A DNA stretch of 50,225 bases from Gammaproteobacteria bacterium (GTDB lineage: Bacteria > Pseudomonadota > Gammaproteobacteria > S012-40). Below the pieces are notes generated by a model. The model was not told where the DNA came from. It saw only the letters and a program-made list of their open reading frames with translations, and searched no databases. Below are positions 1-50,225 of this stretch, in pieces (the stretch's first letter is position 1; the number at the start of each line of letters is the position of its first letter). Where the stretch lies: the NCBI GenBank assembly GCA_027021445.1, contig JALUUH010000053.1:91853-142077 (forward strand), read 5' to 3'. Both the position numbers and the translations under genes were made by a program.

Positions 1-94
1 AGTAAAAAATATAATATTGCATTAAAAACAATTAGTTATATTGTTTACGCATATTATGCCTAGATTAGAATTAAATGCTATTGCAGATATCATT

Positions 95-114
95 AAACAC
101 TATATATAGTGTTT
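95..114. promoter_or_regulatory. 20-bp perfect palindrome AAACACTATATATAGTGTTT, NrdR-box-like
   Basis: Perfect inverted repeat; the core ACACTATATATAGTGT matches the NrdR-box consensus acaCwAtATaTwGtgt as I recall it. Confidence 0.55.
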
Positions 115-364
115 GACAAGCGAGCAAAAAATATGCGTTTTAGCTTCAATAGCGCATGAATTGCGGGCTGTAAGCCTAACCCTTGAAAATCTAATAAACG
201 CCCTGATTGAATATTTAGCTTTTTAAATAAGCAGCAGATGTTGACGACATCACGACTCAAGGGTCAAATGGTGTTAACAAGTCAGCATTCCAAAAGCTGC
301 GTGGTGAAAATCAGAAAAACAGCGATTAAAAGTTAATCGAAATTGAGAGGGGCGTAGGGTTTAG

Positions 365-1759
365 ATGCAGGAATGGAAAAATAGATTAGTTTTTATAGCG
401 CTGGTATTGCTGGGAGTGTCAATAGGAGGCTCCGTTTTTGCGGGCCTTTCATTATCAGCACTGAGTCAGATTGACGGGGAAGCACCTTCGTTAGCACCCA
501 TGTTAGATAACGTTACCCCTGCTGTTGTCAATATATCTACTCGGGGTCGTGTTACGGTGCAAGATAGTCCCTTGTTACGCGACCCCTTTTTTCGGCGATT
601 TTTTGATGTACCTCGACGTTCTCGCGAACGCGTCACTCAAAGCCTAGGTTCGGGCGTAGTAGTTGATGCAAAACGAGGGTTTATCCTGACCAATAGTCAC
701 GTCATCGATAAAGCTGATGAGATAACCGTTACCTTGCGTGATAAGCGAAAACTCAATGCAAAGCTTATCGGTGCGGATCGCGATACCGATGTTGCCGTTA
801 TTCAAGTCGATGCAAAAAATCTATCGCAATTGGAGTTTGCTGATTCGAATAAATTACGGGTCGGTGATTTTGCTATTGCTATTGGCAATCCATTTGGTCT
901 TGGGCAAACAGTCACTTCAGGAATTATCAGTGCGCTAGGTCGATCAGGTTTAGGAATCGAAGGCTATGAAGATTTTATCCAAACCGATGCTTCTATAAAT
1001 CCAGGAAATTCTGGGGGAGCGTTGGTTAATTTGCGCGGTCAATTAGTTGGAATAAATACTGCGATTATTTCGCCGGGTGGTGCAAATGGCGGAAATGTAG
1101 GAATTGGTTTTGCTATCCCTATTAATATGGCGGAAGAAGTCATGTTGCAATTAATTGAATTCGGAGAAGTAAAACGTGGTCGGCTAGGCGTTTATGTTCA
1201 GGATTTAACGCCTGAGCTCGCTACAGCGTTTGGTATGGCACAACGTGAGGGAGCGGTTATTTCGCAAATAGCAGAAGACTCGCCAGCGCAAAAAGCAGGA
1301 CTGAAACCTGGAGATATCATTATCGGTATTAATGGCAAGCAAGTCAGCAATTCCTCCGATCTGCGAAACTATATTGGTCTACTCCGAGCCGGTCAAAATA
1401 TCAGCATGCAAATTGTACGCAATAGCAAGAAAAAAACAGTTATCGCCGTTGTTACTGCGCAAGAAGAAATAAAAATGGAAGGAGAGAAAATTTCAAAATT
1501 ATTTACAGGAGCTGTATTTGCTTTAGCTGAAGATGTCGGAAATATGATTGATGGTTCTTCAGGAATTTATGTGCATTCTCTTGAGCGCGGTTCTGCGGCC
1601 GAAGCCGCAGGATTAAAGAAAAATGATTTTATTATGTCAGTAAATCGAATCAAGGTTCGCAACTTTCATGAATTTAAAAAGGCGCTTGTACGCAGCCGCA
1701 AAGGCACGCTTATAAACCTCATTAGAGGCGATACAGCTTTATTCATATTGATTCAGTAA
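365..1759 (+). CDS. degQ: Do/DegQ-family periplasmic serine endoprotease with PDZ domains
   Basis: 464 aa; N-terminal signal anchor, trypsin-like motifs NSHVID, DTDVAVIQ and NPGNSGGALV, then PDZ-like regions. Confidence 0.93.
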   Translation: MQEWKNRLVFIALVLLGVSIGGSVFAGLSLSALSQIDGEAPSLAPMLDNVTPAVVNISTRGRVTVQDSPLLRDPFFRRFFDVPRRSRERVTQSLGSGVVVDAKRGFILTNSHVIDKADEITVTLRDKRKLNAKLIGADRDTDVAVIQVDAKNLSQLEFADSNKLRVGDFAIAIGNPFGLGQTVTSGIISALGRSGLGIEGYEDFIQTDASINPGNSGGALVNLRGQLVGINTAIISPGGANGGNVGIGFAIPINMAEEVMLQLIEFGEVKRGRLGVYVQDLTPELATAFGMAQREGAVISQIAEDSPAQKAGLKPGDIIIGINGKQVSNSSDLRNYIGLLRAGQNISMQIVRNSKKKTVIAVVTAQEEIKMEGEKISKLFTGAVFALAEDVGNMIDGSSGIYVHSLERGSAAEAAGLKKNDFIMSVNRIKVRNFHEFKKALVRSRKGTLINLIRGDTALFILIQ

Positions 1760-1881
1760 TAACTATTTGAAACCATAGGATTTAGACTCTCTCTATCTCC
1801 TACCAGCTTAGGGATGGGCATGCAATAACTTCTCGGTTTGGCCCTATGATATTGTAAGCGCCGCATACCGACCAGAAAGCC

Positions 1882-1925
1882 AAAAGCATCAGCTTGACTT
1901 GGCGTCACTGATGCTTTTAGTTTTG
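1882..1925. terminator. Likely bidirectional terminator between convergent genes
   Basis: AAAAGCATCAG ... CTGATGCTTTT inverted repeat followed by a T-rich stretch, between + degQ and - pfkB-family gene. Confidence 0.6.
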
Positions 1926-1950
1926 TTAGTACAAAGGTCCCACAATAAAA

Positions 1951-2895
1951 TTAAGCAATGGCATGTAGTTTTTTGCCAAAGGTTTTTTCATAACGCGCAG
2001 CAAATTCTGCTTTGCTGTAAGAATGGTTTTGCGGGCCATGTGTTTCTATTTTAATTGCGCCACATAAAGAAGCGATTCTGCCCGTTGTTTCCCAGTCTAA
2101 ATCATTGCTGAGACCAAAAAGGATACCCGCCCTATATGCATCACCACAGCCCGTGGGATCACTTAATTCACTGGTATCTGCCGCAGGAATTTCATAGCGA
2201 TGTTTGGTGGTGTAAATATGCGAGCCTTCTCCACCTAGCGTTACAATATAAGCATCTACGCGTTCCGCAATTTCATGAGGTGTTAAACCTGTACGCTGTT
2301 GTAGCATTTCAGCTTCGTAATCGTTAACAGTTACCCACGTTGCTTGATCGATAAATGTTTTTAAATCGTTACCGTCAAACATCGGCAAGCCTTGGCCTGG
2401 ATCAAAGATAAATGGAATATTAGCTTCTTTGAATTGTCGCGCATGTTCAATCATGCCGTCACGACCATCCGGGGAAATGATACCTATCTCAATATTTTTG
2501 GCATCCGAAACTTTATTTTCATGCGCTGAACCCATAGCACCTGGATGAAATGCGGTAATTTGATTGTCATCCAAATCGGTCGTAATGAAAGCTTGTCCAG
2601 TATAGGCATTTTCGATTATTTTGATATGAGTTGTGCTAATGCCACACTTCTCCATCCATTGTGCGTAAGTTCCAAAATCTTTACCAACAGTCGCCATTGG
2701 CAATGGATTTCCGCCGATTAAATTAAGATTATAAGCAATATTGCCCGCGCAGCCACCGAACTCTTTACGCATTTCGGGAACCAAAAATGAGACATTAATC
2801 ATATGTGTTTTATCGGCAAGAATATGTTTTTTAAATTGATCGGGAAATACCATTACAGTATCAAAAGCGTAAGATCCACAAATGAGTGCAGTCAT
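1951..2895 (-). CDS. PfkB-family carbohydrate kinase (adenosine kinase-like)
   Basis: 314 aa; GGCAGNIAYNL and DPTGCGDAYRAG motifs. Confidence 0.9.
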   Translation of the reverse strand: MTALICGSYAFDTVMVFPDQFKKHILADKTHMINVSFLVPEMRKEFGGCAGNIAYNLNLIGGNPLPMATVGKDFGTYAQWMEKCGISTTHIKIIENAYTGQAFITTDLDDNQITAFHPGAMGSAHENKVSDAKNIEIGIISPDGRDGMIEHARQFKEANIPFIFDPGQGLPMFDGNDLKTFIDQATWVTVNDYEAEMLQQRTGLTPHEIAERVDAYIVTLGGEGSHIYTTKHRYEIPAADTSELSDPTGCGDAYRAGILFGLSNDLDWETTGRIASLCGAIKIETHGPQNHSYSKAEFAARYEKTFGKKLHAIA

Positions 2896-2959
2896 AATTA
2901 TCCTATATGAGTTGGTTGTAAAAGCTTATAATTTTCACCAAAGGTTTAAATCATAAGCT

Positions 2960-3319
2960 TTAAATAAATAAAACTAAACCCCAGGTTGCAGCGACTAAAA
3001 CCATCGACAAAGCAACAGCCGCTGACCCAATGTCTTTTGCGCGACCGGATAACTCGTGTTGCTCCATGCCTATTCGATCAACGACTGCTTCAACCGCAGA
3101 GTTAAGTAATTCTACGATTAAAACGAGCAACAAACTACCGACTAACAATGCTTTTTCTACCCCAGAGTTGCCTAACAATAGACCTAAAGGCACGAGAATA
3201 CAAAAAAGAATAAGCTCTTGGCGAAAAGCCTCTTCATTTTTATACGCAGCCTTTAAGCCTTTCCAAGAGTAGCCTGCGGCGTCAATGAATCGCAATAATC
3301 CACGGTTATTATCAGGCAT
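2960..3319 (-). CDS. dgkA: Diacylglycerol kinase
   Basis: 119 aa; [23 protein letters not shown] and KDIGSAAV motifs and membrane segments. Confidence 0.93.
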
Positions 3320-4772
3320 TATTTTCTTTGGCTGGCCATCGTAAATCCAATTGTTTTGCGGCTCTTACTTCATCTAAGCGACGAACCGGCATGGTCTCTG
3401 GTGCCTGGGTTACTTTGTCAGGATTTTGCTCAGCTTCTTTTTTAATCGTAGTCATGGCTGCAACAAAAGCATCCAAGACATCCTTGGTTTCAGTTTCGGT
3501 TGGTTCAATGAGTAAGCACTCAGGAACCAGTAATGGAAAATAGGTTGTTGGAGCATGGTAGCCTAAATCCAGTAAACGCTTAGCAAAATCCAAGGTTGTG
3601 ACATTTAATTCTTTGGCTTGCTTTTTAAGGGTCACGATAAATTCATGGGTGGCGCGACGGTTAGAAAATGCAAGCTCGAACCCGGCTTGTTCCAGCATTT
3701 TCATTAAATAGTTGGCGTTTAAGGTGGAATATTCGGCGATGCGTACCATGCCTTCTTTACCGAGCATTCGCGCATATATATAAGCGCGTAACAAAATTCC
3801 AGCATTGCCTGCAAATGCAGACAATCGCCCCATGGTTTGTGGAATATCATGCTCATCAAAGATTCTATAGGTATCCCCTTTCTTGCCCACAACAGGGATG
3901 GGCAAGTAAGGCAGCAAACGTTCGTTTACCCCAACCGGGCCGGAACCTGGGCCACCTCCGCCATGAGGTGTAGAGAAAGTTTTATGCAAATTCATATGAA
4001 TAACATCAAATCCCATATCGCCAGGGCGAACCTTGCCTAAGATGGCGTTTAAATTCGCACCATCGTAATACAGTAGGCCACCTGCGGCATGTACCAGCGC
4101 TGCAATTTCTTTGATGCGGCGTTCAAAAACACCAAGCGTTGAAGGATTGGTTAACATGAGTCCCGCAGTCTGTGGGCCTACTGCTGCTTTCAAGGCATCA
4201 AAATCAACATCGCCATTTTTATCAGTCGCTATTTCCTTGACCCGGTAACCGCACATAACGGCAGTCGCAGGATTGGTTCCATGAGCGGCATCGGGAATGA
4301 GGATTTCATTTCTAGCGGTATCATTGCGTGCATCATGATAGGCGCGGATCATTGCAATACCTGCAAACTCTCCTTGTGCACCAGCCATTGGCGCAAGGGA
4401 GACGGCTTGCATACCGGTAACTTCTTTTAGCATGTCTTGTAATTCATGCATGCATGCAAGAAAACCTTGCCCGAGTGAATCATCCGACTGAGGGTGGCGT
4501 GCTAAAAACCCTGGCAACATCGCGAGTGAATTACACGCACGCGGATTGTATTTCATCGTGCATGAGCCTAGCGGATAAAAATGCGTATCAATTGAAAAGT
4601 TTTTTTGTGAAAGCTGGGTATAGTGCCGAACCGCTTGTAACTCTGAGACCTCGGGTAGATATGCCCGTTTTTTTCTGCGTAATTTTTGGGGGATATCATT
4701 AAGAGTATCGGTCGTTGATATATTTTGCGCCTTGTTGATTCGCCCTTTAACGGCTAGTTCATATATGATCAT
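3312..4772 (-). CDS. gcvPB: Glycine dehydrogenase (decarboxylating) subunit 2
   Basis: 486 aa; [23 protein letters not shown]-site motif; P-protein C-terminal half. Confidence 0.95.
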
Positions 4773-4831
4773 GTTCTGTTCGCTTATTGATTCGTTAAGT
4801 TGCCAGAGTTTTTTTCGACTAGGGTTTAGAT

Positions 4832-6208
4832 TTAGCTCGCTATCGCTGTAGCGAGTTGCTCAGTGAAAAAATCTATCTCCTTTACTGTTCTTTTTTCGGT
4901 AGCGCATACCAGTATAGCATCGCCAAGTTCTGGATAATCTGATTTAAGATTAATCCCGCCAACAATATTATTTGCAGCAAGCTTTTTTAATACACTAGCA
5001 TTGTCGGCTGCGATGTTAATGACAGACTCATGAAAAAAACTTTGATTAAATGTGCGAGTTATTGATTTTTTACTCGTCAATTTTTCGAGCATTTTTTTGT
5101 TATTTCCGTGACTAGCGATCGCTGTTTTTTCTAATCCATCGGGTCCCATGATGGCCATATAAATAGTTGCAGCGGTTACCATTAAGCCTTGATTAGTACA
5201 GATATTGGACGTGGCTTTCGAGCGTCGAATATGTTGCTCCCGCGCTTGCAAGGTCAAGGTAAAGCCGGGTTTGCCATCAAGGTCTAGTGTGCGTCCAACG
5301 ATACGTCCTGGCATTTGCCGAACCAGTGCTTGTTTGCAGGTTAAGAAACCAAAATAAGGTCCGCCAGATGACATCGGAATTCCTAGAGGCTGACCTTCGC
5401 CACAAGCAATATCTGCCCCTTTTTCGCCCCACTCTCCCGGTGGTGTTAATATTGACAGACTTATGGGATTAACAACGGCGATAACTAATGCGCCGTGTTT
5501 GTGCGCCCAGTCGGTGAGTTCGTCTACATTTTCTAGGACGCCAAAATAATTCGGTAGAGGAATAACAACCGCTGTAATGTCACCAGGTTCAGCAGGCAAG
5601 CTAGCCATATCGATCAGGCCTTGCTGGAGATCAAAGTTGAGTTCTTCGAGTTTTATGCCCTGGTTTTTCACCAGGGTATGGGTAACTTTGCGATAAACAG
5701 GGTTTACCGTGCGGGGAACCAAAATTCGTTTGGATTTAGACTTTCTATTCGCACGAACCGCCATTAATGTGGCTTCAGCTAATGCAGAAGCACCATCGTA
5801 GAGCGAAGCATTAGAAGCATCTAAGCTCGTTAAGTTTGCGATCATGGACTGGTATTCATAAATGACTTGCAAGCTGCCTTGACTCGCTTCCGCTTGATAC
5901 GGCGTATATGCACTATAAAACTCACCTCGTGTTGCTATCTCCCATACAGCAGCAGGAATGTGATGGTCATACGCACCGCCACCGGCAAAACAAATGGGGG
6001 TGTTATCTTGATTGGCACGCTCGTGCATTAATCGAGATATTTCCATCTCGGTCAGTTGTGATGGTATATTTTTGAGTTCTGAAATTTTCAACTCAGCAGG
6101 AATTTCATCAAACAATTCTTCAATATTATCTGCGCCGATAGCGTTGAGCATTTCTTTGACTTCATAATCAGTGTGCGGGATGAATGGCATTTTTATATAC
6201 TCTATCAA
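4832..6208 (-). CDS. gcvPA: Glycine dehydrogenase (decarboxylating) subunit 1
   Basis: 458 aa; [33 protein letters not shown] and [10 protein letters not shown] motifs. Confidence 0.95.
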
Positions 6209-6233
6209 TAATTAACTTTAAGGTACTTTATGA

Positions 6234-6263
6234 GATCTATGCACGTTACAGGGTGCATAGATC
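6234..6263. repeat. Perfect 11-bp stem hairpin in the gcvH-gcvPA spacer
   Basis: GATCTATGCAC-gttacagg-GTGCATAGATC. Confidence 0.7.
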
Positions 6264-6375
6264 AATCGAAGTGCTGTTTAACAATCGCGGATAATGATCG
6301 GTTTGCCGGGCCTACAATAGGCAAGCCGTGGTGCGATATGGCAATACAAAAGTTGAGATGTGCTTTACTAGGGAC

Positions 6376-6413
6376 TTGCCCGAGAACAGACTGACCTACT
6401 GCGAACAAGTCTG
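6376..6413. repeat. Palindromic element sharing a motif with 19871..19912
   Basis: TTGCCCGAGAACAGACTGACCTACTGCGAACAAGTCTG; CAGACT/AGTCTG stem around CCTACTGCG. Confidence 0.5.
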
Positions 6414-6436
6414 ATTGCGTAGCTTTCCCGAGCTAA

Positions 6437-6832
6437 TTAATGGTCTTCCTTTGCCGCAAATTCTGCATAAGCATCAGCGTCCATAAGTTCATCCAAGTCT
6501 GCTTTATTGTGGTACCTCACCTTGAAAATCCAGCCAGCGTCGTAGGGGTCGGTGTTAATTAACTCGGGGGTGTCTGCCAGCTCTTCGTTTGCTTCTAGTA
6601 CTTCACCGCTAAAAGGGGAGTATATATCTGAAGCGGCTTTGACGGATTCAACCACAGCACAAGCCTCCGCTGCTGCCACGTCTTGACCGACATCCGGAAT
6701 TTCCACATACACAAGATCGCCTAATAGGCTTTGTGCGTGATCAGTGATGCCAATCGTTGCGGTATCGTCATCAGCTAACTCAATCCATTCGTGTGATTGT
6801 GTATACTTTAAGCCAGAAGGAATGGTGCTCAT
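6437..6832 (-). CDS. gcvH: Glycine cleavage system H protein
   Basis: 131 aa; lipoyl-site context AVVESVKAASDIYSP. Confidence 0.96.
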   Translation of the reverse strand: MSTIPSGLKYTQSHEWIELADDDTATIGITDHAQSLLGDLVYVEIPDVGQDVAAAEACAVVESVKAASDIYSPFSGEVLEANEELADTPELINTDPYDAGWIFKVRYHNKADLDELMDADAYAEFAAKEDH

Positions 6833-6883
6833 GGTGTTGTCCTCGTTTATAGTGTTTTCTAAGATTTAGTGCGGATTATACAA

Positions 6884-7981
6884 TCAGTCAATGCAAGATT
6901 TACCATTGCGTACAAATACAGGCTTAACTACGCGAGCGGGTACTCGCTTGTTTCTAATTTCTACCAAGCAGTTCTTGCCGGTTTTTTTGGGTACTCGTGC
7001 TAGCGCTATGGCATGTCCGAGCGTAGGTGAAAATGTTCCACTGGTGATTTCACCTTCGCCGATGCCTTCCATCAGCACTTTTTGATGGTTGCGCAAGACG
7101 CCCTTGCCTTCAAGTATCAATCCGACGAATTTATATTTAGTCGAATTTTTAAAATTTGCAAGTGCTTCTCGACCTATAAAATTTCTATTTTCAGGTTCCC
7201 ATGCAATAGTCCATGAGAGTCCGGCTTCTAATGGAGAAATATTTTCATCCATATCAGTGCCGTATAAACTCATACCTGCTTCGAGTCTTAAGGTGTCTCG
7301 AGAGCCGAGTCCACAGGGCTTGACACCCGCGTTAGCTAGTTTGTCCCAGAATGCGGGGGCGGCCGCTGCTGGTAATAGTATTTCAAATCCATCTTCACCC
7401 GTATAGCCGGTACGTGCTACGAAAAAATCTGCGTGGGAAACTGCAAAAAAAGGCTGCAGCGCTTGCGCCTTTTCACGCAAGGTTTTATCCATAACACTTA
7501 ATGCTTTATCGCGTGCGCAGGGGCCTTGAACGGCAATCATTGCAAGCAGGTCTTGCACCTCAACTTGCACGTCAAATGGTTGGGCATGCCGGGTAATCCA
7601 CGCAAGATCCTTATCCCTGGTGCTCGCATTGACCACCGTGCGGAACCAATCGTCAGCCATGTGGTAGGTGATCAAATCGTCGATAACGCAGCCATTTTCA
7701 TTGAGCATGCAACTATATAACGCCTTGCCAGGGGTGCTTAGTTTATCGACGTTATTAGCGAGAAGCTGCTTTAGAAATGTTCTAACCTGCGGGCCGCGCA
7801 TGTCGATAACCGTCATGTGAGAAACGTCAAACATGCCAGCATCTTTGCGTACGTGGTGGTGTTCTTCGATTTGAGAGCCGTAATGGATGGGCATGTCCCA
7901 GCCTGCAAAATCGACCATTTTGCCGCTCATGTTTACGTGGTTTTGGTATAACGGAGTGTGTTTACCCATAGCGCTTCGCAT
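6884..7981 (-). CDS. gcvT: Aminomethyltransferase (glycine cleavage T protein)
   Basis: 365 aa; [20 protein letters not shown] and [13 protein letters not shown] motifs. Confidence 0.96.
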
Positions 7982-8020
7982 CCTAGTTTAAGTACGTAAA
8001 ACAGTAAGTTAAAGTTTTTC

Positions 8021-8220
8021 GTACCCCTCTGTCCGCGTACCTGAGAGTTTAGAATGCGGTGTAAGCATTCCTCCCCTTCGGTGGATGCTTTCGAAGCATC
8101 TCTCTCCAGAGTCGACGTCACACTGAGCTGTGTGTTTCCTCTTATAGTCCCTTTTGCCTGAGCGATTCCGGGTAAGTTGCGCCTTCGGCCCCTCATTAAA
8201 GAGGTGTCTCCCAAAAGAAG
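8021..8220 (-). ncRNA. Tandem glycine riboswitch in the gcvT leader
   Basis: Reverse strand carries two aptamer-like halves: GGGAGACACC..CGCCGAAGG..CTCAGGCAAAAGGACT-like, then ACTCTGGAGAGA..CACCGAAGGGG..CTCAGGTA..GGACAGAGGGG, just 5' of gcvT. Confidence 0.93.
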
Positions 8221-8347
8221 TTATCGTCGAAAACGGAATCATACCGGGTGTGACGCTAAAATCCAAATTTTAAGCCGAAAAAGAAATTATGAGCAAACCA
8301 TCAGCGAGGTCATAAAAAACGACAACATTGATTCAGCTGAAATGATT

Positions 8348-8752
8348 TTAGCGGTCTTCGATAATCCTATTTAATGCAGCGGGAATTTCTGGCCTACCTC
8401 TTTGGTTTAAAGCAGTACCAATAATTTTTCCTTTAACCATCACGCGATTATCTGCAATGCGTAAAACATTTTGATAAAATGCAAATCTAACTTTGGATTC
8501 ACGCTCAAGTTTCAAGTCAACAATAAACGTGTCGCCACTTTTCAGGGGTGATTTATAGTCAAGCTCGGCGCGCACAACAACAAGGTGAATACCCTTTTTG
8601 GCATATTCTGCGAAATCGACACCCGCTTGTTTCAAAAACTCGTGGCGCGCATGTTCCAAATAATTTTGATAAACTGCATTATTAACGATACCTTGAATAT
8701 CACATTCATAATCTCTCACCGCTAATTGAATTGAAAATACTTCGTTTGACAC
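8348..8752 (-). CDS. Acyl-CoA thioesterase, YbgC/4HBT hotdog family
   Basis: 134 aa; VRDYECDIQGIVNNAVYQNYLEHARHEFL motif. Confidence 0.9.
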   Translation of the reverse strand: MSNEVFSIQLAVRDYECDIQGIVNNAVYQNYLEHARHEFLKQAGVDFAEYAKKGIHLVVVRAELDYKSPLKSGDTFIVDLKLERESKVRFAFYQNVLRIADNRVMVKGKIIGTALNQRGRPEIPAALNRIIEDR

Positions 8753-8785
8753 AAAAACCCCACCATGTAATCAATAGAATAAAAC

Positions 8786-8835
8786 AGGGTCAGACTCGAT
8801 ATAATTTTGATAAATATATCGAGTCTAATAACCCT
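8786..8835. repeat. 50-bp imperfect palindrome with a perfect 11-bp stem
   Basis: AGGGTcaGACTCGATATA-attttgataaa-TATATCGAGTCtaataACCCT. Confidence 0.75.
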
Positions 8836-8911
8836 ATAGCCAGTCTCCTCAAGTTCGATGTCTGTCAACTAAACTCAATATTGTAGCATTCAAAAACCCA
8901 AGGAAACTGAA

Positions 8912-8968
8912 ATGAAATTATACGTCGGAATTAACCTACACCCAAATAACACAGCTGTCACTCTAGCA
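8912..8968 (+). pseudogene. Truncated IS110-family transposase N-terminus
   Basis: ATG-led reading MKLYVGINLHPNNTAVTLAS resembles the IS110/IS1111 start MKLYVGIDLHSNN; about 19 codons, then merges into the 3' end of the helicase gene. Confidence 0.6.
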
Positions 8969-11033
8969 AGCCCTTTAAGTTTGCCAGATGTGCTTGTCCA
9001 CGTTCTTTTTCTTCTTCAGGATTTCTGTCGGCGCTGCGGCCTCGCCATTCGACATCTTCTTCAGGCAGTTCGTTTAAAAAACGGCTAGGCTCGCATTCGA
9101 TGATTTCACCGTATTTCCGCCGTCTTGCGGCGTAGGTGAAGGTGAGAGTGCGTTGGGCGCGGGTAATGCCAACGTAGGCGAGGCGTCGCTCTTCTTCTAG
9201 GCCTTCTTCGCTCATACTGTTTTTATGCGGAAGTATTTCTTCTTCCATGCCGATGATGTATACATGAGGAAATTCTAAACCTTTGACGCCGTGTAAGGTC
9301 ATCATGCTGACACTATCGGCTTCGTTTTCTTCGCCTTGTTTTTCGAGCATGTTGATGAGTGCAAGATGGTTGACGAGTTCGGATAAGCTTTTTTTATCAC
9401 CATTATTGTCGTCGTTTTTTTGAATATTACCGATCCAGTCGATGAGTTCGTTGACGTTTTCCATGCGTTTTTCAGCACTGCGTAAATCGGCACAAGTGTC
9501 TTTTAACCATTCTTCATAACGGATATCAATAATCATTTCACCGAGTGCGGTGGGTATGTCGATGCTTTCTGCATGCTCACGAACACGGGAAAGCCATTCA
9601 GTAAACTGAATAATATTTTTATAGGCTTTTTCAGGCAGTGCTTGTTGCAAGCCCATTTCCCTGCTTGCATGGTAAAGACTGGTGTTTCTTTGCTTTGCAT
9701 AATTCGCTAGTTTTTCAATCGTCGCATTGCCGATTTCTCTGCGTGGTGTGTTTATGACTCTTAAAAAAGCCATGTCGTCATCAGGATTACCCAATATCCG
9801 CAGATAGCCCATAATGTCTTTGATTTCTGCGGCATCGAAAAATGAAGTTCCACCGCTCATAAAATAAGGCACACGATGTTCTCGAAATATTTTTTCGATA
9901 AGTCGCGATTGGTAGTTGCTGCGATATAGAACTGCATAGTCTCGAAAGTCTGTTCTGTTTCTGAATTTATGAGCGAGCAATTCGTTGACAACTTGCTCGG
10001 CTTCATGTTCTTCATTTCTGCAACGAATAATGCGAATAGGATCGCCGTGTCCTAACTCACTCCAAAGTTTTTTTTCGTATTGATGCAGATTGTTGGCGAT
10101 TAATACATTGGCAGTATTGAGTATGCGCAACATCGAGCGGTAGTTTTGCTCGAGCTTGATAACTTTCAGGCCTGGAAAATCTTGATCAAGCGTCGCTAAA
10201 TTTTCGGGCCTTGCGCCGCGCCAGGCGTAAATTGATTGATCATCATCGCCCACCACGGTTAAGCAGCCACGTTGACCGATTAATAGCTTGATAAAGTCGT
10301 ATTGACATTGATTGGTATCTTGGCATTCGTCAACTAATAGATAACGCAATTTATTTTGCCAGCGTTCGAGTATGCCTGGGTTATCTTTAAGAATGGCAAC
10401 AGGTAATAAAATTAAGTCATCGAAGTCTACGAAATTATAAGTACGCAGTGTTTTTTGATATTGCTCGTAGACTCCAGCGGCGAGTTTTTCTTGAGGTTCT
10501 TCGGCCGTCGCCATTGCTTGCTGTGGAAAAATAAAATCATTTTTCCATGCCGATATTTTCCATTGAATTTGCTTGACGATATCCATGTCATCGCCGCCTA
10601 GCGAGGACAACAGGTCTTTTATAATGGATTGCACATCGGAGGTATCTGCAATCGAAAAGCCTTGTCGTAAATCCGCTTGCTTATATTCCCGCTTTAATAG
10701 ATTAAGACCTAAGGTGTGAAATGTGGATACTTTTAGGCCATAGGATTCTTTGCCGGAAAGCATTTCACCAACACGGTGTTTCATTTCTTTAGCGGCTTTA
10801 TTGGTAAAGGTGACGGCGGCGATATTAATAGCCTTGTAACCACATTCTTTGATGAGGTAGGAAATTTTATGCGTGATTACGCGGGTTTTTCCACTGCCTG
10901 CTCCGGCAAGAACTAATAATGGCCCATCTATGTATTGGGCTGCGGCTTTTTGACGTTTATTTAATTCGGGCATGGGTTTACTCAGGTGAAATTCATCTAT
11001 TGTGTAGCCAATGGTAAAAATGACTACAATCAA
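8958..11033 (-). CDS. rep: UvrD/Rep-family ATP-dependent DNA helicase (Rep-like)
   Basis: 691 aa; AGAGSGKTRVIT, DECQDTN, GDDDQSIYAWRGA, TLHGVKGLEF and VGITRAQ motifs. Start probably at MPELNKRQ, internal to the listed ORF. Confidence 0.93.
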   Translation of the reverse strand: MIVVIFTIGYTIDEFHLSKPMPELNKRQKAAAQYIDGPLLVLAGAGSGKTRVITHKISYLIKECGYKAINIAAVTFTNKAAKEMKHRVGEMLSGKESYGLKVSTFHTLGLNLLKREYKQADLRQGFSIADTSDVQSIIKDLLSSLGGDDMDIVKQIQWKISAWKNDFIFPQQAMATAEEPQEKLAAGVYEQYQKTLRTYNFVDFDDLILLPVAILKDNPGILERWQNKLRYLLVDECQDTNQCQYDFIKLLIGQRGCLTVVGDDDQSIYAWRGARPENLATLDQDFPGLKVIKLEQNYRSMLRILNTANVLIANNLHQYEKKLWSELGHGDPIRIIRCRNEEHEAEQVVNELLAHKFRNRTDFRDYAVLYRSNYQSRLIEKIFREHRVPYFMSGGTSFFDAAEIKDIMGYLRILGNPDDDMAFLRVINTPRREIGNATIEKLANYAKQRNTSLYHASREMGLQQALPEKAYKNIIQFTEWLSRVREHAESIDIPTALGEMIIDIRYEEWLKDTCADLRSAEKRMENVNELIDWIGNIQKNDDNNGDKKSLSELVNHLALINMLEKQGEENEADSVSMMTLHGVKGLEFPHVYIIGMEEEILPHKNSMSEEGLEEERRLAYVGITRAQRTLTFTYAARRRKYGEIIECEPSRFLNELPEEDVEWRGRSADRNPEEEKERGQAHLANLKGLLE

Positions 11034-11098
11034 TTTGGATGCGCATTTTAGACAATCTACGCCGTTCTGTCGCGGGCTTGTTATTGGATGCGCAATAT

Positions 11099-11938
11099 TT
11101 ACGTGAGCTGTTGTTTTTTATAAATATTTATGAAGAACTCTATCGCTGTTTCCAATTGCTGCAAGCGGTTGATTTGAGCGGATGTTGTTTGGCTGATATT
11201 CCAGTAATAAGGCGTCATTGCGAGCAGGTTTTTGATATCGATTGAGTTTTCAAGGCTTAAATGCCCTTTCACCAATTTACAAGACTCGATACTGAATCCG
11301 GTTGGCACGGCTTCGTCTTCCTCGTGATAACACGGTGTTTGATAGATATGCTGCTTTAAGCCAAATAGGTGTTTGGGGCCGGGTACAATTTTGACGAGTA
11401 AACCACCAGGCTGTAATACCCTTAGTGTTTCTTGTATATCTAATGGGGCGAATATGTTCAGTACTAAATCCTGGCTTTGATTTTCAATGGGTAAATCATG
11501 GCTACTCCCTACCAGGTATTGGGTGTTGCTATTATCTTGCTTAGCGGCTTGTTGAATCGCGGGTTTTGAGATGTCTATTCCCGTGGCGTTAACGCGTTCG
11601 ATAATCCCGGTCTTGCGTAGTTGTTCAGTGATATTGCGTAAGTAGTAACCTTCACCACAACCGATATCGAGCATTGAAAGTTGCTTTTGATGGGATGCCA
11701 AACCACAAAGCTGCTGTTGCAATGTCTTGACTAATACATCGTAGAACCCCTTGCTGAGAAAGTCTCGCCGACTGACGACCATACCTTTTTCATCGCCTGG
11801 ATTCAGCGACTTTTTGTTTTGCACTAATAGCAGATTGACATAGCCTTCTTTAGCCTTGTCAAAAGAATGGGCTTGATCACAGATAAAACGTGATTCTTCT
11901 TGGTTGAGTGTTTGCTTGCAAACGGGACATTTAAACAT
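11099..11938 (-). CDS. rlmA: 23S rRNA (guanine-N1)-methyltransferase, RlmA-like
   Basis: 279 aa; CPVC..C zinc-ribbon start, AHSFDKAKEGYVNLL, LDIGCGEGYY SAM motif. Confidence 0.88.
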   Translation of the reverse strand: MFKCPVCKQTLNQEESRFICDQAHSFDKAKEGYVNLLLVQNKKSLNPGDEKGMVVSRRDFLSKGFYDVLVKTLQQQLCGLASHQKQLSMLDIGCGEGYYLRNITEQLRKTGIIERVNATGIDISKPAIQQAAKQDNSNTQYLVGSSHDLPIENQSQDLVLNIFAPLDIQETLRVLQPGGLLVKIVPGPKHLFGLKQHIYQTPCYHEEDEAVPTGFSIESCKLVKGHLSLENSIDIKNLLAMTPYYWNISQTTSAQINRLQQLETAIEFFINIYKKQQLT

Positions 11939-12045
11939 GTGATTAATCTTATAAATTAGTGCGTATGAAGAGCAATATAGATGCCGTAGGATGTCGGATT
12001 TTCAATCATTACAGGTGTTCGTTAGTCGCTATTCCGGCGCTGAAT

Positions 12046-13560
12046 TTATGCTTTATCCAGTTTTCGATAAGACATTGCTTCGGTCAGGTGTTTGCTTTGA
12101 ATTTGTTCGGTGTTGGCAAGATCGGCAATGGTTCGGGCAACCTTTAATATTTTATGGTAGGCACGGAATGACAAATTTAATCGATCAATTGCCATGGTCA
12201 AAAATCCTTCATCTTTGACACTTAGTGCGCAGTAGGTTTTGATCATATTAGTGCTCATCTGGGCATTGCATGTTTGCTGGCGTTGTAATTGAAGGGTATG
12301 TGCTTGCTGAACTTTAAGTGCAACCTGTTGACTGGTTTCCACTGCGGCTGAAGTGTTATTAGCGTTGTTTTTAAGTTTTTGCAAAGGCACTCGCGTCACT
12401 TCAATGTGCATATCAATGCGGTCTAATAATGGCCCTGAAATTTTATTTTGGTAGCGTTGTACTTGCTCACTGGTGCAATGACATTTTCCGCTGCTATCGC
12501 CGAGATAACCACAGGGACACGGATTCATTGCGGCAACGAGTTGAAAACACGCGGGAAATTCAGCTTGACGAGCTGCGCGGGAGATAATAATTTTCCCTGC
12601 TTCTAGGGGTTCACGCAATACCTCTAGTACTTTGCGATCATACTCGGGAAGCTCGTCGAGGAATAATACGCCATTATGCGCTAGAGATATTTCTCCTGGT
12701 CTGGGGTTGCCGCCTCCACCCACTAATGCCACACCGGACGCGGTGTGATGGGGGGTGCGAAAAGGGCGAACCCCCCACTGGTCTTGCTGAAAACCTTGCT
12801 CACTAATCGATGTTATGGCCGCTGTTTCTATGGCTTCGTTTTTGCTCATCGGTGGCATTATGCCGGGCAAGCGACTGGCTAACATAGTTTTACCAGAACC
12901 GGGCGGGCCAATCATGATGAGATTATGCCCTCCTGCTGCGGCAATCGTTAATGCGCGTTTAGCATGTTGTTGGCCACTGATGTCGGCGAGATCATTATGA
13001 TTCCGGTTTGGCTTTGCGGTGCTCTCGGTGATGCAGGACTTAAGTGCTTGCTGACCGTGTAGGTAATGACAAACCTCTAATAGGCTAGCGCTGGATAACA
13101 CATGCTTGGCGTCGATTAATGCGGCCTCTTGTTCATTGGCTCGGGGGATGATCGCTTTGCGGTGTGCTTGTTGTGATTGGATGGCAAAAGGTATTATCCC
13201 TTTGACCGGGCGTAATGCTCCACTTAAGGCAAGTTCGCCGACAAATTCAAATGCTGGCAAATGGGCCTCTGGTATTTGCCCAGAAGCGGCAAGTATGCCG
13301 AGTGCAATGGGTAGATCAAATCGTCCGCCTTCTTTGGGAAGATCGGCTGGCGCCAAGTTGATGGTGATTCTACGTGAGGGGAATTTAAATCCGCCATTAA
13401 CAATTGCAGCACGTACTCGGTCTTTACTTTCTTTTACCGCTGCCTCGGGTAATCCGACCATAGAAAGTGCGGGCAAGCCATTGGCGATATGAACTTCAAC
13501 CGTAACCAGTGGCGATTCAACGCCGATGGCAGCGCGACTATAGATGATGGCTAGTGACAT
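12046..13560 (-). CDS. comM: YifB/ComM-family Mg-chelatase-like AAA+ ATPase
   Basis: 504 aa; VEVHIANGLPALSMVGLPEAAVKESKDRVRAA, GPPGSGKTMLA and PCPCGYLGD motifs. Confidence 0.95.
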   Translation of the reverse strand: MSLAIIYSRAAIGVESPLVTVEVHIANGLPALSMVGLPEAAVKESKDRVRAAIVNGGFKFPSRRITINLAPADLPKEGGRFDLPIALGILAASGQIPEAHLPAFEFVGELALSGALRPVKGIIPFAIQSQQAHRKAIIPRANEQEAALIDAKHVLSSASLLEVCHYLHGQQALKSCITESTAKPNRNHNDLADISGQQHAKRALTIAAAGGHNLIMIGPPGSGKTMLASRLPGIMPPMSKNEAIETAAITSISEQGFQQDQWGVRPFRTPHHTASGVALVGGGGNPRPGEISLAHNGVLFLDELPEYDRKVLEVLREPLEAGKIIISRAARQAEFPACFQLVAAMNPCPCGYLGDSSGKCHCTSEQVQRYQNKISGPLLDRIDMHIEVTRVPLQKLKNNANNTSAAVETSQQVALKVQQAHTLQLQRQQTCNAQMSTNMIKTYCALSVKDEGFLTMAIDRLNLSFRAYHKILKVARTIADLANTEQIQSKHLTEAMSYRKLDKA

Positions 13561-13617
13561 TATTATTCTTTTTAGGTAACGACTCAGCTTGCTTAGTACT
13601 GCAGCAGCAATATTATT

Positions 13618-13902
13618 TCATGACTGAAGGCGGTCTTTGTTGGGCGAACTAGGTTGTTCTTCTAAAGATTTGATTTTAGCGTCAAGCGCTTCGAGCTTCA
13701 TACGTGTACGCGTAAGAACTTCACTTTGCACGTCAAATTCTTCACGGGTGACTAGATCAAGTTTAGCAAGGCCGGTTTGCACGGCTGATCTTATATGTTT
13801 TTCGATATCTTCTTGTATTTCTTGTACGCCGCTGGGCAGGTTTTCTGAAATTTTTTTAGCAACATCGTCTAATAGTTTAGGGTTAAACATGGATAACTCC
13901 AA
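13618..13902 (-). CDS. ubiK: UbiK/YqiC-type accessory factor (BMFP domain)
   Basis: 94 aa; short helical/coiled-coil protein with VTREEFDVQSEVLTRTRMKLEALDAKIKSLE. Start likely MFNPKLLDD. Confidence 0.85.
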   Translation of the reverse strand: MELSMFNPKLLDDVAKKISENLPSGVQEIQEDIEKHIRSAVQTGLAKLDLVTREEFDVQSEVLTRTRMKLEALDAKIKSLEEQPSSPNKDRLQS

Positions 13903-14026
13903 TTTGGTTATGTCATTCCGTAAGAGTCTGTTCGCGAACAGCTTCCTCGTTAATCAATATAAGTGAATCATATTCTGACTCATAGAGAGTTTACTGAGAT
14001 TGCTCGCAGGTTTCACTACCCAATAT

Positions 14027-14608
<582 letters not shown>

Positions 14609-14644
14609 AAGAAGCGTTTAAAATATTATATTGAGGATATTATT

Positions 14645-15889
14645 GTGGAAGCTATAAAAGAACTGAGTTATGCAGTAGATACGTTCTACTTTCTGATATC
14701 GGGCGTCCTAGTCATGTGGATGGCTGCAGGTTTTGCGATGTTAGAAGCGGGTATGGTTCGCGCTAAGAATACGGCCGAAATTTTGATTAAAAACATCTCC
14801 TTGTTTGCAATTGCTTGCATTATGTACATGTTGGTGGGCTACAGCATTATGTACGGTTCATCGGATAGTTCGATTATCCCGAATTTTGGATTTCTGATTA
14901 AAGCGGAGAACGATTTAGCTTCTGTTCTAGCTGGCGGCGAAGGTGCTCCTTATTATTCAGTAATGTCGGATTTCTTTTTCCAAGTGGTTTTTGTAGCAAC
15001 AGCAATGTCGATTGTTTCCGGCGCGGTTGCTGAACGCATGAAATTATGGGCCTTTTTAGCCTTTGCCGTGGTGATGACGGGCTTTATTTACCCTGTTCAA
15101 GGTTTCTGGAAATGGGGTGGTGGTTTCTTGGATGCGGCTGGTTTTCAAGATTTCGCGGGATCGGGTGTAGTGCACATGTGTGGTGCAGCTGCAGCCTTAG
15201 CCGGTGTTCTGGTGCTAGGAGCACGTAAAGGCAAGTATGGTAAAAATGGTGAAGTAAATGCGATTCCAGGTGCGAACATGCCGTTGGCAACATTAGGTAC
15301 TTTCATCTTATGGATGGGTTGGTTTGGTTTTAACGGCGGTTCTGAGTTGAAGCTGTCTGATGTGGGCGAGGCAAACGCTGTTGCGCAAATATTTGTGAAT
15401 ACCAATATGGCGGCTGCCGGAGGAGTGATCGCAGCGATGATTGCAGCACGGCTACTCTTTGGTAAAACAGACCTGACAATGGCGCTCAATGGTGCATTAG
15501 CTGGTCTGGTGGCAATAACCGCAGAACCCTTAGCACCGACGCCTTTGCTTGCGACCGGGATAGGGGCGCTTGGCGGTATCTTGGTGGTGTTCTCCATCAT
15601 CGCCTTAGACAAGCTAAGATTAGATGACCCAGTCGGCGCGATTTCCGTACATGGTGTTGTTGGCATGTGGGGCTTGATGGCGGTCGTTCTTTCCAATACT
15701 GATGCGACGGTTGTCGGTCAGTTAACAGGTCTCGTCACTATTCTGGTTTGGACATTTGTTGTCTCGCTGATTGTTTGGTTTCTTATTAAAGCGATCATGG
15801 GAGTGCGTGTTTCAGAAGAGGAAGAATACGCAGGAGTGGATATATCCGAATGTGGTTTGGAGGCCTACCCAGAGTTTACGAATAAATAA
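14645..15889 (+). CDS. amtB: Ammonium transporter
   Basis: 414 aa from GTG; Amt signatures VVHMCGAAAALAG and ISVHGVVGMWG. Confidence 0.96.
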   Translation: MEAIKELSYAVDTFYFLISGVLVMWMAAGFAMLEAGMVRAKNTAEILIKNISLFAIACIMYMLVGYSIMYGSSDSSIIPNFGFLIKAENDLASVLAGGEGAPYYSVMSDFFFQVVFVATAMSIVSGAVAERMKLWAFLAFAVVMTGFIYPVQGFWKWGGGFLDAAGFQDFAGSGVVHMCGAAAALAGVLVLGARKGKYGKNGEVNAIPGANMPLATLGTFILWMGWFGFNGGSELKLSDVGEANAVAQIFVNTNMAAAGGVIAAMIAARLLFGKTDLTMALNGALAGLVAITAEPLAPTPLLATGIGALGGILVVFSIIALDKLRLDDPVGAISVHGVVGMWGLMAVVLSNTDATVVGQLTGLVTILVWTFVVSLIVWFLIKAIMGVRVSEEEEYAGVDISECGLEAYPEFTNK

Positions 15890-15923
15890 TAATATGGTGT
15901 AACAAAGTTACATTAAAAAACTT

Positions 15924-15955
15924 AAAACGGATGCTTCGGCATCCGTTTTTTTTGT
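15924..15955 (+). terminator. Rho-independent terminator after amtB
   Basis: AAAACGGATGC-TTCG-GCATCCGTTTTTTTT. Confidence 0.92.
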
Positions 15956-15986
15956 TCCGTAATTTTAAAATAAGCGGGATAAGTTT

Positions 15987-16856
15987 TTATAATGCTTTGG
16001 CTATCGCCGTCATTTCTTTACGAAAGAATTCAGGCAAGGCCTGTGAGGCACGATGAATTTCAGCATTGTAATAAACGGTGTCAAACGTTTTCTGGCGAGC
16101 ATCTTGTTCGCGAAATTCGCTAAGCAAGGAGTCTTTAGCGGCCATCGTGGCTGACCACCAGCCGGATGGATAACAGGGCTGTGGGAAAAATAGGGTTTTC
16201 GATTGGGCAAAACCCACATCCCCCATGGCGGCACGCATCTCTTTAATAAGCTTCACATGATACAAGGGGGATTCGCTTTGCTGCACTATGATGCCGTTTT
16301 TACGGAGTGTTCGAAAGCATTGCGCATAGAATGGCTTGGTAAACAAACCTTCTGCAGGGCCAATGGGATCGGTACTATCGATGATAATAAGATCAAAGCT
16401 GTTTTCAGCGGCTTCTTGCACATATTCGATACCATCAATAAATAACAGCTCGGCGCGTGGGTCATTATTCGCGCTGCAAAGCTCGGGAAAATATTCTTCA
16501 GACAGGCGAGTCACTCGTTCGTCAATTTCAATTTGCTGGGCTTTTTCTACGCCGGGATGCTTTAATACTTCGCACAAGGTACCGCAATCTCCGCCACCGA
16601 TAATCAAAATCTTTTTGGGATCAGGATGGGTAAATAATACCGGATGTGCCAGCATCTCGTGATAGAGGAAGTTCTCGCGTTGGCTCAGCATGTAAAAACC
16701 ATCGATGATCATGAGGTTGCCAAATTTTTCCGTTTGATAGATAGCGATCTCTTGAAAAGGCGTTTTTTCCTTATGCAGCAATGCCTGCGTTTTTAATGAA
16801 AATGCGGCACCTTCGGGTTCACATATCTCGGTAAACCAATTGTCACTTTTAATCAT
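15987..16856 (-). CDS. speE: Spermidine synthase
   Basis: 289 aa; ILIIGGGDCGTLCEVLKHPGVEK, IIIDSTDPIGPAEGLFT motifs. Confidence 0.94.
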   Translation of the reverse strand: MIKSDNWFTEICEPEGAAFSLKTQALLHKEKTPFQEIAIYQTEKFGNLMIIDGFYMLSQRENFLYHEMLAHPVLFTHPDPKKILIIGGGDCGTLCEVLKHPGVEKAQQIEIDERVTRLSEEYFPELCSANNDPRAELLFIDGIEYVQEAAENSFDLIIIDSTDPIGPAEGLFTKPFYAQCFRTLRKNGIIVQQSESPLYHVKLIKEMRAAMGDVGFAQSKTLFFPQPCYPSGWWSATMAAKDSLLSEFREQDARQKTFDTVYYNAEIHRASQALPEFFRKEMTAIAKAL

Positions 16857-16927
16857 CTAGAAAAACCTCGGGTAAAATTTGTATTCGTAAAAAACGGCTC
16901 ATTATCCTAAAATCCGCAGTGCACAGC

Positions 16928-17036
16928 ATGAAGAGTGCGTTTTTGAACGTGAATCGTGCGACGCGATGAGGCGGAATAGGTGGCTATTGTAACGATTCGC
17001 AACAAAGCGAGTCACGCTTAAAAACGTATTCTTCAT
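16928..17036 (+). repeat. Long imperfect inverted repeat / structured leader upstream of speA
   Basis: Arms ATGAAGAGTGCGTTTTTGAACGTGA (16928-16952) and TCACGCTTAAAAACGTATTCTTCAT (17012-17036), 21/25 complementary, 3 of the 4 mismatches being G-U on the + RNA; inner AATAG-GTGG-CTATT hairpin. Confidence 0.7.
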
Positions 17037-17114
17037 AAAGTAGGCACCCTTAGGCGACACCGCTGGATGAAAAATGGGCTCGATCCTTAAGGGCCGTTAA
17101 TAGGACAACTGAAT

Positions 17115-19001
17115 ATGGGTCATTGGAATATAGCGCAATCTAGAAGACAGTATAATATTGACCATTGGAGTAGTGGGTATTTTGATATCAACGAGGCTGG
17201 GCGTATATGTGTGAAAACTGGCAGCGATGGCCATAATACAAGTATAGATTTGTATGACGTTTCGCAGGCGATACAGGAGCAAGGTCTGCATTTTCCCGTA
17301 TTGTTGAGAGTGACTCATATTTTACAAGAACGTGTTAATAGGCTTTCGCAGGCATTCGAAAATGCGATCAAGCAAAAGTCTTTTAAAGGTGGCTTTACGC
17401 CGGTTTATCCCATTAAGGTGAATCAACAAAGAACCGTGGTTGAGCACATTTTAAAAAATGATAAGCATGTTGTTGGCTTAGAAGCGGGCAGTAAACCAGA
17501 ATTAATGGTGGTGCTTGCTTATGCTCCGCAAAACGGAATTATCATTTGCAATGGTTATAAGGATAGAGAATATATTCGCCTCGCACTCATTGGGCGTGAG
17601 TTAGGTTATCAGATTTATATTGTGATCGAAAAGCTTTCCGAACTAACATTAATTATTGAGGAAAGCACTAAGCTCGGCATTGAGCCGTTGTTGGGCATAC
17701 GCATTCGTTTGTATTCCATCGGCAAAGGCAATTGGCAGAATACGGGCGGAGAGAAATCCAAATTTGGCTTGTCGGCTACGCATGTACTCGAAGTGGTCAA
17801 GCGGCTCGCAAAAACAGCAATGTTGCCTGCGCTGCAGTTAATTCACTGTCATCTAGGTTCCCAGCTGGCCAATATTCGAGATATTCAAAAAGGCCTGATT
17901 GAGGTTGCTCGATTTTATGCGGAACTGCATAAGCTTGGTGTGCGTATTACGACGGTTGATGTAGGTGGTGGTCTAGGTGTTGACTATGAGGGGACGCGTT
18001 CTCGCAGTTATTGCTCAATGAATTATACGATCAGTGAGTATGCCAATGATGTGGTTCATGCATTATGGGAAGTTTGTAGAGCTCATGACTTGCCACATCC
18101 AAATATCATTACTGAATCAGGACGAGCGTTGACAGCGCATCATGCAGTATTAATCACTAATGTCGTTGATAGTGAGGAATTACCGGGGCAGAATTATATC
18201 GATGAAGTTGTTGAGGGCGATCCAGCGATTATTCAAAATTTGACGAATACGCTCAGCAGTCTGAATACAAAGTCTGCGGTGGAAGCTTATCATGATGCAA
18301 TGCATTGGTTTACTGAGGCCAATGGAGCGTATATGCATGGTTTGTTAAATATGCAGCAGCGTGCTCATGCAGAGCAACTCTATTACGCCATTTGTCGCAA
18401 GACTCAAACTTTATTACAGTCGTCAGCTCGCTCGCATCGAGAAATTCTCGATGATTTGTCCAACAAGCTTGCGGACAAGTATTTTTGCAATCTATCGATT
18501 TTTCAATCATTACCAGATGTATGGGCGATAAACCAGGTTTTTCCCATTATTCCACTGCATAGGCTGGATGAAAAACCTGAAAAGCGAGTAATTTTGCAAG
18601 ATATTACCTGTGATTCGGATGGCAGTATTTCTTGCTATGTGAACAACGAAAGTGTTGAAACGACGCTAGCAGCACATGAGATTAAACCGCATGAGCCGTA
18701 TTTGTTAGGTTTCTTTATGGTCGGAGCGTATCAGGAAATACTCGGCGATATGCACAATTTATTTGGTGATACTCATTCCATCAATTTGCAGATCAATAAA
18801 GATGGTTCCTATTTACTGAGTGAGCCAGAGCATGGGGATGCTGTCGAAGAAGTCCTGCGTTATGTGCATTTCGATACCGATGGTTTAATGGATAAATATC
18901 GGAAACGTTTGCAGGAAAGATTATCGGATCATGAAACCTGCTCGCGTTATTTGGCGGAACTTGAAGCAGGTTTGCTTGGTTATACTTATTTGGAGGACTA
19001 A
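17115..19001 (+). CDS. speA: Biosynthetic arginine decarboxylase
   Basis: 628 aa; YPIKVNQQ PLP motif, LIHCHLGSQ, DVGGGLGVDYEGT, ESGRALTAHHAVLI. Confidence 0.96.
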   Translation: MGHWNIAQSRRQYNIDHWSSGYFDINEAGRICVKTGSDGHNTSIDLYDVSQAIQEQGLHFPVLLRVTHILQERVNRLSQAFENAIKQKSFKGGFTPVYPIKVNQQRTVVEHILKNDKHVVGLEAGSKPELMVVLAYAPQNGIIICNGYKDREYIRLALIGRELGYQIYIVIEKLSELTLIIEESTKLGIEPLLGIRIRLYSIGKGNWQNTGGEKSKFGLSATHVLEVVKRLAKTAMLPALQLIHCHLGSQLANIRDIQKGLIEVARFYAELHKLGVRITTVDVGGGLGVDYEGTRSRSYCSMNYTISEYANDVVHALWEVCRAHDLPHPNIITESGRALTAHHAVLITNVVDSEELPGQNYIDEVVEGDPAIIQNLTNTLSSLNTKSAVEAYHDAMHWFTEANGAYMHGLLNMQQRAHAEQLYYAICRKTQTLLQSSARSHREILDDLSNKLADKYFCNLSIFQSLPDVWAINQVFPIIPLHRLDEKPEKRVILQDITCDSDGSISCYVNNESVETTLAAHEIKPHEPYLLGFFMVGAYQEILGDMHNLFGDTHSINLQINKDGSYLLSEPEHGDAVEEVLRYVHFDTDGLMDKYRKRLQERLSDHETCSRYLAELEAGLLGYTYLED

Positions 19002-19056
19002 CGGTTTAGTGAAAACCTAGATCGGTTTATTAAGGCATCCAAATCAGGTCTTTCGT

Positions 19057-19545
19057 TTAGCTTCTTGTTTTGCCTAATACATCGATTAAACGGTCTTCGA
19101 GTTCTATTCGATCCGCTAAAATTTCTCCGAGAACTGATAAATCATTTTCTAACTTTCCTACTGAGTCTTCGCAGTGTTCATCAGAGTCGTATCTATCATT
19201 GAAATCAAGAATTTTTTGGGTGGATCGTTCAATATAGGGGTAAACTTCTTTTGCCACTTTGGAAACTGACATTCTGCGCTCTTGATCATTATCGACATAT
19301 CGATAAAGTCTGAAATGCGCATCGGCTGAATAGTCTACGAGTGATTGGCAAAAACGCTTTAATAATTCGACAACAGTGGATGATTTTTCAAAGGGACGAT
19401 GGACGGCCAGTTCGGAATACAAAGCAAGCATTTGGGTTCGATGGCTGACCAATCTATCGATCGCTTGATGTGATTGGGCGCGTCGTTCTCCAACGGCTGT
19501 TGCTTCTGTTGAATGAGTCATCTCAAATCTCCAATTTTGATACAT
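19057..19545 (-). CDS. rsd: Rsd/AlgQ-family anti-sigma70 factor
   Basis: 162 aa; FCQSLVDYSADAHFRLYRYV matches the Rsd/AlgQ core; likely start MTHSTEAT. Confidence 0.8.
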   Translation of the reverse strand: MYQNWRFEMTHSTEATAVGERRAQSHQAIDRLVSHRTQMLALYSELAVHRPFEKSSTVVELLKRFCQSLVDYSADAHFRLYRYVDNDQERRMSVSKVAKEVYPYIERSTQKILDFNDRYDSDEHCEDSVGKLENDLSVLGEILADRIELEDRLIDVLGKTRS

Positions 19546-19870
19546 TAATACTTCATAATTCTGGATTTCATCACCCTTCTCTCACGCCGAAATATCACAA
19601 TATAACCTAAATCGTCTTACTTTACATCATGCTACGGCTTGTTTCAAAAGAAGGTGTTTAGCAGTTGATAAGTCGCTCGCTAATTCACTGGTGAACAGCG
19701 TACTAAAATAACGCAACTCTTGCTATATTGACTTTTCAAAAATAATCAAAAATGTGATACACGCCGCACTTTATATACTAAAGTTTGATCGTATGCGCAT
19801 AAGGTATTTAACGTATATTTTTGCAAACGATTGATTCGATAGTAACGAAAAGCGATCAAAAGCTAGGAGC

Positions 19871-19912
19871 CTGTCCGAGAATAGAAAGCCTACTGCGGAA
19901 AATCTATTTCGG
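19871..19912. repeat. Palindromic element sharing a motif with 6376..6413
   Basis: CTGTCCGAGAATAGAAAGCCTACTGCGGAAAATCTATTTCGG; AATAGA/TCTATT stem around CCTACTGCG. Confidence 0.5.
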
Positions 19913-21043
19913 CCCATTTTTTCGAAATGGAGAGTGCTGTTTCAATGTCTCAATATGCTCTAGTACCGCCTTCTGTTCAAGCGCGAGATGACGTTTGATG
20001 GCGTGCTTGAAATCTGCATCACGTATCCAATGAGTTGACCATGTTGCGGTGGGCAGAAAACCTCGGCTTATTTTATGTAGGCCTTGTGCGCCGGGTTCAA
20101 ATTTATACAGTTTTTCCTTGATGGCGTATTCGATGCCTTGATAATAACATAATTCAAAATGCAAGCTGTCGAAAGCTTGTTTACACCCCCAATGACGGCC
20201 AAATAGTGTGTCTTGATTGCGGAAACAAATGGCAGCGGCGACATATTCTTGTTGATAGAGCGCCGTTATGACCACAATATTTTCCCCCATCTTTTCTGAT
20301 AATTCGATAAAAAACTCCAGACTTAAGGTGGGAACACCACCTTTTTTAAAAAAGGTTTCTGCGTAAAACGGGTAAATAAGCGCCCAAGTTCGTCGATCCA
20401 TATCCGCCCCGTGCAAAACTTCAATTTGTATGCCCGTGGCTGCAACTTTTTGTCTTTCTTTGCGTACATTTTTGCGCTTTCGAGATGAAAAATGCGTTAG
20501 AAAATCATCGAAATTGGTATAGTTGTTGTTAGTCCAATGGAACTGGCAATCTACACGATGCAATAGGCCTTCGTTGATCATTAATTGTTTATCTTCGAGA
20601 GAAGGAAATAGGCAATGCCAGGATGATATGTTTTGCTCAGCAGCGTATTGGATGATTTTTTGGATGAATTGCTTTTTTAAAACCATTGAATCGTTGTTAA
20701 TAAACAGCCTTTTCCCAGTAACAGGAGTATATGGAATACAGCTAACGAGCTTAGGATAATATGCCCTACCGGTTCGTTGCAGAGCATCTGCCCAGGCCCA
20801 GTCGAAGACGAATTCACCGTAGGAGTTTAGTTTTAAGTATTGCGGCAGAATACCGATGATTTCATTGTTGGGATTTCGCCATACCAAGTGACGAGGTAGC
20901 CAACCTAATTCAGGCCCCACACAATGATGTTTTTCGAGTGCGGATAAAAATGGATAGCTATAAAAGGGGTGAGCATCTGCTACGATGGCTTGCCAAGAAG
21001 CTTCGTCTATTTCCTGGATTTGAGTTAAAATTTGTAAAGTCAT
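19904..21043 (-). CDS. GNAT/FemAB-like N-acyltransferase of the COG3146 (DUF482) type
   Basis: 379 aa; SRKRKNVRKERQKV, RHWGCKQAFDSLHFELCYYQGIEYAI and FEPGAQGLHKISRGFLP motifs. Confidence 0.85.
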   Translation of the reverse strand: MTLQILTQIQEIDEASWQAIVADAHPFYSYPFLSALEKHHCVGPELGWLPRHLVWRNPNNEIIGILPQYLKLNSYGEFVFDWAWADALQRTGRAYYPKLVSCIPYTPVTGKRLFINNDSMVLKKQFIQKIIQYAAEQNISSWHCLFPSLEDKQLMINEGLLHRVDCQFHWTNNNYTNFDDFLTHFSSRKRKNVRKERQKVAATGIQIEVLHGADMDRRTWALIYPFYAETFFKKGGVPTLSLEFFIELSEKMGENIVVITALYQQEYVAAAICFRNQDTLFGRHWGCKQAFDSLHFELCYYQGIEYAIKEKLYKFEPGAQGLHKISRGFLPTATWSTHWIRDADFKHAIKRHLALEQKAVLEHIETLKQHSPFRKNGPK

Positions 21044-21063
21044 ATTTTTTGTGTTTTTAAATT

Positions 21064-21288
21064 ATGTATAGAACCGTGACAGTGTACCTGAATATTAATC
21101 AAGATGATTTGCTGCTTTATTATGAAGGAGCAGTCTCCGAAGTGATCACACGTGATAGTAATGGACTAAAAATTCAATTTCCTATTTCTATTCTTAGACC
21201 CTTTGTTCTGCATGGCGGAGTTCGTGGTCGTTTTGAAATTTGCTTTGATAGTGCAAATAAATTTATTGATATAAAGAGAGTTTCTTAA
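21064..21288 (+). CDS. DUF2835-like small protein
   Basis: 74 aa; YYEGAVSEVITRDSNGLKIQFPISILRPFVLHGGVRGRFEICFD. Confidence 0.8.
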   Translation: MYRTVTVYLNINQDDLLLYYEGAVSEVITRDSNGLKIQFPISILRPFVLHGGVRGRFEICFDSANKFIDIKRVS

Positions 21289-21296
21289 ATATTCGA

Positions 21297-22790
21297 ATGC
21301 TATTTATAAATGTAATATTTCGACAGCTTTGGCCTAGAGTTAACATGAATACTATGCTGGAAAGAATACGAATGACTCAAGTTGGGTTTATGGTATTCAT
21401 GTTTTTTTCTATGGTTGCTCATTCCACTGAGCTGCCTTCTGGGTCGGAGCGCAGACCTGATTTATCGGTTGATCCCTTTGAGAGCACACGGGAAGCTATA
21501 AATAAACTGCCATCACCTGCTACTGGCAAAGATGAAAAAGAACAAGTAGCACCGCTTGGTTCAGATAAATTTCTCGAGTTAAAAGTGCTGTCGCCGCTCG
21601 AGCCAAAAGATACATTGCGACTCGATAGCGCTGAAGGCAAGGCGATAACTCAGGGTTTGTCGCTAACGATGGATTATTTTTCTCTTGTATCCGGTGGTGA
21701 TCCAAGTAAAGATATTAACTCTGGAAGCGCACTACTCTCCCAATATTTTATGCAAATAAATTCTTCGGGTTTAGGTTTATGGCGTAATGGCGTCTTATAT
21801 TCTCAACTTTCATTTTATGTGCCCGGAACTAACAGTCCAAGCGGAATAGTGGGTGACTTTAATGGCATGAGTAATATTGACAATGGAAATGAAAGCGTCG
21901 TTAAACTATTTCAGCTTTGGTATAAGCAGGGCTTTTCTTATAGCAAGTCTGATATTTTATTTGGGTTACACAGTATTGATACAGAGTTTTATCGGACGAA
22001 GTATAGTCGATTATTTGTCAATAATTCTTTTCGCATGGGAACAGGACTTCGGTCAGTTGCTAAACCGTCCGCTTATCCAAACACTTCATTGGGTGTGCGT
22101 TATAAATCCAAGCTGCTTGCAGATTCCTATATTCAGGCAGGGATTTATGATGGAAGCCCTACGCTAGGTAGTGATCCTAGAGACTTAAGAATTAATAAAC
22201 GCGAGGGAAGCTTTAATATTGTGGAAACCGGCATAGTACAGAGCGCTCAGGACAAAACTGAGTATCTTAAACTTGCTTTAGGTGCCTGGTATTTATATCA
22301 AAATATAACTGAATTTGCAGGCTTATCAGAAAATTTTGATGCAGTGGGAAATCGTGGGCAATTTAATGAGCCAGGAATAGGCGGTTTATATTTTATTGGA
22401 GAAGGTGCTGTAGGCGACTCACTAGGTTTGTTTGTTGTAGCGGGACAAACAGAATCTCGAATAGCGAGGGTAAATCGGTTTGCAGCACTCGGGCTCAATT
22501 TCAGTGGCTTGATTCCTGGACGCCCTATTGATGTCTTGGGAATTGGGGTTGCGCATAGTCGGCAAAGCGCTGCGTTTATTCAGGCTAACGAAGCGGTGGA
22601 TTTTGATAATAATGGTGTGGCTGATGATTGTTGCTTTGTCGCAGAAACAACTTTGGAACTAACGTATAAGGTCAAAGTCACTAAATGGCTAGTGATTCAG
22701 CCTGATTTTCAATTTATTCATCAGCCTGCTATGTCCTATTTTTTGGGTAATACTTACGTAGTCGGTTTAAGATTACAGTCTGTGTTTTAA
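21297..22790 (+). CDS. Outer-membrane carbohydrate porin, OprB-like
   Basis: 497 aa; signal peptide (start may be MTQVGFMVFMFF), beta-rich sequence ending ...LRLQSVF with a terminal aromatic. Confidence 0.72.
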   Translation: MLFINVIFRQLWPRVNMNTMLERIRMTQVGFMVFMFFSMVAHSTELPSGSERRPDLSVDPFESTREAINKLPSPATGKDEKEQVAPLGSDKFLELKVLSPLEPKDTLRLDSAEGKAITQGLSLTMDYFSLVSGGDPSKDINSGSALLSQYFMQINSSGLGLWRNGVLYSQLSFYVPGTNSPSGIVGDFNGMSNIDNGNESVVKLFQLWYKQGFSYSKSDILFGLHSIDTEFYRTKYSRLFVNNSFRMGTGLRSVAKPSAYPNTSLGVRYKSKLLADSYIQAGIYDGSPTLGSDPRDLRINKREGSFNIVETGIVQSAQDKTEYLKLALGAWYLYQNITEFAGLSENFDAVGNRGQFNEPGIGGLYFIGEGAVGDSLGLFVVAGQTESRIARVNRFAALGLNFSGLIPGRPIDVLGIGVAHSRQSAAFIQANEAVDFDNNGVADDCCFVAETTLELTYKVKVTKWLVIQPDFQFIHQPAMSYFLGNTYVVGLRLQSVF

Positions 22791-22848
22791 ATCTTGCGTG
22801 AGTTCTAAAAAGACAGGCAATACCTTGTGTACTGCCCGTTCCTTAGTA

Positions 22849-23733
22849 TTAATTCGCTTGCAATGCCCTAATGCGTTCTTCAAGTGGTGGATGTGAACTA
22901 AACATTTTTTTCAAGCCAGTGCCTAGGCCACCGGAAATACCAAACGCAACAAGCTGATCAGGCATTGTAGACGGCTGACCTGATGCACGTTGTAGTGCTT
23001 GTAATGCTGAAATCATTTTTTCTTTTCCGGCGAGCTGAGCACCGCCTTCATCGGCTTTAAATTCACGTTTGCGGCTAAACCACATCACAATAGAGCTTGC
23101 CAGTACACCTAAGATGACTTCAGCGATGATTGCCGTTATCCAGAACGCCGGACCATGTCCGCTTTCATTTTTGAAAACGACTCTATCTACGATGTGCCCA
23201 ATGATCCGCGAAAGGAAAATGACAAAGGTATTCACCACACCTTGGATAAGTGCCAGGGTGATCATGTCGCCATTTGCGATATGGGCAACCTCGTGACCGA
23301 TGACTGCTTCTACTTCATCTGAGTTCATATTTTGCAATAAGCCGGTACTCACCGCAACGAGGGCTTTATTGCGCGAGGCTCCCGTGGCAAAAGCGTTAGG
23401 TTCTGGTGAGTCAAATACAGCGACTTCAGGCATTCCAATGCCTGCTTCTTGAGCATGTCTTTTGACGGTTTCAAACAGCCATTGCTCAGTTTGGTTGCTA
23501 GGCGTTTCAATCACCTGAGCGCCGGTCATGCGTTTCGCGCTCCATTTAGAGATAGCTAAGGAAATAAGCGAGCCGCCAAATCCAAATACCGCTGAAAATA
23601 TCAGCAATGAATTAAAGTCGATGCCAGAACCTTGCTCATCTAGAATTGAATCTACACCTAGGATTCGCAAAGAAATACTCAAGACCAAAACGATGGCTAG
23701 GTTGGTGACTAAAAACAGGAAAATCCGCTTCAT
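22849..23733 (-). CDS. htpX: Protease HtpX
   Basis: 294 aa; [14 protein letters not shown] zinc-protease motif. Confidence 0.96.
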
Positions 23734-23934
23734 TTTTACCTCAAAATTATAGAGTTAATAAGGAGTGTATGACCGATCAATTAGGAAATCGATTCATTTT
23801 TTTGTTAGCTACGCTCATTTCTAAATGGGGTTGTCTTATCGTTTTTCAAGTCTTGAAACATCTGATTCAGTGATAACTCCTTGCTAATAATAAAGATAGT
23901 AAAAGCTTGCTTATTTTACGCTAAAGTTTTATTG

Positions 23935-24026
23935 GCCGAGGACGTTATACAGATTACAGAACGGATCCCTCCTCCCTCAGTCCGTTCTGAATTCTTCGCC
24001 GGAGCATATTTGCTCCGGCTTTTTTG
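23935..24026 (+). ncRNA. Candidate small RNA with C/U-rich loop and intrinsic terminator
   Basis: CAGAACGGA-TCCCTCCTCCCTCAG-TCCGTTCTG hairpin (23957-23989), short linker, then GCCGGAGCA-tatt-TGCTCCGGC-TTTTTT (23998-24025). No + strand gene reads into it; 5' end approximate. Confidence 0.6.
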
Positions 24027-24066
24027 TGTATTTTGAGAATGGAAAATTGGGTTTATTTTCATTTTA

Positions 24067-25680
24067 TTATCTTTTAAATTTTACTTGTACTGTTCCTGAT
24101 TTATCCGCTTGTTCTTCCCAAAGTGCGATCGCTTTATCTTGGTAAATATACAAACTGCTGTTACTTATTTGCCCCCCGCTGGTAATTGTTGTTAGCCCAG
24201 ATAATCCCGTGCGTGCTGAATAGTTTTTGCTTAACAGAGCAAAACCAGAATTAGTCACTGGGTTCTGATATTGGCGCCAGGTAATCATTACGCTGTTATT
24301 GGCTTGGGTATATATTCTTGGCTGGTTTGCATCGTATACGTTGTCATTTTCCAATAATGATGCTGCCCCCCATGCATTAGCATTGGTGTCGTATACGCTA
24401 ATATAAATATTACTAACCTCGGTAGTGTTGTTCCTATCAAGGTCTTTAATATCTTCTTGTTCCCAGGTGGCAATAATACTTGTATTGGCGGCGTGAATAT
24501 CGGGATTTTGGGCTTGCAATTCACTGTTTTCAATAAGACCTGGGGTTCCCCAAGACATTGAATCAATATTAAATCTGCTTGCCCAGATACTTTCAGTACT
24601 GGTTCTGTCTTCTGAATCAGTTTGTTGCCAGATTAGCCACGCATTACCCGCACTATCAGAGCTAATACTCGGGTTTGTTGCATTACCCGAGTCGTTACTA
24701 ATGACGGTTGATGTTGATTCCCAGACACCCCCTGTATAACGTATTGCATAAATACGATCCAGCGAGAATCCCGCAAATCCATGATCGACGGACTGCCAAG
24801 TAATAAACGCATTGTTTAACCCATCAATACTCAGTTTGAATGATTCGACATCAATTATTGCGTCTGATATTCGCGCGGGTGAAACCCAAGTATTATCAGC
24901 GGCCATATAATGGCTCGCATAAAGAGTGTATATGGATGAGGCTGCATCCCATTGTCGCCAGACGGCTATCGCATTATTTGCGCTGTCTAATTCCAGGGTG
25001 ACATTCTTCGCTATTTCTGTGCTTAAATCGAGAACAATTGGAGTAGACCATGTTGCTGTTGATGTGCTGAAACGAGCAGTCCAAACACTGGTTATTACGG
25101 GCCCGCATTGGATTTGAGTGCTTTCATTATTGCAAGTGGTTGCGGAGTTTTCAGTAGCAAGATCAATTTGCTGCCACACAGCAATAGCGTCGCCATTGCT
25201 ATCCATTCTTACTTGCGGATCGATTGCCGGTAATATTCCGCTATTTTCTGAACTTGATATAAGGTCGTTAGCGCTATTGCCATCATTGTCGTTGATTTTT
25301 TTTATAGTATGAGTCTCAACCCATGTTCCATTGTGTAATGTGACGGGAGCAGTCCAGACTTTTGATTCAGCACGGTAGAAGCTGTACAGCAAGCTATTGC
25401 GTCCGAACTGATAAAACGTGGAAAATGCGTCGACTTCTGTGAGATTGATATTGGCAGGGTCTTCGCGCTCTTCATAAGCGGTTTGTTGCCATATCGCAAT
25501 GACATTCTGATTAGCGTCAATGGATCCAGTAGCCGAGCCAATGTCAGTTTTCTGACTTACACTAAATGTTTTTGTCCAAGCGTTATCGCCCACACCAAAG
25601 CTGCACGAGAAGGCAAAAAGACAGGCAATGATAAGGACTCCTAATCGGATAATTTTTTGCGGTGCAAAACACGTAGTCAT
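24067..25680 (-). CDS. Secreted/lipoprotein repeat protein of unknown function (beta-propeller-like)
   Basis: 537 aa; signal with CLFAFSC; repeated xAxxxW[QR]Q / WxTPxLI motifs. Confidence 0.6.
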   Translation of the reverse strand: MTTCFAPQKIIRLGVLIIACLFAFSCSFGVGDNAWTKTFSVSQKTDIGSATGSIDANQNVIAIWQQTAYEEREDPANINLTEVDAFSTFYQFGRNSLLYSFYRAESKVWTAPVTLHNGTWVETHTIKKINDNDGNSANDLISSSENSGILPAIDPQVRMDSNGDAIAVWQQIDLATENSATTCNNESTQIQCGPVITSVWTARFSTSTATWSTPIVLDLSTEIAKNVTLELDSANNAIAVWRQWDAASSIYTLYASHYMAADNTWVSPARISDAIIDVESFKLSIDGLNNAFITWQSVDHGFAGFSLDRIYAIRYTGGVWESTSTVISNDSGNATNPSISSDSAGNAWLIWQQTDSEDRTSTESIWASRFNIDSMSWGTPGLIENSELQAQNPDIHAANTSIIATWEQEDIKDLDRNNTTEVSNIYISVYDTNANAWGAASLLENDNVYDANQPRIYTQANNSVMITWRQYQNPVTNSGFALLSKNYSARTGLSGLTTITSGGQISNSSLYIYQDKAIALWEEQADKSGTVQVKFKR

Positions 25681-25860
25681 TTATTTTATCCTTGTTATAA
25701 AAGCTGTCGGTATCCTATCACGATCTAAGGTATTTATTAAAAGCGCGTATTTATGGGTTGCTGTATTATTGCTTTCGTCTGAAGGGCTTTGTATAAATAA
25801 TCGGCTAATACGATTTTTTTGCACGTAATTCAGAATAAGGCTAAAGGGAGTTTGGAATCA

Positions 25861-26748
25861 ATGTCAGAATGGCGAAATATTGAACAGATTATTACCCGTT
25901 ATATGGGGGAGTCTTATTCTGTCCAGAGTGTTTCTAAAGTTGCGGGCGGCAGCATTAATTCGAGCTATGTGCTCGCGGATGCAAGCGGACAAAAATATTT
26001 TGTGAAAACAAATAAAACAGAATTACACGAGATGTTTGTTGCTGAAACGAGAGGGTTGGCGGAAATAGGAAATACGCAAACTATAGGTGTTCCTAAGTTT
26101 GTTGGAGAAGGCAAGGATTCACGGCAATCTTTTTTAATCTTAGAATTTCTTGAGCTGGCTGCATCATCTCGGCGTTCGACAATTGATTTTGCAGAGCAAT
26201 TAGCACGTATGCATCGGTGTACAAAAAAACAATATGGTTGGTACCAGAATAATACGATTGGCTCGACGCAACAGATCAATACTCACACAGCAGAGTGGGT
26301 TTCTTTTTGGCAGGAGCATCGCTTAGGGTTCCAGTTAGCATTAGCGGAAAGCAATGGCTATGGCCAGCGTTTGCAAATAAAAGGGGACAAGTTATTAGCG
26401 AATATCCCTGTATTTTTTAATAACCATTTTCCGGAAGCTTCTTTGCTACATGGAGATTTATGGTCAGGTAATTACGGATTTACCCGTGATGGGCATCCTG
26501 TCATTTTTGATCCTGCCGTATATTACGGGGATAGGGAAGCAGATATTGCAATGACTGAGTTGTTTGGCAACTTTGGGCGCGACTTCTATGCTTCGTATAA
26601 TAATGCTTTCCCATTATCAGCGGATTATGCGGTGAGGAAAGCCCTATATAACCTCTACCATATTCTGAATCACTTGAATTTATTTGGTGCAGGCTATTTG
26701 TCCCAGGCGGAATCGATGATTGATTATTTGCTGGCTGAAATTAGTTGA
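25861..26748 (+). CDS. Fructosamine kinase family protein
   Basis: MSEWRNIEQII start; LLHGDLWSGNYGF and DPAVYYGDREADIAMTELFG motifs. Confidence 0.92.
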   Translation: MSEWRNIEQIITRYMGESYSVQSVSKVAGGSINSSYVLADASGQKYFVKTNKTELHEMFVAETRGLAEIGNTQTIGVPKFVGEGKDSRQSFLILEFLELAASSRRSTIDFAEQLARMHRCTKKQYGWYQNNTIGSTQQINTHTAEWVSFWQEHRLGFQLALAESNGYGQRLQIKGDKLLANIPVFFNNHFPEASLLHGDLWSGNYGFTRDGHPVIFDPAVYYGDREADIAMTELFGNFGRDFYASYNNAFPLSADYAVRKALYNLYHILNHLNLFGAGYLSQAESMIDYLLAEIS

Positions 26749-27175
26749 ATTAATGAGCATCAAAAACATTCGCAATGGGCATTGAGAGCGAAGAACAAAA
26801 CGACAAGCTTATAATGCGTTGAATATAAAAGAAATATATAATGAACGGCGAGAAACTGGCATGCAGACCTCATCAAAAAGTATGTGGGGGAAATATAGAG
26901 TGAAACTATATAGTCTCCTTATCGTCTCCTTAACTTAAACCTAGATTTCACAGTTGACCGCTCTTACCTGGCGGTAACTTATTGAAGTATATAGATTAAC
27001 TGCGCGCTTGGCATTTCAGCCTGTGGGTGAATCTCGCTACGAATCGAATGCCCCCCTTTGTGACGACGAAAAAGGCATTCTGAGCATTTCATTGTACAAT
27101 TCATCGTGGTGAGTACTAGCAGAAAAACCCTAAGGCGGTTACAATATCAAATTGATTAAAAAACAATCGGAGCAT

Positions 27176-28555
27176 ATGAGTAAGAAAGTTTTTATTAAAA
27201 CCCATGGATGCCAAATGAACGAGTATGATTCAGCTAAGATGTTGGATGTACTCAATGATTCACATGGAATGGAGTTAACTAACTCTCCGCAAAATGCTGA
27301 TCTAATCCTCATTAACACCTGTTCAATTCGCGAAAAAGCGCAAGAAAAAGTCTTCTCTCAGCTGGGAATGTGGCGTGAGCTAAAACAACAACGGCCGGAT
27401 TTGGTCATTGGTGTCGGCGGCTGTGTTGCGAGCCAAGAAGGCAAAGCTATCCGTGAACGAGCGCCTTATGTGGATTTAGTCTTTGGTCCGCAAACGTTAC
27501 ATCGCTTGCCCGAAATGTATGCGCAAAATATCAAGCATAAGCGAGCAGTTGTTGATATTTCATTTCCAGAAATTGAAAAATTTGATCGATTGCCGACCCC
27601 TCGTGCCGATGGCCCTACTGCCTTTGTTTCGATTATGGAAGGATGTAGTAAATATTGCACATTTTGCGTAGTTCCTTTCACGCGTGGTGAAGAAGTCAGT
27701 CGGCCGCTTGATGATGTACTCAATGAGATTGCTCTGTTGGCGCAACAAGGTGTGAGAGAAATAAATTTGCTGGGACAGAATGTAAATGCTTATCGTGGCA
27801 TTACGCATGACGGTGATAGTGCAGACCTTAGTTTATTGATGAATTATGTGGCATCGGTAGAGGGCATAGACAGAATTCGTTTTACCACTTCTCATCCCGT
27901 AGAGATGTCGGATAGTATTATTCAGGCATTTGCTGAAATCCCGGAGTTAGTGAGTCATTTACATCTGCCCGTGCAAAGTGGTTCCGACAGAATTTTAGCA
28001 GCAATGAAAAGAGGTCATACCGCTTTAGAATATAAATCTACGATTCGAAAATTGAGAAAAGCCCGCCCCGACCTCAGCTTGTCTTCAGATTTCATTATTG
28101 GATTTCCAGGAGAGACGGATGAAGATTTTGCAGCGAGCATGAATTTGATTGCAGACGTGAGCTTCGATCATTCCTTTAGTTTTGTCTATAGTGCACGACC
28201 CGGAACACCTGCATCGAGTTTTGACGATGATATTCCAATCGATGTGAAAAAAAAACGTCTTGCTATATTGCAAGCACGAATTTCTCAAATGGCGACACAG
28301 GTCAGTCAATCTATGTTACATACACGCCAGAGGGTGCTGGTGGAAGGCCCTTCAAGAAAAGACCCTGATCACCAACTAGCGGCACGAACCGAAAACAATC
28401 GAGTAGTAAACTTTGCTGGAAAGGCGGAGTTAATCGGATTTTTTGTTGATCTCAAAATAACGGAAGTGTTACCGAATTCTTTGCGTGGTGAGTTTATTAC
28501 GATCAATGATAAATTGGCAACGTCAATGCGTGCATTGGGGCATGAGGTTTCGTGA
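27176..28555 (+). CDS. miaB: tRNA-2-methylthio-N6-dimethylallyladenosine synthase
   Basis: [22 protein letters not shown]; radical-SAM [24 protein letters not shown] track opens at 27152. Confidence 0.96.
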
Positions 28556-29577
28556 GTACAGATCTAGAATCAACTCCGCTAGATTCGTTTCCAGAATCAT
28601 CTGATGCGTCACTAATTTTAGCTAGCGATGTTTCTTTTGAACCGATTGACAATGTGGCATTGGCTAATCTATGTGGTCAATTTGATGAAAACCTCAAGCA
28701 AATTGAAAAAAGACTGGATGTTAGTATTAGTCATCGGGGTAACGCCTTTCGGGTTGAAGGTGGAGCTAAAAATACTCGCTTAGCACTTGCAACACTTAAT
28801 CACTTATATCAGCAATCGCAACAAATGGTTTTATCTCCAAAACAGGTGCAACAGTCATTGCAAGAATCCAATATGAATAATTTATTAGCTGTCAACAAAG
28901 ATGATGCTAAGTCGGAAACTTTGAAAATACGCCGTAAAGTCATTTTAACGCGTGGTGCGAATCAACGGCAATATATTGAAAAAATACGTAACCAGGATAT
29001 TAATTTTGGTATTGGCCCAGCCGGGACAGGTAAAACCTATTTGGCAGTGGCTTCGGCGGTTGAAGCATTAGAAAAAGAAGAAATTCGACGTATCATTTTG
29101 GTTCGTCCTGCGGTTGAGGCGGGTGAAAAGCTTGGGTTTCTGCCAGGCGACATGGCACAAAAAGTTGATCCCTATCTGCGGCCTTTATACGATGCATTGT
29201 ATGACATGATGGGATTTGAACAGGTGGGTAAACTAATTGAGCGCAATGTCATTGAAGTTGCACCCCTGGCATTTATGAGAGGCCGGACATTGAATGAGGC
29301 TTTTGTGATTCTGGATGAAGCTCAGAATACCACGATTGAGCAAATGAAAATGTTTCTAACGCGGATAGGTTTTGGTTCGACCATTATTGTTACTGGGGAT
29401 ATCACCCAAACTGACTTGCCGTCCCATTGCAAGTCTGGATTGCAACATGTGATGCATATTTTAAAAGATATAAAAAATATCAGTTTCACTTTTTTTGACC
29501 AAAAGGACGTCATGCGGCATCCGATTGTGCAGCAAGTCATTGCTGCATACGAAAAGAAAGAGAGAACAGATACTTAG
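28552..29577 (+). CDS. ybeZ: PhoH-family ATPase YbeZ
   Basis: 341 aa; [12 protein letters not shown] and [23 protein letters not shown]; 4-nt overlap with miaB. Confidence 0.95.
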
Positions 29578-29579
29578 CT

Positions 29580-30047
29580 GTGATAGACATTCAAATTGCA
29601 AGCTCAGATACCCATATTCCAAGCATTGATATGTTGACAGCTTGGGCAAGGGCAGCGGTTAATCTTTTTCCAGAAAATTGCGCGATGAGCATTCGTGTGA
29701 CGGATGAAAAAGAAATGATTCAGTTGAATAGAGATTATCGCCACATCGATAAAGCAACCAATGTATTGTCTTTCCCTGCTGAATTACCCGACGTAATAAA
29801 AGATGTCTTAGCAGAACCTTTGTTAGGTGATATTGTAATTTGTGCTACGATTATTGAGCGTGAAGCTTTTGAGCAGAATAAAAATCTGGAAGCACATTGG
29901 GCGCATATTGTTATTCACGGTACTTTACACTTGCTGGGGTATGATCACATAAAGGATGAAGAAGCGGAGAAAATGGAAACACTTGAAATAGAATTGTTAA
30001 GTCTATTTGGGTATGCGGATCCTTATAATGATAGGATTAAAGCATGA
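29580..30047 (+). CDS. ybeY: Endoribonuclease/rRNA maturation factor YbeY
   Basis: 155 aa from GTG; HIVIHGTLHLLGYDH metal-binding motif. Confidence 0.95.
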   Translation: MIDIQIASSDTHIPSIDMLTAWARAAVNLFPENCAMSIRVTDEKEMIQLNRDYRHIDKATNVLSFPAELPDVIKDVLAEPLLGDIVICATIIEREAFEQNKNLEAHWAHIVIHGTLHLLGYDHIKDEEAEKMETLEIELLSLFGYADPYNDRIKA

Positions 30048-30925
30048 TAAAGGAAGCTCGAACTAACAATCCAGAAGTAAAATCGTGGCTGGATAAAATC
30101 AGCCAAGCATTTGGCGGTGGTGAACCGAGAGACCGAGAACAGCTAATTGATTTATTACGCGAGTCTGAGCAGCGAAATTTACTCGACGCAGATGCACTTG
30201 CGATGATAGAGGGAGTATTGCAAGTCTCCGAAATGCACGTGCGTGATATTATGGTTCCGCGTTCACAGATGGTTGTGGTAGAACGAGACGTCCTTCTTAA
30301 GGAGTTTTTGCCCGCGATATTAGAGTCTGGGCATTCGCGCTTTCCAGTGATCGATGGGAACCGCGATGAGGTGATTGGAATTCTACTGGCCAAGGATTTG
30401 TTAACTTGTTTTGCGAATCAAAGTGAAGACACATTTGATATTCGCGATATTATGCGTTCACCAGTGTTTATTCCAGAAAGTAAAAGACTTAATGTGTTAT
30501 TGAAAGATTTTCGTTCTAATCGTAATCATATGGCGGTAGTCGCCGATGAATTTGGAGGTGTTGCGGGACTGGTGACGATTGAAGATGTTCTCGAGCAAAT
30601 AGTCGGTGAAATAGAAGACGAGTTTGACGTAGATGATGAGTCATTTATCAAATCTTATAATAGCGATATGTTTTCTGTTAAAGCATTGACTCCTATAGAA
30701 GACTTTAATGAACATTTTAATGCTGGCTTTAGCGATGAAGAGTTCGACACAATTGGCGGTCTGGTAATGAATAGTTTTGGACACTTACCAAGGCGCGATG
30801 AAATTACTGTGATTAAAGATCATTATCAATTTACGGTGTTGCGTGCAGACAATCGCCGTATCCATTTACTCAAATTACACATTCTTAACAATACAAAGAA
30901 AACTCAAAATCATTGTGAACATTAA
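30044..30925 (+). CDS. ybeX: CorC/HlyC-type CBS-domain protein YbeX
   Basis: 293 aa; VRDIMVPRSQM, AVVADEFGGVAGLVTIEDVLEQIVGEIEDE motifs. Confidence 0.94.
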   Translation: MIKEARTNNPEVKSWLDKISQAFGGGEPRDREQLIDLLRESEQRNLLDADALAMIEGVLQVSEMHVRDIMVPRSQMVVVERDVLLKEFLPAILESGHSRFPVIDGNRDEVIGILLAKDLLTCFANQSEDTFDIRDIMRSPVFIPESKRLNVLLKDFRSNRNHMAVVADEFGGVAGLVTIEDVLEQIVGEIEDEFDVDDESFIKSYNSDMFSVKALTPIEDFNEHFNAGFSDEEFDTIGGLVMNSFGHLPRRDEITVIKDHYQFTVLRADNRRIHLLKLHILNNTKKTQNHCEH

Positions 30926-32441
30926 GCGCATTTTCTCAGGAAAACGAGGAGATCTTGCAGCGCTGGTCGCTGGAAGTAGCTCCGTATTGTCGTTTGCACC
31001 TTTTAACTTGGCGCCGCTTATTATTCTTTGCTTCGTGGTTTTTATGTTGTGCTTGTTTTATACCTCTCCGCAGCGGGCATTTTGGCGTGGCTGGCTGTTT
31101 GGACTAGGAATGTTTGGCTGGGGAGCATCCTGGGTGCATGTCAGCATGAACGAGTTTGGAGGGGTGGGTATACCTCTTTCTATGTTCTTGACCGTTCTTT
31201 TTGTATTATTTATGGCGTTATATCCAGCCCTAATGGCTTGGGCTTCGCGTAGATTATTCAGTGCCTTTAAAGACCAAGCTGGATGGCAATTTTTGTTGAT
31301 TATTCCAATGCTCTGGGTTCTGGTTGAATGGATTCGTAGTTGGTTGTTTACCGGGTTTCCATGGTTGATTGCGGGCTATAGTCAAATTGATATGCCGTTT
31401 TCTGGTTTAGCTCCCTTATTTGGGATTTTTAGCATCAGTTTTGCAATTATGTTATGTGCCGGCTTGATTGCGTTTGTATTAACAGAGGGGCGTCGTAGAC
31501 TAAAGCTTGTTGCTTCTTCATTCCTGCTTCTTTGGTTGATGACAGGATTGTTAACCCAGGTTGACTGGACTGAGCCTGTTGATGAGGCGTTAACCGTTAG
31601 CATGATTCAAGGCAATGTATCACAAGATAAAAAATGGTTACCAGAACAGCGCAAACCAACAATGGACATGTATGCACGATTAAGTCGAGAGAATTGGGAT
31701 AGTGATTTAATTGTATGGCCAGAAACGGCGATACCCGCGTTCTATCATCAGGTGCTGCCTTATTTACAAGGTATTGGGCAAGAAGCAAGAATGAATGGGT
31801 CTGAAATCATTTTAGGCATGCCTATTTATGATCAACGAAAAAAACATTATTATAACAGCATGGTGAGCATTGGCAGGGATACCGGTTTTTATGAAAAAAG
31901 GCATCTTGTTCCATTTGGAGAATATCTACCCTTGCCGGGATTGTTTGGCGGCATCATTCAGTATTTTAATATTCCAATGTCCGAATTTAGCCCTGGCGAT
32001 AGCTCGAAATTACCTCTTCTAAAGGTAGCTGGACACATAGCAGGAATTTCTATCTGCTTTGAAGACGCCTTTGGTGATGAAATTAGTCAAGCACTTCCTG
32101 ACGCTACACTGCTGATTAATGCTTCTAACGATGCTTGGTTTGGAACATCAATTGCTCCGCATCAACATTTGCAAATTGCAAGAATGCGATCCTTGGAAAC
32201 AGGACGATATATGATACGTTCAACGAATACAGGGGTGTCAGCAATCATCGATCCCAAAGGAAAGATTCAAAGCGCTTCACCACAATTTGAAACTCACGTT
32301 TTAACCGACAAAGTACAACCGATGACAGGAATGACACCTTACGCCATTTTCACCAATGTACCGATTTTGTTTTTACTGATAATGAGTTTTTTTGGAATGT
32401 TGATTTACAATAGAAACCTAAAAAAACAACAGGGAAAATAG
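30915..32441 (+). CDS. lnt: Apolipoprotein N-acyltransferase
   Basis: Multi-TM N-terminus plus nitrilase domain (WPETAIP, ISICFEDAFG, NASNDAWFG). GTG at 30915 is in frame; the ORF track extends upstream into ybeX. Confidence 0.95.
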   Translation: MNIKRIFSGKRGDLAALVAGSSSVLSFAPFNLAPLIILCFVVFMLCLFYTSPQRAFWRGWLFGLGMFGWGASWVHVSMNEFGGVGIPLSMFLTVLFVLFMALYPALMAWASRRLFSAFKDQAGWQFLLIIPMLWVLVEWIRSWLFTGFPWLIAGYSQIDMPFSGLAPLFGIFSISFAIMLCAGLIAFVLTEGRRRLKLVASSFLLLWLMTGLLTQVDWTEPVDEALTVSMIQGNVSQDKKWLPEQRKPTMDMYARLSRENWDSDLIVWPETAIPAFYHQVLPYLQGIGQEARMNGSEIILGMPIYDQRKKHYYNSMVSIGRDTGFYEKRHLVPFGEYLPLPGLFGGIIQYFNIPMSEFSPGDSSKLPLLKVAGHIAGISICFEDAFGDEISQALPDATLLINASNDAWFGTSIAPHQHLQIARMRSLETGRYMIRSTNTGVSAIIDPKGKIQSASPQFETHVLTDKVQPMTGMTPYAIFTNVPILFLLIMSFFGMLIYNRNLKKQQGK

Positions 32442-32782
32442 GGGACAGACCACTATAACACATACCCTTCTCTCTTTTGGAAAATAGCTACGCTGAGAGC
32501 AAGATCATGTAACAAAAATAATACGCATGATAAAAGTTTTATCCGATGAGATGCTGCGGGAATTCTATATTCAAAATTCACTCAGATGACGGCTATTTGA
32601 TTCTTAAATAGATAATTATCATCGATAATGATACTTATCGCTTAATCATTTATTGCGTTTAAAAAGTAGGTTTCTCGACTCTGACAAAATTCTGCAAATT
32701 TTCTCTCCCACCAAAAGAGATATTTTCTATATACCGCAAAATTTAAAAGAACCAAAATTCCCGCGTCAACTCGACCCATTGG

Positions 32783-32998
32783 TTATGCGCTTTTTATGTT
32801 TAAGTGTGGCTGATGAGTGATACCCAACAAACCATCTATTGAGATATCTTCATCAATATATTCGAAATGCTCAAATATGATTTTACGTATTTGTTTCTTA
32901 TAAAGCCGCCAGCCTAGTAGAACAATATAGTCGGCATTGTGATTCTCTCCCTTTGTTTCTCGCATAACACCTAGATAACCAGCCCAACGACAATCCAA
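32783..32998 (-). CDS. Small hypothetical protein, possible cassette ORF
   Basis: 71 aa ORF, no recognised motif; ends ..GCATAAC. Confidence 0.35.
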   Translation of the reverse strand: MDCRWAGYLGVMRETKGENHNADYIVLLGWRLYKKQIRKIIFEHFEYIDEDISIDGLLGITHQPHLNIKSA

Positions 32999-33066
32999 AA
33001 AAACACCCTGCCTTAAACGGGCTGGTTTATCTATTTATGTATTTTATTGATAATACACAATGAAAG

Positions 33067-34381
33067 TTAGAAAATATTATTTTTTCTGGATACAAGTATT
33101 CTTTGAAAAAACAAAATTAAATATATTAATATGAAACTAAATGAGGAAGCTCCTGAAAATAGTTCACTTGATGAAACAGGCTCTTCAGACCCTATTTCTT
33201 CTTTATTTTTTTCCGAAGGTTCATCTAAATTATTTTCCACTATTTCATCAGCTGAAATAGGCAAGCTTTCATCACTTTCAAGAAAAAAATCAATACTCCC
33301 TTCAAGATCAGGCTTTGATATATTTAATAATTCCCCTGAATACTGGCTAAAGCTGCAAGTCTCCATGCACAAAGCACCATCATGATACTTTATTGATTAA
33401 CCCAAATGTATTTGAGGTGAAAACTACATACCCCCCTTCTGCCAAAGGCTCGCGACTTACATACTTTCCATTTATGTCGGTTAAAGCTTGACTGACTAAA
33501 TCTCCTTTTTCATTATAAAAGTGAAGCCATACTCCTTCAATTGGATCCTTATCACTCTCACTAAAAACAGTACCACTGATTTCAAACCCTTCTTCTAAAT
33601 AGAAGTCTATTGAGACTTCTCCACTAAGCAAAGAAATATCAATAAGATTGTTACTTAATTCACGACACTCATTAGATGAACAAACCTCACCATTAGCAGT
33701 CTCATTTAAATATTTTCCGGTAACAGGACTATAGGCTCGTGTAAATATAAAATATCTTCCTTGCTGCAAACCTACATTTATTCGATATTCACCGTTAATT
33801 CCACTCCATCCCTGACCTATATATTCGTTATTTTCACTATAAACGACTACATCCATAAATGAGATTGGGTTACCAGATATTTCATCATAAACAAATAACT
33901 TAGTATCAGGCAAAAACTCTCCCGATAATTTATCACTAACGTGGCCTTCAATTTTTCCACCTCTAATTAGTGAAAAATTGATGTCTTGAACAATTTCATC
34001 AACTCCAACACTTATCTGTGTGCCAATATTATTCGAAATTCTACAGTTCCATAAGCACACTAAGTTCTCATAAACTTTAGAAATATAACTGTAATTTCTT
34101 TCTTCCGATTGGTAAATCTCGATATAAAAAAGATAAGTATCTTCTTTAAGTGGAGCAAAAGATGAGTACATTCCATTAGCATCTGTTTGAATTGAAACAC
34201 CAAAAGTTTTAGATCTTATATGTACATCTATACCTGGTAACGGTTCACCAGTAATTTCATCTACTACTACGCCTGTTATATTTCCACCCTCAACACTAAA
34301 TGCAAAAGTGTGAAACAAGAGAACAAAAAGAACAAATATTGAACAATTGATTGAATGTGGTTTCATTTTATTTATTATCAT
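33067..34381 (-). pseudogene. Carboxypeptidase-regulatory-like repeat surface protein split by a frameshift
   Basis: ORF 33380-34381 carries repeats (GVVVDEITGEPLPGIDV, GHVSDKLSGEFLPDT, GTVFSESDKDPIEGVW); ORF 33067-33372 continues the last repeat (CSFSQYSGELLNISKPDLEGSIDFFLES) in another frame and ends in a TM segment plus basic tail. Confidence 0.8.
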
Positions 34382-34395
34382 TAACCTTTTCTATA

Positions 34396-34732
34396 TACGA
34401 GGCGTAGGCTGGAGGCGAGATGGCACAAGACATCGAAGCCATGTGATCTAACGGCCACCGTAAATGATGCAGCAGCGCAGTGACAGTTCATGCTCTTATC
34501 TGGGGAGATCTGCTTAACGAGCGGTCGGTAAACAACCAGTGAGGAGCCTGTGCAGCTTAACAATGCCATGCCCGACCGGGTTAAGGGTTGTTAGCGCAAA
34601 ATCAGAAACCCGCATTGGAGTCAGTTGGAGCTAATCGGCCAGCTTGCTTTAAACATCTTTGGGAAACGCCCTGTGCGGAGCCGCATGCAGGTGTTGTGGG
34701 AGCTGGAGGTTAGAGACCTCCGGCTACCCGAT
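34396..34732 (+). mobile_element. ORF-less group II intron relic retaining domain V/VI-like 3' end
   Basis: D5-like ACGCCCTGTGCGGAGCCGCATGCAGGTG (about 34665-34698); D6-like AGCTGGAGGT-tagag-ACCTCCGGCT-A-CCCGAT (34701-34732) with a branch-point-type A 7 nt from the end. No reverse transcriptase ORF; 5' limit approximate. Confidence 0.75.
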
Positions 34733-35019
34733 TATAAATTCCTTTCATTTTCTTTGTTGTGCCAGATTCTTAATACATATGTAATTTCTTCTGCGATAAG
34801 GTAACGTACTGTATAGTTGGTTATATAAAGATCGCGGATTTGCTCTGGATCAGGGGCTTTCAAAACGGGTAGCCCAATTTTTGGAAATTGCTTCAGCCTT
34901 TCAACACCCTCTTGAAGATCTATTGCTATTCGACGGGCTGCGAATGGGTTCTTCACCTCTACAAATTCCACCACTCTTTGGAGATCATCGATTGACTCCG
35001 GCGAAAACCTTATTCTCAT
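34732..35019 (-). CDS. RelE/ParE-family toxin
   Basis: 95 aa; IRFSPESIDDLQRVVEFV ... GLPVLKAPDPEQIRDLYITNYTVRYLI ... VLRIWHNKENE. Confidence 0.9.
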   Translation of the reverse strand: MRIRFSPESIDDLQRVVEFVEVKNPFAARRIAIDLQEGVERLKQFPKIGLPVLKAPDPEQIRDLYITNYTVRYLIAEEITYVLRIWHNKENERNL

Positions 35020-35282
35020 AATTTAGGTGGAGATTTACGATCCTTGGTGCCCCAGCTATTCAACCAGGCATTCACATCCGATTCATCAATGGATTTACCT
35101 GCCTTAATGGATTCAAGCGCTTTGAGTGTATCCTGCCACCTTGAGTCTTCCAGTGATTGTCTTGCAAGAAACTCCTTAATAGCTTGATTTATAATATAAT
35201 TTTTACTCCTATCAAGCTTCTTTGCAAGGGATTCCAGCGGTTTCTCAACATCGTCAGTAATCCGAATACTCGTAATGCTCAT
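35016..35282 (-). CDS. RHH/CopG-type antitoxin
   Basis: 88 aa; SIRITDDVEKPLESLAKKLDRSKNYIINQAIKEFL; overlaps the toxin start by 4 nt. Confidence 0.9.
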   Translation of the reverse strand: MSITSIRITDDVEKPLESLAKKLDRSKNYIINQAIKEFLARQSLEDSRWQDTLKALESIKAGKSIDESDVNAWLNSWGTKDRKSPPKL

Positions 35283-35591
35283 AAACTAGCCTTAATGTAG
35301 TGATTTGTAATACATACTAGTACAATCAAGGCGATATGGCTAGAGGAATTTATAACAGTTTTATTCTAACGAAGGTTAACACCATCCTCTCCAAGGTTAT
35401 TTTTCACCAACAAAATCATATCACTCAATTAATGCCTATAAAACAATAGCTTGAAATAATTACTTTAGATTAACCAAGGAAATAGCGTGAACTGCTGCCT
35501 ATCTCTCTGGTGGCCTATTTTTTCACACTTCTTCGAATAATGTTAAAAATACCGATAAAACAGCTAGGGTCTGTAAAAATAAGAGACTCGT

Positions 35592-36117
35592 ATGGACGAT
35601 ATTACAGTATTGATTCCTGCCAGACCTGTGAAACTCATTAATCGCTTGCGTGCGTATATTCGTACAGAAAACTTGGCTTACAAAACTGAAAAAACATATA
35701 TTCAGTGGACATTAGCATTTATTTACTTTCACAATAAACGTCATCCTGAGGAGATGGGAGAAAAAGAAATTACTGAATTCCTAAATCATTTGGCTGTAGT
35801 CCATAATGTTTCCAAGAATACGCAAAAGACGGCTCTCAATTCTTTGGTTTTTCTTTATAAGCGATTTTTAAAATGAATCATTAGAGTTGCATATAAAACA
35901 GTGGTTCGCACACATTTTCCTACAAGGACGTAGGTATGTGGCGTGAGCAGGAGCGGAAGCCACCTGCCATTCGTTTGCAACGAGACTCCTTGAGAGTGGT
36001 TATGATATTAGAACCATTCAAGAACTTCTGGGACATGCAGATGTTCAGACGACTGAAATTTATACTCACGTAATTAATCGGAGTGGGCGTGGTATTGTCA
36101 GTCCGGTGGATGTTTAA
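35592..36117 (+). pseudogene. Integron-type tyrosine recombinase (IntI-like), internally deleted and frameshifted
   Basis: N-term VKLINRLRAYIRTENLAYKTEKTYIQWTLAFIYFHNKRHPEEMGEKEITEFLNHLA (35592-35876) and, in the +1 frame, [49 protein letters not shown] (35968-36117). Confidence 0.85.
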
Positions 36118-36191
36118 ATACTGCATCCATTAACAACTTCTTTTTTATACCTATGGCGTATTGTGCCTGCGTTGAATAGATGTTGCTGAGC

Positions 36192-37163
36192 TTAATGAAA
36201 GAAGTTATTTAATATTTTCAAACTCCATTCAGGATTTAATGTCATCATATTATGTCCCATTTTTTCTGCTTTTACATGAACAGTTTGAGCAGGTAGCTTT
36301 GGAATATGATGTTTTTCCTGGAACTCATATCCAAATAGGCTGCATTCACTGCTGATTAACATTATCTCGCCGGTATAGCTAGCTGAACCTTCTGTTAAGT
36401 CATACGTAAACAAGCTTGGGTCATCCATTATTGGCCGCAGCATTTGATTGAAAGCTTCATAGCCTCCGCGCTTGAAACTATTTTCAGGCATTGCTTCCCC
36501 TGCACACTGATAAGGGCCGCCGGGTTTATTGCGATTTAATATTTTACTCATGACATAGTCAAAGCCTTCATGTCCATCGTCTTTATTGACCAATGGATAC
36601 ACCGAAATATAGCCTATGAGTGCAAACACATCAGAGATTGATTGTGAGTCTTTCATCATTTTCACAAATGCTTTTGCGGCTTCAACATCCAACATTCCCG
36701 GTTCAATAATAACCGCCTGGGATACTTCTTCTGGATAGGCCGATAAGTAAGCGGTAACCAACATTCCTCCCCATGAATGACCAATAAGTCTCACCGGAGT
36801 ATCGCCTGAAAACTTTTTTACCATCGCACGTAAGTCATCTATATTTTGCGCGACTGTTAAGTGTTTTTTATCAACTCTTGGGGATAAGCCACTGCCGCGT
36901 TGATCATAAAATATTATTCGATATTGTGGTGATAAGCCTTTTAAGGACTTGAGATATTCATAATCCCCACCTGGCCCTCCATGAACAACAATAATAGGCT
37001 CTAATTCTGGGCTGCCAAATATTTCGGTATGAAATTTGTACCCGTCTATTTCTTCATAAGGCAAAGAATGGTCAAATTCAATTGTTTTTGGTATCTGCAC
37101 ACAAGCGTTTAGCCCTATGAATAATAAGCAAAAAATCAGACGGGTAAATTTTATGGTACTCAT
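36192..37163 (-). CDS. Alpha/beta hydrolase, proline iminopeptidase-like, probable lipoprotein
   Basis: VVHGGPGGDYEYL, YDQRGSGLSP, GHSWGGML motifs; start MSTIKF behind AGGAG. Confidence 0.87.
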   Translation of the reverse strand: MSTIKFTRLIFCLLFIGLNACVQIPKTIEFDHSLPYEEIDGYKFHTEIFGSPELEPIIVVHGGPGGDYEYLKSLKGLSPQYRIIFYDQRGSGLSPRVDKKHLTVAQNIDDLRAMVKKFSGDTPVRLIGHSWGGMLVTAYLSAYPEEVSQAVIIEPGMLDVEAAKAFVKMMKDSQSISDVFALIGYISVYPLVNKDDGHEGFDYVMSKILNRNKPGGPYQCAGEAMPENSFKRGGYEAFNQMLRPIMDDPSLFTYDLTEGSASYTGEIMLISSECSLFGYEFQEKHHIPKLPAQTVHVKAEKMGHNMMTLNPEWSLKILNNFFH

Positions 37164-37189
37164 GACATCTGCTCCTGAATAATAAAAAT

Positions 37190-38422
37190 TTATTTGGTCA
37201 CTGGCCATTGAATATTCGCCACCTTATCTAATAGCGTCTCACCCATTGCTCTGCCGAGATAAGTACTGTTTGCCATTACGACAATGCTCAATGATTCTTC
37301 CGGGTAAATGCGCGCCACACACACAAATGCAGCCCCAGCTCCTCCATGCGTAAGATAGGTTCTCCCGTCCTTTTCTAGATAAAACCAACCCAATGCAAAT
37401 TTTTGCTTGGACTGAGCGCCCATTGGGTTTGAATCAACCTCTACGACGGGATTAAACATAAAATCAATACTTTCTGGCGAAAGAATTTGCGGCGAACTTT
37501 TGTCGATGAGGGACACCAAAAATGTTGAATAGTCTAGCGCTGAGCCAATCAATCCGGTTGGCCCGTTTTGATCGGAGTAAACATGATTAAACCAGTAGCG
37601 ACCTTCTGTTTTTTCTCTAATGGCTTTGTCTTTATCAATATACATGAAAGCAAGAATACTCATGAAGTCGACGGGATGTGATCCGGTCGCTTCAACTTTT
37701 TTCATTGCATCTGTGTAAATGAAATCCGTATTATTCATCCCCAATGGGTTTAATACATTCAGGCGCACATAGTCTTCATAACTCAAACCGGATGTTTTTT
37801 CGATAACAGCGGCTAGCGCAATAAAAGCCAGATTGGAATAATGTCCTGCAACACCGGGGGTTTCATTGAGTTCCGAATGATCGGGCAATGTGCGTTTAAG
37901 CAATTCGGTCTGATTAAGATGAGGATCTCCGTCATAGTGTATCCACCCAAGGATTTCCATACCGATGTCACCCAGTCCTGAGCTATGACTCAATAAGTCT
38001 TTAATTTGTACCTTTCGATCATCTGCATGCGCCGACTTGGGCTTAAAAAAACGGAGATGTTTTTCAACGGGATCATCGAGTTTTAATCTACCTTGTTCGC
38101 TCAATTGCAATATTGCAACAGCGGTCACCGGCTTGGTTAACGACCACCACTGATAAACGGTTTCCGGCGATGCTTTCTTGTTAAGCGGCTTATCCGCAAA
38201 ACCGAAGCCTTTTTTATAAAGAGACTTCGCATTTTTTGTGACGACTATGCTCAGACCGGGTGGCTCACCTTGCATAACGAGATTTTGCAAATACACATCC
38301 AGATCAGCTGACGTGCGAATGTTTTCGGTTGCCGGTAATTTGGGTGGCAATATTGTGCAATTGCTTATCACGATGAGAAATAGCAATACCGATACTATTT
38401 TTAACTTTTTCATCAATACCAA
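37190..38422 (-). CDS. Beta-lactamase-family serine hydrolase
   Basis: 410 aa; WSLTKPVTAVAIL (SxxK) and HYSNLAF motifs; start likely MKKLKIVS. Confidence 0.88.
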   Translation of the reverse strand: MVLMKKLKIVSVLLFLIVISNCTILPPKLPATENIRTSADLDVYLQNLVMQGEPPGLSIVVTKNAKSLYKKGFGFADKPLNKKASPETVYQWWSLTKPVTAVAILQLSEQGRLKLDDPVEKHLRFFKPKSAHADDRKVQIKDLLSHSSGLGDIGMEILGWIHYDGDPHLNQTELLKRTLPDHSELNETPGVAGHYSNLAFIALAAVIEKTSGLSYEDYVRLNVLNPLGMNNTDFIYTDAMKKVEATGSHPVDFMSILAFMYIDKDKAIREKTEGRYWFNHVYSDQNGPTGLIGSALDYSTFLVSLIDKSSPQILSPESIDFMFNPVVEVDSNPMGAQSKQKFALGWFYLEKDGRTYLTHGGAGAAFVCVARIYPEESLSIVVMANSTYLGRAMGETLLDKVANIQWPVTK

Positions 38423-38495
38423 CTCCCACTTTTTTTCACCTGAATAACGTAAATATTATTTACACTGTTCGGTCGTAGAGCTAAAAAATCGACCA

Positions 38496-39101
38496 CTAAG
38501 ACAATCCCTTGAGAAATATTTCGATGGCTCTGCGATCAGCCGTTGCAAAATCAGCGTCAAAATCCTTTAATACCGTGCTTCGAAGCATCGCAATCCCATG
38601 TAAGAGCGCCCAAAAGTTGTACGACAAGGTTTCAGCTTGATCTTGCGCAGAAGCCTTTATTACGCCCGACTCTAAGCCTTTAGCCATGGCTTTCAATAAG
38701 ATGTTATACGGATCAGCGTCTTCGACAGGTTCTTGTAATGACTGGCGTTTTGAGGGTATAAAGTTAAAAATCAAGCGATAATATTCAGGATTTTTCTGGG
38801 CAAAACCAAGGTAAGCCAGGCCGAGTTTTGCTAAATATTCCCGTTGCGGCAAATCACTCGCTACCGTATTCAGAGTCACCGCTAACCGCTTGAATCCGAT
38901 CTGGCATAATGCCGCGATAATGGCTTCCTTATCACGAAAGTATTCATACAAACCTGCAGGTGAATAATCTACCCGACGCGCAACTTCACGTAGTGAAAAC
39001 TGGTCGGGGCCTTTTTCGATCACCAGCGCCAAGGCCGCATCGAGAATAGCTTGTTTAGTACGCAGATGCCGTCGAGCACTGGTTGAAGGCTTGGCTGACA
39101 A
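38496..39101 (-). CDS. TetR/AcrR-family transcriptional regulator
   Basis: 201 aa; ILDAALALVIEKGPDQFSLREVARRVDYSPAGLYEYFRDKEAI HTH. Confidence 0.92.
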   Translation of the reverse strand: MSAKPSTSARRHLRTKQAILDAALALVIEKGPDQFSLREVARRVDYSPAGLYEYFRDKEAIIAALCQIGFKRLAVTLNTVASDLPQREYLAKLGLAYLGFAQKNPEYYRLIFNFIPSKRQSLQEPVEDADPYNILLKAMAKGLESGVIKASAQDQAETLSYNFWALLHGIAMLRSTVLKDFDADFATADRRAIEIFLKGLS

Positions 39102-39284
39102 GAAAATTACCGTCGTTATTTATTCGAACACTGTTAGATAATAACTCAATGTTCGCATTTTGTCCAGCATTATGATGCCTATTTGCACAATGCACTGCCA
39201 CTGACAGCAGCAAGCCACTCTTGGCCGCTCGAAAACTCAAAAATCATCCTAAAATCGGCCATTGGACGGCGTGAATAATAGGTT

Positions 39285-40001
39285 TTAAAATTTAGCATCA
39301 TGATAAACATTCTGCACGTCATCTAAATCATTTAGCATAGCCAGAAACTTTTCAAACAGAGCAACATCATCACCTGAAATTGACGTATGGTTTTGTGGTA
39401 AGAATTGAATCTCATCGACTTCAAAATCAATTTCACCCAAGGCATCTAAGAGTGCTATTTTAGCTTTTGAGTATTCAGTGTGTGGCGCAAAGACTGTTAA
39501 TTTCCCATCAGCGCTTTCAATATCGGTAACATCCACATCAGCGGACAACAATGCGTCTAGCACTGCGTCTTCATCATCTCCCTTAAATACAAGTATCGCG
39601 TCATGATCAAACATATGGCTCACACTGCCTTGGCTCGCAATTTTGCACTTTGTTTTGGTAAAACATTGGCGCACATCACCAAAAGTACGGTTCGGGTTGT
39701 CGGTAAGACAATCCACAATCACCATGCAACCACCAGGACCAAATCCTTCATAACGAGCTGGAGCGAAGTTTTCTCCGCCACCACCTTTTGCTTTCTCTAT
39801 AGCTTTATCGATCACATGCGTAGGCACCTGGTCTTTTTTGGCGCGTTCGATCATTCCACGTAATGCTAAATTGCCCTCAGGGTCTATTCCACCTGCTTTC
39901 GCACAGACATAAATTTCACGACCATATTTGCTATAAACCTTTGCCTTAGCATCTGAGGTCTTCGCCATTGATTCTTTACGGTTTTGGTAAGCTCGGCCCA
40001 T
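39285..40001 (-). CDS. yebC: YebC/PmpR-family regulator
   Basis: 238 aa; [35 protein letters not shown] motifs. Confidence 0.94.
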
Positions 40002-40357
40002 AACACAACTACTCCAAATAATAAGGGGAAAAACATGAATACTTAGATTTTACCGCAACTCTGAGCAAGCAACACTTGTTATCTTGGCTCTAGGAAAATA
40101 GATTTTTCGGATCAACTAATCCATTCAAATTATCCGCCACATATCTTTTCATTATAATTAATCAATAACCAGATTTTTTGCGCCATTTCTGATATACTAT
40201 TTGTTATATTTTTGTAATTTCTAATTATTGCGCACATCGGTCTGCGCCAGTTTTTACCGCGGTAATCCTACTGATTCACCTCGAAACATACAGTTTCTGC
40301 CTAGACCGCTCCAAACTATTATTGGATATAGGCTGATTCTCTGGAGAACACCTTAGC

Positions 40358-41644
40358 ATGTCATTTGAGTCCCTCGGCCTAAGAGCTGAACTACTTCGCG
40401 CTGTATCAGAAAAGGGCTACGCTGCCCCATCCCCCATTCAACAACAAGCCATCCCCCCTATCCTAGAAGGTCGCGACATTATGGGAGGCGCACAAACAGG
40501 AACCGGAAAAACAGCAGGGTTTACGCTTCCTCTACTGCACAGACTCAGCAATACTCGCTCCCCCCAAAAAGGCCGACGACCTATTCGTGCACTGATTCTT
40601 ACGCCCACACGAGAACTCGCGGCCCAAGTTGCAGAGAGCGTACGCATTTATGGCAAGTATTTACCCCTTCGCTCCTCTGTCATATTTGGCGGCGTTAGTA
40701 TTAACCCGCAGATACAAAAATTGCGAGCCGGAGTAGACATCTTAATCGCAACACCCGGCAGATTACTGGATCACATTAGTCAAAAAACAGTGGATCTCTC
40801 CGCGGTTGAAATTCTCGTACTTGACGAAGCCGATCGCATGCTTGATATGGGTTTTATTCATGATATTCGCAAAGTTCTTGCACTACTTACAGAACAAAAA
40901 CAAACCTTATTGTTTTCCGCAACATTTTCAAATGATATTAAACGCCTAGCAAACAAGCTATTAAAATCACCCACTTTGGTTGAAGTTGCGCGCCACAATA
41001 CAGCATCAGAAAGTGTCTCTCAGATTATTCACCCGGTAGACAAAACTCGCAAACGCGCACTGCTTTCCTATTTAATTGCTAGCAATAACTGGAAACAAGT
41101 CTTGGTATTCAGTCGCACTAAACACGGCGCTAATCGTCTTGCAGAGCAATTAATGACTGACGGCATTACTGCTGCGGCGATTCATGGCAATAAAAGCCAG
41201 GGGGCACGTACCAAAGCATTAGCCGATTTTAAATCCAACAAGGTTCGTGTTTTAGTTGCAACAGATATCGCAGCACGCGGTCTCGACATCGATCAATTAC
41301 CACATGTGGTTAATTTTGACTTACCCAATGTAGCGGAAGATTATGTTCACCGTATAGGCCGCACCGGACGCGCCGGAAATGAAGGCGAAGCAATGTCACT
41401 CGTTTGTATTGATGAGCTGAAATTACTGCGCGATATTGAGCGCCTTATTAAACGCGAGATCCCTAAAGTAATCGTGAAAGACTTCGAACCTGACCCATCG
41501 ATTAAAGCGGAACCGATTAATATGGGTGGAAACAAGCAAGCTGCGAGAAATCAAAATAGGAGAAAACCAACATCTTCGCAAAATAATCAACGTCGCCCTT
41601 TCAGCGGAAACTCAAATAAACAAAGTCGATCAAGAACTCGCTAA
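40358..41644 (+). CDS. rhlE: DEAD-box RNA helicase, RhlE-like
   Basis: 428 aa; [26 protein letters not shown] and a basic C-terminal tail. Confidence 0.93.
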
Positions 41645-41663
41645 GAGATGGGCGCGCAAGAAT

Positions 41664-42113
41664 CTATACTTCAATCGCCATCACCACAGCATCTTCTCGA
41701 CCAGACTTTGCAGGGTAATAGTTTTTACGTAGACTGATTTCATTAAACCCCATAGCTTCATAAAGACATATCGCCGATAAGTTCGAGGGACGAACCTCTA
41801 AGAAGACTGAATTCACTTTATTTTTTTTTGCGATTTCAATGAGATGATTCATCATTTTTCGGCCATAGCCTTGCCTTCTCTGCTTGGCATTAACACACAC
41901 ATTAAAGATATGCGCTTCTCCAGCAGCAATAGACATCAGCCCATATACAAAAATTTCGCTATCATCCAGAAAAACTTCTGCGGTATAACCTACTCGGAGA
42001 CAGTCTTCAAAAATACCAAGAGTCCAAGGATACTCATGCCCTTCGTTTTCCAACCGTAAAACGCTTGCTAAGTCTTCAGCGGTCATTGCGCGAATTACTA
42101 AGCTTTTATTCAA
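41664..42113 (-). CDS. rimI: Ribosomal-protein-alanine N-acetyltransferase
   Basis: 149 aa GNAT; EAHIFNVCVNAKQRRQGYGRKMM, FLEVRPSNLSAICLYEAMGF. Confidence 0.9.
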   Translation of the reverse strand: MNKSLVIRAMTAEDLASVLRLENEGHEYPWTLGIFEDCLRVGYTAEVFLDDSEIFVYGLMSIAAGEAHIFNVCVNAKQRRQGYGRKMMNHLIEIAKKNKVNSVFLEVRPSNLSAICLYEAMGFNEISLRKNYYPAKSGREDAVVMAIEV

Positions 42114-42120
42114 TGCTTAC

Positions 42121-42903
42121 TCAATTATTTAAAATGGCCAATACACGTAAAAGATCTTGCCAGGATTTTCGCTTTTCTGATGGGCTGCGCAGTAAATATG
42201 CGGGATGATAGGTTGCCACTAGTGGAATATTTAGCGCTCCAAAATAATGAACTTGTCCTCGTAAACGACCTATTTTTTCTTTGCTATTTAAAAGATTTTG
42301 GGTGGATATTCGCCCTACAGAAAGGATCACTTTAGGCTGAATCAATTTAATTTGCTGGAGCAAATAGGTATTACACTCTGCGACTTCTTCGGGCCTAGGA
42401 TCTCTATTGCCTGGAGGCCGACATTTTAGAATGTTCGCAATAAAAACTTGCTCGCGTTTAAAGCCTACTGCAAATAACATTTCATCGAGTAATTTTCCGG
42501 CACGTCCAACAAACGGCTGGCCTTGTTTATCCTCGTCTGCGCCTGGAGCCTCTCCAATGACCATGCAATTCGCCCGTTGATCACCCACGCCAAATACGGT
42601 GTTAATTCGTGTTTGCGATAAATGGCATTGCTGACAATGCGAAACTTTTTTGACCAGCATCTCCCATTTAGCTTTATCAGTTTGCTGCTCACTAGCTTCT
42701 CGATGAGGATCTCGAAATGCATCTGCAGCAACCGCTGTTTTATCGATAATAGCTTGTTCTTCTAATCTTTCACTCGGTCTAGATTCAACGAGCAAAGGCT
42801 CAAGAGATACGTTTTTTTGTTCTGAAAAAAAACCAGGACGAGCCTCCCAACAGGAGATACCCATGGCATCAAGATATTGTTGTTGACGATGATCTAGCGA
42901 CAT
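42121..42903 (-). CDS. Family 4 uracil-DNA glycosylase
   Basis: 260 aa; [27 protein letters not shown], Cys motifs, TYHPAYLLR. Confidence 0.93.
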
Positions 42904-42912
42904 TGCATTAGC

Positions 42913-44457
42913 TTATACATCACCACGCTGAGGATGCGATTTTTTTTCTACTTGTGACAATTTATTCAAGGCATTGATATAGGCTTTCGCTGAAGCAATG
43001 ACAATATCGGTATCTGCACCTTGACCATTAACCACACGTCCTGACTTTTCCAAGCGTACCGTAACTTCTCCTTGCGCGTCAGTACCACTGGTTATTGCAT
43101 TAACCGAATAGAGTTGTAATTTTGTTGCACTTTTTACGATGCATTCTATCGCTTTAAATGATGCATCAACAGGCCCACCACCCGTTGCTTCAGCCGAATG
43201 CTCTCCTGCATTAACCCGCAGGGTGATTGCAGCCTTTGGAACCTCCCCTGTTTCAGAGCAAACCTTTAACGCAATAAGTTTTACTTCCTCATTGTCCGTC
43301 TCCAAGCCCGCTCCCGTCACCAAGGCTTGTAAGTCCTCATCAAAAATATCGTGCTTTCGATCGGCCAAACTTTTAAACCGGAAAAATGCGCTATTCAATT
43401 CTTCTTCGGACTTAAATTCAATACTGAGTTCTTTCATTCTGGAACGAAACGCATTACGTCCAGAATGCTTTCCTAAAACCATTTTATTCGCTGTCCAGCC
43501 AACATCTTCAGCTAACATAATTTCATACGTTTCACGATTTTTTAATACACCATCTTGATGAATCCCTGATTCATGGGCAAATGCATTAGCGCCCACAATG
43601 GCTTTATTCGGTTGAATAGCAAAACCGGTGATACTTGAAACTAAGCGGGAGCTTGCTACGATTTGCGTTGTATCTAGTGTAGAAGCACATGCAAACACAT
43701 CTTTACGTGTTTTAACCGCCATCACCACTTCTTCCAATGAAGCATTACCTGCGCGCTCACCGAGTCCATTTATAGTACATTCGACCTGTCTTGCACCATT
43801 CATCACGGCAGACAGAGAGTTTGCCACCGCTAAGCCCAAGTCGTTATGACAGTGTACAGAGAATATCGCTTTATCCGCATTTGGGATTTTTTCGATAAGG
43901 TTTTTTATTAAGCGTCCAAATTGATCGGGGACGTTATAGCCCACAGTATCTGGGATATTAATCGTGCTCGCACCTTCGTCGATTACCGCTTCGATGATGC
44001 GACAGAGAAAATCTAATTCAGACCGACCCGCATCTTCTGGAGAAAACTCCACATTATCGGTAAATTTTCGCGCCCTTTTAACCGCTCGAATGGCTTGCTC
44101 AACCACTTGATTGGGCTGCATTCTCAGCTTCATTTTCATGTGAATCGGGGAAGTCGCGATAAAAGTATGAATACGCCCTTGCTGTGCAGGTTTGAGGGCT
44201 TCGCCAGCAATATCAATATCTTTATCTAGGGCGCGGGCCAAGCCACAAACCACGCTGTCTTTTATCTCCTGCGCTACGGCTTTAACAGCCGCAAAATCGC
44301 CCTGGCTCGCAATGGGAAACCCGGCTTCGATAATGTCTACCCGCATTCGCTCTAAAGACTTTGCAATGCGAACCTTCTCATCCTTAGTCATGGAGGCCCC
44401 TGGGCTCTGCTCTCCATCACGTAATGTGGTATCAAAAATAATTAATTTATCACTCAT
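42913..44457 (-). CDS. leuA: 2-isopropylmalate synthase
   Basis: 514 aa; [17 protein letters not shown] and [17 protein letters not shown]. Confidence 0.97.
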
Positions 44458-44474
44458 AAGCCTGTCCAGTGTCG

Positions 44475-45248
44475 TTATTCATCCGGGGTATTGCGCCGTT
44501 CTTCCCGTCTCTGACGCAGCCCAACCAGGGTCACTACAGGGCCTGAAAGGGCGTAAACAATAAATATAAAAAATAACACTTTAGCCGGGTCAATTGAAAT
44601 AAATACAAAAACCAGAACTGCTAATAATAAGGTAACAAATGGGACTTTTCCCTTTAAATCTAATCCCTTGAAACTATAATACCGAAAATTACTAACCATC
44701 ATCACGCCACCCAATACGCTAATCACTAACGCAACCACACCGATCCCTAGAGGGTCTAACTCATACTCCACACCAATCCAAACAAACCCCGCAACCATGG
44801 CGGCGGCAGAAGGACTCGGTAAACCTTGAAAAAAGCGCTTATCAACGGTTTCTACTTGCGTATTGAATCTCGCAAGCCGTAATGCCGCACCCGCCACATA
44901 GAGAAAAGAAGCCAACCAACCTAGCTTGCCTAAATACTGTAGCGACCAAAGATAAATAACTAAGGCCGGTGCAACGCCAAATGAAACCATATCGGCAAGA
45001 CTATCGTATTGCATGCCAAATTCAGTCGCGGTATTGGTAAGTCGCGCTACACGCCCATCTAAACCATCTAATACCATTGCGACAAAAATAGCGACTGCAG
45101 CCGTCTCAAAATGGCCATTTATTGCGGAGACAACGGCGTAATATCCTGCAAACAAACACCCTGTCGTAAATAAATTCGGCAACAAATAGATGCCACGTCT
45201 TTTTTTGGGTTTTTCTTTTTGATCCGTCATAATCCAGATTGAAATCAA
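44475..45248 (-). CDS. pssA: CDP-diacylglycerol--serine O-phosphatidyltransferase
   Basis: 257 aa; [39 protein letters not shown]-alcohol motif. Confidence 0.95.
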
Positions 45249-45337
45249 TTAGGTATTCTTAAGAGCGATTCAGAAATAGAAAAGGGCGTATTCAAAACGC
45301 CCTTTTCTCCTTGATCTAAGCCTGTTTATTAATAAAC

Positions 45338-46366
<1,029 letters not shown>

Positions 46367-46413
46367 CTAATCAAAATTCTTCTATACGAGTTATCGTGTC
46401 AGAAAAGCAAATA

Positions 46414-46905
46414 TCAAAGCACTAAACTTCTATCGCCCCTCGCAATACCTGAAATTCCGGTACGTACCACTTCAATGATATTAGTCTCTTCAATTGAACT
46501 TACGAAAGCATCAATTTTATCTCCAGTCCCCGTTAACTCAATCGTATAACTAGAGGGTGTCACATCAATAATTTTGCCTCGAAAAATATCGGTTAAGCGC
46601 TTGTATTCGTCTCTAGACTTACCTTTTGCACTTACTTTAATCATCATCATTTCGCGTTCAATATGCGCACCCTCACTTAAGTCGATTAAACGCACAACAT
46701 CTACTAGCTTATTTAATTGCTTGATAATTTGCTCAATTATTTCTTCTGAACCACGCGTTACCAAGGTCAATCGAGACAAGGATACATCTTCTGTAGGAGC
46801 TACCGTTAACGACTCTATGTTATAACCACGCGCTGAAAACAATCCGGCAACTCGCGATAATGCTCCCGCTTCGTTTTCCATGAGTATGGATATGATATGC
46901 CTCAT
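46414..46905 (-). CDS. ilvN: Acetolactate synthase small subunit
   Basis: 163 aa; MRHIISILMENEAGALSRVAGLFSARGYNIESLTVAPTED ACT domain. Confidence 0.96.
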   Translation of the reverse strand: MRHIISILMENEAGALSRVAGLFSARGYNIESLTVAPTEDVSLSRLTLVTRGSEEIIEQIIKQLNKLVDVVRLIDLSEGAHIEREMMMIKVSAKGKSRDEYKRLTDIFRGKIIDVTPSSYTIELTGTGDKIDAFVSSIEETNIIEVVRTGISGIARGDRSLVL

Positions 46906-48623
46906 TATGCCAGCTCCCTAACACCGGACATACGCATGTCATTATGTGCTTTTCCTGCTTCAATCATTGGATAAACGTTTTCTGCTTGATCCGTCACAAA
47001 ATTCATAAAAACTAAGCGGTCTTTTAATGCAAAAGCTTCTTGCAACGCGCCTTCAATATCCCCCGGCTTTTCGATATTCATTCCCACATGACCATAAGCC
47101 TCGGCCAGTTTCATAAAATCGGGCAAAGCTTCCATATACGACATGGAATATCGGCCCTCATAGGAAAACTCCTGCCATTGCCGCACCATGCCGAGATAAC
47201 GATTATTTAAGTTAATAATTTTAATCGGCAAATGATATTGCAGACAGGTGGAAAGTTCTTGAATACACATTTGGATACTGCCTTCCCCGGTGACACAGGC
47301 CACTGTTTCTTTGGGATAAGCTAGCTGCACTCCCATCGCCGCAGGCAAACCAAAGCCCATTGTTCCCAGTCCTCCCGAATTAATCCAACGGTTGGGTTTG
47401 TTAAACTTATAATATTGTGCAGCCCACATTTGATGTTGCCCAACATCAGATGTCACATAGGCATTATGCTTTGTCACTTCTGACAACATCTCAATAACGT
47501 TTTGTGGTTTTATTAAATCACTGGTTTTATCATAAGCAAGGCAATCTTTGGCACGCCAGTCCGCTATTTGCAACCACCATTTTTTCAATGCTTCTTGGTC
47601 TATCTGTTTCTTTTTTTCAACTAAGAGCTTAAGTAGCTCTTTGAGAACAATCTTTACATCCCCAACAATTGGCACATCAACCTTCACATTTTTTGAGATG
47701 GAAGCCGGGTCAATATCAATGTGAACAATCTTAGCGGTTGGACAAAATTCCGATAATTTACCAGTAACCCGATCATCAAAACGCGCACCAATCGCAATTA
47801 ATACATCGCACTCATGCATCGCCATATTCGCTTCATAAGTACCATGCATGCCCAGCATACCGAGATTTTGTTTGTCGGTCGCAGGATATGAACCCAGGCC
47901 CATCAAGGTATTTGTAATCGGGTAATTAAGCTTTTGCGTAAATTCAGTTAATTCTTTTGAGGCCTCAGCCAGTACCACGCCACCACCGCTGTAGATCATT
48001 GGGCGCTTAGCCGAAACTATCAAATCTGCCGCTTTTCGGTTTTGACCGGGATGGCCTTTTATGACGGGATTATAAGAACGAATCTCTACCTTTTTAGGGT
48101 ATTCATAAGCAATTTTAATCTTCGGCTCGGTCATATCTTTTGGGATATCAACAACAACAGGCCCCGGCCGACCCGTACTTGCTAAATAAAATGCCTTTTT
48201 CAAAGTTATTGCTAAATCATCAATATTTTTGACGAGAAAATTATGCTTAACACAAGGGCGAGTTATTCCCACCGCATCAACCTCTTGGAATGCGTCACTA
48301 CCAATCACGGGAGTTGGGACTTGGCCAGTGATAACCACCATTGGAATAGAATCAAGAAACGCAGTGGCAATGCCAGTAACCGCATTAGTAGCGCCCGGCC
48401 CTGACGTTACCAATACCACCCCAGGTTTACCTGTAGCTCGCGCATAACCATCAGCCGCATGGGTTGCTGCTTGCTCATGCCGGACTAAAATGTGCTGCAC
48501 ATGCTCTTGTCGGTAAATTGCATCATAAATATGTAATACTGAGCCACCGGGATAGCCAAAAACGAATTCTACGCCCTCATCTTTCAAGAACTGTATTACT
48601 ATTTCACCGCCACTTAATTCCAC
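46905..48623 (-). CDS. ilvB: Acetolactate synthase large subunit
   Basis: 572 aa; FGYPGGSVLHIYDAI, RHEQAATHAADGYARATGKPG, GEGSIQMCIQELST ThDP motifs. Confidence 0.96.
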   Translation of the reverse strand: MELSGGEIVIQFLKDEGVEFVFGYPGGSVLHIYDAIYRQEHVQHILVRHEQAATHAADGYARATGKPGVVLVTSGPGATNAVTGIATAFLDSIPMVVITGQVPTPVIGSDAFQEVDAVGITRPCVKHNFLVKNIDDLAITLKKAFYLASTGRPGPVVVDIPKDMTEPKIKIAYEYPKKVEIRSYNPVIKGHPGQNRKAADLIVSAKRPMIYSGGGVVLAEASKELTEFTQKLNYPITNTLMGLGSYPATDKQNLGMLGMHGTYEANMAMHECDVLIAIGARFDDRVTGKLSEFCPTAKIVHIDIDPASISKNVKVDVPIVGDVKIVLKELLKLLVEKKKQIDQEALKKWWLQIADWRAKDCLAYDKTSDLIKPQNVIEMLSEVTKHNAYVTSDVGQHQMWAAQYYKFNKPNRWINSGGLGTMGFGLPAAMGVQLAYPKETVACVTGEGSIQMCIQELSTCLQYHLPIKIINLNNRYLGMVRQWQEFSYEGRYSMSYMEALPDFMKLAEAYGHVGMNIEKPGDIEGALQEAFALKDRLVFMNFVTDQAENVYPMIEAGKAHNDMRMSGVRELA

Positions 48624-49058
48624 TTAACTCAACTCCTGAAACAATCTTAATTTTGTCACCTAGATCTACCTACAGAGTATAAGATATTGATTCGTGGAGC
48701 GAATGACAGCGTTGACCGGAATTCTTAGGGTGGCTTCCGAAACGTCGCCATCGCTAATCAAATCAATAACTCATACTGTCTAAACGTGGCCACACGCAGG
48801 ATCTAGATGTTAGTCGTTATTCTGCGAACCGCGCATATTATCTTAATTACAGGCCTTTTTCATCTAATTATTCAGGAGTTTATTACAAAAGGGCTAGGAC
48901 TAAAATATTTCGAGAGCAAGCCTGTAATTTACATGCCATTACCGCAATCAATCTGTTAAGATTCGCGCCAGGATTCGGTGTAACAAAAACCTAATCGAAA
49001 ACGTCTAAATACAGGCAATCTTATTGACCAATAGAATAGCTGTTTATTTTCCAAGAAA

Positions 49059-49358
49059 TTGTACATGAGCAAACAGAGTAACACCGAAAACACCGTGATA
49101 ATTCAAGGACTGACGAGTGATGGCCGTAAATTTAGGCCAAGTGATTGGGCAGAGCGAATCAGCGGAATGCTCGCTAGATTTGGAAATGACCATCGAATTA
49201 TTTACTCCCCCCAATTAAAGCCTGTTGCCATTGAGGGGATAAAATGCATCGCTATGGACGGCAATTTAGAAACACAAAACCCCGAGATCTATAAGCAAGT
49301 TATGAACTTTGCAACGCGAAATAATCTAAACATATTGCGCACCGAGCAAATATTTTAA
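49059..49358 (+). CDS. DUF3579-like protein
   Basis: 99 aa; IIQGLTSDGRKFRPSDWAERISGMLARFG...YSPQLKPVAIEGIKCI. Confidence 0.82.
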   Translation: MYMSKQSNTENTVIIQGLTSDGRKFRPSDWAERISGMLARFGNDHRIIYSPQLKPVAIEGIKCIAMDGNLETQNPEIYKQVMNFATRNNLNILRTEQIF

Positions 49359-49441
49359 GTTGAGCCGACTGACTCACACCCGCTGATATTCTTCGCCCAC
49401 TTGCCCAACCTAGACTAAACCCCCAAGATCAATGCGACTAT

Positions 49442-50225
49442 TTAGAGCGTATCACATACCGCATCAGATAACGCCGAATCTCCTGCTATATTATACGCAC
49501 TTACCTTAAAACATACTTGGTCACCAAACTTAAGACCTAAGTCTTCACCGGCATCAAAAAGAGTACTCGGCGAACTGGCATCAAAGCTATCATCATTGAT
49601 GGATATTGATTTGACGAGTGCCATCTCACCCTCGCTTGATGAGCCGGAATACAATTTGTAGCCGTTCACATTTTCTTCAATTGGGTTTTGATCCCAAGAT
49701 AAAGTGAGCACTACACCATCAGCGCAAGCACTACAAGTCACATTAACTGATACGGTAGCCTCAGAAAAATCACCATCGACATCGGTCACTCGATAAATAA
49801 ACACATCATCACCCACAAAACTACCGCTCGGAACATAGGTCACTTGGTTATTATTGTCCACAGTCGCTGTTCCGTTACTTGGTGATGACCCAATAGTTAC
49901 CACCACCGGTGTATTGTCAAGACTCGTATCATTCGCCAGCACGTTGATGACTACGCCACTCGTATTATTATCCGCCACACTTGCACTGTCTACGTTCGCC
50001 ACAGGAACTGCGCATCCCGTACAAGTCACATTGACAGTGACCGAGGCCGTTGCATAATCACCGTCCATATCGGTCACTCGATAAGTAAATACATCGTTGC
50101 CCGAAAAACTACCACTTGGAACATAGGTCACCTGGTTATTGTCCACAGTCGCTGTTCCGTTACTTGGTGATGATTCAATCGTCACCACCACCGGTGTATT
50201 GTCAAGACTCGTATCATTCGCTAGC
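49442..50225 (-). CDS. Large secreted cadherin/Ig-like repeat protein, C-terminal part with terminal FnIII-like domain; truncated by window edge
   Basis: Repeats PxANVDSASVADNNTSGVVINVLANDTSLDNTPVVVTI.SSPSNGTATVDN.NQVTYVPSGSF.G.DVF.YRVTD.DGD; frame stays open to 50225. Confidence 0.85.
   Translation of the reverse strand, partial: LANDTSLDNTPVVVTIESSPSNGTATVDNNQVTYVPSGSFSGNDVFTYRVTDMDGDYATASVTVNVTCTGCAVPVANVDSASVADNNTSGVVINVLANDTSLDNTPVVVTIGSSPSNGTATVDNNNQVTYVPSGSFVGDDVFIYRVTDVDGDFSEATVSVNVTCSACADGVVLTLSWDQNPIEENVNGYKLYSGSSSEGEMALVKSISINDDSFDASSPSTLFDAGEDLGLKFGDQVCFKVSAYNIAGDSALSDAVCDTL
49737..50225. repeat. Tandem DNA repeat of about 285-288 bp
   Basis: gtcacatt at 49737 and 50025 (288 bp); accaccggtgtattgtcaagactcgtatcattcg recurs 285 bp later; 3-nt indel (gttattattgtcc vs gttattgtcc). 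Confidence 0.88.

Follow-up and report, generated by a model that had tools for sequence, protein, structure and literature searches.

Features of the locus

The window analysed here is a stretch of 50,225 nt from a gammaproteobacterial contig (JALUUH010000053.1). It carries a short plus-strand element, a hairpin with a C/U-rich loop followed by an intrinsic terminator, lying between two minus-strand genes (Table 1).

Table 1. Coordinates of features in and around the element (positions are those of the window).
Feature	Position	Strand	Evidence or details
htpX (M48 peptidase), divergent neighbour	22849..23733	−	Pfam PF01435
Sigma-32-like htpX promoter, CTTGAAA...CCCCATTT	23823..23850	−	by eye against the consensus
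Sigma-28 (FliA)-type promoter	23922..23948	+	−35 TAAAGTTT 23922–23929, 11 nt spacer, −10 GACGTTAT 23941–23948
Predicted sRNA transcript	23954..24025	+	about 72 nt; start (±3 nt) deduced from where the promoter lies; covariance-model matches, covariation
Hairpin 1, stem CAGAACGGAT/GTCCGTTCTG	23957..23989	+	sequence, fold, two-sided pair changes
C/U-rich loop CCCUCCUCCCUCA with anti-SD motif CCUCCUCCC	23967..23979	+	sequence; core CC-TCCC near-invariant in structural alignment
Intrinsic terminator, stem GCCGGAGCA/TGCTCCGGC + T6	23998..24025	+	terminator scan; two-sided pair changes
537-aa ORF	24067..25680	−	no Pfam family over cut-off
Fructosamine kinase	from about 25819	+	next plus-strand gene

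The arms of hairpin 1 are perfectly matched (CAGAACGGA, 23957–23965; TCCGTTCTG, 23981–23989), with the loop TCCCTCCTCCCTCAG (23966–23980) between them, and a T-G closing pair lengthens the stem to 10 pairs. The anti-Shine-Dalgarno (anti-SD) motif CCUCCUCCC (23968–23976) is unpaired in the computed fold. The terminator hairpin GCCGGAGCAtattTGCTCCGGC (23998–24019) is followed by TTTTTT (24020–24025) on the plus strand only, and was the one match in a terminator scan of the region (0.3 expected). Folding of 23900–24035 gave −41.1 kcal/mol, compared with −26.4 ± 3.1 in dinucleotide shuffles (z −4.7; none of 200 as good), and predicts a double hairpin with a CU-rich unpaired region. These features agree with the earlier note on 23935–24026, which had described a perfect 9-bp stem, a C/U-rich loop and a strong terminator with its U-tract on the plus strand only, flanked by minus-strand genes on both sides and with the nearest downstream plus-strand gene near 25.8 kb. 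A scan of the element's region found no sigma-70 promoter, and no further copies of the element were found in the window's own genome. A 51-aa ORF with a TTG start crosses the element but was rejected as coding, because the loops of homologues differ in length and so shift the frame.

Since the minus strand carries a sigma-32-like promoter for htpX, the gene and the sRNA look like separately controlled units; comparable CTTGAA...CCC-TAT boxes were seen by eye upstream of htpX in several relatives. The 537-aa ORF, whose product is secreted or lipoprotein-like, sits on the side of the sRNA where other families have parC.

Conservation and covariation

Of the 13 genomes in the window's family, 12 gave a blastn match to the element, and of the 43 from other families none did. 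A covariance model built from 12 copies recovered the thirteenth (in G002), making the family total 13/13, together with homologues in further families; the absence from G002 was an artefact of blastn sensitivity. A second covariance model placed the sRNA in 18 of 369 sampled Gammaproteobacteria genomes, representing eight families (E < 1e-8). The next-best matches (E-values of 4e-8 to 8e-7) were C-rich hairpins of families f86 (G220) and f85 (G096, G219), which were excluded as lookalikes: they have no sigma-28 box and no nearby parC or htpX, and their genomes have no FliA match. Beyond these, nothing scored better than about 1e-4, and matches at that level or weaker were taken as chance terminators and left out of the counts.

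Both helices covary among 27 homologues. The structural alignment contains 56 double-change cells, against 12.4 ± 2.9 in shuffled and 2–10 in slid controls, and two-sided changes at 13 of 18 pairs (6/10 in hairpin 1 and 7/8 in the terminator), counts that are favoured because the alignment was fitted to the structure. Without any structural input, alignment A2 recovers the first hairpin and a portion of the terminator, including four pairs with two-sided changes. Hardly any variation is seen in the loop core, CC-UCCC, of the structural alignment, and the stem sequence of hairpin 1 is also strongly conserved. The loop of the window copy is four bases shorter than in most family relatives, with the arms intact. 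On this comparative evidence the element is a real small RNA gene, in line with the earlier proposal of a small RNA with an anti-SD-like loop, for which absence of the structure from relatives had been named as counter-evidence.

The locus is conserved as well. Twelve of the 13 family genomes have the sRNA and htpX in divergent orientation, and four other families (f29, f94, f133 and f134) have the sRNA between parC and htpX; in f120 it adjoins htpX, and parC is some 3.7 kb away, while in f66 and f111 it is beside parC only. In several families parC, a converging gene, ends at or near the terminator.

A sigma-28-type promoter

The sigma-28 (FliA) promoter consensus is TAAAGTTT-N11-GCCGATAA. 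The sequence just upstream of hairpin 1, missed by the earlier note and partly outside the interval it covered, matches this consensus at 13 of 16 positions, and none of 100 shuffles was as good. In 11 of the 12 family copies, the best promoter match within 150 nt occupies the equivalent position (−33 to −37 relative to the stem); in the remaining copy, L003, a TCAAG/CGATA-type box is seen there by eye. All 15 further homologues (14 from other families and that of G002) have the box at −32 to −39, with 11–15 of 16 positions matching, giving a sigma-28-type box in register in 26 of 27 homologues in all. Because the covariance model contains no promoter sequence, the box supports homology and function independently of it. 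Within the window's family, 6–9 nt separate the end of the promoter from the stem; transcription is therefore expected to begin close to the stem and to yield a compact, two-hairpin RNA of about 72 nt. Gene, structure, loop conservation, promoter sequence and locus are all established by comparison between genomes.

A FliA protein over cut-off is encoded by all 18 sRNA-bearing genomes of the class sample, compared with 214/369 overall. Counted by family, the co-occurrence is 8/8 (chance 0.58^8, about 0.01), and at this level the association is only suggestive. In the other seven families a single FliA gene is found in a flhF-fleN-fliA-cheYZ flagellar locus or beside fleN, usually with flhF, cheY or cheZ. 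The label 'flagellar' is uncertain in the home family because 12 of its 13 genomes have two FliA-type (FliA_WhiG) proteins over cut-off, one of them flagellar. In the home-family genomes read closely, the second gene adjoins a gene for an S30AE-CSD (HPF-like) protein, as at L035 (G000:C130:60500-71500) and L037, where this neighbour is a ribosome-hibernation-like S30AE protein with a cold-shock domain; the neighbourhood in G000 also includes DUF1249, PrkA and DUF444. Possibly, this second FliA is a paralogue that has been co-opted into a stress regulon. The window's own genome, 67% complete, yielded the non-flagellar factor only, although it has five flagellin matches.

Comparison with known small RNAs

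No Rfam family exceeded its gathering threshold for the element, and the earlier note had recognised no family; alpha-r14 (RF02344) scored 20.7 bits (threshold 58.8), RF02278 18.3 (threshold 50) and anti-hemB (RF02837) 21.3 (threshold 49.5). The earlier label 'orphan' should be qualified: the RNA has a conserved parC/htpX locus and a conserved sigma-28-type promoter of its own. Cuckoo RNAs reportedly carry CCUCCUCCC as an anti-SD motif in hairpin loops on variable stems. The exact motif is likewise found in a hairpin loop, with variable stems, in alpha-r14/NfeR1, and NfeR1 uses it to silence ntrB, acting at the translation initiation region of that gene (PMC10746234). The alpha-r14 RNAs are alphaproteobacterial, have three motif hairpins and are LsrB/NtrC-controlled, whereas the window RNA has one motif hairpin plus a terminator, and a sigma-28 box. 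The nearest architecture is that of the betaproteobacterial 'toxic small RNA' RF02278, double hairpins of 57–92 nt with CU-rich unpaired stretches (PMC5688073); they are reported from Burkholderia, in several copies per genome, with no mention of sigma-28 control. A C-rich loop is also shared with Xanthomonas sX13, whose loops repress, with no need for Hfq, mRNAs that have G-rich motifs close to their start codon; unlike the window RNA, it has three stem-loops, lies downstream of polA, is found only in Xanthomonadaceae and is not reported as sigma-28-dependent (PMC3771888). In its proposed mode of action the window RNA is like these anti-SD-loop sRNAs (alpha-r14/NfeR1, the betaproteobacterial double hairpins and sX13), and is a member of none by Rfam score, sX13 being set apart by description only.

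Known sigma-28-dependent sRNAs are few, UTR-derived in Enterobacteriaceae and short in Campylobacter. E. coli UhpU, MotR, FliX and FlgO are conserved in some Enterobacteriaceae (PMC10578931); the window RNA would likewise be an sRNA of a gammaproteobacterial flagellar sigma regulon, but lies between genes, under a promoter of its own, and has an anti-SD loop. For Campylobacter CjNC1 and CjNC4 the predicted partners are ribosome-binding sites of sigma-54 flagellar genes (PMC4626219); these RNAs are similar in being short, in their sigma-28-type control and in their predicted mode of pairing, as judged for the window RNA from its sequence; they differ in their 44-nt scale, unrelated sequence and predicted targeting of specific flagellar genes. 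The present gene would add to this small group. It occupies one locus in several of at least eight gammaproteobacterial families, and, if the assignment is true, the flagellar sigma factor would have a longer-standing and wider sRNA output than described. For this family without an Rfam entry, it provides a concrete gene that is simple to test and a covariance model ready for use. No published report of the gene was found in the open-access literature searched.

Predicted function and targets

The element probably encodes a free-standing, sigma-28-dependent, trans-acting sRNA of about 72 nt that represses translation via its anti-SD loop. Transcription of 23954–24025 (plus strand) would be driven by its own promoter when a FliA-type sigma factor is active, and would end at the intrinsic terminator; if flagellar FliA reads the promoter, the timing would be that of late flagellar assembly. 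Hairpin 1, at the extreme 5′ end, would present CCUCCUCCC as a single-stranded mimic of the 16S anti-SD sequence, and the loop may pair with the G-rich ribosome-binding sites of several mRNAs, blocking translation initiation. We infer transcription, start site, sigma dependence, pairing and repression, as well as any feedback on flagellar or lifestyle genes, from these features, and pairing in particular because the loop carries the silencing motif of NfeR1 (PMC10746234).

Target prediction from the loop, suggested by the earlier note, was carried out on the flagellar clusters of five genomes, with gene names assigned from sequence by eye. High-ranking candidates appeared in some lineages (fliA, fliE and fleR in f111; fliE and fleN in f94; fleR and fliD in f1), but no conserved target emerged among these flagellar genes, the rankings of orthologues disagreeing between genomes, with fleR, fliA, fliD and fleN high in some lineages only. 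The fliE leaders of 23 genomes with the sRNA did not show significantly higher complementarity than those of 27 genomes without it (p 0.15), and fliE was rejected as a conserved target; its ribosome-binding site in the window's own genome is AAGGAAA. Flagellar feedback of the kind proposed for CjNC1/CjNC4 (PMC4626219) is plausible but unsupported here, because of the discordant rankings and the negative fliE comparison. A broader role is conceivable, though doubtful: an ancient gammaproteobacterial sRNA, fixed beside parC/htpX, might tie FliA activity to general translation control, acting, once flagellar assembly is past the FliA checkpoint, as an anti-SD decoy that throttles many messages with G-rich SD sequences instead of a few flagellar genes.

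Alternative explanations

Near-perfect palindromic arms between two genes, with parC converging on the terminator and stopping there or close by in several families, could represent, instead of an RNA gene, an inverted-repeat operator in the DNA that serves htpX, together with a bidirectional terminator serving the converging gene. This is very improbable given that the loop is conserved, the stems stay paired through two-sided changes, the arms are kept around a shortened loop in the window, and the U-tract shares its strand with the sigma-28 box, in register. If there is an RNA, its loop might titrate not mRNAs but, for example, an RNA-binding protein or a different G-rich RNA, a reading that would suit both the lack of a conserved mRNA target among the flagellar genes examined and the strong conservation of the stem sequence along with the loop. 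It is nevertheless improbable: where CCUCCUCCC loops have been characterised in an sRNA, their site of action is a translation initiation region (PMC10746234), and the GGA required by CsrA is buried within the stem in the computed fold.

A somewhat less remote, though still unlikely, alternative concerns the regulon, the same sRNA being driven here by the second FliA-type factor and belonging to a stationary-phase or ribosome-hibernation response instead of flagellar assembly. The paired FliA_WhiG proteins of twelve family genomes, and the non-flagellar factor standing alone in the incomplete genome of the window, are consistent with this; against it, the same box is present in the other seven families, whose single FliA is in a flagellar locus or beside fleN. 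An anti-SD sRNA repressing translation under sigma-28 control is the preferred reading.

Lookalikes and other RNA elements

The lookalike locus in G220 (L077, G220:C24:79000-86500) contains three C-rich-loop hairpin-terminators close together, sharing the upstream box TGATTTAGCAGTAGCCTATC or a close variant, near a gene that by eye resembles phaR; the genome gave no match to FliA, flagellin or FliE, and the elements would form a separate anti-SD sRNA group. In f85, L180 and L181 (G219 and G096) each consist of a C-rich-loop hairpin and a terminator, without a sigma-28 box and in genomes without a FliA match. The recurrent sequence CTCCTCCAYCCTCCTTTGGTGG followed by a terminator, with no Rfam match, was seen at L066, L183 and L189, in three different families. 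The window itself also carries tandem glycine riboswitch aptamers (8019–8223, minus strand) and, by Rfam match, a fragment of group II intron D1–D4 (34395–34465, plus strand).
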